In this document: positions 1 to 64,000 of the stretch, one piece after another
How the letters are laid out: the number at the start of each line of letters is the position of its first letter
Position numbering within the stretch: position 1 is the stretch's first letter
DNA from: Petrotoga mobilis SJ95
Lineage (GTDB): Bacteria; Thermotogota; Thermotogae; Petrotogales; Petrotogaceae
DNA: 64,000 nt
NCBI RefSeq assembly: GCF_000018605.1
Contig: NC_010003.1
Span: forward strand, 844,501 to 908,500
Direction of reading: 5' to 3'
Made by a program: the position numbers and the translations under genes
Notes under the pieces: model-generated
What the model was told of the DNA's origin: nothing
What the model saw: the letters and a program-made list of their open reading frames with translations, nothing else
The model's database searches: none

Positions 1-1826
1 ATCTTTTTTTCAAGTTCTTTAAACGGATAATCTAACTTGACCGAATTTAAATATCCCACAATGTTTCCTCCTGTGGAAACGAAATCAATAGGGCTTTCAA
101 AAAAAGAAACATTTTCTTGTATACTTTTTAAACTCAGATAAACATAAACCTCTTCGCTTTGACCATAATAAAGTAAAGAAGTGGCTATCTCTCTTGCCAA
201 GGGGACAGCAGTGTAAGAAGATAAAAGATCTTCCCCTTTAACCATACTGGTTAACACCTCGCTACCTGTGTATCCAACAAACCAAGCTGATAAATCAGAA
301 GTTCCCGTTTTACCATGTAAATCCAAATCTAAGACGTTTGCTCTTTGCCCTGTCCCTTCCAGCACGACTTTTCTCATCAAAGTATTCATTGTGGCATATG
401 AATCATTGGAAAGACCTTCAATTTTTCTTTCAACATTTGGATATCTTTTATATATTAAATTCCCTTTCTTATCGTAAACTTCTGAAATTATGTAAGTCGA
501 GGGAATAATACCGTAATTTGGGAAGATTGAATAAGCTTTTGTGAACTCGTATGGACTTGTCTCTAAAGTTCCCAACGCTAAAGTTAAATCATTCGGATAT
601 TTACCTTGAACTCCTACTACATTTGAAAGAAAATTTTTAATAGTTTCTATAGACCTTTGAGGAGATATATCTATATGAGAAGCGAGGTAGATCGATGGAA
701 TGTTTATAGAATCGACTAACGCTTCTTCTAAAGTGACCGTTCCTCTATATGTTTTATCAAAGTTTTCTGGAGCCCAATCACCAAATTTCATAGGCTGATC
801 GGGAAGTGTTGTATTTTTATCATAACCATTTTCCAAAGCCAAAAGATAATAAAATGGTTTAATAGCAGAACCAACCTGTTGTTGGGAATAGAAAACATCG
901 TATTCCCCACCCCAAAAACTTAATATCTCACCTGTTTTGTTGTTGATAACAATTGCAGACGTTGATGAGTCTACAGTAACAGTATCAAATAGATTCTTAT
1001 TAAAGGTGGTTTTTATAGTATAACCACCACCTTTTAAACCTATATCTTCTTCCTCTGCTTTTATTCTATAAATTAAATTTAAATACCTTTCATCGTAGGT
1101 CTGAGGGTAAAAAACCATCTTTTCTATTTTTTCCTTAATGACCTCTTTTTCTTCTATTACGAAATTATTAGGCAAGGAATTTAAAACTATCATCCCCTGA
1201 TTTTTAGCTCTTTCTGGGTATTTATAGGGATTGTAAACTTCTGGTCCGTTTATGATCCCTATTAAAACTAGCATCTCTTCATAACTTAAATTTTGTAGCT
1301 CTTTTCCGTAATATCTTTCTGCTGCAGCCCCAAATCCTGAAATGTCGTTCCCCAAATAAATACTGTTCATATAAGCTTCCAAAATTTCTTCTTTAGTATA
1401 AGACCGTTCCAGAAAAAAAGCAAGCATAATATCCATTATTTTTCTCTTAATAGTTCTTTCATTTGTGAGATAAACAGTTTTGGCAAGCTGTTGAGTCAGG
1501 GTGCTCCCACCTTGGACTATAGAAAAGTTCTTTATGTTTGTTAATGCTGCTCTGGTTAAAGACTTAACATTGATTCCATTATGTTCGTAAAACTCCCTAT
1601 CTTCCGTCCACAAAAGGAAGTATATTAATTCTGGAGGCATCTCGTCTAACTTAACATACTTGTATTTTGTAGAAAGTATTTGTTCTCCATTATCGAATAG
1701 ATAAGTGTTGTACTTTGGATCAACAAGAAAAATAGATGTAGAATCGTTGTAATAATCGTATACATAGAAGAATAAAGCTAAAAAAATTACCATTCCGGTA
1801 AAAAAGCCTATAATGAAACTCTTTAT
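1..1826 (-). CDS. Class A penicillin-binding protein (PBP1A family), C-terminus beyond window
   Basis: Bifunctional peptidoglycan synthase: glycan polymerisation plus peptide cross-linking, anchored in the inner membrane and acting outside it. About 608 residues are visible before the gene runs off the left edge. One N-terminal membrane helix (about residues 4-24) is followed by a GT51 transglycosylase domain with EDREFYEHNG (catalytic Glu ~75) and GGSTLTQQLAKT (~106-117). The transpeptidase domain shows SAIK (Ser ~320), SIN (~373) and KTGTS (~506). The SD GGAGGTG (1834-1840) sits 7 nt upstream of an in-frame ATA; there is no ATG, GTG or TTG at proper spacing. The first downstream ATG would cut the membrane helix in half, so I place the start at ATA 1826. 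The 5' leader carries a dispersed repeat. Family assignment is very secure; the start is less so. Confidence 0.93.
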   Translation of the reverse strand, partial: MKSFIIGFFTGMVIFLALFFYVYDYYNDSTSIFLVDPKYNTYLFDNGEQILSTKYKYVKLDEMPPELIYFLLWTEDREFYEHNGINVKSLTRAALTNIKNFSIVQGGSTLTQQLAKTVYLTNERTIKRKIMDIMLAFFLERSYTKEEILEAYMNSIYLGNDISGFGAAAERYYGKELQNLSYEEMLVLIGIINGPEVYNPYKYPERAKNQGMIVLNSLPNNFVIEEKEVIKEKIEKMVFYPQTYDERYLNLIYRIKAEEEDIGLKGGGYTIKTTFNKNLFDTVTVDSSTSAIVINNKTGEILSFWGGEYDVFYSQQQVGSAIKPFYYLLALENGYDKNTTLPDQPMKFGDWAPENFDKTYRGTVTLEEALVDSINIPSIYLASHIDISPQRSIETIKNFLSNVVGVQGKYPNDLTLALGTLETSPYEFTKAYSIFPNYGIIPSTYIISEVYDKKGNLIYKRYPNVERKIEGLSNDSYATMNTLMRKVVLEGTGQRANVLDLDLHGKTGTSDLSAWFVGYTGSEVLTSMVKGEDLLSSYTAVPLAREIATSLLYYGQSEEVYVYLSLKSIQENVSFFESPIDFVSTGGNIVGYLNSVKLDYPFKELEKK

Positions 1827-1848
1827 AAAAAAACACCTCCACTTGTTT

Positions 1849-1985
1849 GCAGCCTTATGCAAAAAGTTTTTTGCTGCTTTATGCAAAATGGTTCTTTATA
1901 ATGCCTTAGAACTAACTTCCAAATTCTCATTTGCGAAGCAAATGATGTACGGGGACCTTAAGGGGGTCACCCCTTAACGTTTAAG
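1849..1985 (-). repeat. Dispersed modular intergenic repeat, copy 1
   Basis: Read on the minus strand this copy has a TTAAGGGG/CCCCTTAA hairpin (1958-1977, loop GTCA on the plus strand), then ATTTGC-TTC-GCAAAT, then one full and one partial AAATGAGAATTTGGAA... unit ending in TTTTGCATAAAGCAGC-like sequence. The same blocks recur at 5983-6290 and 62870-63295. It lies directly in front of the SD of the penicillin-binding protein gene, so it would be in that gene's 5' leader. No protein-coding signal is seen. Confidence 0.8.
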
Positions 1986-2187
1986 GATATCATACCATAT
2001 TTTGATTTATATTTTTTGAAAATTTTAGTAATTAATTATATTATAAAAAATATTTTGCTTGTTTTTCCAAATAAAAAATGTTAAAATAATGATGAAAGAA
2101 TTTATAAGTACAACAAATTTCTCATAAAAGTTAAAAAATAGCAATTAAATTGATAAAAAACAAAAATGCTTATGTAATCCTTAAAAG

Positions 2188-2193
2188 TATAAT
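2188..2193 (+). promoter_or_regulatory. Possible -10 box for the yebC-family gene
   Basis: TATAAT lies 80 bp upstream of the chosen start of the YebC-family gene, in the A+T-rich part (1986-2273) of the intergenic gap. No convincing -35 hexamer is at 16-18 bp. Apart from this and the repeat at 1849-1985 I see nothing else in the gap. Confidence 0.3.
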
Positions 2194-2273
2194 AGTTTTT
2201 GTCAAAAATTTAATTGGCTCAAGGAACCGCAATAAAAATAATTTATTCATTGTTTGTGAGGAGGTTGAATATT

Positions 2274-3029
2274 ATGTCAGGACATAATAAATGGGCAAAT
2301 ATTAAACACAGAAAGGGCGCACAAGATGCAAAAAGATCCCAAATGTTTACGAAACTCATCAGAGAGCTTACAATAGCTGCTAGAGAAGGCGGAGGAGATC
2401 CAGAATCTAATCCACGCTTAAGAACCGCAGTAGAAAACGCCAAAGCAGCTAACATGCCTAAAGACAAGATCGAATCAGCTATAAAAAAAGGAACCGGCGA
2501 ATTAGAGGGTGAAGAACTCACCGAAATAATGTACGAGGCATACGGTCCAGGCGGAGTTGCACTCCTAATTTCAGTTGTAACCGATAACAAGAATCGAACT
2601 GCTCAAGAAGTTCGCCATGTCCTTTCAAAATGGGGAGGAGCTTTGGCAGAATCAGGTTCTGTTTCATGGAATTTCGAACGAAAAGGACTAATAACCATCC
2701 CCAAAGAAGAAGTTGAAGATATTGACGAGCTAATGTTACTTGCGGTTGAAGCTGGCGCAGAAGATTTAGATGAAAACACCGATCCTTTAGAAATTATAAC
2801 CGCCCCGGAAAATCTGACTCAGGTGAGAAATGCTTTAAAAGAAGCAGGTTATACCGTCTCTGAAAAATTAACCTTTTTGCCTAAAACAACCGTTAAGCTT
2901 TCTGATGAAGACGCTGAAAAGTTATTAAAATTGTTAAACGCCTTGGATGATATGGATGACGTCCAAGAAGTATTCGGAAATTACGAGATCGACGATGAAG
3001 TAATGGAAAGACTTGCTGCAAATATTTAA
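2274..3029 (+). CDS. YebC/PmpR/TACO1-family regulator
   Basis: 251-residue protein of the YebC/TACO1 family, whose members act as transcriptional regulators or as translation factors that help ribosomes through proline-rich stretches. The N-terminal signature [19 protein letters not shown] and the motif [18 protein letters not shown] are typical, and the length matches the family (~240-250). The ATG at 2274 follows the SD GAGGAGG; an upstream in-frame start at 2214 would add 20 residues unlike the family N-terminus and has no SD, so it is rejected. A strong terminator follows immediately, so this is probably a single-gene unit. The exact role (regulator or translation factor) cannot be decided here. 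Confidence 0.93.
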
Positions 3030-3037
3030 GAGCCCAT

Positions 3038-3065
3038 AAATGGGGACGAAAGTCCCCATTTTAAA
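3038..3065 (+). terminator. Rho-independent terminator after the YebC-family gene
   Basis: Perfect 10-bp stem AAATGGGGAC / GTCCCCATTT with a GAAA tetraloop, followed by a short T-run, 8 nt after the stop codon. Confidence 0.85.
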
Positions 3066-3100
3066 TTATTTGGTAATTATTTGGGAAAGGATAATTGCAA

Positions 3101-3868
3101 ATGAAAAGATTTCCATTAGTACTTATATTAATTACATTAATATTCTCCACCTTGAATTTTGCCTCTAGTCCCTCTAAGGTGCTTTTTCTAAGTGATTTTA
3201 CTCACTCTTTAAAAAACGAATTAATTTTTGATTTAAAGTTTGAAGATATTTACCAAACTAGGTTTAGTTTTGACTTTGAATCTTTAGAAAACGAAGTTAA
3301 ATTATCGAACGTAGATAACGTAATTAATTATTTCAAATTTGATCAAGCAGGCTTCGAATTTTCGTATAGAAATCCCGGAAATAGAAACGATCCATACTTT
3401 TTAACAGACAGTTTTGATAGTTTTAGCATGGTTTTGGATGATTATTTTGTACTAACCTTCAACGATTTGAAAATTGGGATTATCTTTAAAGAATCCCTTT
3501 TTAACATGTCCTTTTGGACTGAGGTTACAGACCTTTCTCAATCAAAAGTTGCCATGACTTTAGCAACCCCAAACAACTTGGGCATATCTCTAGGATTTGA
3601 AGATATTATGAAGTATTATTTTAGAGCCGGAGATTTACTTTTTTCTTTAGATGATAATGCCCTTGACTCTGTTTATATTTTGAACCAAGATTTTTTATTG
3701 GAGTACAATGCAAGCACCCAATCTCTTTGGGTTGATTCGATATATTTCGATAAAAATGATGAAAATTTCTATTTTCGAATACCTGTTACCAGAAATTTAT
3801 TTTTGACTTATTCCAATCTTGGAATAGGAGTTTCTTTCTATGTAGAACTTTTAGGTGAAAACAACTAA
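3101..3868 (+). CDS. Secreted or envelope protein of unknown function
   Basis: I do not recognise a family. The ~255-residue product starts with a clear signal peptide (MKRFPLVLILITLIFSTL, then NFASS), so it is exported. The remainder is rich in alternating Phe, Asp, Asn and Ser with no further membrane helix, consistent with a β-rich periplasmic or outer-sheath protein. GGAAAGG lies 10 nt before ATG 3101 and 4 nt before an in-frame TTG at 3095; either could be used, with two residues' difference. It sits 15 nt upstream of cheR on the same strand and may be co-transcribed with it, but nothing in the sequence shows a chemotaxis role. Confidence 0.7.
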   Translation: MKRFPLVLILITLIFSTLNFASSPSKVLFLSDFTHSLKNELIFDLKFEDIYQTRFSFDFESLENEVKLSNVDNVINYFKFDQAGFEFSYRNPGNRNDPYFLTDSFDSFSMVLDDYFVLTFNDLKIGIIFKESLFNMSFWTEVTDLSQSKVAMTLATPNNLGISLGFEDIMKYYFRAGDLLFSLDDNALDSVYILNQDFLLEYNASTQSLWVDSIYFDKNDENFYFRIPVTRNLFLTYSNLGIGVSFYVELLGENN

Positions 3869-3883
3869 ATTTGGAGGAAAAAG

Positions 3884-4693
3884 ATGTCAGAATTTTATTC
3901 TTCCCCTTTTGATGACGAAGACTATAAATTATTCTTGAAAAAGTTGGTAACCCATTTCAATCTAGATCTTTCTGGATACAAACAACACAGAGTAAGACGG
4001 AGAACGGATATATTACTCAAAAAATATGGTGTCAATTCGTATTCGGAGTATCTAGAATTATTACAGAAAAATAAGGACAAATGGCTCGAATTTTTAGATA
4101 AGCTCACGATCAATGTCACGGAATTTTTTAGGAACCCAGAGAAGTGGGAATATTTAAAACAAGAAATAATACCCGAATTCATTAAAAACTACAAGCCGAA
4201 GATAAAACTCTGGAGTGCAGGTTGTTCTACCGGGGAGGAACCGTACACCCTTGCTATCGTGTTAAATGAATTAGGTATCTCTGGCAAATCAACAATTATC
4301 GCTTCAGATTTTGATGAAGGTGCTTTAAAGCAAGCCAAACGTGGCATATATAATGAAAAAAGTTTAATAAACTTAAACGATGAATACAAAAGAAAGTACT
4401 TCACAAAAATAGGAGAAGATAAATACGAAATAAAAGATTCCATCAAAAATAACGTTACTTTCAATAAAATAAACCTTCTATTTGACGAATTTGAAAAGAA
4501 TTTTGATTTAATTATATGTAGAAATGTTGTCATATACTTTGACAACGACGCTAAAGAAAAATTATACAAGAAATTTTATGATGCTTTGAATCCTGGCGGA
4601 GTATTATTTGTTGGTTCCACGGAAAGAATTTTCAATCATAAAGCCTTTGGTTTTACTTCCATTGCCCCTTTTTTTTACAAAAAAATTATCTAG
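3884..4693 (+). CDS. cheR: Chemotaxis protein methyltransferase CheR
   Basis: SAM-dependent methyltransferase that methylates glutamates on chemoreceptors during adaptation; cytoplasmic. The 269 residues match the usual CheR length. An N-terminal helical domain (LDLSGYKQHRVRRRTDILLKKYG, about residues 29-51) precedes the catalytic domain with the SAM loop LWSAGCSTGEEPYTLAI, the TEFFRNP segment and LIICRNVVIYFD. SD GGAGGAAAAAG-ATG is strong. It stands apart from other che genes; the only chemoreceptor in the window is at 38645-40648 on the other strand. Confidence 0.95.
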   Translation: MSEFYSSPFDDEDYKLFLKKLVTHFNLDLSGYKQHRVRRRTDILLKKYGVNSYSEYLELLQKNKDKWLEFLDKLTINVTEFFRNPEKWEYLKQEIIPEFIKNYKPKIKLWSAGCSTGEEPYTLAIVLNELGISGKSTIIASDFDEGALKQAKRGIYNEKSLINLNDEYKRKYFTKIGEDKYEIKDSIKNNVTFNKINLLFDEFEKNFDLIICRNVVIYFDNDAKEKLYKKFYDALNPGGVLFVGSTERIFNHKAFGFTSIAPFFYKKII

Positions 4694-4696
4694 TTA

Positions 4697-4845
4697 AGGG
4701 GCGCTAGCAAAGACTAGGCAGAGCTTACAAGAAAACTGTTCAAACAATTAACTCACAAAAAAGACCCTGCCTTTAAAAGGGTCACAGGGCGGAGCCCTCC
4801 CCCACCCTTTCTGGGCTAGGGACCGGAGGTCCCTTCTTTGAATAA
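4697..4845. repeat. Hairpin-rich intergenic block with dispersed-repeat elements
   Basis: The gap after cheR starts with the repeat word AAGGGGCGCTA, also found at 33598, 51985 and 62870. It holds three consecutive hairpins: GACCC...GGGTC, AGGGC-GGA-GCCCT, and GGGACC-GGA-GGTCCC followed by TTCTTT (4819-4839). The last looks like a terminator for cheR and its sequence recurs after the gene ending at 51857. No open reading frame with an SD is present. Confidence 0.6.
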
Positions 4846-4926
4846 GCGAAAACGGGGTCTAAGATACGCTAGCACTTGTTTTAGAATCGTTAAAATCATT
4901 AAAATCTTAGGTCGAGGAGGAAGCAA

Positions 4927-5976
4927 ATGAAAAACATAAAAACTATGACAATGGAATGGACAGGTAACAGTCTAATTTTGATAGATCAGAGGTATTTACC
5001 TATTGAAGAAAAGTATGTAGAATGTCAGAATTATTTGGATGTTGCCAATTCAATAAAAGACATGGTAGTAAGAGGAGCTCCTGCTATAGGAGCAACCGCA
5101 GCATTTGGCTTTGTTTTAGGGGCAAAAGAGTTTTCCTATCTTTCTGACAAGAATCTTTTTTCAAACAAATTAGAAGAAGTAAAAAACAGTTTATCTAAAA
5201 CTCGCCCCACTGCCGTAAACTTATTTTGGGCGTTGAACAGGATGGATAAAATTTTAAAAGATAATCTTCCCACAAAAGAAATAAATGACCTTGTCACCAT
5301 ATTAGAAGAAGAAGCACTGAAAATCGCCTACGAAGATATTGAAATAAATAAACAGATCGGCAAGAACGGAGAAGCTTTGTTAAACGACGGTGACACCGTT
5401 TTGACGCATTGCAATGCAGGAGCATTAGCAACTGTTGATTATGGAACCGCTTTAGGGGTTATTAGAGCGGCAGTAGAAAATGGTAAAGATATCCAGGTCT
5501 ATGCAGATGAAACCAGACCATACCTTCAAGGGGCTAGATTAACGGTTTGGGAATTGGTTAAAAGTGGTATCAAAACTACACTAATTACAGACAACATGGC
5601 AGGTTGGGTAATGAAACAAGGAAAAATAAATGCTGTGATAGTAGGAGCCGATAGAATCGCACGTAATGGGGATGTTGCTAATAAAATTGGAACGTATTCT
5701 GTAGCCGTTCTTGCAAAAAGGCACGGCATTCCTTTTTATGTTGCTGCTCCACTTTCTACTATAGACATAGAAACAAAAAATGGGGAAGGTATTCCCATCG
5801 AAGAAAGGAACCATAATGAGGTCAGATTTTGCCACAAAACTCGTTTAGTAACAGACGATGTAAATATATACAACCCTGCTTTTGATGTAACTCCAAATGA
5901 ATTAGTTACAGCGATAATTACCGAAAAGATGGTCATAAGACCACCTTATGAAATAAACATAGTGAAATTATTTTAG
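4927..5976 (+). CDS. mtnA: S-methyl-5-thioribose-1-phosphate isomerase MtnA
   Basis: Isomerises methylthioribose-1-phosphate to methylthioribulose-1-phosphate in methionine salvage; cytoplasmic eIF2B-like fold. 349 residues, the usual length. The catalytic cysteine is in THCNAGALATVDYGTALG (Cys162) and the catalytic aspartate in VGADRIARNGDVANKIGT (Asp242), matching the family's Cys/Asp pair. VVRGAPAIGATAA (~48-60) is the substrate-binding loop. SD GAGGAGG-AAGCAA-ATG is strong. No other methionine-salvage gene is adjacent. The related ribose-1,5-bisphosphate isomerases are less likely because the MtnA motifs are complete. Confidence 0.93.
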   Translation: MKNIKTMTMEWTGNSLILIDQRYLPIEEKYVECQNYLDVANSIKDMVVRGAPAIGATAAFGFVLGAKEFSYLSDKNLFSNKLEEVKNSLSKTRPTAVNLFWALNRMDKILKDNLPTKEINDLVTILEEEALKIAYEDIEINKQIGKNGEALLNDGDTVLTHCNAGALATVDYGTALGVIRAAVENGKDIQVYADETRPYLQGARLTVWELVKSGIKTTLITDNMAGWVMKQGKINAVIVGADRIARNGDVANKIGTYSVAVLAKRHGIPFYVAAPLSTIDIETKNGEGIPIEERNHNEVRFCHKTRLVTDDVNIYNPAFDVTPNELVTAIITEKMVIRPPYEINIVKLF

Positions 5977-5982
5977 CTTGCC

Positions 5983-6290
5983 CTTTTGCAGCTTTGTGCA
6001 AAAAGATTTTTGCTGCTTCGTGCAAAACGTCTTTTTGCAATTGTTTTAGAATAATTTCCATACCCTCATTTGCTTCGCAAACGACGTATGCAAATGATGT
6101 TTTTTGTTGCTTTATGCAAAATGGTTCTTTATAATGCTTTAGAAGTAACATCCTAATTTTCATTTGCGGAGCTTTTGCGGCCCTATGCAAAACGCTTTGT
6201 TCATAATGCCTTTGAAATAATTTCCAAATTCTCATTTGCGAAGCAAATGATGCACGGGGATCTTAAGGGGTTTACCCCTTAACGCTTGGA
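5983..6290 (-). repeat. Dispersed modular intergenic repeat, copy 2 (about three units)
   Basis: On the minus strand this region reads as the TTAAGGGG-TAAA-type hairpin (6263-6282), the ATTTGC-TTC-GCAAAT element, then three degenerate units that begin AAATGAGAATTTGG and end TTTTGCATAAAGC-GCAAAA. One long minus-strand frame happens to run through it, but it has no SD and its peptide is just the unit translated repeatedly, so I do not call it a gene. The hairpin end touches the SD of the downstream plus-strand phosphoesterase gene. Confidence 0.8.
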
Positions 6291-6301
6291 GGTGGATACC
6301 T

Positions 6302-6769
6302 TTGAAAATACTTGTAATTAGCGATCTACATATTCCTATAAAATCAGACTTGAAAAGTCTTGACAAATTAAACTTTGGACTTTATGATCAAATATTCTTA
6401 CTCGGTGACATCGTGGATATCGAAGTACTGAATTACTTAGAAAATCAAAAGCCCATACTTCATGCTGTGTATGGAAATATGGACGATTTTTATATAAAAA
6501 ATCGACTCCCCGAAAAATTGTATTTAGAATTATTTGACAAAAAAATAGGTCTTATCCACGGTCATCAAACTGGTCGTGCAATACCTGAAAAACTGTTGAA
6601 ATATTTTAATAAAAAGATCGATTTGATGGTCTTTGGACATTCGCATTATCAAGAGAAACATGAAATAGAGGATACTTTGATATTGAATCCGGGGGCTTTT
6701 TGCGAAGGTGAGTATGCAGAAATAGAATTGAATGATAGTATCCTTGAAATCAAGTTACTGCATCTGTAA
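6302..6769 (+). CDS. YfcE/MJ0936-type metallophosphoesterase
   Basis: Small cytoplasmic metal-dependent phosphodiesterase of the YfcE/MJ0936 family; natural substrate unknown. All metal-binding motifs are present in 155 residues: ISDLHIP (D-x-H), LGDIVD (GD), YGNMDD (GN-D), IHGHQTG (GH) and VFGHSHYQ (GHSH), and the usual LILNPGA segment follows. The start is TTG 6302, 7 nt after GGAGGTGG; no ATG is available near the SD. It converges with the minus-strand operon ending at 6782, only 12 nt away. Confidence 0.9.
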   Translation: MKILVISDLHIPIKSDLKSLDKLNFGLYDQIFLLGDIVDIEVLNYLENQKPILHAVYGNMDDFYIKNRLPEKLYLELFDKKIGLIHGHQTGRAIPEKLLKYFNKKIDLMVFGHSHYQEKHEIEDTLILNPGAFCEGEYAEIELNDSILEIKLLHL

Positions 6770-6781
6770 TTTTACGATAAG

Positions 6782-7918
6782 CTAATCAATATATTTTAGG
6801 TATCTTTCGTTTATGCTATTATCTTCTATGATATTCGAATAGACTTTTGCAAAGTTTCTTAAACTGATATAATTATTTTTATCGTCTATTCTGTACAGAC
6901 CTGTTTTTAAAAGACGATTATTGATTTTAATATCACTTAAGGAATTGTAGATGTATCCGAAAATTTTCACATTACTTTCCAAAGATTGATTAATCTTGTA
7001 TAAATTATTAACTAAATAACGGCTTTTTAAACTATCGTCCTCAACAGTTGATATATTCTCAGTTATTAGAAAAGGCAGGTAATATTTATAAGAAAATCTT
7101 TTTATTACTTCATCAAGATCAATGTTATTCTTCTCTTTTGAAAGTTCTTTTATTAAAGAAGTATATTCTTCTGAATTTGAAGTTAAATCATTGAAATCTA
7201 TCCCGATAAAATCTATTTCAGACTTTTTAAAAGCCATGTTTTCAAAAAAAGGGCTTTTCCCCTTAACAACTATATCGATAAAAGAAAAAACAAAATCTAA
7301 CTGTTCTTCTTCCTCGACATTGAATTCCTCACTTACCGATACTTTAGCGTAAGGGTTAATACTTTTTATAATACGAACACTCTTATCGTAAAAATTTAAA
7401 AGATTTTGAACCGTTTCATTTAATTCGGTCTTATCAACATCTGTACCTTTGAAAAATCTTCTTTTTAGGTATTTGGTTGTATGATTCAAAATAATGTAAT
7501 ATTGAACCTTGTATTTAAAAGAGGAGACAATCTTTTCTATAATTTCTATAAATTTCGAGATATTTTCTTCGTTTTCTATAGTATCAATAATTTCTTTTTG
7601 ATTGTACGAAAGAACATCAAAGTCGATGAGATTTACTATAGGTTCAATTTCCCTTTGACGTAGTTGTTCTATAAAATTATCATACATGGTGCAAGAATAA
7701 AAAGGATCAAGATACAACAAATCCCAATTTAAATTGAATCTAAAAGAGTTAATTTTCAAACTCTTCAAGAAGGATAATTGTTCGCTTAAGTCTTTTTCTG
7801 CATTTTCAAATATTCGTTGTTTCGTTTCTTCCCTTGAATTTTCCAAAAGAGGAAAGAAAGGGGAGTTTACTCCCCACAAAAACGCTTTCGGAAAATTTAC
7901 ATCTTCCACATAAAACAC
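6782..7918 (-). CDS. GH1-like β-glycosidase homologue, probably catalytically dead
   Basis: 378 residues with the outline of a family 1 glycoside hydrolase but shorter than the usual ~440-450. Recognisable landmarks in order: FPKAFLWGVNSP (9-20), INSFRFNLNW (56-65; compare xxYRFSISW), REIEPIVNL (89-97), the β-strand YYIILNHTTK (140-149) where active enzymes have TxNEP, IDFIGIDF (235-242), LITENIS (285-291; nucleophile Glu287 kept) and FGYIYNSLSDI (320-330) where active enzymes have YxxWSLxDNFEW. The acid/base Glu is replaced by His146 and the sugar-binding Trp/Glu segment is lost. It is the last gene of the MacAB-TolC-like operon, 5 nt after the permease, so a structural or ligand-sensing role linked to export is an inference. 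No signal peptide. Confidence 0.75.
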   Translation of the reverse strand: MFYVEDVNFPKAFLWGVNSPFFPLLENSREETKQRIFENAEKDLSEQLSFLKSLKINSFRFNLNWDLLYLDPFYSCTMYDNFIEQLRQREIEPIVNLIDFDVLSYNQKEIIDTIENEENISKFIEIIEKIVSSFKYKVQYYIILNHTTKYLKRRFFKGTDVDKTELNETVQNLLNFYDKSVRIIKSINPYAKVSVSEEFNVEEEEQLDFVFSFIDIVVKGKSPFFENMAFKKSEIDFIGIDFNDLTSNSEEYTSLIKELSKEKNNIDLDEVIKRFSYKYYLPFLITENISTVEDDSLKSRYLVNNLYKINQSLESNVKIFGYIYNSLSDIKINNRLLKTGLYRIDDKNNYISLRNFAKVYSNIIEDNSINERYLKYID

Positions 7919-7923
7919 CTTCT

Positions 7924-9132
7924 TTACTCGTATCTTAACGCTTCTATTGGACTCAACTTTGATGCCTGATTTGCTGGGTATATACCAAAGAATAGACCTA
8001 TTCCTGCAGATACCCCAAATGATAAAGCGATCGATTTCCAGGTAATAACCGCCGTTAATCCAAAAGCTCTACCAAAGTATGCTATCAAACCAGAAAGGAA
8101 CCCACCTAATATCATACCTATTATACCAGCTACGACCGTTAAAACTATACTCTCAACTAAAAATTCCATCAAAATCCTATGTCTTGTGGCTCCAATAGCC
8201 ATCTTTATACCTATCTCTCTGGTTCTTTCTTTAACGGTGACGAGCATAATATTCATTATTCCTATTCCACCTACAACTAAAGAAATTGCCGCTATTCCCA
8301 CAAGTATCACATTCATTATACCAGTTATTTGGTTTACAGCTTCTAAAATAGCATCTTGACTTAATATACTGTACTTATCAGAATCTCCAAATTTTCTATA
8401 AAGATAAAAATCGGTCCCCATAGTTGCCAACTGTGCAGAGTTTTCATCCACTGCTGATACAAAAATAGAACTCGTTCTTCCATTCATATGAAACAGCCTA
8501 TAATCTGCTACATTATGTGGGAGTATTATCATATCATCAACGTTAAACAACAATCTGCTGCCTGTTTTTTCCAAAACGCCAACTATTTCAAAAGAAACTT
8601 TTCTACTACCAGAATCTCCACTTTGAATAACATTGATTCGTTCACCAACAACATTTTGACTACCAAATAATTCATTAGCTATATTATAACCTATAACGGC
8701 AACTGAATTTAACTCTTCTTCATCAGTTTCCTCTAACCTTCTTCCAGAAGCAACCTCTAAATTCATTATATCAAAAAAACTAGTCATAACTCCAAATACC
8801 GATCCAGAAGTGGTTTCACCACCACTTTCCACGGTCAGATTCGAATTCAAAACACCCGTGGCATTCTTTACTTGTGGAACCATATTCTTGATGTTAATAG
8901 CATCCTGAAATTCAAGTGGCTGGGATGAAAATCTGGAATACACAGTTGAGTTAACCATAATGATGTTTGATCCAAGAGAAGAAACGGTATTGTTTATTTC
9001 TTGCCTTGCCCCATCACCTATGGCAATTATCGTCATTACCGCACCAACACCTATTATTATTCCCAACATTGAAAGAAACGTTCTCAACTTGTTAGAACGC
9101 AAAGATCTAAAGGTCTCTTTAAGTATTTCCAA
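7924..9132 (-). CDS. MacB-type ABC transporter permease
   Basis: 402-residue permease with the MacB_PCD plus FtsX layout: one N-terminal membrane helix after LRSNKLRTFLSMLGIIIGVGAV (~11-32), a large periplasmic domain (~40-280), then three membrane helices and the C-terminal YPANQASKLSPIEALRYE signature. It uses ATP hydrolysis by the partner ATPase to drive mechanotransmission to the periplasmic adaptor rather than forming a classical channel. The start is TTG 9132, 7 nt after GAGGTG, overlapping the ATPase gene by 14 nt. Substrate unknown: peptide, lipid or antibiotic export are all possible. Confidence 0.92.
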   Translation of the reverse strand: MEILKETFRSLRSNKLRTFLSMLGIIIGVGAVMTIIAIGDGARQEINNTVSSLGSNIIMVNSTVYSRFSSQPLEFQDAINIKNMVPQVKNATGVLNSNLTVESGGETTSGSVFGVMTSFFDIMNLEVASGRRLEETDEEELNSVAVIGYNIANELFGSQNVVGERINVIQSGDSGSRKVSFEIVGVLEKTGSRLLFNVDDMIILPHNVADYRLFHMNGRTSSIFVSAVDENSAQLATMGTDFYLYRKFGDSDKYSILSQDAILEAVNQITGIMNVILVGIAAISLVVGGIGIMNIMLVTVKERTREIGIKMAIGATRHRILMEFLVESIVLTVVAGIIGMILGGFLSGLIAYFGRAFGLTAVITWKSIALSFGVSAGIGLFFGIYPANQASKLSPIEALRYE

Positions 9133-9814
9133 CTGTGTTCACCTCAATCGCTTGGATCTTCCCATCCAACAATCTTATTATTTTGGAACCTTCATCCAAC
9201 ATTTTTAAGTCATGAGTAACAACGACTAACGTTTTACCCATATCGTTTAACTTCCTAAATATTTGAAGAATTTCTTCTCCACTTTTAGTATCAAGATTCC
9301 CAGTCGGTTCATCCGCCAAAAGAAATGCTGGATCGTTAGCTAAAGCCCTTGCTATTGCTACTCTTTGTTGTTGCCCACCCGATAGTTGAGTTGGCCTATG
9401 ATTTATTCTGTCACCTAGCCCTACTAACTCTAATTGCTCTTTTGCTATCTCCCTTCTTTTTTTCTGAGGTACACCTGCATATATTAAAGGAAGTTCAACA
9501 TTTTCTAATGCACTCAATTTTGGCAGTAAATTGAAACTTTGAAATACAAATCCTATCTTTTTGTTTCTTACCCTTGCCAATTCTCTATCTTTCATTTTGG
9601 ACACTTCCACATTTTCGATGTATATCTGTCCTTTCGAAGGTTTATCCAAACAACCTAGCAGTTGTAACAAAGTTGATTTACCGCTTCCTGAAGGTCCAAT
9701 TATTATTGCATATTCGCCATCTTCAACACCAAAAGATACACCACGTAGTGCCTCAACTTTCACTTCTCCTACATCGTATATCTTCCATACCTCTTTCAGT
9801 TCCATTACCGCCAT
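9119..9814 (-). CDS. MacB/LolD-type ABC transporter ATP-binding protein
   Basis: 231-residue ATPase subunit. Walker A GPSGSGKST, Q-loop FQSFNLLPKLSALENVELPL, signature LSGGQQQRVAIARAL, Walker B LLADEPTGNLD and the switch His in VVVTHD are all intact. In this operon ATPase and permease are separate genes, unlike fused E. coli MacB. I choose ATG 9814, whose A overlaps the upstream stop (TGATG) and lies 6 nt after GAGGTGG; a TTG one codon earlier is possible. Pairs with the permease at 7924-9132. Confidence 0.94.
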   Translation of the reverse strand: MAVMELKEVWKIYDVGEVKVEALRGVSFGVEDGEYAIIIGPSGSGKSTLLQLLGCLDKPSKGQIYIENVEVSKMKDRELARVRNKKIGFVFQSFNLLPKLSALENVELPLIYAGVPQKKRREIAKEQLELVGLGDRINHRPTQLSGGQQQRVAIARALANDPAFLLADEPTGNLDTKSGEEILQIFRKLNDMGKTLVVVTHDLKMLDEGSKIIRLLDGKIQAIEVNTVGNT

Positions 9815-10893
9815 CAAAATCCACCTCTTCCAGTACCTCCGCCAGGGCCTTGTGGTACGGTACCTGGAGCCATGGGTATCCCCATTGGAATACCATAATT
9901 TTGCATTATTCTTTGTGCTTCCTCTTGAGATGGCAATATCAATACCTTATCTCCCGGTTTTAAACCTTGGGTTATTTCTATCATGCTATCCGATTCTTTC
10001 CCCGTTTGTACTTGAACAGGTTCCATACCACCTTCTGAAGTTTTTTTGTATACTATTTTTGTTCCATTAGCCCCTTCGTGAATGGCATCTTTAGGTACTG
10101 CCACAGTGTTTTCCAATTTTAAGGTAACTATTTCGACATCCGCCGTTATTCCTGGAGTTAAGAGATTTTGAGCATTATTTTGTGTAAATTCAATCTCAAT
10201 GGGTATAACAACTACGCCCATATCCGTTTGAGTAGTTGGACTAATCCATGTTATTTTGCCCGGTTCTTCTAGATTCAAAGGATCTATTCTTATCGTTGCA
10301 TCCATCCCTTCATTTATAAGCGGGAAGTCTATTTCATCAACAGCAGTTTCAACTTTTATTGTACTTCTGTCCACTATCGTCAAAATAGCGGATGTTGTCC
10401 CAACCATATCTCCCTTCGAAATATTTACTGTGTTTACTATCCCTGAAACGGGAGATTTTATTTCAGTTTCTTCCAAATTCTTCTTTGCTTTTTCCAACTG
10501 TAATCTCTTTACTTCTTTCATCCGTTCACCTACGTTGGTTGATGATTCGTAATCATTTAAGGCATTCAAATATGCTATTTGATAGTCAAGATCGTCTATT
10601 TTAGCTAATATCTGCCCTTCTTCAACCTCGTCTCCTTTTTCTACGTATACCTCAACTATCTCCCCAGAAACTTTTGGAATCACTGATTCAATCTCAGCGG
10701 TTATGTTTCCCACCACTTCGATCGAATCTCCTACACCATCTGATTTTACCTCATATTCTAAGTATATTGAAGGTAATCCACTTGATTCAGAAGTTGTAAG
10801 TGAGCTTTGCCTTGGGAAAAATATTATCCCAACTACTACGACTATAGCTACTATCACTATTGTCCATATCGTTACCTTTCCTCTTTTTTTCAA
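9814..10893 (-). CDS. MacA-like periplasmic adaptor (membrane fusion protein)
   Basis: 359-residue HlyD/MacA-type adaptor that bridges an inner-membrane exporter and a TolC-like duct. N-terminal membrane anchor (~8-26), a split lipoyl/barrel-sandwich domain (VPKVSGEIVEVYVEKGDEVEEGQILAKID and IKSPVSGIVNTVNISKGDMV), a very short α-hairpin between them (~115-145), a β-barrel and a membrane-proximal domain. The tail is rich in Pro/Gly/Met (residues ~335-359), which is unusual. Start TTG 10893, 7 nt after GGGGTG; its 4-nt overlap with the preceding TolC-like gene implies translational coupling. Confidence 0.92.
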   Translation of the reverse strand: MKKRGKVTIWTIVIVAIVVVVGIIFFPRQSSLTTSESSGLPSIYLEYEVKSDGVGDSIEVVGNITAEIESVIPKVSGEIVEVYVEKGDEVEEGQILAKIDDLDYQIAYLNALNDYESSTNVGERMKEVKRLQLEKAKKNLEETEIKSPVSGIVNTVNISKGDMVGTTSAILTIVDRSTIKVETAVDEIDFPLINEGMDATIRIDPLNLEEPGKITWISPTTQTDMGVVVIPIEIEFTQNNAQNLLTPGITADVEIVTLKLENTVAVPKDAIHEGANGTKIVYKKTSEGGMEPVQVQTGKESDSMIEITQGLKPGDKVLILPSQEEAQRIMQNYGIPMGIPMAPGTVPQGPGGGTGRGGF

Positions 10894-12233
10894 TTTATAT
10901 CACCCCATATGTCCACATAGTATTGCTGCATTATTCTTAATTCGTTTGTCAGAATGTCGTTTTCCACCTTTTCACTAGCTAATTGTGCCCTTCTCAACGA
11001 TATTTCTGATAATTTTAATTCTTCTTTCGTTATGTATCCTTGATCATTTAATTCTTTATTTCTATCGTAATCTTCCATAGCGTTTTCTAAATCTATTTGT
11101 TTTATTTTAACGTCATAATTCAAAGTTTTTCTTGTTGTTTCCAAATTTCTTATCGCATTTTCAGTTTCTATTATACTTTCGTCGTATGTCAAAGCGGCAA
11201 CGTTTGTTTTCATCGTATCAGACGCCAACTTTCTTTCTCCTTTATCTAATATAGCTAATTGAAATCCTACACTTATACTCAAATTATCAATCAAATTTTC
11301 TCCTTCTTCAAAAAATGGATTCATAGACACACTTATCGTATTGAAAGGCAGGTAAGGAATGAACCAGAAATTACTTTCTATTTCCGATGCCTCTTCTTGG
11401 AGTTGCAATGATTTTAAATCTAACCTTTCTTCAACATTCGTTGGGTAGTTTTGATTTTCGTTTATTATTCTTTCTACCGTATCTTTTGCTTGAAGATACA
11501 AATCATCTGTGTATTCAAAGTATTCTAAGGGTGCGTTGCTTGCCCTTAGAGTTTCTAAATTCTTCTGTGCAGTTAATATCTGTTTTTCTAAGCTTTCTTT
11601 TTCGTCTTCATCGGTTGATAAATTGTACTGTTGGTTCAATATTTCTATTTCATCTTGGTACGTTTGAATCATCTCTTCATTGTAATGTCTTGTGAATATA
11701 TCTTCGATCGTGGTTATGAGTTCATTCGTTTGAGCGAAGTAATATTTAGAGAGTGCATCGTAGTAACTGCTTTCAGTTTTCAACCTTTCCGCCCTGTCAA
11801 TGATTGTTAGATCACGAGATAAGGAGATTGCTATCTCTGTTGCTGGAGGAGTGTCTATCGTCCATTCATCTGTATTTAAAGTAAAAGGAAACGAGGCACC
11901 TACCTTTGCTCCCCATACTTCTAAAAAGTTTACGTCCAAAGAAATCCTGTAACCTTCCAGTTTTCCTTCCCCCCCAAAAACTAACCCACTAAGGGTGGTT
12001 GGCCCTACTGGACTTATCTCTGTTTTCATTGTATCAACAGATATTCCTAAATATGGAACAAAGAAGTTATCTATTTTATTCAACTCTAATTGCGCGCTTC
12101 TTAAGTTCAACTCTGCTTGCATATATGATGAACTTTTCTCTAAGTTTTGTTCGTATAACTCTTCGAACGTCATCCCAAATATGCTCAGGATTCCTACGAG
12201 AAGGGTTATTACTAAAACTATAAGTTTTTTCAC
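10890..12233 (-). CDS. TolC-family outer-membrane efflux protein (447 aa)
   Basis: Predicted outer-membrane duct subunit. A signal peptide (MKKLIVLVITLLVGILSIFG) is followed by a fairly short OEP region and two long helical blocks with heptad-like spacing, e.g. residues ~195-235 and ~360-430. The last block (SEISLRRAQLASEKVENDILTNELRI) is a typical OEP helix. The start is GTG 12233 with SD GAGGAGGT, overlapping the upstream tolC-like stop by 4 nt. Two dissimilar TolC-like genes in tandem suggest a hetero-oligomeric duct or paralogue division of labour; that is inference. Confidence 0.85.
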   Translation of the reverse strand: MKKLIVLVITLLVGILSIFGMTFEELYEQNLEKSSSYMQAELNLRSAQLELNKIDNFFVPYLGISVDTMKTEISPVGPTTLSGLVFGGEGKLEGYRISLDVNFLEVWGAKVGASFPFTLNTDEWTIDTPPATEIAISLSRDLTIIDRAERLKTESSYYDALSKYYFAQTNELITTIEDIFTRHYNEEMIQTYQDEIEILNQQYNLSTDEDEKESLEKQILTAQKNLETLRASNAPLEYFEYTDDLYLQAKDTVERIINENQNYPTNVEERLDLKSLQLQEEASEIESNFWFIPYLPFNTISVSMNPFFEEGENLIDNLSISVGFQLAILDKGERKLASDTMKTNVAALTYDESIIETENAIRNLETTRKTLNYDVKIKQIDLENAMEDYDRNKELNDQGYITKEELKLSEISLRRAQLASEKVENDILTNELRIMQQYYVDIWGDIN

Positions 12234-13231
12234 AATCCTACCTCCTCAAGGCTCCTTCCTGTGTCTATTACGTAGTTGATGTATGCTTTTATGTAACTTC
12301 TCACACTTTCATAATAATTCTTTTGTGTTGTTAGATAGTTTATGTTCGCAGTGTTTAGCTCCAATTCAGATACCAATCCTTTATTGAATCTATCCATTGT
12401 GTCTTTGTATGTACTTTGAGTTAAGCTCATTCTTTCTTCTAAGTTCTTCAGATTTTTGTAAAGAGTTTCGATACTATTTTTTGTTGTTTTATGTGCCTCA
12501 ATCAATGTATCTTGAGAGTCTTGCAAAGTTAAGATATTTTTTTGGTGGATTATCTCCGCTATTCTTTTATCGTAAGATGATGCGTTGGCAGGTAAGTTGT
12601 TGAGATCGTATTGTGAAATATCTACGTTTATTTGTGCAAGTTTTAAGTTGTAGTTGTTGTTTAAATATTCTTGATCACTCACGAATATGCCTTCATACGT
12701 AGGAATGTTTATTTCTATTTGGCTATAATCTCCTTCGTATAATTCTTTTAAGTTATCTTTGGCGGTTTCTAAATTTAATTTTGCACTTTCCAAATTGTTC
12801 TGTGCATCACTTACATCAAGTTCAGAACTTTTAAGATCATCTTCTGAGATCAATCCGTTGTTGAACAATTCAGAGTTATTATCGTAAGTTATCTGGGCGT
12901 TTTTTAACTGCAAATCCGCAGTTTTTACATTTATTTCCTCTACGTAAACATCCAATACTCTGTCTACTATGTCACCGTAGTAATCTTTCATAGAAGCATT
13001 GTAGTTTGAAAGACCTGAGTAATAACTTAATTCCCCACTTAATTCTAACTTTCTGTTCGTTGCCTCTATCTTAGCCTTGTTGTAGTCGAGGTTAGTCTTT
13101 TCGAGATCGAGCTGCGCAGTTTTGTATATTGTACTACTTGCTTTGGCTGTATCAAACACCTCTGTTAACCCCGCTGAAAACATCCCCGTCACTAAAATCA
13201 GTGTAAATGCTATCAATACGACTTTCTTCAT
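12230..13231 (-). CDS. TolC-family efflux protein, short paralogue (333 aa)
   Basis: First gene of the export operon. A signal peptide (MKKVVLIAFTLILVTGMFSAGL) is followed almost entirely by α-helical, coiled-coil-like sequence with the OEP hallmark LTEVFDTAKASSTIYKTAQLDLEKTNLDYNKAK near the N-terminus and SELELNTANINYLTTQKNYYES near the C-terminus. At 333 residues it is about 100 residues shorter than normal TolC proteins, yet has both ends, so it is a compact form rather than a truncation. SD AGGAGG precedes ATG 13231. Confidence 0.8.
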   Translation of the reverse strand: MKKVVLIAFTLILVTGMFSAGLTEVFDTAKASSTIYKTAQLDLEKTNLDYNKAKIEATNRKLELSGELSYYSGLSNYNASMKDYYGDIVDRVLDVYVEEINVKTADLQLKNAQITYDNNSELFNNGLISEDDLKSSELDVSDAQNNLESAKLNLETAKDNLKELYEGDYSQIEINIPTYEGIFVSDQEYLNNNYNLKLAQINVDISQYDLNNLPANASSYDKRIAEIIHQKNILTLQDSQDTLIEAHKTTKNSIETLYKNLKNLEERMSLTQSTYKDTMDRFNKGLVSELELNTANINYLTTQKNYYESVRSYIKAYINYVIDTGRSLEEVGL

Positions 13232-13408
13232 CTTTTTTCCTCCTTTGGTTATTTTTTAAAATAATAAATTCACGAAGCCTTTTTAGTATATAATTTTTCA
13301 CTTAAATATAGCTTAAAAAATCCATTTTTTTAGAATATAATGAATTCTTTAACAGCTTCTAATTGTAGACAATTCCTTTCTTCAAAAGTTAGTACGAGAA
13401 AATTTTTT

Positions 13409-13445
13409 TATAACATTTGCAAATGTTATAATATTATTATAAAAT
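13409..13445 (+). promoter_or_regulatory. ftsH promoter overlapped by a perfect 22-bp palindrome
   Basis: TTGCAA (13417-13422), 17-bp spacer, TAAAAT (13440-13445) form a plausible σA promoter 40 bp before the ftsH start. A perfect inverted repeat, TATAACATTTG followed at once by its reverse complement, covers 13409-13430 and includes the whole -35 box. Such placement is typical of a repressor operator. The CsoR/CstR-like regulator two genes downstream is one candidate binder, but the site does not resemble G-rich CsoR operators. Confidence 0.6.
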
Positions 13446-13485
13446 ATAAGTGAAATAAAATTCTATTTTTTATAAGGAGGCTTTC

Positions 13486-15378
13486 ATGAATAACAATCCA
13501 AACAGAAGAGGGTCCCTAATTGGACCGTTGTTTATATATTTTATTTTAGCTATGCTTATCTTTATGAGTATTTCTCAGTTGAATACTTCGAATATAACTG
13601 AGATAAGTTACACCGATCTGGTGAATCTAATAAATCAAGATACAATCATTAGTTTGCAGATCGACACAAGTGGGTTAATCCAAGCAAAAGCCAAAAACGG
13701 GCAGCTTTTTCAGGTTTACGCCCCCACTTTGCTTATGGATCAAGCTTACGTAAGGGCATTGGCAAATGATGGCATTAAGGTTGAGTATATTCAAAACACC
13801 GGAGCAAGTTGGTGGGTTACCATGCTTATCTATATGTTGCCATTAATAATACTAATGTTTTTTTGGTTTTGGATGTTCAGAAGATCTGGAACAGGAGAAG
13901 GAATACCTGGAGCCAATTATAGGAGAAATCCTGCTAGAAGATACGATTCTAAAAGAAACAAAATTACTTTCAACGACGTAGCTGGAATCGACGAAGTTAA
14001 GGAAGAATTGGAAGATATAGTTAATTTTCTAAAAGACCCTAAAAACTTCAGTGCATTGGGGGCAAAAATGCCTAAAGGTGTTCTCTTGTCAGGACCTCCG
14101 GGTACAGGAAAAACTTTGGTAGCTAGAGCGGTTGCTGGGGAGGCCGATGTCCCATTTTATTTTATGTCGGGTTCCGATTTCGTAGAATTATTTGTAGGTG
14201 TGGGAGCAGCCCGAGTCAGAGATCTTTTTAAAGAAGCAAAAGAGAATAGCCCTGCAATAATTTTCATCGACGAACTGGACGCCGTTGGAAGGCAAAGAGG
14301 AACAGGGTTAGGTGGAGGCCATGATGAAAGGGAACAAACTTTGAACGCTTTGTTGGTTGAAATGGATGGTTTTGATCCACGAGAAGGCATAGTTGTAATG
14401 GCAGCAACAAATAGGCCTGATATCTTAGATAAAGCCCTCTTAAGGCCAGGAAGGTTCGACAAAAAAATATTCTTAGATGTACCTGATTTGAGAGCAAGAG
14501 AAGAAATTATAAAGATCCACCTAAGGGGAAAAAGAATCGCAGACGATATAGACGTTAAAAGTTTGGCTCAAAGTACACCTGGTTTTGTCGGTGCTGATTT
14601 GGAAAATATGGTAAATGAAGCAGCTTTACTGGCAGCGAGAGACAACAGAGATCACATAACTAACGATGATTTCCAAGAGGCAATAGAAAGGGTGATTGTT
14701 GGTCCTGCTCGTAAATCACGCAAGATAACACCCAAAGAGAAAAAGGTTATTACCTATCACGAATTGGGACATGCCGTTTTAGGTTACCTTTTACCTTACG
14801 CTGATCCTGTTCACAAAATCACTATAGTTCCTCGCGGACAAGCCGCTTTAGGTTACACTATGCAACTTCCAAGTGAAGATAGATTTTTAATCACAGAACC
14901 AGAAATAAAGGATAAAATAGTAGGTATGTTGGGTGGAAGAGCTGCTGAAGAAATTGTGTTCAACGAAATCACGACAGGAGCAGGAAACGATTTAAAGAGA
15001 GCCACAGAGCTAGTAAGGGAAATGGTTGCCCAATTAGGTATGAGTGAAAAGATCGGCCCCATCGCTTGGGGTGAAGAAGAAGGAGAAATATTTCTGGGAA
15101 GAGAAATAACTCGAATGAAGAATTTTTCCCAAGAGACGGCTAAAGAAATTGATTCAGAGATCAAGAATTTTATTCTTAGCAGTTATGAAAAAGCTAAGAA
15201 CTTACTGTCAGAAAATAGGAAACGACTTGACCTTTTAGCTATTTATCTGTACAATAAAGAAAATATCTCTGGAAAAGAGTTCAAAAAAATGATGGAAATG
15301 GATATAGAGGAGCTTAATGACTACGTTTTAAAAGATAAAGATGTAAAAGAAACGAATCTTTTTGTTTCTTATGCCTAA
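13486..15378 (+). CDS. ftsH: ATP-dependent zinc metalloprotease FtsH
   Basis: Membrane-bound AAA+ protease for quality control of membrane and regulatory proteins. Two N-terminal membrane helices (~12-30 and ~110-131) flank a short periplasmic domain. The AAA module has Walker A GPPGTGKT (203-210), Walker B IIFIDELDA (258-266), the pore motif region FVELFVGVGAARVRD, and an SRH with arginine fingers LLRPGRFD. The protease zinc site is HELGH (425-429). 630 residues, full length. SD AAGGAGG. It heads a co-directional run of six genes to 20531. Confidence 0.97.
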   Translation: MNNNPNRRGSLIGPLFIYFILAMLIFMSISQLNTSNITEISYTDLVNLINQDTIISLQIDTSGLIQAKAKNGQLFQVYAPTLLMDQAYVRALANDGIKVEYIQNTGASWWVTMLIYMLPLIILMFFWFWMFRRSGTGEGIPGANYRRNPARRYDSKRNKITFNDVAGIDEVKEELEDIVNFLKDPKNFSALGAKMPKGVLLSGPPGTGKTLVARAVAGEADVPFYFMSGSDFVELFVGVGAARVRDLFKEAKENSPAIIFIDELDAVGRQRGTGLGGGHDEREQTLNALLVEMDGFDPREGIVVMAATNRPDILDKALLRPGRFDKKIFLDVPDLRAREEIIKIHLRGKRIADDIDVKSLAQSTPGFVGADLENMVNEAALLAARDNRDHITNDDFQEAIERVIVGPARKSRKITPKEKKVITYHELGHAVLGYLLPYADPVHKITIVPRGQAALGYTMQLPSEDRFLITEPEIKDKIVGMLGGRAAEEIVFNEITTGAGNDLKRATELVREMVAQLGMSEKIGPIAWGEEEGEIFLGREITRMKNFSQETAKEIDSEIKNFILSSYEKAKNLLSENRKRLDLLAIYLYNKENISGKEFKKMMEMDIEELNDYVLKDKDVKETNLFVSYA

Positions 15379-15414
15379 ATATTTATAGACATTTTAATTT
15401 TGAGAGGTGTGTTC

Positions 15415-15684
15415 ATGTCTTCAAACTACGACAAAGATAATTTAATCAGACGATTAAAAAGAATAGAAGGTCAGGTTAGGGGCCTTCAAAAAATGTTGGA
15501 AGAAGAGAGGAGATGTGCAGATATTTTAACGCAGTTATCTGCTGTGAAGGGGGCTTTAAATAAAACCGCTGAAGAAATAATGAAAGGTTACACGAAAAGT
15601 TGTATATTAGAGTATGAAGAATCTGGAAATGAAAAGATGTTAGACGAATTAATACAAGTTTTATCCAAATTTAGAGAAATATGA
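15415..15684 (+). CDS. CsoR/FrmR/CstR-family (DUF156) transcriptional regulator
   Basis: 89-residue all-helical repressor family that senses metals, formaldehyde or reactive sulfur. LIRRLKRIEGQVRGLQKML is the DNA-binding helix signature. The two sensor cysteines are present (Cys34 in ERRCADIL, Cys63 in TKSCILEY), but the Cu-ligand His of CsoR, four residues before the second Cys, is Tyr59 here. That argues against copper sensing and fits CstR-like persulfide sensing or another ligand. ATG 15415 follows GAGGTG; an in-frame TTG at 15400 lies before the SD. It sits 36 nt after ftsH and just before ctpA. Confidence 0.88.
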   Translation: MSSNYDKDNLIRRLKRIEGQVRGLQKMLEEERRCADILTQLSAVKGALNKTAEEIMKGYTKSCILEYEESGNEKMLDELIQVLSKFREI

Positions 15685-15724
15685 TTGTGGACCATATAAA
15701 AATTTTTATCAAGGAGAGACTTAA

Positions 15725-17005
15725 ATGAGTAAAAAAAAGAAAAAATTACTATCCGTAATAATAATTTTTGGTTTATTTATTACTTCCTGGATTTTTGCAG
15801 ACACTGTTTCTAACAGTTATCAAAAAGATTCTGTAACACAGATCTATTTAGATAAGTTCGAAGAACCTATTTACTCAACGCTATACTACATTGTCAATTA
15901 TTATTATGACAAAGATAACGTTGATTATGACAAAATATTGGATTCTGCAATTGAAGGGATGATGAAAGGGCTTGATGATCCTTTTGCTTGGTACCTTGAT
16001 TCCGTTGAGACAGAAGAAAGTAACATAGACATAGAAGGTAGATACGGTGGGGTAGGGTTGACTATTAGATATGATTATGAAATGGATGCGGTTATTATCG
16101 TCTCACCGATGAATGGAACTCCTGCACAAAGGGCGGGAATAATGCCTAACGATTACATTTTATCCGTTGACGGTACCCCCACATCTGAACTTGGCCTTAA
16201 CAAATCAGCTTCGTTAATGAGGGGCGAACCTGGAACGGAAGTTACCTTAGAAATATACCGAGACTCTTGGACAGAGCCAAAGAATATTACGTTAATAAGA
16301 GAAATAATCGAAACTAAGACGGTAAAATTTGATACGATAAATTACAAAAGTAAAAATTTAGGCTACATATTACTCACCAATTTTGCTAAAACTAGCTCCC
16401 AAGAAATGAGTGAAGCTTTAAATAATCTATCAAATCAGAACATAGAAGGATTAATAATCGATTTAAGAAATAACCCGGGTGGACTTTTACAATCAGCTGT
16501 TGATATTACTTCCATGTTTTTAAAGAGCGGGGAAGTAGTTAGTGTTAAATATTTTGATGGCACAAAAGAAACAATTCCAACTATTCCTGGTAATTACTAC
16601 AGTTTTTTACAAAATATCCCTATTGTTTTGTTGGTTAACGAAGGTTCGGCATCTGCATCTGAGATCTTAACTGGTGCACTTAAAGATAATGGTGCAGCAA
16701 CCGTCATTGGAGAAACAACTTATGGAAAAGCTGCAGTACAGAACACATTTAGCTTATCCACGGGAGGAGAAATTTGGTTACCTATAGCTCATTACTTCAC
16801 TCCAAGTGGATCAGATATTCATTTAAAAGGGATAAAACCTGATATAGAGGTAAGTAATCCAGAAAGGGAAGTGATCTCTATGACTGAAATATCTGAAGAA
16901 GAAGCAACTGAGGCTTTCTATACGACTACAGAAAAACCTGTACTAAATATAGAAGAAGATCTGCAACTGAAGACTGCCTTGGACTTTTTAACTGGAGGTA
17001 ACTAA
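15725..17005 (+). CDS. C-terminal processing peptidase (S41 family, CtpA/CtpB-like)
   Basis: Exported serine protease that trims C-termini of envelope proteins. 426 residues: signal/anchor helix (~8-25), helical cap, PDZ domain (YGGVGLTIRYDYEM... GIMPNDYILSVDG, ~107-182), then the S41 core. The Ser-Lys dyad is Ser310 in NEGSASASEI and Lys335 in TYGKAAVQ, 25 residues apart as in CtpB. RNNPGGLL is the conserved substrate-binding strand. SD AAGGAGAG precedes ATG 15725. The following gene starts one base after the stop, so the two are probably coupled. Confidence 0.94.
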   Translation: MSKKKKKLLSVIIIFGLFITSWIFADTVSNSYQKDSVTQIYLDKFEEPIYSTLYYIVNYYYDKDNVDYDKILDSAIEGMMKGLDDPFAWYLDSVETEESNIDIEGRYGGVGLTIRYDYEMDAVIIVSPMNGTPAQRAGIMPNDYILSVDGTPTSELGLNKSASLMRGEPGTEVTLEIYRDSWTEPKNITLIREIIETKTVKFDTINYKSKNLGYILLTNFAKTSSQEMSEALNNLSNQNIEGLIIDLRNNPGGLLQSAVDITSMFLKSGEVVSVKYFDGTKETIPTIPGNYYSFLQNIPIVLLVNEGSASASEILTGALKDNGAATVIGETTYGKAAVQNTFSLSTGGEIWLPIAHYFTPSGSDIHLKGIKPDIEVSNPEREVISMTEISEEEATEAFYTTTEKPVLNIEEDLQLKTALDFLTGGN

Positions 17006-17006
17006 G

Positions 17007-17696
17007 TTGCGTTTTTATGGATGGGTTATATCTATTTTTTTATTATTCTTTTCTTTGTCAATTGGTTTATATTTCTCAATGGGTCGAATAGAAAGTACCA
17101 ATTACAACATAGAAAAATCTCCCAAATTCACAGTAAAAAATGTCAATTATGATATTTCTTTTTTAAACGATCAATTAAATGATATAAACGATCTTTCCAT
17201 CATTACTCGTAATATAATGGATGATGGAGTTTTTGTAGGAACTCTAAATTTTGATTTTAGAAACAACAAGCTAACTATCAAACCTGTTACTAAAAACGCT
17301 TACGACGATTTCAGAAGTTTGATTATCTCCACAGGGGTTAGATACAAAGAATCAAGAAACGAATATGCATTATATGGTTTAACTTTAGCTTACTACCAAC
17401 TTATAACTGATAATTTATACTTAGAATTAACTCCAAAGATATATGTTTTGAACCTTGAAAACTTTGATGAAAACACAATAAACATAATGAAATCCAGGTA
17501 TAACTTATTCACACAACAGGATTATAGATCATATTCTTTCAATAGGGATATTTTGAATTCGTTGAACGAATACGGTGGGGTTATCGTAGATGAGGATTTA
17601 CTTAACAATCCCGCAGTGAACCCTCTATTGGATGTTTTTAGACAGGAGAATATAGATATTGAACCAAATGTTTCAGTTCTTGTCTTCGAAGGATGA
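17007..17696 (+). CDS. Unknown protein with N-terminal membrane anchor
   Basis: No family recognised. 229 residues: an N-terminal hydrophobic helix (GWVISIFLLFFSLSIGLYFS, ~5-24) that is either an uncleaved anchor or a signal peptide, then a soluble α/β region probably outside the membrane. The start is TTG 17007, 5 nt after GGAGGTAAC that overlaps the end of ctpA. Its position between a periplasmic protease and an RND exporter suggests an envelope role. The downstream gene begins 4 nt after its stop codon. Confidence 0.75.
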   Translation: MRFYGWVISIFLLFFSLSIGLYFSMGRIESTNYNIEKSPKFTVKNVNYDISFLNDQLNDINDLSIITRNIMDDGVFVGTLNFDFRNNKLTIKPVTKNAYDDFRSLIISTGVRYKESRNEYALYGLTLAYYQLITDNLYLELTPKIYVLNLENFDENTINIMKSRYNLFTQQDYRSYSFNRDILNSLNEYGGVIVDEDLLNNPAVNPLLDVFRQENIDIEPNVSVLVFEG

Positions 17697-17700
17697 AAAA

Positions 17701-18138
17701 ATGCCAAATATTTTTTTAGACTTTTTCAATTCCCTTATAAACCCAAAAAATATTTTCAATGTAACAAAAAAATCTTTTTTTATCCCATTTCTTATAACAT
17801 TATTTTACCTTTTTTCTCCGATATTTTTGAGAAATCTGCAACTATTTGAAGTGGGACGTTTCGACGTTTCCAAAATTAAATTACTGATTTTTATTCTGCT
17901 TTTTTCTTACTTAAGTTCAGGGATGAGGTTGCTTTTTTCTTCTGATTCTAATTTACTATACGCATACATTTCTTCCGTTTCTCCTATTACATTAGGTTTA
18001 TTAGGCAAGCCTTTTCTCTATTTCTCTATTTTATGGGTAATCATTTTAAGATTTTATATAGATTTGAAAAAGAAAAATTATTATTCGCTCATAATAGGTA
18101 TTGTTTTTGACTTTTTCCTAGTATGGTGGTTATTGTGA
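17701..18138 (+). CDS. Small multi-spanning membrane protein of unknown function (Yip1-like)
   Basis: 145 residues with about four predicted membrane helices (residues ~20-38, 53-70, 85-110, 120-140). The opening FFNSLINPKNIFN resembles the start of Yip1-domain proteins, but the match is weak. ATG 17701 is preceded by AAGGA; a longer frame from 17659 would overlap the upstream gene heavily and adds residues without an SD. The stop overlaps the GTG start of the RND exporter (GTGA), so it is likely co-translated with it. Confidence 0.7.
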   Translation: MPNIFLDFFNSLINPKNIFNVTKKSFFIPFLITLFYLFSPIFLRNLQLFEVGRFDVSKIKLLIFILLFSYLSSGMRLLFSSDSNLLYAYISSVSPITLGLLGKPFLYFSILWVIILRFYIDLKKKNYYSLIIGIVFDFFLVWWLL

Positions 18139-20531
18139 GAGAAAAAAAAGACTTCTTTTTAGAACTTGCAAATTTCATCACCCGAGATGCTTATTATATA
18201 ATAGCCGTAGTTTTGGTCTTTACAGTTATCTTTGGATTTTTTTCAACAAAATTGAAGGTAAACTCAGATTTGTTGAAAATACTACCTCAAGACTCAGAAG
18301 TTGTTGTGGAACTTCTTGAAGAACAATCATTTCTTGAAGGCTCAGATATTATGGTTACTGCATTTTTTATCAACGATAGTGTCCAACCTTCACAAATTGC
18401 AGAAACCTTTCACGATTTGATGCTAAATGAACCTACCTTTTTGAGTTTCGTTCAAACGGATCTATCCTTCCTTTTTTCATATGGCATCATAACCTTAAGC
18501 CAAACGGATTTGATATACACAATGTATGAGAACTTACAAAGTTTCGGCAGTTTATTAAGTACAAATTTCACCTACAACTTTGAATTATTTGAAAAATTGG
18601 ATAGTTTTTTGGAAGATATTTATGGTTTAGAAAATATTCTCCAAACTGATGGAAATAATGATTTAATTAGTTCCTACTACACTTTATCCCCTGATGGAAA
18701 AGTTATGATTATGGGACTTACTTTCAACAAACCTTCCTCTGATTTAGATTATGTCAACTATATTGTTCCAAAAGTGGATTCAATTTTGACGGAGATCGAA
18801 AAGACTTTCAACATAAAAACAGGTTTGACTAATTCTTACGTCACAGAATACGAATCTAATCGTACCGTCATGGAAGATTTTAGATTAACAACAACCTTAT
18901 CGATTATATTTATAACTATTTTATTTGCTTTCGCATTCGGTAATTTCACTTCTACTATAATAGTACTTCTAGGTTTAATAGTATCTACACTTTTAACGAT
19001 GGGGCTCATCACGTTAACTTTTGGAGAATTGAATATAGTGACTTCTTTTGTCATGGCAATAACTCTAGGCTTGGGAATAGCCTATGGAATTCATGTGATG
19101 ACGAGATTTTCAAAAGAAATTGAGGATATTGGTGACTTCACTACAGCATTGGCTTCTACTTATAAAGGACTTCTTTTACCTCTCTTTTTTGGAATGATAA
19201 CTACTGTCATAGTTTTCTTGACGCTTTTTTTCATGGGATTACCAGCTTTTAACGAGTTAGCAATCGTTAGCTCAATGGGTTTATTGGTTTTTTTCATTAT
19301 AATGATTTTTTTTGTCCCAACATTAATTTACGCCTTAAAAGTAAACATAAAAATCTCACCTTTTACGGTCAAAATAGACAATGCTTTTAAAAAATTTCCT
19401 CACTTTATTTCAAAAAACTCAAAAATGATTTTTATTATAGTGATTCCAACTGTTTCGATATTAAGCGTTTTGGGTCTAATTAATTACACAAATTTTTCGT
19501 ACACGCCTCCAGGACTAATATCTTCCAATTCAGAATCTGTGAAGGTCGGAGAACAAATTTTGGATCATTTTGGAAATATTTCCTTTGATACATTGCAATA
19601 TCTAATGAGAGTTGACGAAGATATTGAAACAGTCAAAAAAGAATTATTAGATACCGGGGTTGTGGAATCTGTCAACAGTTTGCCAGACATAATTCAAGAA
19701 AATCTTGGAGAATTTTCTAAGATAAAAACACAGTTAGAAGGTTTATCTCAAGTTATAAATAATCCAATAATGATATCAGTTTTAAAAAAGTATAATCTAT
19801 ATTCTGACAGTCTAAAACTTATAGATGCAGCAGCACGCTCTTCTGACCTTTACCATTTTACTTTGAACATAATGGATATTTTCCCTGAGGATCTCAGAGG
19901 TAATTTTTTAATAGAGAAGGATGGCCAAAAGTATCTTCTTTTAGAAGTGACTCCCAAGTTCAGCCTTTGGAGTAACAATGGAATAAAAATTTTCTTTGAC
20001 GCATTGGGGGAAAAGGGAGAAAACATTCTAGGCTTACCAAAAGCCACATATAAAATAATGGAGATGATCAGACAGAGATTTTATATACCATTATTTCTAT
20101 CTTTCATCTCCATATGGGTTATAACTGCCATTGTTAGAAAAAATGTTGTTCAACCGTCAGAAGCCATGTTTAGCCTTATAATTTCTGTATTGGCTACTTT
20201 TGGTGTGTCGTATTTAATAGGTATAAGGGCTACTTTCGTAACCGTTCTAACTTTTCCCTTAATCTTTGGTATAGGTATAGATGGATTTCTCCATCTATAC
20301 CACACGTTCAGTAATAACAAGATAAACTTTTGGAATATATTAAAATCTATAACCTTTTCACTTTCTACAACAGCGCTCTCTTTCTTGAGTTTTCAATTTT
20401 CTAGAGGAGAACTTTTAAAGGAATTTAGTTTGACGATGTCTATGTCCTTAGGTTTTACCTGGCTATTCACAGCCGTTATGTTCATTGTGAACAGGGAAAT
20501 GCTCAGGAAATTCTGGAAAAGAAAAAAGTAA
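18135..20531 (+). CDS. MMPL/RND-superfamily exporter
   Basis: 798-residue inner-membrane transporter with the duplicated RND layout: TM1, a periplasmic loop (~40-230), a five-helix block (~235-410 with LGLGIAYGIHVMTRFSKE), TM7, a second periplasmic loop (~450-620) and a five-helix block (~640-790 with GIGIDGFLHLYHTF). The polar residues in the GxGxxYxxH/GIGIDxxxH segments are those expected for proton relay. It is shorter than AcrB-type pumps and most like the bacterial MMPL/HpnN group, which move lipids or hydrophobic substrates. GTG 18135 has GGTGG 5-6 nt upstream and overlaps the previous stop; ATG 18123 is an alternative. Confidence 0.88.
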   Translation: MREKKDFFLELANFITRDAYYIIAVVLVFTVIFGFFSTKLKVNSDLLKILPQDSEVVVELLEEQSFLEGSDIMVTAFFINDSVQPSQIAETFHDLMLNEPTFLSFVQTDLSFLFSYGIITLSQTDLIYTMYENLQSFGSLLSTNFTYNFELFEKLDSFLEDIYGLENILQTDGNNDLISSYYTLSPDGKVMIMGLTFNKPSSDLDYVNYIVPKVDSILTEIEKTFNIKTGLTNSYVTEYESNRTVMEDFRLTTTLSIIFITILFAFAFGNFTSTIIVLLGLIVSTLLTMGLITLTFGELNIVTSFVMAITLGLGIAYGIHVMTRFSKEIEDIGDFTTALASTYKGLLLPLFFGMITTVIVFLTLFFMGLPAFNELAIVSSMGLLVFFIIMIFFVPTLIYALKVNIKISPFTVKIDNAFKKFPHFISKNSKMIFIIVIPTVSILSVLGLINYTNFSYTPPGLISSNSESVKVGEQILDHFGNISFDTLQYLMRVDEDIETVKKELLDTGVVESVNSLPDIIQENLGEFSKIKTQLEGLSQVINNPIMISVLKKYNLYSDSLKLIDAAARSSDLYHFTLNIMDIFPEDLRGNFLIEKDGQKYLLLEVTPKFSLWSNNGIKIFFDALGEKGENILGLPKATYKIMEMIRQRFYIPLFLSFISIWVITAIVRKNVVQPSEAMFSLIISVLATFGVSYLIGIRATFVTVLTFPLIFGIGIDGFLHLYHTFSNNKINFWNILKSITFSLSTTALSFLSFQFSRGELLKEFSLTMSMSLGFTWLFTAVMFIVNREMLRKFWKRKK

Positions 20532-20536
20532 TTAAC

Positions 20537-22981
20537 TTATTTTGGTTTGAACATATCACTGTTTATCTGCAACGGTACATTCAACCAATAAAAGATACTC
20601 AGATCGAATTGAACGTAAGCGAGATAATCAAATTCTTCTTGTCCAAAATTATACTCGATATCTCCTCCTGCCTTTATTCCATCGAATCTATACTTTCCTG
20701 ATTCAAAGGATATATATGGCCTCCATAATATTTTTTCTACGTTGGTTCCAGCGTATATAGATTCATTCTCATAACCAATGTAAGGATCTATCTTCGTATC
20801 AAATACTACAAAAGGCTTATCTAAATTTGCTTTTATACCAGAAATTGAATCATACGTAATCCCTATACCCATTTCATAAATATTGTAATTGTTAACAGTG
20901 TAAGGACCTATTTGAAAAACAGAATCTAAGACATACGATTCAAAAGTTGTGTTTTTAAATAAACCTCCACCTCCCAGGTATGTATTTATCGTATTTCCTA
21001 AATACCAAAGGGAACTATTGGAAATATAAAAACTTGTTAGAATATCTTCTTCTATCAAGCTCAGAGTTATGCTGTTAGTTGTAAAATAATCAAAGGTCAA
21101 GGATAAATCTCCATAAACTTCGTTTCCATATGAATACACATCTACAAACCCTATGTAGTTCATAGCCTCGCTGATGAAAAATGCACCCGCTCCATATAAA
21201 ATATTCTCATCTGTATCAACGGCTAAAATTGGAAACGGCAATATATAAGGCTTTTCAAATGTGTATTCTTTTACTTCAACATCTTCAGGATAATATATTT
21301 CATAACTCTCAAACTCAACTTGTTCAAACGTGCTTTGCAAAACAAAACTTTCTTTAACTGCATTTTCTAAATCTAAATAACTCAAATGGTATCCCTCATG
21401 ATCGTAAACTAAATGGTACAATCTATCTTTCAAAACTACTGGTTCAAAACCACCGCTTAAATAATTTGTCAAGCGTTCAATTGCCCTGCTATTTGTGTTT
21501 AACCTATAAATATTGTATATCCCATCTTCGTAATTAGCTGAATAATATATAAAATCATTATCGATAAATAACCCAAGTTCTTTAACTTCATCATCGGTAA
21601 TTTTATAAATCTTTTCTGATGATAGATCATATGAATAGATATCCGTTTGGTTATTGTAATTAGCGGAAAAGTATATTATATCTTCTTTTCCCACAATATC
21701 GTTAAAAACATATTTACCAAAATCTATTAACTTTTTTGCTTCGTTAGTCTTCAAATCGTACAAATACAAAGCGGACAAGCCTTTATCTAATTTTGAATAA
21801 GCTATCTTATCGTTTCCCACAAAACCAAAAGCTTTAACCCTCTCATCTATGAGCTTTTCACCGTTTGGGCAATCACAATCATAATACAATTTGTTTGTGT
21901 AATATCCCATATTGTAGGTAGTCACTAAGTATAGAAGGTCACCTCTTGAATTTACATCGAATGAACTTACTGCCTTATTAATTAACTCGTTATCCTTGTA
22001 TATACCCTTTGGTTGATCGGGCATAACCAAATATCCGTAAAGAGAAACCCCATCAGTTCTAAGATTCCCTGTATCTTGATAAGTGTCATCGATTTTTAAC
22101 CAAGATAATTTGTAACCTTTTTCATTTAATCGATCGTATTCATTAAGATATTTTTGCTTAATATCCACTAAAAATCTAGTCCAACTATCCCCTGTTACCC
22201 AATAAAATGCTTCATCCAAATTGCTAAAAGCGTTTGTATTTAAGACCCTTATTATCTCTCTAAGTGCACCCTCTCCGTAATTATTCACTATTTCTTTCAC
22301 CAAAATTGTTCCATACATATAGTTAAAACCAGCAGGACTCCATATATCGATTGAAGAACCTGATCCCAAATAATATCTCGGAAAGTTGTTACTCAATATC
22401 TCAGATCTTAGATACATATTAAAGAGATCGTCTTCAAATCTTCCCCCAAACTCTTTACTTTCCATGTAAATAGAAAGACCCTCATGCAAATAGCTCGGCT
22501 GATGATACATGTTAAGCGTATTTTTAATCAATTTACTGGGAATCCAATATATAAAAGGATCTCTAACATCATTTCCATAAAAAATGTGATTCAACTCATG
22601 AGAAAAAACAAATTTACCCCAATCTTCTACATTTCCCCCCAACGCTAAAAAATCCTCTGGAGGATTAACGTAAAGTCTTATCACATTTGTACCTGTGGAA
22701 GCAAAAGAGTTTGTAAAATCAACATCGTCTAAAATATAAACCGTGATTTTACCAGGATTTGAATCATAAAAATAAGTATACTTTGCATACAACTCTTCAG
22801 CGGTATCGACTATTTCTTCGTAAAAATAATAAAGATCCTTCTCAAAAACAAACCTGTAATTCTCTGTTTCTACCTGATAAAGATCTTTTGGTGGTGTATA
22901 AACAGAAGAAGAAAAAATCGATAAAGAAATCGATAGGCAAAATATCAATACAAACAATTTTCTAAATCCTTTAATTGTCAT
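20537..22981 (-). CDS. Secreted putative metallopeptidase (MA-like) with β-propeller and C-terminal barrel-like region
   Basis: ~814 residues. A signal peptide (FRKLFVLIFCLSISLSIFSSS) is followed by a peptidase-MA-like domain with the zinc motif FSHELNHIFYG (HExxH) and LHEGLSIYME, the usual downstream Glu-containing helix. Residues ~300-560 contain TolB/WD40-like repeats (e.g. KEDIIYFSANYNNQTDIYSYDL and NDFIYYSANYEDGIYNIYRLN). The last ~230 residues are short aromatic-rich β-strands like an outer-membrane barrel. The protein may therefore be surface anchored; substrate unknown. The SD AGGAG lies 10 nt before ATG 22981 and 4 nt before an in-frame TTG at 22987. It converges with the RND gene, 5 nt apart, with no terminator between. 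Confidence 0.75.
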   Translation of the reverse strand: MTIKGFRKLFVLIFCLSISLSIFSSSVYTPPKDLYQVETENYRFVFEKDLYYFYEEIVDTAEELYAKYTYFYDSNPGKITVYILDDVDFTNSFASTGTNVIRLYVNPPEDFLALGGNVEDWGKFVFSHELNHIFYGNDVRDPFIYWIPSKLIKNTLNMYHQPSYLHEGLSIYMESKEFGGRFEDDLFNMYLRSEILSNNFPRYYLGSGSSIDIWSPAGFNYMYGTILVKEIVNNYGEGALREIIRVLNTNAFSNLDEAFYWVTGDSWTRFLVDIKQKYLNEYDRLNEKGYKLSWLKIDDTYQDTGNLRTDGVSLYGYLVMPDQPKGIYKDNELINKAVSSFDVNSRGDLLYLVTTYNMGYYTNKLYYDCDCPNGEKLIDERVKAFGFVGNDKIAYSKLDKGLSALYLYDLKTNEAKKLIDFGKYVFNDIVGKEDIIYFSANYNNQTDIYSYDLSSEKIYKITDDEVKELGLFIDNDFIYYSANYEDGIYNIYRLNTNSRAIERLTNYLSGGFEPVVLKDRLYHLVYDHEGYHLSYLDLENAVKESFVLQSTFEQVEFESYEIYYPEDVEVKEYTFEKPYILPFPILAVDTDENILYGAGAFFISEAMNYIGFVDVYSYGNEVYGDLSLTFDYFTTNSITLSLIEEDILTSFYISNSSLWYLGNTINTYLGGGGLFKNTTFESYVLDSVFQIGPYTVNNYNIYEMGIGITYDSISGIKANLDKPFVVFDTKIDPYIGYENESIYAGTNVEKILWRPYISFESGKYRFDGIKAGGDIEYNFGQEEFDYLAYVQFDLSIFYWLNVPLQINSDMFKPK

Positions 22982-23064
22982 CCCCAAATCACTCCTTTGA
23001 TTTTTTTAAAAGCTCATTCAATTATAATATAATTTTTTAAAAAATTAAAATGGTCGATGAGGTA

Positions 23065-23093
23065 TTGACAAACTTTACTTTTTATGATAGACT
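23065..23093 (+). promoter_or_regulatory. Promoter of the tRNA cluster
   Basis: Consensus TTGACA (23065-23070), 17-bp spacer, TAGACT (23088-23093); the predicted start point is about 10 nt before tRNA-Leu. The match of the -35 box is perfect, that of the -10 box 4 of 6. Confidence 0.65.
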
Positions 23094-23109
23094 TATCTTT
23101 GGAATTAAT

Positions 23110-23198
23110 GCCGAGATGGCGGAATTGGTAGACGCTGCGGACTTAAAATCCGCTGGGTAGGAATACCCGTGTCGGTTCGAGTCCGACTCTCGGCACCA
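23110..23198 (+). tRNA. tRNA-Leu (UAA)
   Basis: 89 nt with the long variable arm typical of tRNA-Leu, acceptor GCCGAGA pairing with TCTCGGC, anticodon loop CTTAAAA giving UAA, T-loop GGTTCGAGTCC, and an encoded CCA end. Confidence 0.97.
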
Positions 23199-23226
23199 TT
23201 TAACTTAATTATACTACATTACTTGG

Positions 23227-23303
<77 letters not shown>

Positions 23304-23313
23304 TTTGTTATAT

Positions 23314-23390
23314 GGCGGCGTAGCTCAGTTGGCTAGAGCATACGGTTCATACCCGTAGTGTCAAGAGTTCGAATCTCTTCGCCGCCACCA
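23314..23390 (+). tRNA. Elongator tRNA-Met (CAU)
   Basis: 77 nt, acceptor GGCGGCG pairing with CGCCGCC, anticodon stem TACGG/CCGTA with loop TTCATAC (CAU), encoded CCA. The stem sequences match elongator Met rather than tRNA-Ile2 (lysidine type), although an Ile2 identity is not strictly excluded by the anticodon. Confidence 0.92.
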
Positions 23391-23409
23391 TAAATGAAAT
23401 TTTTTAAAT

Positions 23410-23452
23410 AAAAAGATGGGGTAAACTAATAGATGCCCCATCTTTTTATTTT
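23410..23452. terminator. Bidirectional terminator between tRNA cluster and α-galactosidase gene
   Basis: 12-bp perfect stem AAAAAGATGGGG / CCCCATCTTTTT with a 14-nt loop; T-runs on both strands. It ends the plus-strand tRNAs and the minus-strand gene whose stop is at 23475. Confidence 0.85.
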
Positions 23453-23474
23453 ATTTTAATATCTTGACGAATTA

Positions 23475-25616
23475 TTAATCACTCTTTCTTAGCCTCAAAA
23501 TTCTGCTATAAAAATGAGTTACTTTTCCAGTTTCGAAGAAATCTTTAGAGGAATCCTCTATTATAATTCCCCTTTCTTTCAATGCCTTTCCAGATAATTT
23601 AATCATCTCTTTTTCTTCACCCTGAAGTCCTTCATAAACAGTGTATACAGCATCGTTTTCCAAACCTTTTAGTTTGACATCCACCCTATCAAACAAACCA
23701 AACCTTCTTGGATTCCTTAAATATATCAAAACACCTTCATCTTTGTTTTTACTCAAATATTCCACGGCAAAATACCTATCATTTGTAACGTAAGAAAGCC
23801 TGAATTGATAGCCTTCTTGTACTATCTCTCTTATCTCTTTATAAAACTGAACTTGATACCTTGCCAAATCGAAATCTCTTTCAGAGAATTTATTCAAATC
23901 CGCACCGATTCCCAAAGATCCCATCATTGATGAATGAAATCTGTATGTCAAAGGATAAGTATCTTTTCCTCCCCAGTCAGTTACCCACCCCATCATTATT
24001 TTCGGTGCGTATGCATATGAAAAACCCTCTTGGATCTCTAACCTGTCAAATGGGTCTGTGTTGTCGCTTGTCCATACTTGATCCGCATATTGCATTAAGC
24101 CTATATCCACTCTTCCCCCACCGCTGGAACAGTTTTCAAAAGTAACGTGTGGATGTTTTTCTCTCAAATATTTCCAAATATCGTATAAGTTCCACACGTA
24201 TTTAACCCATATTTCTCTTTGTTTTCGTGGTTCCACTTGCATCCATCCTGACTCAAAAACATGTCTGTTCATATCCCATTTGACGAAATCTATATCGTTC
24301 TGTGTTAAAAGATTATCCATGAAATCTACGATGAACTTTTTTACATCTTCTCGTGCCAAATTAAGCATCAATTGATTCCGTTGAAGTGATTTTGGTCTAT
24401 TTGGAAAACTAATAACCCAGTCAGGGTGTTTTCTATACAATTCACTGTTAGGATTAACCATCTCTGGTTCTACCCATATACCAAAATCCATTCCCAAGGT
24501 CTTAACATAGCTTATCAAAGGTTGCAAACCATCTGGGAATTTTTCTTTGTTCACATACCAATCACCTAACCCAGCATGATCGTCGTTTCTTTTCCCAAAC
24601 CATCCATCGTCTATAACAAAAAGTTCTACACCAATCTTTGCAGCCTTTTCAGCCAATATTTTTTGATTTTCTTCGTTCACATTGAATGTCGTGGCTTCCC
24701 AAGAATTGTACAAAACCTTTCTTAATTTGTGTGCTTTATCTTTTGGCAGTATATAATCGAGCTGATAATGATGTATATTCTGGCTCGCCTTTGTAAAACC
24801 CTCGTCTGAAAAGCCAAACATAAATTTAGGAGTAGTAATCTTTTCTGAGGGTTCTAATATATAACTAAAATCCCAGTCATTTATCCCCCCAATTATCGCT
24901 ATTCTTTCATATATACGTTTTTGTACTACTATTTTCCAATTACCACTCCAGGCTAATTCACCAAAATATACCTTTCCACGATCTTCATCAGCAGAGTAAT
25001 CGATCGCAAAAAAAGGATTTAGATAGGCGCTTGTTTTCCCAACCCTACTTTCCAAAACTTTGCTTCCCTCGTTTATTTCTTCCCTTCTTAAATGAAATTC
25101 ACTCCCCCACATACCTGTAAGATAATTTAATTTTGCTTTTTCATCATTTTCAACATACAACGAGGCAGATTTCATATCTTCTATCTTTATTTCTTCATTA
25201 GAATTATTTTCGATTTCAACCCATCTTTCTATGATATCGTACTTTTCTATAACCTTGTAGAAAAGATTTACGCTCAAATTATAATGATCATCGCTTAACC
25301 TGATTACTAGATCATTACCACTCACTTCAAAACTTTTGTAATTCAACACAACATCCCTAACACCATCGGAATACTCAACTTTCAAACAATGCTCTAAATT
25401 GTTCTTTTCTCCTCTTACAGAAAACTCATCGTTCCACGTGTATCTGTCCATTAAAATTAGATCTTTAACTTCTGGGTAGTCTTGAACCCTTGGCAACTTT
25501 GATCCCCAATACAAATTTTTAATCTTTCCTTGATCATCATCTAATCCAAAAACGTAACCCATATTTTCTGTTTCTAAAAGCCATCTCTTCGTTTCTTTAT
25601 CAAAATTTATAGGCAT
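23475..25616 (-). CDS. α-Galactosidase, GH36
   Basis: Retaining exo-α-galactosidase acting on melibiose/raffinose-type sugars. 713 residues, no signal peptide, so cytoplasmic. N-terminal β-supersandwich (to ~290), then the (β/α)8 barrel with GVELFVIDDGWFG (~329-341) and GIWVEPEMVNP (~379-389). Asp448 in FVKWDMNR is the expected nucleophile and Asp518 in VWTSDNTD the acid/base; CSSGGGRVD (496-504) is the GH36 sugar-binding loop. SD AAGGTGG precedes ATG 25616. It has its own promoter (25716-25744) and so can be expressed apart from the transporter genes upstream. Confidence 0.95.
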   Translation of the reverse strand: MPINFDKETKRWLLETENMGYVFGLDDDQGKIKNLYWGSKLPRVQDYPEVKDLILMDRYTWNDEFSVRGEKNNLEHCLKVEYSDGVRDVVLNYKSFEVSGNDLVIRLSDDHYNLSVNLFYKVIEKYDIIERWVEIENNSNEEIKIEDMKSASLYVENDEKAKLNYLTGMWGSEFHLRREEINEGSKVLESRVGKTSAYLNPFFAIDYSADEDRGKVYFGELAWSGNWKIVVQKRIYERIAIIGGINDWDFSYILEPSEKITTPKFMFGFSDEGFTKASQNIHHYQLDYILPKDKAHKLRKVLYNSWEATTFNVNEENQKILAEKAAKIGVELFVIDDGWFGKRNDDHAGLGDWYVNKEKFPDGLQPLISYVKTLGMDFGIWVEPEMVNPNSELYRKHPDWVISFPNRPKSLQRNQLMLNLAREDVKKFIVDFMDNLLTQNDIDFVKWDMNRHVFESGWMQVEPRKQREIWVKYVWNLYDIWKYLREKHPHVTFENCSSGGGRVDIGLMQYADQVWTSDNTDPFDRLEIQEGFSYAYAPKIMMGWVTDWGGKDTYPLTYRFHSSMMGSLGIGADLNKFSERDFDLARYQVQFYKEIREIVQEGYQFRLSYVTNDRYFAVEYLSKNKDEGVLIYLRNPRRFGLFDRVDVKLKGLENDAVYTVYEGLQGEEKEMIKLSGKALKERGIIIEDSSKDFFETGKVTHFYSRILRLRKSD

Positions 25617-25715
25617 TTAATTACCACCTTAATAAGTTTTTTGATTTCGTTTTTTTACAGAATTCAACTTTCTGCTTCCCCCCAATAATTTTCGCTTCCT
25701 AATACCTTTAATTTT

Positions 25716-25744
25716 ATCATATTCACACATTATATAAACTTCAA
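25716..25744 (-). promoter_or_regulatory. Promoter of the α-galactosidase gene
   Basis: Minus strand TTGAAG, 17-bp spacer, TATGAT, about 100 bp upstream of the start codon in the 248-bp gap. The remainder of this gap is A+T-rich with a weak terminator for the permease gene (25817-25835). Confidence 0.55.
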
Positions 25745-25811
25745 AAAATGCATTAACCCGGATTTTTAATTTGTGACAGGCATTTACTAGTTGCTAAAAT
25801 AAACTCTTGAA

Positions 25812-25835
25812 AGAAAGTGGGGAACTTTTTCCCAC
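25812..25835 (-). terminator. Weak terminator after the sugar ABC permease operon
   Basis: On the minus strand GTGGG - AAAAAGTTC - CCCAC followed by TTTCTTTC, 30 nt past the permease stop. Short stem, so only moderately convincing. Confidence 0.45.
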
Positions 25836-25864
25836 ATTTGAATTAACTTTTCGAAATAAAATTA

Positions 25865-26677
25865 TTATTGTTTTACAGAACCTAAAACACCTTGGACAAA
25901 ATACCTCTGAAGCATAAAAAATAGAATTAGGGCTGGTACCGTTGCAACCACTACTGCTGTCATAACCAAACCAAAATCAGGCTGGTAACCTGAGGCTAAA
26001 TTAGCTATAAATAAAGCCATAGTACGCTTTTCTTGGCTTTGAATAATAACTAAAGGCTGTAGATATGCGTTCCAACTTGTTAAAAAGGAATAAATTGCTG
26101 CGGCTGCATATGTAGCTTTCATTGAAGGCATTACTATGGAGAAAAAAATTCTTAATTCACTTGCTCCATCAACACGTGCCGCCATGATAATTTCCCTTGG
26201 ATATGTTTGAAAATTTTGTTTGAAAAAAAAGATTAAAAACACTGATGGGATCATTGGCAAAATAACTCCCCAAAGCGAATCTATTAAATTCAAATATGTC
26301 ATCAACCTGAAAACAGGAACCATCAAAGCGGCAAAAGGAACCATCAATGTTAACAAAGTCCCACCATAAATATATTTCATTCCTTTTGATTTATACATTT
26401 CAAACCCGTAACCTGCCATAGAAGACGCAACAACAGACAAAATAACGACGAAAAAAGATATTTGGATAGAGTTCCAGAAAACTCGACCCAAATCAAAATT
26501 GGTTATAAGATTTTGGATGTTTACGAAAAATTGATTTCCGAATGTTAGTTTTCCTTTATTGACATCTAAAGATGTATTTGTGCTGCCAACTACCATCCAG
26601 TAAAAAGGAAACACCGAAATAAAAGCCGCAATCGCTAAAAACAAGTATATTAAAGCGTATCTGATTTTTCTACTCAT
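25865..26677 (-). CDS. Carbohydrate ABC transporter permease, MalG/UgpE type
   Basis: 270-residue inner-membrane permease with six predicted helices and the EAA loop (AARVDGASELRIFFSIVMPSMKATYA, ~167-192) that contacts the ATPase. The opening KIRYALIYLFLAIAAFISVFPFYWMV is typical of the second permease subunit. It overlaps the upstream permease gene by 4 nt. No ATPase gene is encoded in the cluster, so a shared MsmK/MalK-type ATPase from elsewhere is expected. Confidence 0.94.
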   Translation of the reverse strand: MSRKIRYALIYLFLAIAAFISVFPFYWMVVGSTNTSLDVNKGKLTFGNQFFVNIQNLITNFDLGRVFWNSIQISFFVVILSVVASSMAGYGFEMYKSKGMKYIYGGTLLTLMVPFAALMVPVFRLMTYLNLIDSLWGVILPMIPSVFLIFFFKQNFQTYPREIIMAARVDGASELRIFFSIVMPSMKATYAAAAIYSFLTSWNAYLQPLVIIQSQEKRTMALFIANLASGYQPDFGLVMTAVVVATVPALILFFMLQRYFVQGVLGSVKQ

Positions 26678-27573
26678 TTTTCCTCACCTGCCACTCTAAA
26701 TTGCATCAAAGTTAAAATTACAGCTATTAGAACTATAATCCACGAAATTGCAGAGGCATATCCAAAATTCGGAACATACTTAAAACTTACGTTATAAATA
26801 TAAACTGATGGCGTAAGCAAAGAATTACCAGGACCAACGCTTGAACCCGTTGTCACCCCAGAAGCTAACATCATCGGTTCATCAAAGAGTTGTAAGGTTC
26901 CTATTGTTGATAAAATCGTAGTAAAAAGAATTATAGGTTTCAACAAAGGAATGGTAATTCTAAAAAACTGGGTAATTTTACTTGCACCATCTATTTCAGC
27001 AGCTTCATATATTTCTTGAGGTATATTTTGAAGTCCCGCTAAATATAACATCATATTATACCCTGTCCAACGCCAAGTCATGGCAATTATTAATGTGATT
27101 TTTGCCCAAACTGGGTCTAACAACCATCTGATGGGTTCTTTAATTATATTAAGGCTTAATAAAACATTGTTAATAAGGCCTTCAGTAGAAAACATCATTT
27201 TGAAAACGACACTGTATGCCACAAGAGAAGTAACAGCTGGTAAAAAAAGAGCCGTTCTGAAAATTTTTTTAAATTTTAACTTTGGATCATTAAGCAAAAA
27301 GGCAAAAATCAGGGCTAAAAATAACATTAAAGGAACTTGAATAATTAAGATTATAATAATGTTTTTCAATGATTGTAAGAAATAGTTATCTTGAAAAAGT
27401 CTTAGATAATTACCAAAACCAACAAAATTTTTCATTACACCTCTTGAAGAAAAAGTTGATAAATATAGGGAATAAATCAAGGGATAGAAAATAAACAAAC
27501 CCAAAAAAAATACAGCTATACTTATAAAAAACCAACCCCATCTGTTTCTTCTTTTTTCAAACATCTTAGTCAC
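26674..27573 (-). CDS. Carbohydrate ABC transporter permease, MalF/UgpA type
   Basis: 299-residue first permease subunit. Six predicted helices; N-terminal WGWFFISIAVFFLGLFIFYPLIYSLYLS; EAA loop EIYEAAEIDGASKITQFFRITIPLLKP (~187-213). Start GTG 27573, 8 nt after GGAGG. It lies downstream of the binding-protein gene, separated by a hairpin that would lower permease expression relative to the binding protein. Confidence 0.94.
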   Translation of the reverse strand: MTKMFEKRRNRWGWFFISIAVFFLGLFIFYPLIYSLYLSTFSSRGVMKNFVGFGNYLRLFQDNYFLQSLKNIIIILIIQVPLMLFLALIFAFLLNDPKLKFKKIFRTALFLPAVTSLVAYSVVFKMMFSTEGLINNVLLSLNIIKEPIRWLLDPVWAKITLIIAMTWRWTGYNMMLYLAGLQNIPQEIYEAAEIDGASKITQFFRITIPLLKPIILFTTILSTIGTLQLFDEPMMLASGVTTGSSVGPGNSLLTPSVYIYNVSFKYVPNFGYASAISWIIVLIAVILTLMQFRVAGEEK

Positions 27574-27744
27574 ATCATAAACCTCCTAACTGTAATATGA
27601 ATAATGAATTTGTAGTTTTCATAAAGATAATTTTCGGAGAAATACAAATGCTCAATAAATCTTCTTGGATCATTCTTTAAAAGTAATTTTAGAAAATAAA
27701 TTATATTACACGGACTAATTATTACCCATCCTGAAGGCACCAAA

Positions 27745-27772
27745 AAGAAGGTCCAAAAGGACCTTCTTAATT
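27745..27772 (-). terminator. Intra-operon attenuator/terminator after the sugar-binding protein gene
   Basis: Perfect 10-bp stem AAGAAGGTCC / GGACCTTCTT with a 4-nt loop, followed on the minus strand by TTTTTGG, 2-5 nt after the stop codon. Such hairpins commonly let the binding protein be made in excess over the permeases. Confidence 0.8.
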
Positions 27773-27773
27773 A

Positions 27774-29048
27774 TTAAAAAAATCCAACTACATTTTTAAA
27801 TTGATCTTCAGCTTTTTTCAGTGCTTCTTCAATTGTTAAGTTACCATTGTATACATCTGGCATTACTCCCATGATTGCTGCGTCTGCTTCGTAAGTAAAT
27901 AAACCATAATCAATCGAAGGAATCATAGTCATCCATTCTGAAAAATCCAAATATATTCTTTGGTTACCAAAGAAAGGATCTCGTTTTACATAAGCTTCAC
28001 CTGTTTGAGCAGGTAACCAGGTTCCTATAGCTCCTCGTTCGTACAATATAGTTTGATAAAAATCTACATCGTTAGCATATATTTCTTTCATGAAATCAAT
28101 TGCTAAATCTTTGTATTCAGAATTTTCAAGTATATACCAACTAGATCCCCCAAGATTTGAGGCGTTGACAGAACCAGGAACATCCAATCTTGGAATTGGG
28201 AGGACTCCCCATTTGCCTTCTTGAGTGGTTTCTGCTTTTATTGATCCAATTATCCATGCTCCAGTAATAACAGAGGCAACTTCTCCTTCATTAAATGATG
28301 CTACCCATTCATTCCAACCAGAAACTTCTTTTCCAATTTTTGAATCATAAAGTTCTTTGTAAATCCTAACCGCTTCATACAATGCTGGATTATTTGCTAT
28401 GTTTGGTTCACCGTTTTCGTCAAAATACCAAGTTCCAGCTGATTGTAATAATATTCTCATTAAACCTCCATCATACGGATCGGCTCCAATCATATATTTC
28501 CCGGTTTCTTCTTTAACCTTTTTTCCTAATTCTATAAATTCAGTCATTGTAATTTCATTTAGATCTTGAACGTTTATTCCAGCTTCTTGAAAATAATCTC
28601 TTCTATAAAACCATCCTGTTACACCAGAATCGAATGGAATTCCATAGACTTTGTTTTTTAATGTCATGAATCCGAGTTTGTAATCGGCGAACTCTTCCCA
28701 ATTAAAATAACTTGTTAAATCAGCAAAAGATTTAGGATAAGATTCCAAATACTTCTTTGCGTTATAATCTTCAATCAATACAATTTCAGGAAGACCTTTT
28801 TTTACGCCAGAGGCCAATATTGTGTTCAACTTTTGCTCAACATCGGCTTTTGCCATACTTACAATTTCAAACTCTACATTTGGATTTGCTTTACTGTATC
28901 TTTCAGCTGCTTCTTCCATGATTGCCACATTAAAATTAGGATCCCAACACCATATGGTTATTTTGCCACTTGAATCTGCGGCATTAGCCGTTATACCTAA
29001 TCCCACCATAAAAACTAAAAGGACTAAAACGCTTAAAAATCTTTTCAT
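27774..29048 (-). CDS. Extracellular sugar-binding protein (family 1), likely galactoside ABC transporter
   Basis: 424-residue solute-binding protein that delivers oligosaccharides to the two permeases. A signal peptide (MKRFLSVLVLLVFMVGLGITANA) ends in an AxA-type site with no lipobox Cys. The mature region begins SSGKITIWCWDPNFNVAIMEEAAERY, the classic family 1 opening, and contains YGIPFDSGVTGWFYRRDYF (~125-143). ATG 29048 follows GGGAGGTG; an in-frame upstream ATG at 29063 overlaps the SD. Placement between β- and α-galactosidase genes suggests galactosides as ligands (inference). Confidence 0.94.
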   Translation of the reverse strand: MKRFLSVLVLLVFMVGLGITANAADSSGKITIWCWDPNFNVAIMEEAAERYSKANPNVEFEIVSMAKADVEQKLNTILASGVKKGLPEIVLIEDYNAKKYLESYPKSFADLTSYFNWEEFADYKLGFMTLKNKVYGIPFDSGVTGWFYRRDYFQEAGINVQDLNEITMTEFIELGKKVKEETGKYMIGADPYDGGLMRILLQSAGTWYFDENGEPNIANNPALYEAVRIYKELYDSKIGKEVSGWNEWVASFNEGEVASVITGAWIIGSIKAETTQEGKWGVLPIPRLDVPGSVNASNLGGSSWYILENSEYKDLAIDFMKEIYANDVDFYQTILYERGAIGTWLPAQTGEAYVKRDPFFGNQRIYLDFSEWMTMIPSIDYGLFTYEADAAIMGVMPDVYNGNLTIEEALKKAEDQFKNVVGFF

Positions 29049-29068
29049 ACCTACACCTCCCATATGTT

Positions 29069-29118
29069 TTAGATATATTTAATCATAGTACTTGTACTGC
29101 TATTCAAAGATCACCTCC
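29069..29118 (-). promoter_or_regulatory. Leader with full-length SD, 12-codon mini-ORF and AGTAC inverted repeat
   Basis: Upstream of the binding-protein gene the minus strand has AAGGAGGTGATC, complementary to the whole 16S anti-SD tail, followed by TTG at 29107 opening a 12-codon frame that stops at 29069, just before the binding protein's own SD. The inverted repeat AGTAC-AA-GTACT (29087-29098) lies inside it. This could be a translated leader peptide or a vestige; the coding claim is uncertain. Confidence 0.4.
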
Positions 29119-29136
29119 TTCATAGCAAAAAACATA

Positions 29137-31200
29137 TCAAGATTTCGTTCTTTTCAAAATCTTAACCCCATAACCCGGAACAGTTAGTTTTCTATCTGAA
29201 GTTTCACCTTCCAGAAGGTCGATATATTTCTTTTCATCAAGTTCGACAACCTTTTCTTCTTGAGTAAAGTTCATCACAAAAATATAGTCGTTCTCTCCAT
29301 CAGTTCTCATTTGGGCTGTAATACCGTATGGTAATTCTGTATCAACAACCTTTTTCAATCCCAGTTCTTCAATCAGTTTCCCATAAAACATATCATTAAA
29401 CTGCTCTTCATTTCTTGAGGCTATGTAATATGCTTTCCCTTTTGAAAAATCATTGACCGTTAAAGCTGGCCTCCCTTTGTAAAAGTCCTCTTTGTAGGTT
29501 GCCAAAGATCTAGCTCCTTCTAAATGGATCAAATCACATAGTTCCTTTGCTTCATACTCACCTTTCAGCCCTAATTCATTTTGATTATCGAAAGAAACGA
29601 GTCTACTCTCACCATCGTAAAGTGCATCTATCTCCTCAGACCAAATTCCAAGAACCTCTCTCAACGGACCTGGAAATCCACCTAAGAAACACAAATCTGT
29701 CTCGTTGACTATTCCCGACCAATATGTAGCAACAAAAGTCCCACCGTTTTTTACAAATTCTTTGATTTTTTCACCTACCCCTTGTTTAACCATATAAAGC
29801 ATTGGTGCTATTAATAACTTGTATTTTGAAAAATCACAGTCCATATTTATAACATCAACAGGTACACCATTCTTCCAGAAAGGTTTATAATTTTCCTTAA
29901 CAGTTTCTTCGTAATGTATGCCTATGTTTCTTGGGCCCTGGGCATCTTTCATCGCCCACCTATTTTCCCAATCAAAAATAATAGCAACTTCTGGATCTAC
30001 TGTTGTTCCTATTATTTCGTCTAATCTTTTTAGTGTTTCACCAACGATTTTTACATCGTTGAAAACTCTGGTATTTTCATACCCACAATGATCTACAACA
30101 GCTCCATGGAATTTTTCACTGCTCCCTCTACTTTTTCTCCACTGAAAATATTGAACAGTATCAGAACCATGAGCTACAGCTTGAATAGAAGATAATAGAT
30201 GCATTCCTGGCTTTTTCAATTTACTTACTTCATGCCAATTAGTGGTACTAGGAGTACTCTCCATAAGCATGAAAGGTTTTCCGTTTTTTAATGATCTATT
30301 CAAATCATGAACCATACTTACTCCACAGGCTAAATCATAATCATCATTACTATGCCATATCGGATAATTGTCCCAGGAAATTACATCCACATAGTCAACA
30401 AATTTCCAGTAATCCAATCCCTCATATATTCCCATAAAGTTGGTTGTCACAGGTAGGCTTGGATTTATCTTTTTGAGAGGTTCTATCTCATGTTTGAAGA
30501 AATCAACGGTTTGGTGAGTTACAAATCTCTTCCAGTCTAAATTTAATCCATGAAGTAAGTTTTCTCCATGAGGCGCGGGAGATTCTATCTGTGACCAATC
30601 AGTATAGGTATGACTCCAAAAAGCCGTCCACCAGGCATCATTAAGATTTTCTAAGGTTTTGTATTTCTCTTTTAACCAATTTCTAAAAGATTCTTGGCAC
30701 AGTTCACAGTGACATTCTCCACCGTATTCGTTGGATACATGCCAAGCTATTACTCCTGGATGATTCGAATACCTTTCTGCTAGTTTTGTGTTTATTATGT
30801 TGACTTTTTCTCTGTAGACTGGAGATGTATAACAATGATTATGACGCTTACCGTGAAGGTTTCTCACTCTATTTGGTCCTACCCTCAAAACTTCTGGATA
30901 TTTCTGCGACATCCAGGCAGGCCTAGCACCACTTGGAGTTGCTAAGATTGTATATATTCCATTTTTGTATAGCTTTTCTATAACTTTATCTAACCAACCG
31001 AAATTAAACTTACCTTCTTCAGGTTCTAAAGTACTCCAGGCGAATATGCCTACAGACATAACGTTGCATCCAGCTAGCTTCATAAGCCTGATATCCTCTT
31101 CTAACACCTCTGGATATTTTAACCATTGATCAGGATTGTAATCTGCTCCATGTAGGAAATGTGTCACCTTTGCATTTATTGGTTCATACTTTTTAGTCAT
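29137..31200 (-). CDS. β-Galactosidase, GH42
   Basis: Cytoplasmic retaining β-galactosidase of 687 residues, the normal GH42 length. The barrel opens FLHGADYNPDQWL; the acid/base Glu158 is in AWHVSNEYGG and the nucleophile Glu314 in FMLMESTPS. Cys residues in CHCELC (~163-168), with an upstream Cys, form the GH42 zinc site. The trimerisation domain (~390-600) and a small C-terminal β domain follow. ATG 31200 lies 8 nt after AGGAG; an upstream GTG at 31209 overlaps the SD. Likely acts on imported galactosides and passes galactose to GalK. Confidence 0.95.
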   Translation of the reverse strand: MTKKYEPINAKVTHFLHGADYNPDQWLKYPEVLEEDIRLMKLAGCNVMSVGIFAWSTLEPEEGKFNFGWLDKVIEKLYKNGIYTILATPSGARPAWMSQKYPEVLRVGPNRVRNLHGKRHNHCYTSPVYREKVNIINTKLAERYSNHPGVIAWHVSNEYGGECHCELCQESFRNWLKEKYKTLENLNDAWWTAFWSHTYTDWSQIESPAPHGENLLHGLNLDWKRFVTHQTVDFFKHEIEPLKKINPSLPVTTNFMGIYEGLDYWKFVDYVDVISWDNYPIWHSNDDYDLACGVSMVHDLNRSLKNGKPFMLMESTPSTTNWHEVSKLKKPGMHLLSSIQAVAHGSDTVQYFQWRKSRGSSEKFHGAVVDHCGYENTRVFNDVKIVGETLKRLDEIIGTTVDPEVAIIFDWENRWAMKDAQGPRNIGIHYEETVKENYKPFWKNGVPVDVINMDCDFSKYKLLIAPMLYMVKQGVGEKIKEFVKNGGTFVATYWSGIVNETDLCFLGGFPGPLREVLGIWSEEIDALYDGESRLVSFDNQNELGLKGEYEAKELCDLIHLEGARSLATYKEDFYKGRPALTVNDFSKGKAYYIASRNEEQFNDMFYGKLIEELGLKKVVDTELPYGITAQMRTDGENDYIFVMNFTQEEKVVELDEKKYIDLLEGETSDRKLTVPGYGVKILKRTKS

Positions 31201-31284
31201 TATTTTCACTCCTAAATCTTCAGTTATTTTTAAAAAGGTTCTATCCTGAAATGTAATATCGATACCGTGAACGATACCAAAACA

Positions 31285-31312
31285 ATTATATCAGAGTTAA
31301 CATTCGTTGCAA
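31285..31312 (-). promoter_or_regulatory. β-Galactosidase promoter with possible regulator sites
   Basis: Minus strand TTGCAA, 16-bp spacer, TATAAT. A GTTAAC word, also present twice in the lacI-family gene's own operator, sits in the spacer, and two GGTATCG direct repeats (spaced by about one helical turn) lie just past the start point at 31260-31277. These could be operator elements for the LacI-type regulator or another one. Confidence 0.55.
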
Positions 31313-31384
31313 AACCTTGTTATGGACAGCTAGGGTAAATTAAAGACAATTAAAAGTGATTATTCCCGTTTAGCTGAAATTTTC

Positions 31385-32545
31385 TCATTTTTTGAGAATT
31401 TTCACTCCATCTTCAATAGTTGTTTCGTAAAGAGATGGTTCTATTTTTGTTTTTTCATAATAATTCTTGGAAACTTGCCCTTTGAAAGCTTTTATCTGAC
31501 TTTTTTCCACCAAAGCAATGGCACATCCACCAAACCCTGCTCCCGTCATTCTGGCTCCTACACAGCCTTCGATTTTTAAAGCCTCATCCACAATTGTATC
31601 TAGTTCAAAACCTGTCACTTCATAATCATTTTTTAATGAATTATGGGATTGGATTAAAAGAGCTCCAAAACCTTCAATATCGTTGTTCTTTAGTAATTTA
31701 GAAGCCTGGATAACCCTTTGATTTTCTGTTATTACGTGCCTTGCTCTTTTTAACTCTATTTCATTATCAACATATTTTAGATCTTTCTCACTACATTGGC
31801 ATAAATTATTAACCTTTGTTTCTTTCACTTGGTTTATTTTTTCTAAAGCACTTTCACATTCCTTTCTTCTTTGGTTGTATTGAGAAGAAGCAAGCTCTCT
31901 TCTTTTGTTTGTATTCATAATAATCAGAGAATACCCGTCTAAATAACAAGGTATATATTCATAGTTTAAGTTTTGGGTATCAAGCAATAAAGCTTGATTT
32001 TTCTTTGCATTTGCTATCACAAATTGATCCATTATTCCAGAGTTCACACCAATAAATTTATTTTCAACCCTTTGCCCTAAGAGGGCTAGGTATGTTCTAT
32101 CAATTTCTTCAGGGATTTGATTTTGAGATAAGAGCATGAATCCAATAAGTACTTCCAAAGCCGCAGAAGATGAAAGGCCCGCTCCATTTGGAAGTTCTCC
32201 TTTAATCAGTATATTACATCCCTTCAAGGGGAAACCATCTTCTAATAGAAATTTTATAACTCCTTTTGTATAGTTTCCCCAACCATCTTCTTTACAATAA
32301 TCTACTTCCTTATTTAGATCTACTTTTATCTCATTGGGAAAATCCAGAGATTTCAGGCAAATTAAATTATCGTCCCTCAAATTCATTAAGCCATTTATTC
32401 CAAGGTTTATAGCTACTGGTAATACATATCCTCCATTGTAGTCTATATGTTCGCCTATAAGATTTATTCTTCCTGGAGAGAAGAATCTTTGTATGGGATT
32501 TTTACTAACTCCGTAGATTTCTTGAAAAGTATTTATTAAATCCAT
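31385..32545 (-). CDS. galK: Galactokinase GalK
   Basis: Phosphorylates galactose at C1 in the Leloir pathway. 386 residues, GHMP kinase family, all three motifs intact: the galactokinase signature RINLIGEHIDYNGGYVLP (~27-44), the ATP loop PNGAGLSSSAALE (~114-126) and GARMTGAGFGGCAIALVE (~339-356). SD GAGAGG. It lies 13 nt after galT and upstream of the GH42 gene; a promoter in between (31285-31312) allows separate control. Confidence 0.97.
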   Translation of the reverse strand: MDLINTFQEIYGVSKNPIQRFFSPGRINLIGEHIDYNGGYVLPVAINLGINGLMNLRDDNLICLKSLDFPNEIKVDLNKEVDYCKEDGWGNYTKGVIKFLLEDGFPLKGCNILIKGELPNGAGLSSSAALEVLIGFMLLSQNQIPEEIDRTYLALLGQRVENKFIGVNSGIMDQFVIANAKKNQALLLDTQNLNYEYIPCYLDGYSLIIMNTNKRRELASSQYNQRRKECESALEKINQVKETKVNNLCQCSEKDLKYVDNEIELKRARHVITENQRVIQASKLLKNNDIEGFGALLIQSHNSLKNDYEVTGFELDTIVDEALKIEGCVGARMTGAGFGGCAIALVEKSQIKAFKGQVSKNYYEKTKIEPSLYETTIEDGVKILKK

Positions 32546-32558
32546 TTTGACGACCTCT

Positions 32559-33542
32559 CTATTGTATTTTTTTGAATTTTTCTATTGCATTTCTTAAAGT
32601 AATAGCTGTTTCTTCCACCGCCATGGTATTTGCCGCAGCCCAAGCACCCATCTCGCTTGATGCGTACCATTTTATTTTATCCTTGTCTCTTAATGGGGGA
32701 TAGAATTCAATATGGAAATGATAGTATTTGTAAGAATCTGCATATTCCTCTGAATTAACAGGAGTTTGATGGATATTCATCATGTAGGGGAAGGGTTTGT
32801 CAAACAACGCATCAAAGCCACCTGTTAACAGTTTTAGCACCTCAGCCAGGTCCCATTTTTCTTTTTCGTCGAATTCTGTTAAGTTTCCCTTGTGGGATTT
32901 GCTCACGATGAAAGCACCATAAGGGTAGTCTGTAAAAAAGGGAAGATAAACGAGAAATGAATCATTCTCAAAAAGAATTCTTTTTTGAAACTCCTTTTCC
33001 TCTTTGTTCATTTCACAAATAAGGCATTTTTCATTTTCTTCGTAATATTCCTTACAGTTGTCGAGTTCTACTTTTAACTTCAAAGGAATCCACGAATAAG
33101 CATATAATTGACCGTGCGGATGGAGCATCGTAACCCCTACTTCTTTTCCTCTATTTTCAAAAGGAAAGATGTATTTTATTTTTTCATCTTTTGAGAGCTC
33201 CTCAAATCTTTCAACCCATAAATTTACTAACTTAAATATATGTTCTACTGGTAATTGTGGAAGGGTAATATTGTGATCGGGAGAATACAAAATCACTTCG
33301 CATTTTCCATAATTTTTTTCGACTTTGTACAAATCCGTTCCTTGTATATTTGGTTCATCTGGATCTAGTTTTAAAGCTGGAAAATCGTTGTCGTATACAT
33401 AAACGTCATAGTTTGGAGGCACTTTTTTACCAGGTCCGGGACAAAAGGGGCACCAATCCTCAGGTAAATGGGGCCTATTTTGTCTGTTATCGGCAACCAT
33501 TGTGTATGTTTTTAATAAAGGGTTCCATCGTAACTCTGCCAT
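32559..33542 (-). CDS. galT: Galactose-1-phosphate uridylyltransferase GalT
   Basis: Transfers UMP from UDP-glucose to galactose-1-phosphate. 327 residues, class I GalT: catalytic His-Pro-His at HPHGQ (141-145), zinc-type Cys pair CPFC (31-34) and a second Cys pair CLIC, and the C-terminal HFHIEFYPPLRD. ATG 33542 follows AAGGAGAG. First of the gal genes after the LacI regulator. No galE is present in the window, so UDP-galactose epimerase must be elsewhere. Confidence 0.96.
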   Translation of the reverse strand: MAELRWNPLLKTYTMVADNRQNRPHLPEDWCPFCPGPGKKVPPNYDVYVYDNDFPALKLDPDEPNIQGTDLYKVEKNYGKCEVILYSPDHNITLPQLPVEHIFKLVNLWVERFEELSKDEKIKYIFPFENRGKEVGVTMLHPHGQLYAYSWIPLKLKVELDNCKEYYEENEKCLICEMNKEEKEFQKRILFENDSFLVYLPFFTDYPYGAFIVSKSHKGNLTEFDEKEKWDLAEVLKLLTGGFDALFDKPFPYMMNIHQTPVNSEEYADSYKYYHFHIEFYPPLRDKDKIKWYASSEMGAWAAANTMAVEETAITLRNAIEKFKKIQ

Positions 33543-33554
33543 ACAATTTCTCTC

Positions 33555-33632
33555 CTTCTTTGCTTAAGATTTACTGCCTTTAAAATCTCTAAACCTTCTT
33601 TAGCGCCCCTTCGCCCCGCGGCCCACCCATGA
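33555..33632. repeat. Dispersed repeat element (GGGGCGCTA type)
   Basis: Between the lacI-family gene and galT. The stretch CTTTAAAATCTCTAAACC then TAGCGCCCCTTCGCCCCG and CCCACCCAT resembles 43372-43440 and 62868-62897 closely. No ORF with an SD. Confidence 0.6.
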
Positions 33633-33650
33633 CCCATATCTTATTTATGC

Positions 33651-34673
33651 TTAAGATTTCCTCACTACGAGTTCTATATCTAATACTTTCCTTGTTGATG
33701 AGTTGTCTCTTTTCTTACTCTTTATTCTTTTATACAACATCTGAAATGCCTCATAGCCCATTTCAAACTTTTTAACTTTTACCGTTGTCAACTCTGGATC
33801 GATTAACCTAGAAAAGGCTATATCGTCGTAACCAACTACCGAAACATTTTGTGGAACCTTTAGATTATTTTCTTTCAAAGCTTTGATCGCCCCGTAAGCT
33901 ATTAGATCGTTGTAGCAAAATATTCCGTCGAATTCTTCTTTTTTTCTGATCATTTCTATCGTTTTATCGTATCCTGCTTTAACGTGGTAACCTTCGTGTA
34001 TCCCTTCACATATCTTGATATCATCCTCGAAAAAAGTTAAACCTTTCTCCTTTAAAGCCTTTTTATAACCCTGAAGCCTTCCATTTGATGCAGAGTTATA
34101 AAGTTGATCGGTGATCATTTTTATCTTTTTACACCCTTTTTCAATGAGGTATTTGGTTGCAAGATATCCCCCTTTTACTTCATCACTGAATATCTCATCC
34201 ACATTCCAACCGTCTATTTCTCTACCTACAAGTACAATGGGGAAGTGCTCTTTTATCAGTTCCTGTATATCTTCATAACTCTTTTGCATTGGAAAAAGGA
34301 GAATACCGTCAACTCTCCTTTCTAAGAGAGTTTTTAAAAACTTTTCTTCATTTTCGTATAAACCTTCGGAGTTCATAATTATTATTTGATAATTATTATC
34401 CCGTGCTGCTTTATCAATACCTTTGAATACTTCAGAGAAGAAAGGGTTGGAACTATCCGGCATGATTACTCCAATTGTATGAGTTACGTTGGATTTGAGC
34501 ATGGTAGCGTATATGTTTTTAACATAGCCTAATTCTTGGGCAATTTTTTCGATCTTTTCTTTTGTTTGAGGGTTTATATCTGGTTTATCGTTTAAAGCCC
34601 TTGATACAGTGTTGACAGAAACCCCTGCTTTTTCAGCGATATCTTTAATAGTTACAAAACTACTTCGACTTAT
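33651..34673 (-). CDS. LacI-family transcriptional regulator of the galactoside regulon
   Basis: 340-residue repressor: N-terminal HTH VTIKDIAEKAGVSVNTVSRALND, hinge, and a periplasmic-binding-like effector domain (IGVIMPDSSNPFFSEVFKGID...). It lies upstream of galT-galK-GH42-transporter-GH36 on the same strand and probably controls them. An ATG at 34691 directly abuts the operator and has no SD. GAGAGGTGG lies 5 nt before an in-frame ATA at 34673, giving MSRSSFVTIKDIA, a normal LacI N-terminus, so I use ATA. The ATG (346 aa) or a GTG at 34682 cannot be excluded. Confidence 0.9.
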   Translation of the reverse strand: MSRSSFVTIKDIAEKAGVSVNTVSRALNDKPDINPQTKEKIEKIAQELGYVKNIYATMLKSNVTHTIGVIMPDSSNPFFSEVFKGIDKAARDNNYQIIIMNSEGLYENEEKFLKTLLERRVDGILLFPMQKSYEDIQELIKEHFPIVLVGREIDGWNVDEIFSDEVKGGYLATKYLIEKGCKKIKMITDQLYNSASNGRLQGYKKALKEKGLTFFEDDIKICEGIHEGYHVKAGYDKTIEMIRKKEEFDGIFCYNDLIAYGAIKALKENNLKVPQNVSVVGYDDIAFSRLIDPELTTVKVKKFEMGYEAFQMLYKRIKSKKRDNSSTRKVLDIELVVRKS

Positions 34674-34691
34674 TTTTACCACCTCTCTCAT

Positions 34692-34721
34692 GTTAACGTT
34701 AACGGTAACAATTTAATTTTA
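34692..34721 (-). promoter_or_regulatory. lacI-family gene promoter and GTTAACGTTAAC operator
   Basis: Minus strand TTGATT, 16 bp, TAAAAT (34716-34721). The perfect 12-bp palindrome GTTAACGTTAAC (34692-34703, CG centre as in LacI-family sites), extended by a third half-site GTTACC, begins a few bases after the predicted start point. This is the layout of an autorepression operator. Confidence 0.7.
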
Positions 34722-34731
34722 CACCAAAAAC

Positions 34732-34776
34732 CAAAAAAATCAAAATGATTTTTTTGTGGTACAATTTTTGTAGAAC
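34732..34776. repeat. Direct repeat copy A flanking the nuclease-like/DUF2283 cassette
   Basis: Contains AAAAAAATCA-AAA-TGATTTTTTT (an inverted repeat) followed by GTGGTACAAT, an extended -10-like promoter element reading towards the cassette. Nearly identical to 35450-35492. Both copies are followed at different distances by TTAAAAGCGC. Confidence 0.8.
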
Positions 34777-34854
34777 AATTAAAAGCGCAAATTAGATCAT
34801 GGATTTTATGGAGGTAAAGAATATTAAAAAGTTAAAAGCAAATAGGTTGTACAA

Positions 34855-35169
34855 ATGAGAATATTCAGAGACATTCATAATCGACAAATCCGATTGACCG
34901 AGGAAAGACAAGAACATATAGAAAACGATCATCCTGAAATGCGTGGTCAAATTCATAAAATACGCTATACTCTTTTAGATCCATATATAATTGTCAGGTC
35001 AAGAACAGACGAAAATGTGGAATTATTTTATAAATTTTATCAGCATACACCAGTTAAGGCAAAATATCTATGTGTAGTGGTTAAAAACTTATCGAACGAT
35101 TTGTTTGTTATCACTGCTTACTTCACAGATACGATCAAAAGAGGTGAAATTTTATGGGAAAAGAAATAA
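34855..35169 (+). CDS. Small nuclease-like protein (PBECR/DUF4258-like), putative toxin
   Basis: 104 residues. It opens MRIFRDIHNRQIRLTEERQEHI, continues HPEM...LLDPYIIVRSRTDENVELFYKFY and has KAKYLCVVVKNLSNDLFVITAYF, a pattern I associate with the small RelE/barnase-like nuclease group often encoded beside DUF2283 proteins. Candidate catalytic residues are Glu18, Arg19, His21 and the Arg in VRSRTD. That it is a toxin is inference. AGGTTG precedes ATG 34855. The next gene overlaps it by 16 nt. The cassette is framed by a duplicated 45-bp repeat. Confidence 0.65.
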   Translation: MRIFRDIHNRQIRLTEERQEHIENDHPEMRGQIHKIRYTLLDPYIIVRSRTDENVELFYKFYQHTPVKAKYLCVVVKNLSNDLFVITAYFTDTIKRGEILWEKK

Positions 35170-35366
35170 AAATTTGGTATGACAAAGAGGGAGATTATTT
35201 GGAAATAATTTTTGAAAAGAAAGCTGGTTATTTCAGAGAAACAGAAAACGATGCGGTAATGGAAAAAGTAGATGAAGAAGGAAACATCATTGGCTTTTCC
35301 ATACTCAAAGTGAGTTCTTTGGAAGATAAGCCTTTATCAATAGTTCTTAAAAACCATTTAGTTTAA
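35154..35366 (+). CDS. DUF2283-family protein, putative antitoxin or partner
   Basis: 70 residues with the DUF2283 pattern: IKIWYDKEGDYLEIIF near the N-terminus, then FRETENDAVMEKVDEEGNIIGFSILKVSSL. Small, acidic and β-rich, as expected of the family. SD AGAGGTG lies inside the upstream gene and the start overlaps its end, so the two are translationally coupled, the usual arrangement of toxin-antitoxin or enzyme-inhibitor pairs. Which partner is toxic, if either, is unknown. Confidence 0.75.
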   Translation: MGKEIKIWYDKEGDYLEIIFEKKAGYFRETENDAVMEKVDEEGNIIGFSILKVSSLEDKPLSIVLKNHLV

Positions 35367-35449
35367 TTACTTCGAGGAAATTCCAGTTAAATACCCTACG
35401 TTCTAAAATAAGGTCTAGGAGCATTCAATGAGCAGATTTAATCATCTTT

Positions 35450-35492
35450 CAAAAAAATCAAAATGATTTTTTTGGTACAATTCTTGTAGAAT
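35450..35492. repeat. Direct repeat copy B flanking the nuclease-like/DUF2283 cassette
   Basis: Same inverted repeat and GGTACAATTCTTGTAGAAT as copy A at 34732-34776, but two bases shorter in the middle. It reads into the 3' end of thrS, where no plus-strand gene follows, so it looks like a remnant of the duplication. Confidence 0.8.
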
Positions 35493-35512
35493 AAATAAAA
35501 AAATAAAATATT

Positions 35513-35541
35513 AAAAGCGCCCTTTTTTGGGCGCCTTTAAT
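35513..35541. terminator. Terminator after thrS
   Basis: Stem AAAGCGCCC/GGGCGCCTTT around a TTTTTT loop, 18 nt after the thrS stop; symmetric, so it may work in both directions. Confidence 0.8.
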
Positions 35542-35558
35542 AAATTAGTATTATTAAA

Positions 35559-37481
35559 TTAAAAAGTTAAGTCCAAATTTCTGTTCTTTATTTCATTTTT
35601 AATCTCCTCAATGAAACGTTCTTTTGAAACATTTTCTATGGTATCGCCCTTTCGAGTTCTTATATTTATAGTATCTGAGTTCATTTCTTTTTCTCCAAAA
35701 ACTATCATATATGGCACTTTTTTCATCTGTTCATTTCTTATCTTATATCCCACGGTAGCATCAGAATCATTTACATAAACTCTAATACCTTCTTGTTCTA
35801 AAATACGAGAAAATTTTTTGGCTTCTTCGTTGAATTTTTCAGAAACGGGAAGGATCGATACTTGAACAGGAGAAAGCCAAGTTGGAAACTCCCCAGCAAA
35901 GTTTTCTATTAAAATACCAAAGAATCTTTCTAAAGACCCAAATATTGCTCTATGAATCATAACCGGCCTTTTTTGTGCATCGTTTTCATCTGCGTATACC
36001 ATATCAAACCTTTCGGGCATCTGAAAATCAAGCTGAATCGTGGTACATTGCCATTTTCTTCCAAGCGAATCTGTAACGTTAAAGTCTATTTTGGGACCAT
36101 AGAAAGCCCCTTCTCCTTCGTCTATTCTATACTCCATATTGCTCTTTTCTAATGCCTTTTTCAAAGCATCGGTAGCCCTTTCCCAACTTTCAATATCTCC
36201 CATATGATCTTCGGGCATCGTACTTAAGATAGCTTCGTATTTGAAACCAAAAGTTGAAAATATTTCGTTTGTTAGTTGTATAACTTTTATTATTTCTTCC
36301 TCCATTTGTGACGGCATGCAGAATATATGAGCGTCATCTTGAGTGAAAGCTCTAACTCTAAAAAGACCGTGTAAAACCCCGCTTCTTTCGTAGCGATGCA
36401 CTTTACCAAATTCAAACATTCTTATTGGTAAGTCTCTGTAACTGACGAAGTTGTTTTTATATATCAGTATATGCCCTGGGCAATTCATCGGTTTAACGGC
36501 CATAGGCATATCTTCTTTCTCCGTGAAAAACATGTTCTCTTTGTAATGATCCCAATGTCCAGATTGATGCCATAATTTGATATTCATGATTTGAGGCGTT
36601 TCTACCTCTACGTATCCATATTTTTTATGAACTTGCCGGGAGTAAGCCATCAATTCATTTAAAACTATCTTACCATTTGGTAGGAAAAAAGGCATACCGG
36701 GAGCCATTTCAGATTGTAACATGAATAAATTCAATTTTGGACCTAATTTTCTGTGGTCTCTTCTTTTCGCCTCTTCAATCATGTTTAAGTAATCATCAAG
36801 TTGTTCCTTTTTGGGAAAGGCAGTGCCATATATTCTTTGGAGCATCTTGTTCTTTTCGTCTCCTCGCCAATAAGCGCCGGATACGGAAAGAAGTTTAAAG
36901 TATTTAACATATCCAGTAGAAGGAAGATGAGGACCTCTACACAAATCATAAAAATCCCCTTGAAAATAAACTGAAATAGTGTCTTCTTCTAGTTCCTCAA
37001 TTAATTCCAGTTTGTAAGGTTGATCCTTGAATAATTCAATAGCCTCTTTTTTATTTACTTCTTTTCTAATAATTTTTATATCTTCTTTTATAATTTTTTT
37101 CATTTCCTCTTCTATCTTTGAAAAATCTTCTTCTGAAAGGTTGTGCCCTTCAATATCAAAATCGTAATAAAAACCGTTTTCAATAACCGGCCCTATAGCT
37201 AATTTGACTCTATCCTCTCCGAAAATCCGTGCCACCGCCTGGGCCATAATATGAGCCATCGTATGTCTGTATATTTTTGGAGCTATTTCATCATCCAAAG
37301 TTATTAACTTAATAGTTGAATCCTGCATTATGGGGGTATTCAAATCTTTTAATTCGCCGTTAATTTCAGCTGCTATAGCATTTCTGTATAGCCCTTCGGA
37401 TATACCTTTAGCAATTTCTGCAGGGGTAATTCCATCTTTAAATTCTTGAACAGAATTATCTGGATAAGTTATTTTAACCAT
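35559..37481 (-). CDS. thrS: Threonyl-tRNA synthetase ThrS
   Basis: Class II aminoacyl-tRNA synthetase of 640 residues with the full bacterial domain set: TGS domain ([13 protein letters not shown]..., 1-62), editing domain with [16 protein letters not shown] (~73-88) and [10 protein letters not shown] (~181-190), catalytic core with [18 protein letters not shown] and [15 protein letters not shown] (motif 2), [13 protein letters not shown] (motif 3), and the anticodon-binding domain from ~540. SD AGAGGTG precedes ATG 37481. prfA lies 27 nt upstream and is probably co-transcribed. I see no clear T-box-like leader. Confidence 0.97.
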
Positions 37482-37508
37482 TAGATCACCTCTAACAATA
37501 AGTTAATT

Positions 37509-38579
37509 TTAAATTGTTAAACTTTCAAGTTTTTCTTTAAGATCTTTTTCTAGGAGCTTATCTATTATTTCATCTAAATCTCCATCAAGTATTTCGTTTA
37601 TTCTATGAGTGGTATATTGAATTCTATGATCTGTAACCCTGTTTTGTGGGAAATTGTATGTTCTTATTTTTTCGCTTCGCTGTGCAGTACCTATTTGTGA
37701 TTTTCTCTCTTGTGTAAGCTGAGATTGCTGCTCTTCTAACTTTATCTCAAAAAGTTTTGCCCTTAGTATATTTAAAGCTTTTTCTTTATTTTGATGTTGG
37801 GATCTTTCATTTTGACAAGTCACAACGATCCCAGTTGGTAGATGGGTTATTCTAACGGCAGAATCCGTTTTGTTAACGTACTGACCACCTGCACCACTTG
37901 CTCTATAGGTATCTATTCTAAGATCATTCTCATTTATTTGAACGTCTATATCCGTTGCTTCAGGTAACACCGCAACGGTAGCAGTGGAAGTGTGTATCCT
38001 TCCGGAAGATTCTGTTTGAGGTACCCTTTGTACCCGATGCACCCCACTTTCGTATTTCAATCTTCTGTAAGCCCCTTGACCTTTTATTTTTAATATGGCG
38101 GTTTTAATTCCACCAAGTTCGTTTTCGTTTAGATCAAGGAGTTCATATTTCCAATTTTTTCTTTCAGCATACCGTAGATACATTCTCATTAACTCTGAAG
38201 CGAAAAGGCTCGCTTCATCACCTCCAGTACCTGCTCTTATCTCCATAATGATATTCCTCTCATCATACTCATCTTGAGAAACTAAACCTTCTATAATTTT
38301 TTTTCTTGTTTCTTCTTCCTTTTTCTCTAACTCTTGGAGCATTGACTGATATTCTTCTTCAGAGACATCCTTGTTTTCATACATTTCTCTTAACGCTTTT
38401 ATGTCTTCTAAATCCTGTTCGTAACTCTCAAACAGTGTATTTAATTCTGATAGTTTGGAATGCTCCTGTCCTAATTTTTTTAAATTTTCAATATCGTTAG
38501 TAATATACGGATCACTTAGTTGTTTCTCTAGTTCTTTAATTTTTTTCTTTACTTCTCCTTTAAAATCTAATATATTCAA
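37509..38579 (-). CDS. prfA: Peptide chain release factor 1
   Basis: Recognises UAA/UAG and triggers peptide release. 356 residues. The GGQ loop is [21 protein letters not shown]; the stop-codon tripeptide PxT is PQT in [18 protein letters not shown], which identifies RF1 rather than RF2. TTG 38579 lies 8 nt after AAAAGG and gives [12 protein letters not shown]; an in-frame GTG at 38588 overlaps the SD. The following hemK-type methyltransferase gene often found with prfA is absent; thrS follows instead. Confidence 0.95.
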
Positions 38580-38644
38580 TTTTCTCACCTTTTCTATTAT
38601 GTCTACCTTTTTGCTTTATTTGTTTTAGGGTTACTTAGACCACT

Positions 38645-40648
38645 TTATATCTTAAAACTTTCAACCAATCCTTTTAACTCTGTGGCTAATTCACTCAACT
38701 CTTTCGCTTCTTCGTTTATTCCTGCAGCTTGGTTTACTTGTTCGTCTATTACACTTCTTGATCTTTCTAGTTGTTCACTTATTTCTGTTACCGCTTTCGC
38801 TACCCTGTCCATCGCTGTGCTCATTTCTTGCGCACTTGCACTTTGTTCCTCTGCACTTGCCGTCATGTTTTCTATCCCTTGGTCCATCCTTTCTATCCTT
38901 TCTTTTATCCGGTTGAAACTTTTCTGTACATTCTCCATCTTTTCGTTTATTTCTCCTATCGTTCCTACTACCTTGTTCGTCGATTCGTTTACTTTGTTCG
39001 TTCCTTGCGTTATGTTGGTTAGTATTTCTGATATTTCATCCGTTGCATTCCTTGATTCTTCGGCTAACTTCCTTATCTCATCCGCTACAACTGCAAATCC
39101 TCTTCCCGCTTCCCCTGCCCTTGCTGCTTCTATCGCTGCGTTCAGTGCCAAAAGGTTCGTTTGTTCCGTTATCGAGTTTATCGTTTCTACTATACTTTGT
39201 ACGTTCTTGGCATTGTTTGCGAGTGTTTCTACTTCTTTTTGACTTTCTTTTGTCCTTTCTACCGCTTCTTTCACAGCTTGACTTATACTTTCTATCGTTT
39301 TGCTTCCTTCTTCTGCAGCTTTACTTGTTTCATCTGCTTCTTCACTTAGCCTTTGTGCGTCTTGGGATACTCCTTGTGCCGCCCTTGCTACTTCGTCTAC
39401 CCCTGAGGTTACTTCTTCTACGTTTCCTGCTGTTTCTTCTGCATTTGTTTGTATCTTGTCCATTTGGTTTTTGAGTTCTTCTGAGCTCTTTCTACTTTCT
39501 TGTGATGATTGCGTTAGACTTTCTGATGCATTTTCTACTTTGTTTGATGCTTGCATTATTGAGCCCATAGATCTTCTTAGTTCTTTACTCATTTCTGATA
39601 GAGCGTTTGCCATCTGCCCTATCTCGTCTTTACTTTTACTTTCAAAGTTTACCGTTAGGTCTCCTTCTTTGAATTGGTTTATCTTGTTTTTGAACTCTAA
39701 CAGTGGTTTTGTTATACTTCTTATTAGATAGATAACCATTATTATCGATACTACAAAGGCGACTACAGTTAAGATGGCTGTCAACATTATTGCCCTGTTG
39801 TTTTCTTCTATGAGAGATGGACCTAATGTGTCTTGTTGAACCTTTAATTCATTTCTTTGTTCATCTAATAGATTCAATATCTCTACCCTTGCTAGTTCCA
39901 TCTGCCCAATTATGGGCTCTTGGGATTCTATAGCTGCGACTATTTGATTGAAGGAGTTTCTGAACTGTTCAGCCATATCTTTCATCTCGTTGAACATTTC
40001 AGTTAATTCATCTGAGGTTAGACCATATTGCATAATCAAAAGTTGAGAATCCAATTCATTAAAAGCGTTTAAAACATTGTTTTTATCACCAAGAGATTTG
40101 GATGAAAAATACATGGAAGATAAATGATCTATATTATCCAATATATTAAGTGAACTATCAGCATAAAAGACAAGGGTTGAAACGTTATTTTCTTGGGCTA
40201 AGGTTTTAAAATCGGTAATACTTTGACGTAATTCATTGGATATATCTTTAAAATCCTGCCTTACGAGTCTATTTTTTTCTTCGTTCAATTGAACAATTTG
40301 ATTAAAGTTGTTTTCATATTCCTCTATCATTACGAGTACATTTTGTAGATGTGTATCGATGATTTCACCTGTAAAGAAACTTTGAACTTTGTTAATATTC
40401 TGAGTAATAATTTCTTTTGTTTGTTCATCATAACTAATCACATAGTCTTTGAAGGCTAAAACAGCTCCAAAAAAGTTATTTTCCATTTCAGAGATATGAT
40501 TCGTTTCCTCAGATAGCTCCCTATAACTATTCAAACCATTGTTGGAACTTACCAAAGAATAAATATTGAAAAATATCGCTGCCCCAAATAAAACAAAAAT
40601 TACAACTATAATTACAATTATCCTTCCTCTTATGCTTTTGAACGACAT
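38645..40648 (-). CDS. Methyl-accepting chemotaxis protein
   Basis: 667-residue transmembrane chemoreceptor. TM1 (~8-30), a periplasmic helical-bundle sensor domain (~31-290), TM2 ([23 protein letters not shown], ~288-310), HAMP (to ~365) and a long signalling coiled coil whose hairpin tip is [36 protein letters not shown]. Glutamine/glutamate pairs near [17 protein letters not shown] mark methylation sites for CheR. No C-terminal NWETF-like tether. Ligand unknown. SD AAAGGGGG precedes the ATG. Transcribed alone. Confidence 0.96.
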
Positions 40649-40838
40649 AGAAATTTCCCCCTTTATTTTTAATTATCTTGAGAATAATTATAATACAAAA
40701 CAGTAAACAAAAGCAACTAAAAAGTTGCTAGAAATATTTATTTTTTTTTAATATGTTCGAATGTGAAAACGAAAAATTAAAGATAATATATGGTATAATG
40801 GTATATAGTATAATTAAAGAAGAAGAAGGGGGCAGATT

Positions 40839-41807
40839 ATGCAATATAACAATCTTGGTAAGGCAGGTATAAAAGTAAGTGAAATTTCATTCGGATCTTG
40901 GCTAACTTTTGGAAACCAACTAGATACAGAAGGAGTTAAATCATGTTTGCGTACCGCTTATGAAAACGGCGTTAACTTTTTTGACAACGCAGAAGCCTAC
41001 GCTAACGGGCTTTCTGAATCTCTAATGGGAATGGCGCTAAAAGAGTATAGAAGAGAAGACCTTGTAATTTCTACAAAAATATTTTGGGGTGGAAAAGGCC
41101 CAAATGATAGAGGGGTATCAAGGAAGCATCTTTTAGAAGGAACTTGGAACTCTCTAAAAAGGTTACAAGTTGATTATGTTGACCTTATATTTTGCCATAG
41201 ACCAGATCCTACAACCCCCATTGAAGAAACGGTATTCGCAATGGATTATATAATAAGAAACGGTTTAGCTCTTTATTGGGGAACTTCTGAATGGAGTGCG
41301 GAGCAATTGGAAGAAGCTTATCTAGTAGCTGATAAAAGAAATCTTATTCCGCCCACAATGGAACAACCTCAATACAACATGTTAGTTAGAACCAAAGTTG
41401 AAAAAGAATTTAAACCTCTTTATGAAAAATATGGATTAGGGTTAACCACATGGAGTCCGTTGGCCAGTGGGGTATTAACCGGAAAATACAACGATGGAAT
41501 CCCCCAAGACAGCAGACTTGCAAAATTTAAAAACTTACGAGAAGAGTTTGAAAAAGGTGGAGTTTTGTCGCAAGAAAATATTGAAAAGGTCAGAAAATTA
41601 ACAAAAATAGCTAACGATTTAGGCGCAACAATGGCTCAACTTGCTCTTGCCTGGATATTGAAAAACCCTAACGTTAGTACCGTAATAACAGGTGCAAGTA
41701 GGCCAGAGCAGGTAAAAGAAAATGTAAAAGCTTCCCAGATAAAAGAAAAACTTACAGACAGTGTAATGGAAGAAATCGAAAAAATTCTAAACAACAAGCC
41801 CCAATAA
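40839..41807 (+). CDS. Aldo/keto reductase (Kvβ/YghZ-type)
   Basis: NADPH-dependent aldehyde/ketone reductase of 322 residues. The catalytic tetrad is visible: Asp in [11 protein letters not shown], Tyr in the same loop, Lys in [11 protein letters not shown] and His in [10 protein letters not shown]. The C-terminal cofactor site [20 protein letters not shown] is typical. The [19 protein letters not shown] segment groups it with the potassium-channel β-subunit/YghZ branch that detoxifies methylglyoxal-like aldehydes. SD AAGGGGG. TATAAT-like boxes occur twice upstream (40794 and 40809), without clear -35 partners. Confidence 0.95.
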
Positions 41808-41815
41808 AAATGATT

Positions 41816-41846
41816 AAAATCCCACCGAATTGGTGGGATTTTTTTA
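41816..41846 (+). terminator. Terminator after the aldo/keto reductase gene
   Basis: AAAATCCCACC - GAATT - GGTGGGATTTTTTT: 10-bp stem with a 7-nt T-run, 9 nt after the stop. Confidence 0.92.
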
Positions 41847-41993
41847 ATTCCTTTAGCTTGAAAGCTCCTCACAACTTTGATTATGCAAAGCCGCAAACAT
41901 TAAAAATAGTTATATTTAAGACAATGCAACTCTTTTGTGTACTTCTTCAAAGTCCCTTCTTTTTTTCTTTGAACAACATCTTTTTCGAAAATT

Positions 41994-43349
41994 CTAAATA
42001 TGTATAGCCAATCCTTCCACGCTTTCTTCGGCACCAAGGATACTTTCCGTTAAGGTTGGATGAGGATGTATACTATCCGTAAGTTGCTCTACAATCATCC
42101 CATACTTAACAGCCAAAACTCCTTCCATAATCATATCCGTAGCGTTTGGAGAGACAATAGTTACACCTAATACTTTTTTAGTCTCTTTATCCGCGATTAT
42201 CTTTACAAAACCATCTCTTTCTTCCATAGTTCTCGCTCTTCCGTTAGCAGATACAGGAAATTTTGAAATGATAACTTTTTCAGGATCAATTTCTTCTTCT
42301 TTTAACCCAACAGTTGCTATTTCTGGGTTAGAGAAAATGATGTTTGGCACAGCACTGTAATCCATTTCTTTAGATTCTCCTGCAATATTATGTGCGGCTA
42401 CTATACCTTCGTTCATAGCCACATGAGCCAACATAATATGGGCCCTTATATCTCCTATTGCATATACATTTTCAACGTTTGTTCTCATTTTGGAATCTGT
42501 TTTAACACCTTTTTCTATCTCTACACCTAAATTTTTAACATCTTGCGTTATAACAGGTCTTCTTCCCACAGCAAGTAATATCTTTGAGCTCTTTATCTCT
42601 TTTGTTTCACCGTTGAAATCAATTTTTGATACGTATGCATCTTCATCCTTTTGAATATCTACAACCTTATGTTTTTCAAAGACTTCCACGCCTTTTTTAA
42701 CCAAAGATTTTTTTGCCTCTTCTGCAACATCTTTATCATCATTGGGGAGTATATGTTCAAGTAGTTCAACCACATAAACTTTTTTACCTAAACTTGAAAA
42801 AAATGTAGCAAATTCTACCCCGATTACCCCTCCACCAACTATCAAAATCGATTCAGGCATATGTTCCATCTTAAACACATCGTCACTTGTCCAAATTCCT
42901 TGAATTTTATCAAAGGGGGGAAACATTACTGGTTCAGAACCGTGAGCTAAAATAATGTTTTGCGTTTCTATACTTTTATCGCCAACTTTAATATGATTTT
43001 TATCAATTATTTCAGCGACACCTTGTATTAAATCGATATGATTTTTCTTTAATAGATACTCTACACCTTTTTTGGATTGTAGAACAATTTTTTTCATATG
43101 GCTCATTATTTCGCTTATTTCATATGTTACTTCACCCACTTTTATGCCTAATTTGTTCGATTTTTTTAAAATCTCTTCGTAAAGATGTGAAGAGGTCAAC
43201 ATTGCTTTTGTGGGGATACAACCTTTGTTGGTACAAGTTCCACCAAGATTTTCTTTCTCAATAACAGCAACCTTTTTCCCTAATTGCGATAACCTTATTG
43301 CCGCAACATAACCGCCTGGACCTGATCCAATAACAACAACATCGTACAT
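41994..43349 (-). CDS. lpdA: Dihydrolipoamide dehydrogenase (E3)
   Basis: FAD/NAD pyridine nucleotide disulfide oxidoreductase, the E3 component of 2-oxoacid dehydrogenase or glycine cleavage complexes. 451 residues. FAD site VVVIGSGPGGYVAAIRLSQLG, redox disulfide GGTCTNKGC, NAD site ILIVGGGVIGVEFATFFSSLG, and the C-terminal catalytic HPHPTLTESI. ATG 43349 follows AAGGGGGG; a longer frame to 43439 only translates the repeat-containing leader. No E1/E2 genes are adjacent. It lies downstream of the AhpD-like gene, a pair that can form a peroxide-reducing system in some bacteria (DlaT/AhpD), but that is inference here. Confidence 0.94.
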   Translation of the reverse strand: MYDVVVIGSGPGGYVAAIRLSQLGKKVAVIEKENLGGTCTNKGCIPTKAMLTSSHLYEEILKKSNKLGIKVGEVTYEISEIMSHMKKIVLQSKKGVEYLLKKNHIDLIQGVAEIIDKNHIKVGDKSIETQNIILAHGSEPVMFPPFDKIQGIWTSDDVFKMEHMPESILIVGGGVIGVEFATFFSSLGKKVYVVELLEHILPNDDKDVAEEAKKSLVKKGVEVFEKHKVVDIQKDEDAYVSKIDFNGETKEIKSSKILLAVGRRPVITQDVKNLGVEIEKGVKTDSKMRTNVENVYAIGDIRAHIMLAHVAMNEGIVAAHNIAGESKEMDYSAVPNIIFSNPEIATVGLKEEEIDPEKVIISKFPVSANGRARTMEERDGFVKIIADKETKKVLGVTIVSPNATDMIMEGVLAVKYGMIVEQLTDSIHPHPTLTESILGAEESVEGLAIHI

Positions 43350-43371
43350 TTGAGGTTCCCCCCTTTTAATT

Positions 43372-43442
43372 TCATTGTTTATTGCCTTTAGAATCTCTAA
43401 AACATTATATATAGCGTCCTTCCCCCGCTCCCCACCCAAAAG
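43372..43442. repeat. Dispersed repeat element in the lpdA leader
   Basis: GCCTTTAGAATCTCTAAAAC, then TAGCGTCCTTCCCCCGCTCC and CCACCCAAAAGG; parallels 33565-33630 and 62868-62897. It lies 20-90 nt upstream of the lpdA start. Confidence 0.6.
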
Positions 43443-43483
43443 GATAAAAATATTTTTATCTTTTATTACATAACTGCCCTTTT

Positions 43484-43589
43484 AAGGAATAAATCTGCGG
43501 TATCTTAGAACCTTAAGCCCAGCTGAAAGGATAATGAAAATTTATTCCTTTGTCCAACAGTCCATCTAATTTCATCTTTCAATATTATA
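43484..43589 (-). promoter_or_regulatory. lpdA promoter and structured leader
   Basis: An extended -10 box TGTTATAAT lies on the minus strand with its TATAAT at 43584-43589, just beyond the terminator of the upstream gene. The leader then has a perfect 11-bp stem AAGGAATAAAT / ATTTATTCCTT (43540-43550 with 43484-43494) enclosing 45 nt. It does not match any riboswitch class I know. No T-run follows the stem. Confidence 0.45.
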
Positions 43590-43591
43590 AC

Positions 43592-43617
43592 AAAAAAGGG
43601 GAGATTTTCTCCCCTTT
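43592..43617 (-). terminator. Terminator after the AhpD-like gene
   Basis: Minus strand AAAGGGGAGA - AAA - TCTCCCCTTT followed by TTTG; 10-bp perfect stem, 15 nt after the stop. Confidence 0.88.
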
Positions 43618-43631
43618 GACATAATTCACTA

Positions 43632-43970
43632 TTATTTTAGGTCTTTTAACGCTTCCAAAACCAAACCTGCGTGCATTAAAGCTGGACCTCCACCCATTAA
43701 CACTGCAACCCACGCAGCTTCCAAAATTTCCTCTTCTGTGGCACCTGCTTCTAACGCAAATTTCACATGACACGCGATGCACCATTCACAATTTCTTGCT
43801 ATAGAAAGTGCAACAGCTATTAGCTCTTTAGTTTTTTTATCAAGCACGGCTCCTTCTTCTTTTTCGATTGCCTCCATCATGTTTTGGAAACTCTTCATTT
43901 GCTCTGGGTTTGTCTTAGAAAACTCCTTCATCCAGTCCATTGCTTTTTGAAAACTATCTTTCATACTCAC
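43632..43970 (-). CDS. Carboxymuconolactone decarboxylase/AhpD-family protein
   Basis: 112-residue small α-helical protein with the AhpD-type redox motif CEWCIACHVKFALEAGATEEEI: CxxC plus His, the arrangement that supports alkylhydroperoxidase or disulfide reductase activity rather than decarboxylation. GTG 43970 follows AAGGGGTG with good spacing; an ATG two codons later and a longer frame to 44087 are alternatives, the latter giving a non-conserved extension with no SD. Its promoter is overlapped by a palindrome (44090-44107). Confidence 0.88.
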   Translation of the reverse strand: MSMKDSFQKAMDWMKEFSKTNPEQMKSFQNMMEAIEKEEGAVLDKKTKELIAVALSIARNCEWCIACHVKFALEAGATEEEILEAAWVAVLMGGGPALMHAGLVLEALKDLK

Positions 43971-44075
43971 CGAAATCACCCCTTTTATAATTTTTGTTAT
44001 ATATTTCACAATTTTTTCAAAAAAGAATTTCAAATCCTCATATTTCAACAGTCTTTTTTCACCATTATCAAAATT

Positions 44076-44107
44076 ATTATAACTCAAATTTGTTAAAATT
44101 TTAACAA
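44076..44107 (-). promoter_or_regulatory. Promoter of the AhpD-like gene with perfect 18-bp palindrome
   Basis: Minus strand TATAAT at 44076-44081. The palindrome TTGTTAAAATTTTAACAA (44090-44107) covers the expected -35 position, as an operator would. Confidence 0.5.
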
Positions 44108-44167
44108 GCTAATGTTTCGTTTAAATCAAATTATTATTCAAATACTCTTTACTAAAAAAAAGAAAAA

Positions 44168-44190
44168 AAGGACCCTTTTATAGGATCCTT
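44168..44190 (-). terminator. Terminator after tRNA-Gln
   Basis: Minus strand AAGGATCC - TATAAAA - GGGTCCTT followed by a long T-rich run; one G-U pair. Directly downstream of the tRNA 3' end. Confidence 0.8.
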
Positions 44191-44199
44191 ATATTGTAT

Positions 44200-44273
44200 T
44201 GGCTGGGGGAGGAGGATTCGAACCTCCACTGACGGAGTCAGAGTCCGCTGTCCTGCCGTTAGACGATCCCCCA
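44200..44273 (-). tRNA. tRNA-Gln (CUG)
   Basis: 74 nt including encoded CCA. Acceptor TGGGGGA pairs with TCCCCCA, anticodon loop CTCTGAC gives CUG, T-arm GGAGGTTCGAATCCTCC. Start with U1 and discriminator G73 is typical of tRNA-Gln. Confidence 0.96.
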
Positions 44274-44285
44274 ATCAGCAAAATT

Positions 44286-44314
44286 ATTATATCACAATTT
44301 TTTTTGGTTGACAA
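44286..44314 (-). promoter_or_regulatory. tRNA-Gln promoter
   Basis: Minus strand TTGTCA, exactly 17 bp, TATAAT; the start point falls ~6 nt before the tRNA. The same bases read on the plus strand as TTGACA (44308-44313), a possible -35 for the YqeH-type gene, so two divergent promoters may share this site. Confidence 0.75.
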
Positions 44315-44494
44315 GTAAATTTGAAACTCTAAAAAAAGAGGTCGATTGGGGACAAAACCCTTAGCCCAAATATCTAGAAATTTCTAAGTATTCGGTTTTT
44401 TTAACATAGGTTCAAATGTTAGAAACTATTTTGTGGGAAAATAACTGCGGATTTTGTTCCTTTCAAAAATTTTTTAATGGAGACAATAATTATT

Positions 44495-45592
44495 ATGAAA
44501 TGTGAAGGCTGCGGTATAGGAATACAAACAGAAGACCAAGAAAAACCAGGATATATCCCTGAGAATGTTCTCAAAGAAAAAATAAAAAATAACGAATCTG
44601 TAGTTTGCCAAAGATGCTTTAAATTAAAGCATTATAATTATTTATTACCTATAACAATAAATTCCGATTTTTCCGGTGAGCTTGACAAGGTTTTAAAAGA
44701 TTTTGAAACGGTTTTGTGGGTGGTAGATGTAATAGATTTCGAAGGCACATTCAGAAAAGAGATTGCCGAAAAAATAAAAGGGAAGAATATTTTTTTAATC
44801 GTCAATAAAATAGATCTTTTACCGAAAAGCACACCCTACGAAAAATTAAAAAATTGGTTGCTCTTGAGAATCAAAGAGATGGGTATAAATATCCGGGATG
44901 ATCATGTGAGAATGGTCAGCGTTAAAACAGGTATGGGAATAGAAAAAACAAAACAATTGCTTTTGCAAAAAGAGAAAGAAAAGGCATTGGTATTAGGGGT
45001 AACCAATGTAGGTAAATCATCTTTTTTAAACAGACTAGTGGAAGCAGAAATAACTGTAAGTGCATATTCTGGAACTACTTTGAAGGTATTAAAAGCAAAC
45101 GTACCTAACACAGATTTGCAATTATTCGATACCCCTGGCATTTTCACACAAGACAGGTTGTGCGATTTTTTTGATATTTATACTCAAGTTAAGATGATTC
45201 CTTCTAAAAAAATTAAAATTAAAACTTTCACGGTGAATGAAAAAAATGTTCTTTTTATCAGCGGATTGTTCTGGTTGAAAGTTTTAAAGAACGGTGTTAA
45301 CAATTTACCACCTATAATCACTGTTTTTCTTCCAGAAGAGATATCTGCTCATAGAGCAAAAGAAGAAAGAGTTAATGATTTACTTCACAATAGAGAGGTT
45401 TTATTCCCTCCTTACGATAATAATTTTGATTTTGATCAAATAGAGTTTGAAAGAGAAAATGTAAAAATTGATAAGGGAAATGATATAGCCCTTCCTGGAG
45501 CGGGATGGCTTTCTATAAAAAGAGGTCCCTTAATAGCAGAAATATCAAAACCTAAAGGGCTTAAGTATGTGATAAGAAAATCAATGAAATAG
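44495..45592 (+). CDS. YqeH-type circularly permuted GTPase
   Basis: Ribosome-assembly GTPase (30S subunit). 365 residues with an N-terminal treble-clef zinc finger (CEGCGIG...CQRC) and permuted motif order G4 NKID, G5 VSVKTG, G1 GVTNVGKSS, G3 DTPG, then the C-terminal domain seen in YqeH/NOA1. GGAG is 12 nt before ATG 44495, longer than usual; ATG 44477 overlaps the SD, and in-frame ATT codons lie at better distances, so the true start is unsettled. It is followed by a PduL gene. Confidence 0.9.
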   Translation: MKCEGCGIGIQTEDQEKPGYIPENVLKEKIKNNESVVCQRCFKLKHYNYLLPITINSDFSGELDKVLKDFETVLWVVDVIDFEGTFRKEIAEKIKGKNIFLIVNKIDLLPKSTPYEKLKNWLLLRIKEMGINIRDDHVRMVSVKTGMGIEKTKQLLLQKEKEKALVLGVTNVGKSSFLNRLVEAEITVSAYSGTTLKVLKANVPNTDLQLFDTPGIFTQDRLCDFFDIYTQVKMIPSKKIKIKTFTVNEKNVLFISGLFWLKVLKNGVNNLPPIITVFLPEEISAHRAKEERVNDLLHNREVLFPPYDNNFDFDQIEFERENVKIDKGNDIALPGAGWLSIKRGPLIAEISKPKGLKYVIRKSMK

Positions 45593-45624
45593 AAAGATTT
45601 CATAATTTATGGAGGTGTAAAAAC

Positions 45625-46215
45625 TTGCAATTGAAAGAACCTGGAGTAGTTGTTGGGGTATCAAATAGGCATGTACATTTATCACAAGAAGATTTGGAAA
45701 AGTTGTTTGGTAAAGGTTATGAATTAACTCCCTTAAGACCATTGGGACAACCGGGGCAATATGCATCTGAAGAATGTGTAGATTTGATAGGACCAAAGGG
45801 TTCTTTCCAAAAAGTGAGAATATTAGGTCCTGTAAGAAAGGAGTCACAAGTCGAAATATCTAGAACAGACTCCTTTAAACTTGGAGTACCCCCCCCTGTT
45901 AGAGACTCAGGAGATATAGAAGGAACACCAGGGATTACGATAAAAGGACCTGTTGGTGAAATACAATTAAAGAAAGGTGTAATCATTGCCAAAAGGCACA
46001 TACATATGCACCCAAAGGATGCCGAACATTATGGCGTTAAAGATAAAGACTTAGTTTCAGTATATTGTGATAAAGAAGGAAGAAGACTTATTTTTCAAGA
46101 TGTTTTGGTCAGAGTCAGTGAAAAATATGCATTAGAGTTTCATGTTGATATCGACGAGGCAAATGCGGCTTTACTCAATAACGGAGATTATGTGAAAATT
46201 ATAGAAAAATTCTAA
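45625..46215 (+). CDS. Phosphate propanoyltransferase/phosphotransacetylase PduL-type
   Basis: Interconverts acyl-CoA and acyl-phosphate; PduL-type enzymes replace Pta in many fermenters. 196 residues, two related β-barrel halves, each with the metal-binding motif: VGVSNRHVHLS (~10-20) and IIAKRHIHMHPKDAEHYGV (~117-135). It lacks an encapsulation peptide at the N-terminus and there are no microcompartment genes, so a cytosolic acetate-forming role is likely. TTG 45625, 7 nt after GGAGGTG. Confidence 0.94.
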   Translation: MQLKEPGVVVGVSNRHVHLSQEDLEKLFGKGYELTPLRPLGQPGQYASEECVDLIGPKGSFQKVRILGPVRKESQVEISRTDSFKLGVPPPVRDSGDIEGTPGITIKGPVGEIQLKKGVIIAKRHIHMHPKDAEHYGVKDKDLVSVYCDKEGRRLIFQDVLVRVSEKYALEFHVDIDEANAALLNNGDYVKIIEKF

Positions 46216-46216
46216 A

Positions 46217-46242
46217 AATCGGTGCTTGCACCGGTTTTTTTC
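46217..46242. terminator. Bidirectional terminator between pduL and rbgA
   Basis: AAATCGGTG - CTTG - CACCGGTTT followed by T-run; the next gene's stop on the other strand is at 46241. Confidence 0.85.
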
Positions 46243-47056
46243 AATCAATATCAGAAGGTATTTCATAGGTTATACCCCCATATTTCCCTTCGGTTATTTC
46301 TCTTAGAAAGGCATTTCTTCCCCTTTCGTAATCTGGAACTCCGCCTTTTTTTATAAAATTTCTCTTCATAGAAAACCTTTCAATGAACTCAACTATATTT
46401 TCACAGCTTTCCCAATCTTTTAAAACTGAATCCAAAATATTAGGATACTCTTGTTTTAAAAAATCAAAAAGGTAGAAAAGAGCCTCATCTAATTCCGTAT
46501 CTTCTGCTTTTAGAGAACCAATTAGAATTAATTTGTTAACAAGATCTTTGTTAAAAAGTTTTGGATATAACACACCCGGTGTATCAAGAACTTTTAAGTC
46601 CTTCGATACGGTTATCCATTGTAAACCTCTTGTTATACCAGGTTTATTTCCAACTGCAGCAGATTTTTTACCTTTTAAACGGTTTATAAAGGTAGATTTA
46701 CCAACATTTGGTATACCAACTATCATAAGCGACTTTTCATTGAACTTTTGAGGGACGATGGGATAAATATATTTTAAAAAAAAGTCTTTAACATTGAATT
46801 CATTGAGGCTAAGTGAAAAAACATCCTCACCTTTTTCCTTATAATACTTCTCCCACAACTTGATTTTTTTCATGTCGCAAAGGTCTTTTTTATTGAGAAT
46901 AATTATTCTTTTTTTGTTCCTAAAAAGCTGTTCTTCTTCATACGCCCTGCTAGCGTACGGAGCCCTTGCGTCAAGAATTTCTACTACAGCATTAACAAGT
47001 TTTAAATGCTTTTTTATCAAAGATTTGGCTTTTTCTATATGTCCTGGATACCACAT
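46241..47056 (-). CDS. rbgA: Ribosome biogenesis GTPase RbgA (YlqF)
   Basis: Circularly permuted GTPase for late 50S assembly. 271 residues; motif order G5-like DARAPYASR, G4 NKKDL, G1 GIPNVGKSTFINRL, G2 GITRG, G3 DTPGVL, and a C-terminal helical ANTAR-like domain (GGVPDYERGRNAFLREI). The opening MWYPGHIEKAK contains the RbgA His-containing segment. SD AAAGGGG precedes the ATG. Divergent from phoH. Confidence 0.95.
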   Translation of the reverse strand: MWYPGHIEKAKSLIKKHLKLVNAVVEILDARAPYASRAYEEEQLFRNKKRIIILNKKDLCDMKKIKLWEKYYKEKGEDVFSLSLNEFNVKDFFLKYIYPIVPQKFNEKSLMIVGIPNVGKSTFINRLKGKKSAAVGNKPGITRGLQWITVSKDLKVLDTPGVLYPKLFNKDLVNKLILIGSLKAEDTELDEALFYLFDFLKQEYPNILDSVLKDWESCENIVEFIERFSMKRNFIKKGGVPDYERGRNAFLREITEGKYGGITYEIPSDID

Positions 47057-47115
47057 ACTTTTAACCCCTTTATACAGCTGTTCTCACGATTATTCTTATT
47101 TTTCTTAAATTGTGG

Positions 47116-47121
47116 TATAAT
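47116..47121 (+). promoter_or_regulatory. phoH operon promoter (extended -10)
   Basis: GTGGTATAAT, an extended -10 element, 56 bp before the SD of phoH. -35 is weak (TTCTTA at 17 bp). Confidence 0.6.
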
Positions 47122-47177
47122 ACAAGTGATAAAAGTATACCTTATTTTGTAAAAAAATCAAAGAGGAGGGATAATCT

Positions 47178-48152
47178 ATTCTGAGATATTCTATCTCTAT
47201 ACCTGAGAATGTTGAACCGATTGAAATTTTTGGGGCTTATGATAGCCGAACAAAGTACATTAAAAAAGAGATGAACGTAGATATACACTACAAAAACAGA
47301 AAAATTTTCATCGAAGGAAAGGATGACGACTCGGTCAATAAAACATCAAAGATATTCACAGAACTTTTAGAAATCTTAGATGAAGGCCATTTACTTGATT
47401 GGGATGAATTTCAATACGTGGTTTCTAGGTATAAAACCAACGGGAATGGTTCAAAAACTGAAGAAAAGAAAAAATCAATGAAAGAAGTTATCAACACCCG
47501 GATCGTGGGTACCCAAATTTTTGCAAAAACTGAAGGCCAAGCAAATTATATCGACTACTTAAAAAATAATGACATTGTCTTTAGTATAGGACCAGCGGGA
47601 ACCGGCAAAACGTATCTAGCGGTTGCTATGGGAGTAGACTATTTAAGATCAGGTAAAGTTCAAAGGATAATACTTACTAGACCAGCAGTTGAAGCAGGAG
47701 AAAAACTAGGTTTTTTACCTGGTAGCTTTTATGAAAAGGTTGACCCTTATTTAAGACCCTTGTACGATGCCTTACTTGATTTTATGGATACTGACAAACT
47801 GATTTCATACAGAGAAAAAGGCATTATAGAAATACTTCCATTAGCTTACATGAGAGGTAGAACGTTAAACAATTCTTATATTATTTTAGACGAAGCTCAG
47901 AATACGACTTATCAACAAATGAAAATGTTTTTAACAAGGATAGGGTTTAACACTAAGGCGGTCATCACTGGTGATGTCACTCAAATAGACTTAGAAAAAA
48001 AGAAAGATTCGGGGTTACTATCTGTTAGAAATGTTTTGAATGGCAACATTTCAGGAATAAAATTCATTGAACTTTCAAATAACGATGTGGTAAGAAATCC
48101 TTTAGTAAAAGAAATTATTAAAGCTTACGAAGACTATGAAAATGGTTTATAA
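47178..48152 (+). CDS. PhoH-family ATPase/RNA-linked protein
   Basis: 324 residues: an N-terminal KH-like segment (LRYSISIPENVEPIEIFGAY...) and a P-loop domain with GPAGTGKTYLAVAMGV, DEAQNTT and GDVTQIDL. It belongs to the YbeZ/PhoH group, functionally tied to YbeY, encoded two genes on. The N-terminal homology extends 31 codons beyond the first ATG (47271). In that extension the only codons near the SD AGGAGGG (47164-47170) are ATT at 47178 (7-nt spacing) and CTG at 47181; an in-frame stop lies at 47172. A non-standard start is therefore implied. Confidence 0.92.
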   Translation: MLRYSISIPENVEPIEIFGAYDSRTKYIKKEMNVDIHYKNRKIFIEGKDDDSVNKTSKIFTELLEILDEGHLLDWDEFQYVVSRYKTNGNGSKTEEKKKSMKEVINTRIVGTQIFAKTEGQANYIDYLKNNDIVFSIGPAGTGKTYLAVAMGVDYLRSGKVQRIILTRPAVEAGEKLGFLPGSFYEKVDPYLRPLYDALLDFMDTDKLISYREKGIIEILPLAYMRGRTLNNSYIILDEAQNTTYQQMKMFLTRIGFNTKAVITGDVTQIDLEKKKDSGLLSVRNVLNGNISGIKFIELSNNDVVRNPLVKEIIKAYEDYENGL

Positions 48153-48185
48153 ATGGGTATAAAATAAGGAAGTGTTTTCCACTGT

Positions 48186-49601
48186 ATGAAGAACAAAAAT
48201 GCAGATAATAATAAACGAATTAGTAAAAATCTTTTTCAAAAAGTAAATTTATTTTTCTCTAAAAATAAAGGTTTTATAATTAGGATTGTTCTTTTTATAT
48301 TTTTAGCTTTATTCACAGAATGGCTCATTTTCAACAGAATCTCGTTGAATTTTCAGTTAAGTTTTAACTTAGTATTTCTTGTATTTTGGATATTTATCGG
48401 AGAATTTTTGTTACCTAAGAATAAAATGTTTAAACTTCATCCTTTAAATTACTGGGCGGCTTTTCTAACGCCGCTCTTTTTCAATATAATACTGAATCTT
48501 TTTGTTTATAAGTATGTGAACATATTTGCAATATCCACCATATTAAGTACTTTGATAATAACCCTATTAATAGATTACTCTACCGGTTTAATTTCAGGCC
48601 TCATATTTTCGGCTTACTTTGGTATTTTATTCGGATTTGATTTGAAATTCACGATTTTTCTGTTTTTGCCGGCAGCAGTTGTCGCACTATCATCAAGAAA
48701 GACCAAAAGAAGGATAGAAATAATACTACCGTTTTTTTGGGCTAGTTTAACACAAATTATCGTTGCTTATGTAATTAACTTATACTATACCCCTTTGGAC
48801 TATCTAGTAATAATCGAAAGTAATTTTTTGAGCGTGTTGGTAACCATGGGTATTTTACCTTTCTTTGAATACTTAACCAGGGTTTATTCAGAGATTGGTT
48901 TGTTGGAACTTGGTAATTTAAGCAATCCCTTGCTAAAAAATCTTTCTTTGAAAGCACCGGGAACATACTATCACAGCATGATCATATCAAACTTAGCGGA
49001 AAGCGCCGCTGAAATTATCAATGGAAATATGGTTTTAGCCAGGGTAGGTTCTTATTTCCACGATATAGGGAAGGTGTGGAGACCTCAGTTTTTCTCAGAA
49101 AACCAAAAGAATAAAAACCCTCATTCCGATATAAGTGCTAAATTAAGTTCTTTGATATTAAACAACCATGTTACCTATGGTATCGAATTGGCAAAAAAAC
49201 ACCGTTTACCTATACTAATAGAGGATATGATAGCACAGCATCATGGCACAAGGGTCAAGCAATTCTTTTACAGCGAATATTATAATCAGACAGGTATAAA
49301 AGATACCAACATGTTCAGATATCCCGGACCCATCCCTCAATTTAAGGAAGCTGCCATACTTATGATATGTGATGTAACAGAAGCCATGGTAAGAAGCATG
49401 CAAGACTTAAGCGCTGTTGATCTTAATGAAAAACTTGATAATTTGATAAATTCTCTTTTTTTTGAAGGACAGTTGGATGATTGTGGATTAACACTTAGAG
49501 AAGTCAAAAAGATAAAAGGCAGAATTATTAGAACCATCATGGAAATGAACCATAAAAGGATATCCTATCCCAAAGTTGAGGCAAAAGAACTTAGAGAGTA
49601 G
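48186..49601 (+). CDS. HD-domain phosphohydrolase, short PgpH/YqfF-like
   Basis: 471 residues: a membrane region with about seven helices (~30-240) followed by a cytoplasmic HD domain with YYHSMIISNLAESAA, FHDIGKVWRPQFF and AQHHGT. PgpH-type proteins hydrolyse c-di-AMP to pApA. The gene order phoH-pgpH-ybeY is the conserved one, which supports the call. The extracellular 7TMR-HDED domain of full-length PgpH (~700 residues) is missing, so this is a compact form. ATG 48186; the SD AAGGAAGTG is slightly distant. Confidence 0.88.
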   Translation: MKNKNADNNKRISKNLFQKVNLFFSKNKGFIIRIVLFIFLALFTEWLIFNRISLNFQLSFNLVFLVFWIFIGEFLLPKNKMFKLHPLNYWAAFLTPLFFNIILNLFVYKYVNIFAISTILSTLIITLLIDYSTGLISGLIFSAYFGILFGFDLKFTIFLFLPAAVVALSSRKTKRRIEIILPFFWASLTQIIVAYVINLYYTPLDYLVIIESNFLSVLVTMGILPFFEYLTRVYSEIGLLELGNLSNPLLKNLSLKAPGTYYHSMIISNLAESAAEIINGNMVLARVGSYFHDIGKVWRPQFFSENQKNKNPHSDISAKLSSLILNNHVTYGIELAKKHRLPILIEDMIAQHHGTRVKQFFYSEYYNQTGIKDTNMFRYPGPIPQFKEAAILMICDVTEAMVRSMQDLSAVDLNEKLDNLINSLFFEGQLDDCGLTLREVKKIKGRIIRTIMEMNHKRISYPKVEAKELRE

Positions 49602-49613
49602 AGGAGAACGCCT

Positions 49614-50045
49614 TTGAAAATAAACGTTATAAACCAACAAGAGTTAAGAGAGATAAACAGTAAAAAAATCAAAGATATCGCCAAAAAAGTACTTCTAAAC
49701 GAGGTTGGCAAAGGAAATTTCGAATTAAACATACTAATCACCGACGATAAAAGTATAACTGAATTCAATAAATACAGAGGTAAAAGTACGCCGACGGATG
49801 TTTTATCCTTTTCTTATGGTTTAAGCGAACCTGTAATTGGAGATATTGTTATTTCTGTTGAAAGTATAGAAAAACAAGCGCCTGATTTTGGGAATTCTTT
49901 TGAAGAAGAATTCTATTATATACTTATTCATGGCTTACTACATATCGTTGGTTACGATCATGAAAACTCTGAAGAAGATGCCAAAAAGATGTTTGAAGTT
50001 CAAGATCAATATTTTCATCAATTAATCAAAGACAGGAGGAGATAG
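49614..50045 (+). CDS. ybeY: Endoribonuclease YbeY
   Basis: Zinc-dependent RNase for 16S 3'-end maturation and ribosome quality control. 143 residues with the family signature ILIHGLLHIVGYDHE (three His ligands) and STPTDVLSFSY. Start TTG 49614 after GAGGAG. Follows pgpH by 12 nt and is followed 2 nt later by the DUF1015 gene. Confidence 0.96.
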   Translation: MKINVINQQELREINSKKIKDIAKKVLLNEVGKGNFELNILITDDKSITEFNKYRGKSTPTDVLSFSYGLSEPVIGDIVISVESIEKQAPDFGNSFEEEFYYILIHGLLHIVGYDHENSEEDAKKMFEVQDQYFHQLIKDRRR

Positions 50046-50047
50046 AG

Positions 50048-51280
50048 TTGGCTACAGTGAAGCCCTTTCAAGCTTTAAGACCATATAAAGGGATAGAACA
50101 GTGTTTTTCTTGCCCCCCCTACGACGTACTTGAGGAGGATGAAGTTAGAGAGATAATCTCTAGAAACCCCAATTCTTTTTTGAGGGTAACAAGGTCCGAA
50201 GTAGAGGCAGAAGAAAATTCTAAAGATGCTGTTTACAAAAAAGCCAAAGAAAATCTCGAATCCTTTATCAAAAATGGGGTATTAATTAAAGATCCCGAAC
50301 CATCCTTTTATATATATCGTGAAACCTGGCAAGGACTTTCTCAAACAGGCTTTTTCGCGGTTGTGAGTGTAGATGAGTACGATAAAGGGATTATAAAAAA
50401 ACATGAATTAACAAGAAAAGACAAAGAAGAGGATAGGACAAATCACATATTAAATCTAAATGCACAAACTGGACCTGTTTTCTTAACCTACAAAGCTCGA
50501 GAAGATTTAAAAACAATCATTGACAAGCTTATAAAAAACAAGGAAATCCTTTATTCCTTTTGCGATGAAAACAATGTGAAACATGAACTTATCAAAGTCC
50601 AAGAAGAAAACGAAAGGGAACAAATCGAAAAAGCTTTCAATAGTATTGAATATCTTTACATTGTAGATGGGCACCATAGAGCTGCTGCCGCTTCCAGAGT
50701 TCAAAAAATACTGAAAGAAAAAGACACAAATTACTCTTTGGACAAACCCTATAACTATTTTATGGCTGCTATTTTTCCACACAACGAACTTAGAATACTC
50801 CCGTACAATAGAATAGTTAAAGATCTAAACGGTTTAAGCGAAGATGAATTTTTGAAAAAGATAGGTTCTTATTTTGAAGTAGAAGAAGCTCCTTTTTCAC
50901 CCTATTCTCCTGATTCCTCACACTCTTTTGGTATGTATCTTCAAAAAAATTGGTACAAACTCACATTCAAAGGTGAAGAAGGTGAAGATCCTGTTGAAAA
51001 TCTTGATGTGCAAATATTGCAAAAATACTTATTAGATCCAATACTTTCCATAAAAGATCCAAGAACAGATCCAAGAATATATTTTCTTGGTGGTATTAGA
51101 GGCGTAAAAGAAATCGAAAAGTGGGTAGACAAAAAAGATTGGAAAGTTGGATTTTCTATGTATCCCACTCAAATAGACCAACTCTTAAAAGTTGCAGAGA
51201 TGAACAAGATAATGCCGCCTAAATCCACTTGGTTTGAACCAAAATTGAGAAGTGGTTTATTAATTCATGAATTAAGCTGA
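50048..51280 (+). CDS. DUF1015-family protein
   Basis: 410 residues of the conserved DUF1015 family, biochemical function unassigned. Recognised by MATVKPFQALRP, SCPPYDVL (~22-29), NPNSFLRVTRSE and the invariant YIVDGHHRAAAASRV (~200-214). Cytoplasmic, no signal. TTG 50048 with SD GGAGGAG overlapping the end of ybeY, so probably co-translated. Confidence 0.9.
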   Translation: MATVKPFQALRPYKGIEQCFSCPPYDVLEEDEVREIISRNPNSFLRVTRSEVEAEENSKDAVYKKAKENLESFIKNGVLIKDPEPSFYIYRETWQGLSQTGFFAVVSVDEYDKGIIKKHELTRKDKEEDRTNHILNLNAQTGPVFLTYKAREDLKTIIDKLIKNKEILYSFCDENNVKHELIKVQEENEREQIEKAFNSIEYLYIVDGHHRAAAASRVQKILKEKDTNYSLDKPYNYFMAAIFPHNELRILPYNRIVKDLNGLSEDEFLKKIGSYFEVEEAPFSPYSPDSSHSFGMYLQKNWYKLTFKGEEGEDPVENLDVQILQKYLLDPILSIKDPRTDPRIYFLGGIRGVKEIEKWVDKKDWKVGFSMYPTQIDQLLKVAEMNKIMPPKSTWFEPKLRSGLLIHELS

Positions 51281-51311
51281 GCCTTTTTCCCACACATTAG
51301 AGGTGGTAGTT

Positions 51312-51857
51312 ATAAAATACTATAATTTTGATTTAAAAAACAAAATTGAAGAAATTAAAACTCACGCCGTTGATGAAAAAATTCAAGTAGATGAAATAAG
51401 AATATTTGAAAATAATCTATACGGAATAAAAAGAAAATGGAAGATTTTATCTTCTCATAACTCTGTTGATTTCATAAAACGCATACTATGCCCAAGTGAT
51501 AATGTGATGCTAACTTATTATCATGATGAGAAAGGTGAAATGTCTAAATATCTTGTTTACATAGATTTTGGCAAATACAATGTTGACGGTGACAATATCG
51601 AATTTCAAGATCAAGAATTGGATCTTTTAATTTATAACGACTTAAAATATAAAATACTTGATATGGGAGAATTATTGAAATCCTTTGAACGCAAAAAGAT
51701 CGCCTTATCCGATATGCAAAAAAATTTAATAACTCTTAAGCATTTTATTAATAATTTTAATTATTTGGGTGTAATTGACGCTCTTCATCTCAAATTTGGT
51801 ACCAACGCTATTAATTGGCTTTTGAAAAACAAAACTTGGGTGATGAACAGAACCTAA
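51312..51857 (+). CDS. DUF402-like protein (FomD/Ntdp superfamily)
   Basis: 181 residues. The middle fits the DUF402 pattern: YLVYIDFGKYNVDGDNIEFQ, then DQELDLLIYNDLKYKILDMGELLKSF and a helical tail, as in nucleotide phosphatase FomD/Ntdp proteins; function here is inferred. AGAGGTGG is followed after 5 nt by ATA (51312), in frame; the only nearby conventional start, GTG 51303, overlaps the SD itself. I therefore mark ATA as the likely start. It is the last gene of the phoH cluster and is followed by a hairpin terminator. Confidence 0.65.
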   Translation: MKYYNFDLKNKIEEIKTHAVDEKIQVDEIRIFENNLYGIKRKWKILSSHNSVDFIKRILCPSDNVMLTYYHDEKGEMSKYLVYIDFGKYNVDGDNIEFQDQELDLLIYNDLKYKILDMGELLKSFERKKIALSDMQKNLITLKHFINNFNYLGVIDALHLKFGTNAINWLLKNKTWVMNRT

Positions 51858-51880
51858 GGGACCGCAGGTCCTTTCTTTAA
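51858..51880 (+). terminator. Terminator after the DUF402-like gene
   Basis: GGACC - GCA - GGTCC then TTTCTTT, starting right at the stop codon; related in sequence to the hairpin at 4819-4839. Confidence 0.65.
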
Positions 51881-51883
51881 AAA

Positions 51884-52000
51884 GGGTGGGGAGCGTTTGC
51901 TGCAGCATGCAAACCTTGTTTTTAAATGATTTTGGCCTTGAATTTGGGGTTTTTAAGGGGATTCCCCCCTTAACGATTGGGCAAAGGGGCGCTAACACAT
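51884..52000. repeat. Dispersed repeat block with TTAAGGGG hairpin
   Basis: AAGGGTGGGGAGCG, TTGAATTTGGGG, the hairpin TTAAGGGG-ATTCC-CCCCTTAA (51953-51973) and AAGGGGCGCTAAC. The same words in the same order occur on the minus strand at 62868-62945. It lies upstream of the PspC gene. Confidence 0.75.
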
Positions 52001-52046
52001 GTAGTTTCTAATGACAGTTATCACTTCATAACTGGAGGGGAAAAAA

Positions 52047-52490
52047 TTGAGAAAACTTTATCGTTCTAGAGAGAATAAAATTTTAGCAGGTGTATGTGGA
52101 GGCATAGGTGAGTATTTCGAAATAGATCCAGTCATTATACGACTGTTGTGGATTGTATTAAGCCTAGTTTGGGGATTTGGGGTTATTTTGTATATAATAG
52201 CAATTTTTATAATCCCACCCCAACCTCAAGGAAATCGATATTCCGACGAACATTTAGAAGAAACACCCGAAAACGAGCGTCACAATGTTTCACATAATTT
52301 AGAAGACGAAGACAGAAAAGTCGTTATAGGTCTGTTTGCTTTATTATTTATCGTAATTGGGTTAATTATTTTGGTAAGTATAATAACTCCTTCGACATTT
52401 TTCTTTAGAAATTTTATCAAAATCGTGATAAGTATATTACTGATTGGAATTGGTGCATATTTAATTTCAACCTCAAGGACAAAAAAATAG
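52047..52490 (+). CDS. PspC-domain membrane protein
   Basis: 147 residues. N-terminal PspC domain KLYRSRENKILAGVCGGIGEYFEIDPVIIRLLWIVLSL with its membrane helix, a charged linker, and two further helices (~90-142). PspC proteins take part in phage-shock/envelope stress responses. TTG 52047, 7 nt after GGAGGGG. Convergent with the histidine kinase gene. Confidence 0.92.
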   Translation: MRKLYRSRENKILAGVCGGIGEYFEIDPVIIRLLWIVLSLVWGFGVILYIIAIFIIPPQPQGNRYSDEHLEETPENERHNVSHNLEDEDRKVVIGLFALLFIVIGLIILVSIITPSTFFFRNFIKIVISILLIGIGAYLISTSRTKK

Positions 52491-52540
52491 TTTTGTATTT
52501 CTTTCCAAGTTATATAGTTCCCTTAATCTTGAAAATCGAA

Positions 52541-52565
52541 AAGGGCCTTTTGGCCCTTATTTTTC
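52541..52565. terminator. Bidirectional terminator between the pspC-like gene and histidine kinase
   Basis: AAGGGCC - TTTT - GGCCCTT followed by ATTTTTC on the plus strand; the A-run before it gives T's on the other strand. Confidence 0.85.
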
Positions 52566-53897
52566 AATTGGCAAAAATAAAGAAAACACTGTTCCTTTTC
52601 CAACTTCGCTCTCCACTTCTATTCTTCCATCATGCGCATTAACGATCTCTTTGACAATTGCCAGCCCTAAGCCAGTACTTTTTTCACTGCTTGTCCTTGC
52701 TTTATCTCCCCTGTAGAAACGATCGAATATTCTATGTAAATCTTCTTTAGGAATACCTCTACCCGTGTCTTCTATCGATATTTTAGCAAAATTACCAATT
52801 TTAACAGAAGAAATAGTAACTTTACCTTCATCCGTATACTTTAAAGAATTATCTAAAATGTTTATAAGAGCTTCTTTTAATTTATCTTTGTCTGCCCTGA
52901 TATTTAACTCTTCCAATTTTTCAACTTGTAAGGTTAAACTCTTGTTATGGTATAAAGGACTAACTTTTTTTATTACTTCCTCCAACAAAGATTTCAAATT
53001 AGTTTTCGTGAAATTGTAAAATTGAGTTTTGTTATCACTCCTGGCTAAAAAAAGTAATTTATCGATAATTTCTGACATATAAGAAGTTTCTTCTAAGATC
53101 AACTCTAATGATTTTTTATACTCGTCTATCGACCTGTCTTTTTTTAAAGTCAAACTACTTTCAGCTTGTATTATGGAAAGTGGGGTTCTTAAATCGTGAG
53201 AAACATCTGCGGTGAATTGCTTTTGTTGTTCAAAGGCTTTTTCAAGTCTCGAAATCATTTGATTCAACGTGGAAGCTAACCTTCCTAACTCATCTTGGGA
53301 GTTTACTTTTATCCTTTCAGTTAAATTATTTTCTTCGATATTCTTTGCAGTATTTATAATTTTTTCAACAGGTTTAAGAGAACTATCGGCGTAAAAAAAT
53401 CCCCCTATCCCCGCAAGGATCATTACCAAAACACCAGTGGATATCAAAATCATTTTCAAACGAGCCAAAACATTCTCTATCTCATTGGTAAATCTTCCGA
53501 TGATTATGACAACATTCGAATTTTCTTTCAGTTTTGCGTTTGAAACATAAAATCTAGTGTTCCAATTGAAGTCTGTTGTTAAATTGAAAAAAAATGATTC
53601 ACCGGAGTTGGCTTTTTGGATTTTCCCCTGAATATCGGGTATTTTGACAAGATAGCCATAAAATCTTAATAAACTAGCATCATCACTATAAATGTAAATC
53701 ATTTCGTTTGGTAACGCTTTTATATTTTCGATATCTTCAACACTTTCTGCTTGTTCTAATGCTCCTTTAAAATCATCCATCCTTGCCAACAAAAAATTAT
53801 CAATATTATCGTATAGGCTATAGCTTAAAGCATAATAAGAACTTAGACCAAATATTAAAAGCAAAATGGCCATTATTAGTAAGTACCAAACGGTCAA
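52557..53897 (-). CDS. Sensor histidine kinase
   Basis: Membrane-bound two-component kinase, ~446 residues: TM1 (~4-24), periplasmic sensor (~25-148), TM2 (~149-170), HAMP, HisKA with phospho-acceptor His234 in DVSHDLRTPLS, and HATPase with NILDNSLKYT, DTGRGIP and GLGLAIVK. Start unclear: TTG 53897 has no good SD, and the frame is open upstream through SFFKSIKFKL to near the stop of the response regulator. It follows its regulator by 26 nt; signal unknown. Confidence 0.95.
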   Translation of the reverse strand: MTVWYLLIMAILLLIFGLSSYYALSYSLYDNIDNFLLARMDDFKGALEQAESVEDIENIKALPNEMIYIYSDDASLLRFYGYLVKIPDIQGKIQKANSGESFFFNLTTDFNWNTRFYVSNAKLKENSNVVIIIGRFTNEIENVLARLKMILISTGVLVMILAGIGGFFYADSSLKPVEKIINTAKNIEENNLTERIKVNSQDELGRLASTLNQMISRLEKAFEQQKQFTADVSHDLRTPLSIIQAESSLTLKKDRSIDEYKKSLELILEETSYMSEIIDKLLFLARSDNKTQFYNFTKTNLKSLLEEVIKKVSPLYHNKSLTLQVEKLEELNIRADKDKLKEALINILDNSLKYTDEGKVTISSVKIGNFAKISIEDTGRGIPKEDLHRIFDRFYRGDKARTSSEKSTGLGLAIVKEIVNAHDGRIEVESEVGKGTVFSLFLPIEK

Positions 53898-53923
53898 TTT
53901 GAATTTTATGCTCTTAAAAAAAC

Positions 53924-54592
53924 TTAAGATACCGTTAACCTATAACCAGCTCCTCTAACAGTCTCTAGAATTTTACCTTCTTTATCTCCAATTTTCTTTC
54001 TCAACCTTCTTATATACACGTCTATAACGTTTGAGTTACCTTCAAAATCGATATCCCACATTTTCTCCTCAAGAATAGTTCTGGTAACTACTATTTTTGG
54101 GTTTCTCATAAAATACTCCAAGATATTGTATTCCTTCGGGGTTAATTTCAATTTTTTCTCCCCCATCCAAACCTCTCTTGTTAAGGTGTTTAAGGTTAAA
54201 TCTCCCACTTTAAGAACTGGGTTACGAGTGAAACTTTCTCTTCTTAATAAAGATCTAACCCTTGCAAATAATTCATCGAAATCAAAAGGTTTTACCAAAT
54301 AATCATCCGCTCCGGAATCCAAACCCTTAACTCTGTCCCCCACACTATCCTTTGCAGTTAACATCAATATTGGAGTATTGATGTTTTCTTTTCTTATATT
54401 TTGACAAACGGTTATCCCATCTTTTTTTGGTAGCATTATATCTAAAATTATCAAATCGTATGAAGAATATTTTGCATAGTTTTCCGCTTCTTCTCCGTCG
54501 TAAACAACATCGATACAGTATCCTTCTTCCGTAAGTCCCCTTTTTATTATATAAGCAAGTTTTTCTTCATCCTCAACAACAAGGATTTTCAT
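53924..54592 (-). CDS. OmpR/PhoB-family response regulator
   Basis: 222 residues: receiver domain with acidic pocket EDE (7-9), phospho-acceptor Asp51 in LIILDIMLP and Lys in LTAKDS, then a winged-helix DNA-binding domain (LTPKEYNILEYFMRNP... VIDVYIRRLRKKIG). Cognate to the kinase that follows. ATG 54592 is the only fitting start (GGTGG upstream). Confidence 0.96.
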   Translation of the reverse strand: MKILVVEDEEKLAYIIKRGLTEEGYCIDVVYDGEEAENYAKYSSYDLIILDIMLPKKDGITVCQNIRKENINTPILMLTAKDSVGDRVKGLDSGADDYLVKPFDFDELFARVRSLLRRESFTRNPVLKVGDLTLNTLTREVWMGEKKLKLTPKEYNILEYFMRNPKIVVTRTILEEKMWDIDFEGNSNVIDVYIRRLRKKIGDKEGKILETVRGAGYRLTVS

Positions 54593-54674
54593 AATTATTC
54601 ACCACCATAATTAATATTCTACCACAACTAATTTTCTGACTCTCAAATTAAAGTTTTATGAAAAAAATAACTTT

Positions 54675-55838
54675 TTAAATGTTGACGACCCACATGAAAA
54701 AGGCAGCCATTGGAGCCATCGTCAAATTATCGTTTAACCAATTACCAAACCCCTCCACAACAGTTGCCGAAAGAGCACCCACAATCAAGGCCATATAACT
54801 AATCGGTAAACCAATCAAATTCATGTAAACAGCTCCCGATGCAAAAGAAATGAAAAAACACGCTAAACTCCCCTCCACCGACTTCCCTTTCAACCATTGA
54901 TGTTTACCCCACTTTTTTCCAACCAATACAGCCCAAGAATCTCCCAGTGCTAACATCACAATAGAGATCAAAGAATATGGAACAGGGAACAATCCTGCAA
55001 TAGCTGAACCCATAAGAAAATAACTTGTTCCTGAAATCTTATAAGCCTCTTCGCTTTTTCCAACGGGTTTAAAAATTTTCTTCAACAACTCATTTATACT
55101 TTTTGAGTATTTTCTTATTAATTCAAGAGAAAGAGCTATTAAACCAGCAATTACAACAATATATCTAAAAACTACAGGACCCCAAAGTGGGTAAGCAAGC
55201 GCAGGGAACAAAAGACCCATATAACGCCAGGTCTTTCTTCTAACAAAATTATCTTTTAAAGGCTCTTTTACCTCTTGGAAAGCTCTTTTCAAATTCTCCC
55301 AACCTTTAATAAAAAGCCAAGCCACCAAAATAATAGTCAAAACAGTGCCCAATAAATCCATAGTACCTCTCAGATATCCTATCAAAATAACAAAAGGCCA
55401 CAAAAATGACAAAACGAACATTATTCCTTTACCAAAAGTAAGCCATAACGTTCCAGCTAATATACCAAAAGCCGCAGATTCTAACGGAAACAAAACAACA
55501 AAAGATCCCACAGCAGCTGCTACCCCAACACCACCTTTACCCTTCAACCAAATAGACCAAGAATGACCTATTATTGCTACTAAAGCAAGTAATGGCCACC
55601 AATTCTTACCTATACCAAGCAAAAAACCGATTAAAATAGCCAAAACCCCTTTGGTTGAATCTCCTGTAAAAGATAATACACCTGCTACAGGTCCCGCTAT
55701 TTTCCAAGCGTTAGTTGTGCCGACATTTTTAGTTCCTTCTTTTCTAATATCTTTTCTAGAAAAAATTTTTGCAAAAATAAAACTCCATGGTATCGAACCG
55801 ATAAGATAACTCGCAACCAACGAGATTAAAAAGTCCAC
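54675..55838 (-). CDS. Fusion: PlsY glycerol-3-phosphate acyltransferase + Dgk1/Sec59-like lipid kinase domain
   Basis: 387 residues, about twice the PlsY length. Residues ~1-200 carry PlsY motifs: GSIPWSFIFAK, GTKNVGTTNAWK and GHSWSIWLKGKGGVGVA, which bind acyl-phosphate and glycerol-3-phosphate to make lysophosphatidate. Residues ~205-387 are a separate multi-spanning domain with LGDSWAVLVGKKWG (~297-311) and KGKSVEGSLACF (~317-328), the DSxAxxxG and KSxEGS signature of CTP-dependent dolichol/phytol/diacylglycerol kinases and CDP-DAG-synthase-like proteins. GTG 55838 lies 6 nt after AGAGGTG; GTG 55847 overlaps the SD. Monocistronic; divergent from the glucuronate operon. Confidence 0.87.
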   Translation of the reverse strand: MDFLISLVASYLIGSIPWSFIFAKIFSRKDIRKEGTKNVGTTNAWKIAGPVAGVLSFTGDSTKGVLAILIGFLLGIGKNWWPLLALVAIIGHSWSIWLKGKGGVGVAAAVGSFVVLFPLESAAFGILAGTLWLTFGKGIMFVLSFLWPFVILIGYLRGTMDLLGTVLTIILVAWLFIKGWENLKRAFQEVKEPLKDNFVRRKTWRYMGLLFPALAYPLWGPVVFRYIVVIAGLIALSLELIRKYSKSINELLKKIFKPVGKSEEAYKISGTSYFLMGSAIAGLFPVPYSLISIVMLALGDSWAVLVGKKWGKHQWLKGKSVEGSLACFFISFASGAVYMNLIGLPISYMALIVGALSATVVEGFGNWLNDNLTMAPMAAFFMWVVNI

Positions 55839-55974
55839 ATCGATCACCTCTTATTTTTTATTATACTCTTATACTCTACTTTTCAAATCTTTAGAAAAAG
55901 TGAGAAAAATCAACCTAATCAAAAATATTTGCATTTAATTGGATTACATTGACTATAATCAGGTAAAATCAAGG

Positions 55975-56020
55975 TTGACTTTTTGTTTATTTTAATTTAA
56001 AATGGATACGAATAAATTCG
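55975..56020 (+). promoter_or_regulatory. Glucuronate operon promoter and candidate operator
   Basis: TTGACT (55975-55980), exactly 17 bp, TAAAAT (55998-56003), a strong σA-type promoter. The inverted repeat CGAAT-AA-ATTCG (56009-56020) sits on the predicted start point and could bind the ROK repressor encoded in the operon. Confidence 0.75.
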
Positions 56021-56056
56021 ATTTTAGAATGAATTAATTAAAGGAGTTAGAAAAAC

Positions 56057-57448
56057 ATGCCAGTTAAAATTTCTTTTATAGGAGCAGGTAGTGTCAGATA
56101 CACAGTGAAATTAGTAGGGGATTTAGCAAAAACAAAGGAATTAAATGGAAGTTTAATCTCTTTCATGGACATAGACGAAGAACGATTAAACGCCGTAGAT
56201 AACCTCGCTAAAAGATACACGGAAGAAATAGGTGGAAATCTTAAATTTGAGAAAACTACCAACCGTGAAAAATCTTTAAAAGATGCAGATTTTGTTATAA
56301 ACACAGCATTATACAGAGCGCCAGGCCACGAAGACGGTTATGTAAGTTATGAAATCATGAGAGATGTTGCAGAAAAATATGGTTACTACAGAGGAATAGA
56401 TAGTCAAGAGTTCAACATGGTATCGGATTATTATACATTCACAAATTACAATCATCTGAAATTATCATTAGATATAGCTAAATCGATTGAAAAAATATGT
56501 CCGAATGCATGGCTTATACAAACCGCTAATCCTGTTTTCGAAATTACACAATTGATTAAAAGGCTGACCAACGTAAAAGTAGTAGGCTTTTGTCATGGGG
56601 TTGGAGGTGTCCATGAAGTACTAAAAACTTTACGATTAGAAGAAAACGAAACTGATTGGCAGGTAGCTGGAGTGAACCATGGGATATGGTTAAACCGATT
56701 CCTATACAAGGGCGAAGATGGTTACCAAATCTTAGACAAATGGATAGAAGAAGAATCAAATAATTGGGAACCAAAAGATCCTTGGGATACCCATTTAGCT
56801 CCAGCGGTTATCGATATGTACAAATTCTATGGATTATTGCCTATAGGAGACACAACTAGAAACAGTACATGGAAACATCATCATAGTTTACAAGCAAAAA
56901 AGAAATGGTATGGAAAGTTCGGGGCTATAGACAATGAAGTTGAAAGGCCGAAGTTCTATGAAGAATTACGTCAAACAAAAAGAATGATAATTCAAGTTTC
57001 GAAAGATCCGAATATCAAAATAACAGAAAACTGGCCTGAAGAATTCCCAAAAGAAAAAATGAGTGGTGAACAACAAGTGCCTTTTATAAACGCTTTAACT
57101 AATGATGTTGAAGCAAGATTATTCCTGAATGTTTTGAATGATGGAACGATAAAAAACATTCCTAACGATGTAGTTGTAGAAGTGCCTGTAAAAGTTAACA
57201 AAAATGGAATATTCCCTGAAAAGATACAGCCAGATCTACCAGAAAAGATTAAAAATTACTATATAATCCCCAGAATCACAAGAATGGAAATGGCATTAGA
57301 AGCCTTTATAACTGGAAACAGAAATATCTTAGAAGAAGTTTTAGTAAGAGATCCAAGAACCAAAAATTATGATGATATTCCTAAGTTATGGGATGAGATA
57401 TTCGATCTTCCATTTAACAAGGAAATGAAGGAACATTATAGAAGTTAA
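56057..57448 (+). CDS. GH4 glycosidase, probable α-glucuronidase
   Basis: NAD- and Mn-dependent family 4 hydrolase using a redox elimination mechanism; cytoplasmic. 463 residues. Rossmann opening KISFIGAGSVRYTVKLV, TANPVFEIT (157-165), metal-binding Cys179-His180 in GFCHGVGG, and AGVNHGIWL (204-212). The motif CHG, instead of CHS of α-glucosidases/galactosidases or CN of phospho-glycosidases, is the mark of the Thermotoga α-glucuronidase (Agu4) group as I recall it. The following glucuronate isomerase and UxaE genes support that substrate. SD AGGAG; first gene after a strong promoter. Confidence 0.88.
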   Translation: MPVKISFIGAGSVRYTVKLVGDLAKTKELNGSLISFMDIDEERLNAVDNLAKRYTEEIGGNLKFEKTTNREKSLKDADFVINTALYRAPGHEDGYVSYEIMRDVAEKYGYYRGIDSQEFNMVSDYYTFTNYNHLKLSLDIAKSIEKICPNAWLIQTANPVFEITQLIKRLTNVKVVGFCHGVGGVHEVLKTLRLEENETDWQVAGVNHGIWLNRFLYKGEDGYQILDKWIEEESNNWEPKDPWDTHLAPAVIDMYKFYGLLPIGDTTRNSTWKHHHSLQAKKKWYGKFGAIDNEVERPKFYEELRQTKRMIIQVSKDPNIKITENWPEEFPKEKMSGEQQVPFINALTNDVEARLFLNVLNDGTIKNIPNDVVVEVPVKVNKNGIFPEKIQPDLPEKIKNYYIIPRITRMEMALEAFITGNRNILEEVLVRDPRTKNYDDIPKLWDEIFDLPFNKEMKEHYRS

Positions 57449-57531
57449 TAACGTGCTTAAAAGAAAAGGTCCTAAAGCATCTTTTAGAATTTTCAAAGAC
57501 AGGAAGAATTGAAGTATAGGAGGTTAGAAAA

Positions 57532-58899
57532 ATGTCTTTTTTGGACGAAAATTATTTACTACAAAACAACACTTCGAAGATGTTGTATAATTCAATTAAA
57601 GATTTCCCTATCTTAGATGCTCACAATCACGGGGATGTGAAAGAGATCGTTGAGAACAAAGGTTGGGATGACATCTGGCAAGTGGAAGGAGCCACAGATC
57701 ATTATGTTTGGGAATCAATGAGAAAAAGAGGGGTACCAGAAGAAAAAATAACCGGAAATGCTTCAAATAAGGAAAAGTGGATGGCATTGGCTAAAGTTTT
57801 CCCTGGGTTCGTTGGCAATCCTACATACGAATGGATACACCTCGATCTAAAAAGAAGGTTTAAAATAGAAGATACCATTTCAAAGTATACAGCTGAAAAG
57901 ATATGGCAAGATACTTCTTTATTACTAAAAAGTGAAAGTATGAAACCTCAACGATTACTAAAAGAAATGAATGTAGAAGTAATGTGTACAACAAATGATC
58001 CAACAGAGGATCTCTCATTTCATGAAAAAGCTAAAGATATTGAAGGAATAAAGATTCTTCCCACTTGGAGACCAGACAAAGCTATGAACATCGAAAAAGA
58101 AAATTGGAAAGATTTTGTAGAAAAGTTAGGAGAAATAACAAAAGAAAATGTTGAACGCTTTGAAGGGTTTTTAAATGCCCTTTACAAGACACACAAAAAA
58201 TTTGAAAAACTTGGTGGTGTTTCAAGTGACCATGGTATACTTGAACCGATTTCATACCCAGTTGAAAGAGAGAGAGTAAAAGAAGTCTATGAAAAAGCAC
58301 TTTCAAAGAAAGAGTTAACGAAACAAGAAATTTCAGATTTCAAATCCTTTATGTTTTATGAATTTGGGACGATGAACGCTGAAAGCAATTGGGTTATGCA
58401 ATTACATATTGGCGCTATACGAGATTATAGAGACAAGTTATATAATACTTTAGGGCCAGACACCGGAGGGGATATTTCAACCAGCAAAATCGACTTGGCA
58501 AATGGATTAAGATACTTTTTAAACCAATTTGATGAAAAATTGAAAGTTGTTTTGTACTGTTTGGACCCGTCACTATTTCCAACCGTTGCCACAATAGCAA
58601 GGGCCTTCCCAAACGTTAGCCTTGGAGCGCCTTGGTGGTTCAACGACAGTCCTTTTGGAATGGAGATATATTTAAAATATATAGCCACCGTTGACCTTCT
58701 TAGCGACTTAGCAGGTTGGGTAACAGATTCAAGAAAGTTAATCTCCTATGGTTCAAGGACAGAGATGTTCAGAAGAGAGTTATCTAACGTTGTTGGTGAA
58801 ATGGTAGAAAAAGGTCAAATACCTATCAGGGAAGCATTTGATTTGGTGAGAGATATTAGTTATTTTAGACCAAAAAGGTTGTTTTTTGAAAAAATTTAG
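57532..58899 (+). CDS. uxaC: Uronate isomerase UxaC
   Basis: Converts D-glucuronate to D-fructuronate (or galacturonate to tagaturonate). 455 residues of the amidohydrolase-like UxaC family: ILDAHNHGDVKEI with metal/active-site His, CTTNDPTEDLSFHEKAK, PTWRPDKAMNIE and WVTDSRKLISYGSRTEMFRRELS are characteristic. The family's usual HxH near the N-terminus appears as HNHGD. SD AGGAGG. It lies between the α-glucuronidase and ROK genes. Confidence 0.95.
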   Translation: MSFLDENYLLQNNTSKMLYNSIKDFPILDAHNHGDVKEIVENKGWDDIWQVEGATDHYVWESMRKRGVPEEKITGNASNKEKWMALAKVFPGFVGNPTYEWIHLDLKRRFKIEDTISKYTAEKIWQDTSLLLKSESMKPQRLLKEMNVEVMCTTNDPTEDLSFHEKAKDIEGIKILPTWRPDKAMNIEKENWKDFVEKLGEITKENVERFEGFLNALYKTHKKFEKLGGVSSDHGILEPISYPVERERVKEVYEKALSKKELTKQEISDFKSFMFYEFGTMNAESNWVMQLHIGAIRDYRDKLYNTLGPDTGGDISTSKIDLANGLRYFLNQFDEKLKVVLYCLDPSLFPTVATIARAFPNVSLGAPWWFNDSPFGMEIYLKYIATVDLLSDLAGWVTDSRKLISYGSRTEMFRRELSNVVGEMVEKGQIPIREAFDLVRDISYFRPKRLFFEKI

Positions 58900-58932
58900 A
58901 TAAAAATTATTGAACTCGGAGGTACCAAGTCG

Positions 58933-60090
58933 ATGAAAAAAGCATCCTTGTCTTCTTTAAAAGAAAACAATGCGGCACTTATTTTTCAATCATTAAGGAT
59001 TCAAGGCCCTATGACAAGGGCTGAAATTGCAAGAGAAACACGCCTCATGCCTTCAACTGTGAGTTATATAACGAATCTTTTAATTCATAAAAAGGTATTG
59101 AAAGAAGTTGGAAGTGAAGACGTTTCTCGTGTAGGGAAAAAGGGTATTTTGCTTGATATAAACTACGATGACTTCTTGTTTATTGGATATGACGTGGGCT
59201 CTGCATATTCAAGGGTTATTGTTTCAAACGGGAAGGGGGACATCTTATATTCCAAAAGATTCGTCTCAGAGAAAAACGACAAATTGTTGAAGCAGATTTA
59301 TGAAAATATAAAAATGGTTAAAAACAAATTCAACATAATCGGTATAGGTATGGCTTTTCCTGGTTATATAGATCCAGAAAACGGAGTGGTTATAAGATCT
59401 CACAATATTGATATATCGAACTTTGAGGTTAAAAAGGTGATGAAAAAAGAGTTCAACCTACCAGCCTACGTGGATCATAACACAATAATGATGGCACGGA
59501 ACTTAATTTCTAACAATTCCCACAAAGAGAAAGATTTTTGTGTGATCAACATTGGCCCAGGTATAGGAGTGGGGATAGTAAGCAACGGAAAGATATTGAG
59601 AGGATATAAGAACGCTGCTGGGGAGTTAGGTCATGTGACGGTTAACCCCGAAGGAAGAAAGTGTAACTGCGGTAAAAATGGTTGTTTGGAAACAGAAAGC
59701 TCAAGTAAGGCGATTGTTAGAAATTACGAAGAAATATCCGGGAAAAATTTAGAGTGTGAAGGAAGTTGTGAATCGAAATTGGTATATGAATTAGCCAAAA
59801 AAGGTGATGAAAATGCGATAAAAGCATTTGAAAGGGCGGGAAAATATTTAGGAATTGGCATTGCTACTTTAGTCAATATCTTAAATCCAGAAAAGGTCTA
59901 TATAGCAGGTGGGGTGTCAAACGGGTGGGAATTTCTAAAAGACTCTACAGAACAAAGTTACAACCAGCATATATTTTACGCAAACAAAGATGTAACTATT
60001 GAAGTTTCTTCGATAGGAGAATACATAACAGCTTGTGGAGCTGCGACTTATGCCTTTGAAAAATATGTAAGAGAAGAATTAATACCATGA
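58933..60090 (+). CDS. ROK-family transcriptional repressor (glucuronate operon)
   Basis: 385 residues: N-terminal winged helix (NAALIFQSLRIQGPMTRAEIARETRLMPSTVS, ~14-45), then a ROK sugar-kinase fold with GIGMAFPGYIDPENG, INIGPGIGVGIV, AAGELGHVTVNPEGRKCNCGKNGCLE (zinc site CxCGxxxC with an upstream His) and VYIAGGVS. Binding of a sugar or uronate probably releases DNA. Its place inside the operon suggests self-control through the site at 56009-56020. SD GGAGG. Confidence 0.94.
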   Translation: MKKASLSSLKENNAALIFQSLRIQGPMTRAEIARETRLMPSTVSYITNLLIHKKVLKEVGSEDVSRVGKKGILLDINYDDFLFIGYDVGSAYSRVIVSNGKGDILYSKRFVSEKNDKLLKQIYENIKMVKNKFNIIGIGMAFPGYIDPENGVVIRSHNIDISNFEVKKVMKKEFNLPAYVDHNTIMMARNLISNNSHKEKDFCVINIGPGIGVGIVSNGKILRGYKNAAGELGHVTVNPEGRKCNCGKNGCLETESSSKAIVRNYEEISGKNLECEGSCESKLVYELAKKGDENAIKAFERAGKYLGIGIATLVNILNPEKVYIAGGVSNGWEFLKDSTEQSYNQHIFYANKDVTIEVSSIGEYITACGAATYAFEKYVREELIP

Positions 60091-60104
60091 GGAGGAAAAT
60101 ATAA

Positions 60105-61262
60105 ATGTTTACAATTTTACCGAAGAAAGGGATTTCTTTGGGTCTTGGGGATAGAATAGGAATTGCAACCCCGGGCCATATAAAAGTTGCAAAGAAATAC
60201 AACTTCTTTCCTGTTTTTGCACAACAAAGTATTAGGGAGTTAAACTTCACTGGAAGAACGTTTACTGATGTAAGAAAAGACGTACTAAACGCACTTGTTG
60301 AGGAAAATTATGTTGGAAACAGTGGATTTGATGGAGATCATTTGAAAAGTGATGAGGAGATTCAATATGCTTTAGATTCGGGAATTACAATGCTCACTTT
60401 GGATTGTTCAGAACATATGAATAAAGATTCTTCTATAAAAGACCAAATATTTGAACAATTTTATAACAAAAGCTTTTTTGTAAACGATATGCCCATAGAA
60501 TATTCAGATAAAAACGAATTGAATAAAATTGTTTCAATTTATGCCAGTGTTATCGAAAGAGTTATAGATGTATGGAACAAATTTCCAAAGGTTAATAAAA
60601 AAGAGGTAACTTTTGAAGTTTCAGTTGACGAGACAGATGTTCCAACAGATGAAAAAACACATTTTTTGATCTCTAAATATATCTACGATGAAGGGGTAAA
60701 AATAGATACACTAGCTCCACGTTTCCCTGGGGAGTTTCAAAAAGCTATTGATTATATAGGAAATATACAAGAGTTTAAAAAGTCTCTTATCAAACAAGAC
60801 AAAATAGCCAAATATTTTGGATATAGGCTTTCCATTCATTCTGGTAGCGATAAATTCTCTATTTATCCCATAATAGGTGAAGTTACTCAAGGGAATTACC
60901 ACCTAAAAACATCTGGAACCAGCTATCTCGAAGCTATTAAGGTTGTAGCTCAGAAAGATCCAGAATTCTTCAAAAAAATCTGGCAAACATGTCTTGATAA
61001 AAGAGAAGAAATGGATAAATACTACCATCTTTCCTGTGACCCATTCTCAGTTCCAAAAGATTTATCTCCAACAGAATACCTACAAAACCCAGATGCAAGG
61101 CAAACCCTGCACGTTTCATATATGTTCGTTTTAAACCCTCAATACGACTTCAGAGAAAAGTTTTTTGAGATTCTTACAAAATACCAAAATGAATACCATG
61201 AAAACGTTGCGAATCATATAGAAAAACATGTGAAAGAACTTAAAATTGAAGAAAAAAGTTAA
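60105..61262 (+). CDS. uxaE: Tagaturonate/fructuronate epimerase UxaE
   Basis: 385-residue metal-dependent C3 epimerase interconverting D-fructuronate and D-tagaturonate, a Thermotoga-type step that replaces the separate E. coli glucuronate branch. Recognised by the opening GLGDRIGIATPGH, NSGFDGDHLKSDEE, FEVSVDETDVPTDEKTHF, TLAPRFPGEFQ and YRLSIHSGSDKFSIYP, with conserved Asp, Glu and His metal ligands. SD GAGGAGG, 14 nt after the ROK gene. Downstream tagaturonate reductase and altronate dehydratase genes are not in the window. Confidence 0.9.
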   Translation: MFTILPKKGISLGLGDRIGIATPGHIKVAKKYNFFPVFAQQSIRELNFTGRTFTDVRKDVLNALVEENYVGNSGFDGDHLKSDEEIQYALDSGITMLTLDCSEHMNKDSSIKDQIFEQFYNKSFFVNDMPIEYSDKNELNKIVSIYASVIERVIDVWNKFPKVNKKEVTFEVSVDETDVPTDEKTHFLISKYIYDEGVKIDTLAPRFPGEFQKAIDYIGNIQEFKKSLIKQDKIAKYFGYRLSIHSGSDKFSIYPIIGEVTQGNYHLKTSGTSYLEAIKVVAQKDPEFFKKIWQTCLDKREEMDKYYHLSCDPFSVPKDLSPTEYLQNPDARQTLHVSYMFVLNPQYDFREKFFEILTKYQNEYHENVANHIEKHVKELKIEEKS

Positions 61263-62836
61263 ACTTCTCTAAAAGGTTCAACGATAATGGTTTCATAATT
61301 TCTATAGAGCCACATTCCTGGTTTTGCCCCTTTTGGTTTCCATACGTTTTTTCTTTGTGTGTAATCAACCGCCACATTGGAAGACATTCTTGCTTTAGAA
61401 AATGTTGCGGCAATTTTTGCAGCGTAATCTATTACTTCTTCTGGTATTTCTTTACCAGAAGATTTTATTATTGTATGAGAACCTGGGATTTCATGTGTAT
61501 GAAGCCAGATGTCGGCTTGTGCGGCCGATCTTGTTAATTCGTCGTTTTGCTTGTTATTTTTCCCAACTAGTATTTCAAAGCCTTTGTAATTAAATTTCCG
61601 AAAAGTTGTTTTTACTTTTCTTTCCCTTTTAGATTTTTTGTTTTCACTTATCAGCCCTATATCCTTCATCTCTTCTTTTATCTCTATTAAGGTTTCGATT
61701 TCTTCTGCGGAAGATATTGTTTCAAATAACTGATTAAAATATTCGAGCTCGTTATTCACTTTTTTAATTCTTTTTTTAGCATGTTCGACTCTTGACTTTG
61801 TTCTTTGTATATTTTTATACAACTTTTCCAGATTTTGCGTTGGTGATAAAAGTGGATCTACCTCTATTGTGACTTCCTCACCCGTATTCCAATCGGTTAC
61901 AGTAGAATATCTTTCACCTTTTTTTATTTTGTAGAGATAAGTTTGAAGAAGCTCTCCTCGTTTTTCAAAATCTTTTAGACCTTTTTCTTCATTTAAATCT
62001 TGTAATATTTGTTCTTTGGTTTTTTCTAGTCTGTCGATTTCACTTTTTACCCTTTTTTCTAAATCCCTTTTTATTTCCAATAATCGTGATTGATCAGCCT
62101 TCTCTTGGAAGACTTTGAGCAGTGCTTGAGATGGTTTTAATTCCTCGTATTTAAAATTATTCGGGGTTATTGCGGAGAAATCATATGAGTTACCCTCTTT
62201 GAAGTAGAAAAGATAAGGCTTTTTGAGGTCTTGCACGGCTCTTTGGATCCCTATTTCTTTCAAAAACCCTATTGATTTTTTAGAAAACCCCATCAATCTA
62301 TCATAATCAATATTTTCAATATTTTCTAAGTCTTCTTTCAATATATTTGTTTGAGAATCATCGTAGTAAGGTAGGTATTTAACCCCTGGAATTATGGGTC
62401 TAAATTCATCATAAACCCTTTTTAAAGATTCTTCTACTTTATTATCTTCGTTAACGAGTATTAAGTTGGAATTTCTTCCCATTAATTCGAAAAATAGCTT
62501 ATATTTTCGCATAGTGGAAGTTTCTTGATCGTAGCTTTCAATTTCAAAGTAACCTATCCTATCTAAACCTAACTGCTCAACATTTACCACCCTTCCGTTT
62601 CTTATCTTTTTTCGTAAAAACTGTGAAAAGTTTGCTGGTTGTATCGGTACGTTCGGTTTTTGAGAAAGTAAAATAACATAAGAAGGGCTTATTAAAGAAA
62701 GAAGCACAAAATTTTGAGAAAATTGTATTAACACTTGGGATTTGATAGGTTGATAAATATTTTTAATTCTATCCCCCATGATGTTGTCTTTTATTTCTTT
62801 TAAAACTTTATGTAATACCAAACCATCAAAAGGCAA
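61259..62836 (-). CDS. NFACT/RqcH-type ribosome quality-control protein
   Basis: 525 residues, Rqc2/RqcH/FbpA family. In bacteria RqcH binds stalled 50S subunits and recruits tRNA-Ala to add C-terminal alanine tails. NFACT-N domain with the functional Asp-Arg in GLDRIGYFEIES, helical hairpin domains, a long coiled coil (~260-390) and the NFACT-R domain ADIWLHTHEIPGSHTII...KPGMWLYRNYETIIV. TTG 62836 follows GAGGTG by 6 nt and gives MPFDGLVLHKVL; the frame to 62968 only translates repeat DNA. Converges with uxaE with a 4-nt overlap of ends. Confidence 0.92.
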   Translation of the reverse strand: MPFDGLVLHKVLKEIKDNIMGDRIKNIYQPIKSQVLIQFSQNFVLLSLISPSYVILLSQKPNVPIQPANFSQFLRKKIRNGRVVNVEQLGLDRIGYFEIESYDQETSTMRKYKLFFELMGRNSNLILVNEDNKVEESLKRVYDEFRPIIPGVKYLPYYDDSQTNILKEDLENIENIDYDRLMGFSKKSIGFLKEIGIQRAVQDLKKPYLFYFKEGNSYDFSAITPNNFKYEELKPSQALLKVFQEKADQSRLLEIKRDLEKRVKSEIDRLEKTKEQILQDLNEEKGLKDFEKRGELLQTYLYKIKKGERYSTVTDWNTGEEVTIEVDPLLSPTQNLEKLYKNIQRTKSRVEHAKKRIKKVNNELEYFNQLFETISSAEEIETLIEIKEEMKDIGLISENKKSKRERKVKTTFRKFNYKGFEILVGKNNKQNDELTRSAAQADIWLHTHEIPGSHTIIKSSGKEIPEEVIDYAAKIAATFSKARMSSNVAVDYTQRKNVWKPKGAKPGMWLYRNYETIIVEPFREV

Positions 62837-62867
62837 GTAAGACACCTCGTTTATAAAATATAGATAT

Positions 62868-63295
62868 AGCGCCCCTTCGCCCCGCTCCCCACCCATAATC
62901 TTTAAGGGGCGAAGCCCCTTAAGAACCCCAAATTCAAAATCAAAGTTTTTTGCATAGATCTGAAACATGATACGTCATTTGCTTCGCAAATGAGAATTTG
63001 GAAATTATTTCAAATGCATTATGAATAAGACGTTTTGCATAGAGCCGCAAAATGTTTCACAAATGAGAATATGGAAATTGTTTCTAAGGCATTATGAACA
63101 AGGTGTTTTGCATAAAACGGCAAAAGCGTAGCAAACGAGATTTTGGAAAACATTTCTAAAGCATTGCAAACAAACCATTTTGCACAAATCAGCAACAAGC
63201 GTTTTACATAAAACGGCAAAAGCTAAGCAAATGAGATTAGGAAAGTTATTCAAAAACATTACGAAAAAAGACCTTTTTGCACAAGGCTGCAATAA
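62868..63295 (+). repeat. Dispersed modular repeat, copy 3: hairpin block plus four tandem ~72-bp units
   Basis: Begins with TAGCGCCCCTTCGCCCCG, then the hairpin TTAAGGGGC-GAA-GCCCCTTAA (62902-62922), the ATTTGC-TTC-GCAAAT element, and four degenerate direct units starting AAATGAGAAT at 62988, 63061, 63133 and 63229 (73, 72, 96 and ~67 bp). Each unit contains GCATTATGAA and ends TTTTGCATAAAACGGCAAAA or similar. Short frames crossing it lack SDs. This fills almost all of the gap between the NFACT gene and the small membrane-protein gene. Confidence 0.85.
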
Positions 63296-63299
63296 GAAC

Positions 63300-63333
63300 A
63301 CAAAAGAGGCAAAACAATCTATGCCTCTTTTGT
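63300..63333 (-). terminator. Hairpin terminator after the 56-aa membrane protein gene
   Basis: Perfect 11-bp stem ACAAAAGAGGC / GCCTCTTTTGT with a 12-nt loop, 30 nt beyond the stop on the minus strand. The T-run after it is interrupted (TTTTGTGTT). Confidence 0.6.
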
Positions 63334-63362
63334 GTTTTGTAAAAATCTATGAAATTAAAATT

Positions 63363-63533
63363 CTACGCTGCTGATCCTTTCTTTCCTTTATCCATAAAAG
63401 CAACTATCAAAGCAATTAAACCAAGTATAATGTCTATTGTTCCGCGCCACGCTGGCATTTGCCCCACTGTAAGGGCAACAATTGCCATAAGTACGATATA
63501 AATTCCCACTACCATCAACCAAGGTTTAGACAT
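63363..63533 (-). CDS. Small two-helix membrane protein (56 aa)
   Basis: A short gene easily missed. MSKPWLMVVGIYIVLMAIVA opens a 56-residue product with two membrane helices (~6-24 and ~33-47) joined by QMPAWRGT and a basic tail DKGKKGSAA. The strong SD AAGGAGGGG is 5-6 nt before ATG 63533, and a hairpin follows the stop. No family recognised; size and topology are like small bacterial membrane stress or complex-stabilising proteins. Confidence 0.8.
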   Translation of the reverse strand: MSKPWLMVVGIYIVLMAIVALTVGQMPAWRGTIDIILGLIALIVAFMDKGKKGSAA

Positions 63534-63800
63534 ACTATCCCCTCCTTATACACTCAACTTTACACAAAATTAGCCGATAAATTTAAAAATAACCTCGTTA
63601 GAAAACAAAAGTTGAACAAATTTATCGGCCTAAACACTAACAAAATGATAAGATATATATGTTACGAATATAAAAACATTTAAATAATTTTAATTTAACA
63701 ACGAAAATTATTCTACTTTTAAAGTCTTCTTATTTGTGATACAATATCAAAGTAGTATAAAAATGCAAATCTGATCTCATTATATTTAGGAGGTCCACTT
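63534..63800. other. A+T-rich divergent intergenic region
   Basis: Separates the small membrane-protein gene (minus) from the gene starting at 63801 (plus). It holds presumably two promoters; GTGATACAAT near 63738 is a possible extended -10 for the plus-strand gene. A short plus-strand frame (63459-63683) overlaps the small gene and lacks an SD, so it is not called. Confidence 0.4.
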
Positions 63801-64000
63801 GTGAAAAATTATAATAAAGTTCTTTTTTTGTTTTTACTATTTATCTTGTCTGGGATTTATTCTTTAGCTTCTACTGTCCTAATTTTAAATTCGTATAATC
63901 CAGGCTTGTCTTGGTCAGATAAGGAATTAGAAGGGATATATTCAGTTTTAGAAAATGAAGAAAGTATAAATATATATGTAGAATATCTTGATAGCAAAAG
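63801..64000 (+). CDS. ABC-type ligand-binding/sensor protein, N-terminus only
   Basis: 66 residues before the window ends. GTG 63801 follows AGGAGG. A signal peptide (VLFLFLLFILSGIYSLAS) is followed by TVLILNSYNPGLSWSDKELEGI and IYVEYLDSK, the opening of the ABC-substrate-binding-like domain often found at the periplasmic end of sensor kinases, diguanylate cyclases and similar signalling proteins, or as a free binding protein. What follows is outside the window. Confidence 0.65.
   Translation, partial: MKNYNKVLFLFLLFILSGIYSLASTVLILNSYNPGLSWSDKELEGIYSVLENEESINIYVEYLDSK

Follow-up and report, generated by a model that had tools for sequence, protein, structure and literature searches.

Among proteins of the GH1 family, close described counterparts of the protein reported here include alpha- and beta-Klotho, animal pseudoenzymes that serve as tandem-domain co-receptors binding FGF tails (PMC10628560 and PMC7828330, accessible portions). 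For beta-Klotho, the available part of the former source describes an Asn in place of the first catalytic Glu in domain KL1 and an Ala in place of the second in KL2, with KL2 binding the FGF21 tail via a former catalytic Glu. The pseudo-glycosidases named in the accessible part of the review (PMC7828330) come from animals and a parasite, with no bacterial GH1 pseudoenzyme named there, and none was among the matches listed in a search of the open literature.

Here, we analyzed a 64,000-nucleotide stretch from the genome of the heat-loving bacterium Petrotoga mobilis SJ95 (hereafter the window) that encodes a protein resembling the Klothos in having a GH1 barrel without the full catalytic pair; an Asn at the first Glu, as in KL1, also occurs in two of its relatives (L036 and L038). 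Unlike the Klothos, the window protein is bacterial, has just one domain, shows no recognisable signal peptide and lies outside the animal group, but by analogy it may work like a bacterial counterpart of the Klotho-type GH1 pseudoenzymes. Its predicted fold is like that of 1vff, a membrane-bound beta-glycosidase of Pyrococcus horikoshii and the top structural match, and it shares both orthogroup and fold with four intact proteins (L039-L042). Whereas those are 422-426 aa long and carry 11 of 11 classical GH1 residues, the window protein carries 3 and lacks about 15 alignment columns after residue 27 as well as two residues of the FEW segment. The genes around it recall MacAB-TolC-type tripartite exporters, with genes for a MacB-type permease, an ATPase, an HlyD-type adaptor and TolC-like proteins in a row (Table 1). 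The window exporter differs, however, in that the ATPase has its own gene, that two TolC-like genes are present, and that a GH1-fold gene lies behind macB, the last of these in three genera only.

An initial annotation of this DNA had proposed a GH1-like ORF at 6782-7918, placed last in the exporter operon and 5 nt from the permease gene. The ORF is genuine (minus strand, 378 aa from a GTG in the ORF list), with Pfam, phmmer and fold matches all above chance. A phosphoesterase gene at 6302-6769 (+) converges on it, leaving 12 nt between the two ends. An assembly or frameshift artefact was ruled out, as full-length frames occur in 9/9 exporter-linked loci. While the listed start lies 5 nt past the end of macB (7924), the more likely start is codon 4, GTG 7909 (MEDVNFPK), because the Shine-Dalgarno-like AGAAGGTG precedes it by 6 nt and because homologues share this starting point, several of them with ATG. 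The reported spacing therefore holds for the listed start, and becomes 14 nt, with a protein of 375 aa, for the start we prefer. All numbering below follows the 375-residue form, in which H143 corresponds to H146 of the initial annotation and E284 is the nucleophile position. The placement as last operon gene likewise holds in the window, but in two sister genera the GH1-like gene is followed by a bacterial alpha-2-macroglobulin gene on the same strand (L035:3983-8593 (-), L036:9667-14343 (+) and L038:3863-8461 (-)); no relative of that gene was detected in the window's own genus (0/6 genomes at E 1e-20). Spacing and strand suggest that the GH1-like gene is co-transcribed with the exporter, and its product is presumably cytosolic, given that no signal peptide is apparent by eye and that intact orthologues start alike (MxxxFPxxFLWG).

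Table 1. Features of the GH1-fold pseudoenzyme gene and the adjoining exporter genes in the window
Feature	Position	Strand	Basis
GH1-fold pseudoenzyme, probable CDS, 375 aa	6782..7909	-	ORF list, RBS spacing, homologue starts, Pfam GH1, AF2 model
Codon of Glu 284, nucleophile position; D or Q in sister species	7058..7060	-	Alignment
Codon CAT, His 143/375, at GH1 acid/base Glu position	7481..7483	-	Sequence and alignment
GC-rich hairpin GGGGAGTAAACTCCCC and T/C-rich tract, terminator-/attenuator-like, within 5' coding region	7860..7875	-	Terminator scan and locus comparison
Shine-Dalgarno-like AGAAGGTG, between macB stop and GTG 7909	7916..7923	-	Sequence
MacB/FtsX-type permease	7924..9132	-	Pfam MacB_PCD 131 bits, FtsX 71 bits
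ABC ATPase, MacB/LolD-like, own gene	9119..9817	-	Profile matches
HlyD/RND-type periplasmic adaptor	9814..10893	-	NCBIfam TIGR01730 148 bits, cut-off 94.9
TolC-like outer membrane efflux protein 1, 447 aa	10890..12233	-	Pfam OEP 31 bits
TolC-like outer membrane efflux protein 2, 333 aa	12230..13231	-	Pfam OEP 54 bits

The exporter operon opens with two distinct TolC-like genes (10890-13231 (-)) that are joined by 4-nt overlaps. Elsewhere in the window, a conserved 257-aa protein is encoded at 3095-3868 (+), with a dN/dS of about 0.15 within the genus and no Pfam match at E 1.

Kinship with GH1 enzymes was assessed by profile and by predicted structure. The window protein matches Pfam PF00232 at 31 bits (cut-off 22.6, E 1.2e-7), although the profile no longer reaches every relative, with exporter-linked L037 and L036 giving no GH1 match at E 0.01; the NCBIfam profile for BgaS beta-galactosidase (NF041004, cut-off 475) was not reached either, at 47.7 bits. 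A phmmer search of the PDB returned GH1 enzymes as top matches (best E 3.1e-13). An AlphaFold2 model built from the window protein and nine homologues reached a pLDDT of 81.8 and a pTM of 0.86, with weak stretches at residues 21-27 and 243-261. Both Foldseek and VIA-align ranked 1vff first, followed by GH1 enzymes (for 1vff, Z 37.2, rmsd 3.0, 343 aligned residues, 23% identity), and beta-Klotho appeared among the best 50 structural matches listed, with chains 5wi9 and 5van among the matches. The structural overlay that had been recommended places the model on GH1 enzymes, but since the model's alignment included GH1 enzymes, the predicted fold is support rather than fully independent proof. 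By profile and predicted (beta/alpha)8 fold, the window protein is a GH1 member. In scans of genome contigs, the window protein as query found no relative, and the eight-sequence alignment A2 found L116 and eight generic GH1 proteins at 19-22% identity. The Petrotoga mobilis genome holds the GH1-like gene as a single copy, together with one other GH1 gene (L077), which is intact at 11/11 positions.

We next took 43 proteins from the phylum and recorded how many of 11 classical GH1 positions each one keeps, namely the two catalytic Glu and the -1 subsite positions, which we take to be Q20, H121, W/F122, N165, N293, Y295, W398, E405 and W/F406 (the numbering likewise being our assumption). L053 (an over-long frame) and L064 (the same gene as L099) were left out of both the tree and the scoring; for the GH1 set, 14 of 30 loci were taken and six used, leaving out L076, L079-L083, L089 and L095, whose frames could not be extracted. 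All 11 positions are kept in 24 of the 43 proteins, and 7 positions, with both Glu present, in two 6-phospho-glycosidase-like paralogues. The other 17 are degenerate, keeping 1-7 positions with one or both catalytic Glu changed: the nine exporter-linked proteins (1-4 kept), L113 (2 kept, with a placement uncertain by one residue), six proteins of genus g5 (4-7 kept) and L056 (5 kept).

In the window protein itself, 3 positions are kept (catalytic Glu counted) and 8 are lost. NHT stands where intact orthologues read NEP (acid/base Glu, strand 4), WSLxDNFEW has become YNSLSDIK with a 2-residue deletion, and a nucleophile Glu is present in ITEN, at the place of the TENG motif on strand 7 of active GH1 enzymes. 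Our alignment agrees with the initial annotation on the first two of these changes; the nucleophile Glu, which it reported as kept, is indeed kept in the window protein, but reads D or Q in three of the four other close species that have the same His. Its expectation of a conserved E-to-H change failed, as the His is limited to the five closest species while the four other exporter-linked homologues carry N, N, D or E. Across all nine, the acid/base position is thus occupied by H (5), N (2), D (1) or E (1), and the nucleophile position by E (5), D (3) or Q (1). The suggestion that the protein holds a sugar finds no support as far as a GH1-like mode is concerned, since 8 of 11 canonical subsite residues are lost (7-10 across the exporter-linked proteins). 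Judged by its residues, the window protein is no active GH1 glycosidase, and we infer an absence of hydrolysis.

Catalytic residues also differ in the degenerate proteins found away from the exporter. In g5 (L054, L055 and L058-L061), the nucleophile position is Ser in 6/6 proteins, with the acid/base Glu (6/6) and the FEW segment kept; L056 (9198-10478 (-), 426 aa), from a second family, reads NKP and has lost both catalytic Glu. The 43-protein tree joins the exporter-linked set, L113 and g5 in one group next to intact L041; the same orthogroup includes intact L039, L040 and L042. Homologues retaining both catalytic Glu, against which the initial annotation had staked its reading, do exist in these same-family orthologues (L039-L042, 11/11 residues), but only away from the exporter. 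Because some lineages lost what others kept, the catalytic losses are independent and the ancestor had both Glu, unless reversion occurred; on this residue evidence, one enzyme orthogroup has lost catalysis several times in neighboring genera.

To place the GH1-macB arrangement in the phylum, we compared the range of both genes. The protein search matched 47/103 genomes at E 1e-5 and the macB search 50/103 at E 1e-50, with a GH1 gene behind macB in only 9/103, which are 9/9 of the genera g1-g3 (the window, from g1, and L031-L038). In all nine, the macB-GH1 gap is 5-21 nt, with amino-acid identity down to about 40%. We further inspected 12 macB loci without GH1 out of the 50 permease genomes. 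Outside g1-g3, the row TolC2-TolC1-adaptor-ATPase-MacB was present in 9 of 11 loci (L102-L112), the exceptions being L106, which ends with its contig, and L108, in which one TolC-like gene was unrecognised; the five-gene exporter order of the window is therefore seen across the phylum. One genome of the genus, G051, encodes a second MacB-type permease, 65-66% identical (L101, 1809-5918); its neighbors include an adaptor gene and one for a distant ABC ATPase, but no GH1. A GH1 protein as a general exporter subunit was ruled out by the counts of permease genomes and GH1-macB loci, and the general tie to export that the initial annotation had drawn fails also because orthologues elsewhere sit beside other genes. 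What survives of that proposal is a GH1-fold pseudoenzyme gene that selection maintains and that follows a MacB-type permease gene on the same strand at a distance of a few nt.

How far this adjacency speaks for function depends on the surrounding block, yebC ... mtnA-MPE-(A2M)-GH1-macB ... ftsH, which is largely syntenic in g1-g3 (in L031, ftsH was not recognised and other frames are in its place); because of this synteny, adjacency to macB is weak evidence of function and not independent. The strongest rival to an exporter-linked role is a pseudoenzyme that took on a second, non-catalytic task early, for instance a cytosolic or membrane-associated one, and that came to lie behind macB through a chance rearrangement; its strength is that in other genera catalysis was lost at other genomic sites. 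Within the same orthogroup, the degenerate g5 orthologues adjoin UPF0047 and not the exporter, and a spermidine synthase gene adjoins both degenerate L113 (G046) and intact L041 (G038); in the second family, L056 has neighbors in common with intact L045-L052, so that one locus has met different fates. The exporter, moreover, mostly occurs without GH1. Set against this, the nine g1-g3 genomes have all kept the gene within the same short distance of macB at such divergence, and the macB link held though downstream genes came and went, with A2M present in g2 and g3 and absent from 6/6 g1 genomes. We regard this exporter-independent role as a real contender, albeit with less than even prospects. 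Separately, the degenerate GH1 group of g5 was seen to sit behind HAD as well as UPF0047 genes.

Estimates of selection indicate that the gene is maintained. NG86 dN/dS for the pseudoenzyme gene is 0.20-0.33 in 7/7 exporter-linked pairs and 0.14-0.21 in 4/4 pairs of g5 pseudoenzymes, compared with 0.05-0.11 in 3/5 pairs of intact GH1 genes (the other two, saturated in dS, were left out of the comparison). Among the exporter genes, values are 0.03-0.16 for macB, 0.08-0.18 for the adaptor, 0.16-0.26 for TolC1 and 0.07-0.11 for TolC2. By these ratios, the exporter-linked gene is under purifying selection and both degenerate groups are constrained, though less than their intact relatives; constraint on the exporter-linked gene is relaxed, since its dN/dS lies well above that of macB. 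The gene could instead be the relic of a redundant glucosidase that is decaying slowly, held back by residual constraint alone, which would fit ratios above those of intact GH1 and macB, the presence of an intact GH1 paralogue in this genome, and the broken copy in G041, though further genes there also look broken. We consider such a relic unlikely, given the level of constraint, the newly fixed residues described below, and full-length frames not only in all exporter-linked loci but also in 6/7 g5 genomes.

A comparison of the nine exporter-linked with 11 intact proteins found 33 residues common to both and 34 fixed (in at least 8/9) in the exporter-linked set only, such as D96 (H in intact proteins), N240 (Y), N322 (W), S193 and E194. 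Newly fixed positions are enriched at the catalytic mouth, taken as the C-terminal ends of the strands plus or minus 2 residues (9/40 vs. 25/335, p = 0.005), with no enrichment at strand starts (4/40, p = 0.50); without the hairpin-coded residues 14-18 (see below), the mouth enrichment becomes 6/35 vs. 25/335 (p = 0.06). Of the nine classical subsite positions, three have become fixed for a different residue (p = 0.04). These patterns are only suggestive of new constraint at the barrel mouth, and the pocket may have been rebuilt, making the binding of another ligand possible (D96, N240, N322 and E194). A repurposed enzyme, with a new mouth site (D96, N142, E194, N240, N322 and E/D/Q 284) performing different chemistry, perhaps on the exporter substrate, would fit the newly fixed subsite positions and the invariance of D96, N142, E194, N240 and N322 in alignment A2. 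Yet positions 284 and 143 vary, L037 (outside A2) departs at 96, 142 and 240 in what is a small sample, and a known catalytic or metal motif was not identified, so that we hold this explanation improbable too. Finally, an active GH1 enzyme using His as acid/base, the altered chemistry that the initial annotation had entertained, is rejected as highly implausible: the window protein keeps the nucleophile Glu and the Asn165 equivalent, but the nucleophile varies (E, D or Q) beside the same His, itself restricted to a few close species, and the equivalents of Q20, H121, Y295, W398, E405 and W406 are lost.

The 5' coding region of the gene contains a further element that bears on its expression. 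A terminator scan first drew attention to a hairpin, GGGGAGTAAACTCCCC followed by TTTCTTTCCT (coding strand 7875-7860), 48 nt past macB; this terminator-like element has a 6-bp stem with 5 GC pairs, and its tail TTTCTTTCCT is broken by C. A GC-rich hairpin is present in 8/9 exporter-linked loci, in a differing register in L035 and in L036/L038, and is absent from L037. Native stems were stronger than those of synonymous recodings under local codon use in seven loci (P 0.007-0.036), with P 0.097 in L034 and 0.85 in L037. Of the 11 relatives whose gene is not linked to macB, two gave P < 0.05. As the stretch used for recoding was hand-chosen, a sliding test served as its control: in six loci, the hairpin stretch was the lowest of 334 gene windows (mean z -2.19, standard deviation of all windows 0.43), and lay below the lowest of 197 macB windows (-1.03). 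This mean covers three lineages without L037; including L037 gives -1.77, still the lowest among the windows listed.

Other measures were less distinctive. RNAalifold on 8/9 loci (L032 left out) found column-wise covariation nearly absent (term 0.05) because the hairpin register shifts between lineages, and dinucleotide shuffles gave z of -0.8 to -4.2 in 7/9 loci and +0.7 in L037, so that, taken one sequence at a time, only L035 and L036 carry a hairpin that stands out. No Rfam family was found in 6500-13700. In the 12 macB loci without GH1, a terminator-like hairpin lies 0-40 nt past macB in seven (L102, L103, L104 and L107-L110) and is lacking in five. We read the window hairpin as a probable exporter-end terminator or attenuator that now overlaps the pseudoenzyme coding sequence. 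That it attenuates expression of the pseudoenzyme, presumably lowering it, is a plausible suggestion that we rate a little short of even.

Together, these results lead us to favor, by a modest degree, a cytosolic GH1-fold barrel that performs no glycoside hydrolysis and has been retained for some non-catalytic function, most likely that of an exporter accessory. We are highly confident that the protein is a selected pseudoenzyme, while a functional tie to the exporter in particular is a tentative proposal. Under the accessory reading, the pseudoenzyme would be made from the exporter transcript by read-through past the hairpin, its output would fall below that of the exporter because of this terminator-like element in its 5' end, and a partner or ligand would be bound via the barrel surface or the rebuilt mouth (D96, N142, E194, N240 and N322), with the pseudoenzyme assisting the MacB-type exporter through binding or regulation. 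A fuller version is more speculative, and we doubt that all of it holds: a GH1 barrel rebuilt as a dedicated accessory whose new polar mouth binds cargo or the ATPase/permease, dosed below the pump via the hairpin, and representing one of several independent conversions from enzyme to non-enzyme.

The repeated catalytic loss in neighboring genera points to a role that is independent of chemistry. As this loss occurred under purifying selection, it provides a natural series of intact, half-lost and fully lost forms within one bacterial family. Such a series would make it possible to study which roles a metabolic enzyme has other than its chemistry, and to find out if a new partner was acquired in the exporter-linked branch.

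Follow-up and report, generated by a model that had tools for sequence, protein, structure and literature searches.

The fusion gene and its surroundings

The window (the whole stretch of 64,000 nucleotides of DNA from the heat-loving bacterium Petrotoga mobilis SJ95 that was analysed) contains on its minus strand, at positions 54675..55838, a gene of 387 codons plus stop, which starts with a GTG at 55838, ends with the stop codon at 54675-54677 and encodes a product of 387 aa. A ribosome-binding-like GAGGTGA (55844..55850, minus strand) can be seen 5 nt upstream of the GTG; a promoter scan scored no better than shuffles. The plus strand of the interval has many stops. The reading frame is unbroken in 25 genomes and no usable internal start was seen in the sequence at the junction between the PlsY-like and the kinase-like parts, thus the halves are neither separate genes nor joined by an assembly slip, and they constitute one real fused protein. 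Together with a PF02660 match and kinase profile matches (see below), this agrees with the initial annotation, which had placed a PlsY acyltransferase and a lipid kinase in one polypeptide. An AlphaFold2 model of the fusion, calculated from two alignment rows, was unusable (pLDDT 39).

Downstream of the fusion gene lie an OmpR-type response regulator gene (53924..54592, minus strand) and a sensor histidine kinase gene (52557..53897, minus strand), both recognized with Pfam; neither is claimed as part of the mechanism discussed below. The same two neighbours adjoin the fusion in Petrotogaceae-type genomes (family f1, so classed from its gene content), but elsewhere the neighbours differ, and the context therefore names no substrate. 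In Petrotogaceae-type relatives a PepSY-domain gene on the opposite strand often separates the fusion from the two-component system (L098:6392-7084; also L099, L119 and L126); it is missing from the window. Besides the fusion the window genome encodes separate PlsX, PlsY, PlsC, CdsA and DgkA proteins, which makes the fusion accessory.

The PlsY-like half and its G3P pocket

In the synthesis of bacterial phospholipids PlsY is considered a committed enzyme that uses G3P and is strictly conserved; it is also a drug target. The PlsY-like acyltransferase domain of the fusion comprises residues 10-185 (55284..55811, minus strand). It matched PF02660 with an E value of 2.1e-31 and a score well above the gathering cut-off (109.7 against 24.1 bits), and matched aaPlsY in the PDB (5xj5) with E 2.1e-9. 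With PlsY it has in common the fold family, the entire acyl-phosphate site and N180 (PlsY-type positions are numbered as in aaPlsY). Unlike PlsY, it has S35, R45, K104, S142 and H177 changed and carries the kinase-like C-terminal domain, and it falls under the curated threshold of the PlsY equivalog model TIGR00023 (101.9 bits, cut-off 137.2), while the housekeeping PlsY of the same genome reaches 173.4 bits.

The alignment revealed the acyl-phosphate signature (T41, H92, GG.GVA) in the window protein. Motif 1 (residues 30-46, DIRKEGTKNVGTTNAWK; 55701..55751, minus strand), as judged from the alignment and the published structure (PMC5700162), keeps the T41 equivalent and has S35 replaced by T and R45 by K. 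In the acyl-phosphate hole (residues 92-107, H..GGVGVA; 55518..55565, minus strand) H92, G102, G103, G105, V106 and A107 are kept and K104 is replaced by V, whereas motif 3 (residues 179-182, GWEN; 55293..55304, minus strand) keeps the N180 equivalent and has G for H177. The acyl-phosphate contacts T41, H92, G102, G103, G105 and A107 of the ACYLTRANSFERASE half were invariant in 25/25 fusions. All three PlsY motifs had been reported in the initial annotation; this holds for their outline and for the acyl-phosphate loop, but the residues that hold G3P in PlsY are substituted.

In the structure of aaPlsY, S35, R45, K104, S142 and H177 are among the contacts of the phosphate clamp and of the 2-OH of G3P (PMC5700162). 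In the window protein these positions read S35T, R45K, K104V, S142I and H177G, and N180 is the sole contact retained. The phosphate clamp S35/R45/K104/N180 is thus T/K/V/N and does not conform to that of PlsY, and the 2-OH contacts S142/H177 are I/G, the call at S142 being less certain because this alignment column is gapped in group A, one of the two sequence groups of fusions (see below). The ten group A proteins have T (9) or S (1) at S35, K (8), N (1) or Y (1) at R45, V (9) or I (1) at K104, I (8) or L (2) at S142, and G in all ten at H177. In group B (n = 15) R45 is kept, K104 is K or R, S142 is D or N, and H177 is N, S or G. In the 45 housekeeping PlsYs examined, all five positions carry the canonical residue throughout; H177, present in 45/45 of these, is absent from 25/25 fusions. 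Replacements in aaPlsY left 17% (S35T), 6% (R45K), 7% (K104A) and 6.5% (H177A) of the activity, and S142A lost ~70% (PMC5700162), V104, I142 and G177 of the window protein being other substitutions than those published.

Taking into account that the acyl-donor site is kept and the part gripping the partner is rebuilt, the fusion probably makes a lipid other than the usual product of PlsY, although the lost clamp could also mean lost catalysis. The earlier idea coupled G3P acylation to a lipid kinase within one chain; of this the fusion and the two families stand, whereas G3P acylation itself is weakened by the five changed contacts and by the separate canonical PlsY. Channelling or recycling between the fused halves is possible.

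Genomes of the same family contain more PlsY paralogues (L013, L014, L017, L026, L027), in which R45 is replaced by Y or F, and K104 and H177 stay.

The kinase-like half and its relatives

The CTP-type lipid kinase-like domain (Sec59/Dgk1/CdsA superfamily) was assigned to residues 200-387 (54678..55241, minus strand) by HMM search and hhalign. Pfam and NCBIfam searches with the C-terminal half alone gave no match. When a family profile of this half (A2) was used in an HMM search, it found proteins that stand alone, 226-234 aa in length (best E 6.6e-8), as well as a protein in which a COG0170-like part is fused to DUF92 (3.1e-7); CdsA proteins matched with E values of about 1e-4 to 1e-5. With hhalign, comparison to Sec59/Dgk1-like (COG0170-like) proteins of Thermotogota, which had been assigned by operon and DUF92 architecture (PMC5898192) and not by a COG model, yielded 97.6% and E 2.8e-12, and comparison to CdsA 95% and E 3.6e-8. 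Similarity to kinases is thus detectable by profile search, as the assignment of this half to the Sec59/Dgk1 kinase family in the initial annotation had implied. Of the two domain models relevant to that annotation PF02660 matched (see above), but CTP_transf_1 (PF01148) did not match the fusion; it also missed the stand-alone protein L056, as well as that half of L057 which is COG0170-like, indicating that the model is insensitive here. A weak PF01148 match elsewhere in the window (~40548-40976) spans other genes and is due to chance, and so is the sole PDB profile match of the kinase half, Folliculin (E 0.8). A PDB profile search with the stand-alone relative L056 found nothing.

The core motifs are intact. 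R201-K202 (55233..55238, minus strand) corresponds in the alignment to RK..H.G of the stand-alone kinases, a pair retained in group A. GDSWAVLVG (residues 299-307; 54918..54944, minus strand) contains the first invariant aspartate, D300, which is found in both groups, and aligned with GDGFAAIIG and with CdsA; residues 300-311 of the fusion are DSWAVLVGKKWG. KSVEGS, already pointed out in the initial annotation, is located at residues 319-324 (54867..54884, minus strand), its K, E and G being invariant in the fusion alignment (A7), and is found in the CdsA and Sec59-like rows as well. NDNL (residues 369-372; 54723..54734, minus strand) carries the second invariant aspartate of the alignment, D370; archaeal COG0170 (Sec59-like)-DUF92 proteins have the two conserved aspartates of the superfamily (PMC5898192). 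Over both fusion groups G299-D300, A303, G307, K319, E322-G323 and D370-N371 were invariant. From these comparisons we conclude that the C-terminal half is predicted to have the fold of a CTP-type lipid kinase; the nucleotide and the substrate can be suggested from knowledge of the family.

The fusion has RK..[HR].G, GD..A...G, K..EGS, DNL and the two conserved aspartates in common with Sec59/Dgk1/VTE5-type kinases (COG0170), but unlike in these its kinase half sits behind a PlsY-like domain. That a COG0170 kinase can be joined to another lipid-handling domain has a precedent in the COG0170-DUF92 double-domain proteins (Mbar_A3310, L057), in which the partner is DUF92 (VTE6-like) and not PlsY. 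CdsA (CTP:phosphatidate cytidylyltransferase, PF01148) is of the same superfamily and its D and K..EG motifs align; its C-terminal signature region (H-G-G...D-R type), present in L061-L063, is absent in the fusion, and the window genome has its own CdsA.

The stand-alone kinase of L056 is flanked by phytoene/squalene synthase and DUF92 genes: in L056:657-2999 and in L059, the gene of a squalene/phytoene synthase stands in a row with those of a COG0170-like kinase and of DUF92, as a VTE5/VTE6-like set for prenol phosphorylation. In L057:703-2145 the COG0170-like kinase is fused to DUF92 in a protein of 481 aa, as in archaeal Mbar_A3310. These arrangements match the archaeal COG0170 (Sec59-like)-DUF92 architecture (PMC5898192).

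Distribution and proposed function

When profile A2 and PF02660 were each run over 103 genomes of Thermotogota, at least 25 were found to carry the fusion, with a length of about 390-420 aa. The fusions form two sequence groups over seven families, group A with ten members (from f1 and f9), and group B with 15 (from f2, f7, f8, f10 and f11); the groups are about 26% identical to each other. In the window's own family the complete fusion occurs in 8/21 genomes with 76-100% identity, among them 5/6 genomes of the genus. Comparison of group A members showed that the two halves are both under purifying selection, with dN/dS of about 0.05-0.25 and for the most part 0.05-0.2; neither of them is decaying. 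The fusion is an old accessory gene. In the PlsY tree groups A and B were each one clade (100/100), and a single clade for all fusion PlsY halves was not rejected (AU p 0.48); in the kinase tree group B was closer to stand-alone kinases (97/94), but the branches were long. The fusion may have arisen once or twice. A contig scan of the genomes with a kinase profile built solely from group A peptides found one relative. No fusion was found in the plasmids searched, no complementary pattern was seen with DgkA (present in 98/103 genomes), and a literature search returned no paper on a PlsY-kinase fusion.

Judged from these sequence comparisons, there is about an even chance that the fusion is a bifunctional accessory enzyme, which would combine acyl-phosphate-dependent acyl transfer to an acceptor other than G3P with a CTP-type lipid kinase in cis. 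In this accessory integral-membrane lipid enzyme, acyl-phosphate made by PlsX would be bound in the conserved phosphate hole of the N-terminal PlsY-fold domain and the acyl chain would be passed to a hydroxyl acceptor, which in the window protein's group is probably uncharged where G3P has its phosphate. The Sec59/Dgk1-type domain would phosphorylate a lipid hydroxyl at the cytoplasmic face using CTP (or another NTP), its target being either the product of the PlsY domain (acylation first, phosphorylation second) or diacylglycerol or polyprenol of the same membrane. We infer both activities, their order, the nucleotide and the substrates.

Four other explanations were considered. The G3P pocket is dismantled in group A and the kinase motifs are invariant, as expected if the kinase alone worked and the PlsY half were a non-catalytic module binding lipid or acyl-phosphate that positions or regulates the kinase, e.g. 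as a sensor of acyl-phosphate supply. We consider this unlikely, as no residue of the acyl-phosphate site, T41 and H92 included, varies among the 25 fusions and the N-terminal half is under strong purifying selection, although a sensor would fit these observations too. Quite improbable is the model of the initial annotation, a working G3P acyltransferase in one chain with a kinase for diacylglycerol or polyprenol, making lysophosphatidate and phosphatidate (or prenyl phosphate) side by side: PF02660 matches well, acyl-phosphate site, N180 and kinase motifs are all retained, and S35T aaPlsY is still 17% active (PMC5700162), but five G3P contacts are altered together where the single changes tested leave aaPlsY with at most about 32% of its activity, TIGR00023 is missed by the fusion and not by the PlsY of the genome, and that dedicated PlsY is already there.

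Phosphorylation by the kinase half of a fatty acid or other lipid, so that the PlsY half receives acyl-phosphate or a different activated donor, would account both for the fusion and for the kept acyl-phosphate site as a one-protein fatty-acid salvage; this is very improbable, since the characterised members of the kinase superfamily use hydroxyls (dolichol, phytol, diacylglycerol) and not carboxylates, and PlsX in the genome makes acyl-phosphate. Two separate proteins, or an assembly or frameshift artefact, can practically be dismissed in view of the unbroken frames and the missing internal start, nothing having been found in favour.

If the proposal of a bifunctional enzyme with a new acceptor is true, a conserved clade with a rebuilt G3P half and a lipid kinase uses acyl-phosphate for something else, and the fusion directly becomes a candidate where steps leading to the unusual Thermotogota lipids are unassigned. 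That the PlsY-fold enzyme and the kinase in cis together constitute an acylate-then-phosphorylate route to lipid phosphates in this phylum is a doubtful extension of the proposal. Group B retains R45, K or R at 104, and N180, that is, most of the phosphate clamp, and has the 2-OH contacts changed, so that a phosphorylated acceptor stays possible and a different one, e.g. DHAP or another C3 phosphate, may serve. Thermotogota contain ether lipids, and such an acceptor could link group B to these.

Another PlsY paralogue (DGNPGSSN/STN, GGKAVA/IA) was seen adjoining a family 2 glycosyltransferase gene in L114:6777-7550, L115:7173-7820, L116:6992-7627 and L117:6926-7564, in L115 also with genes of FAD-dependent desaturase-like, Rieske-like and SDR-like type close by; it may acylate a glycosylated lipid of the carotenoid type.
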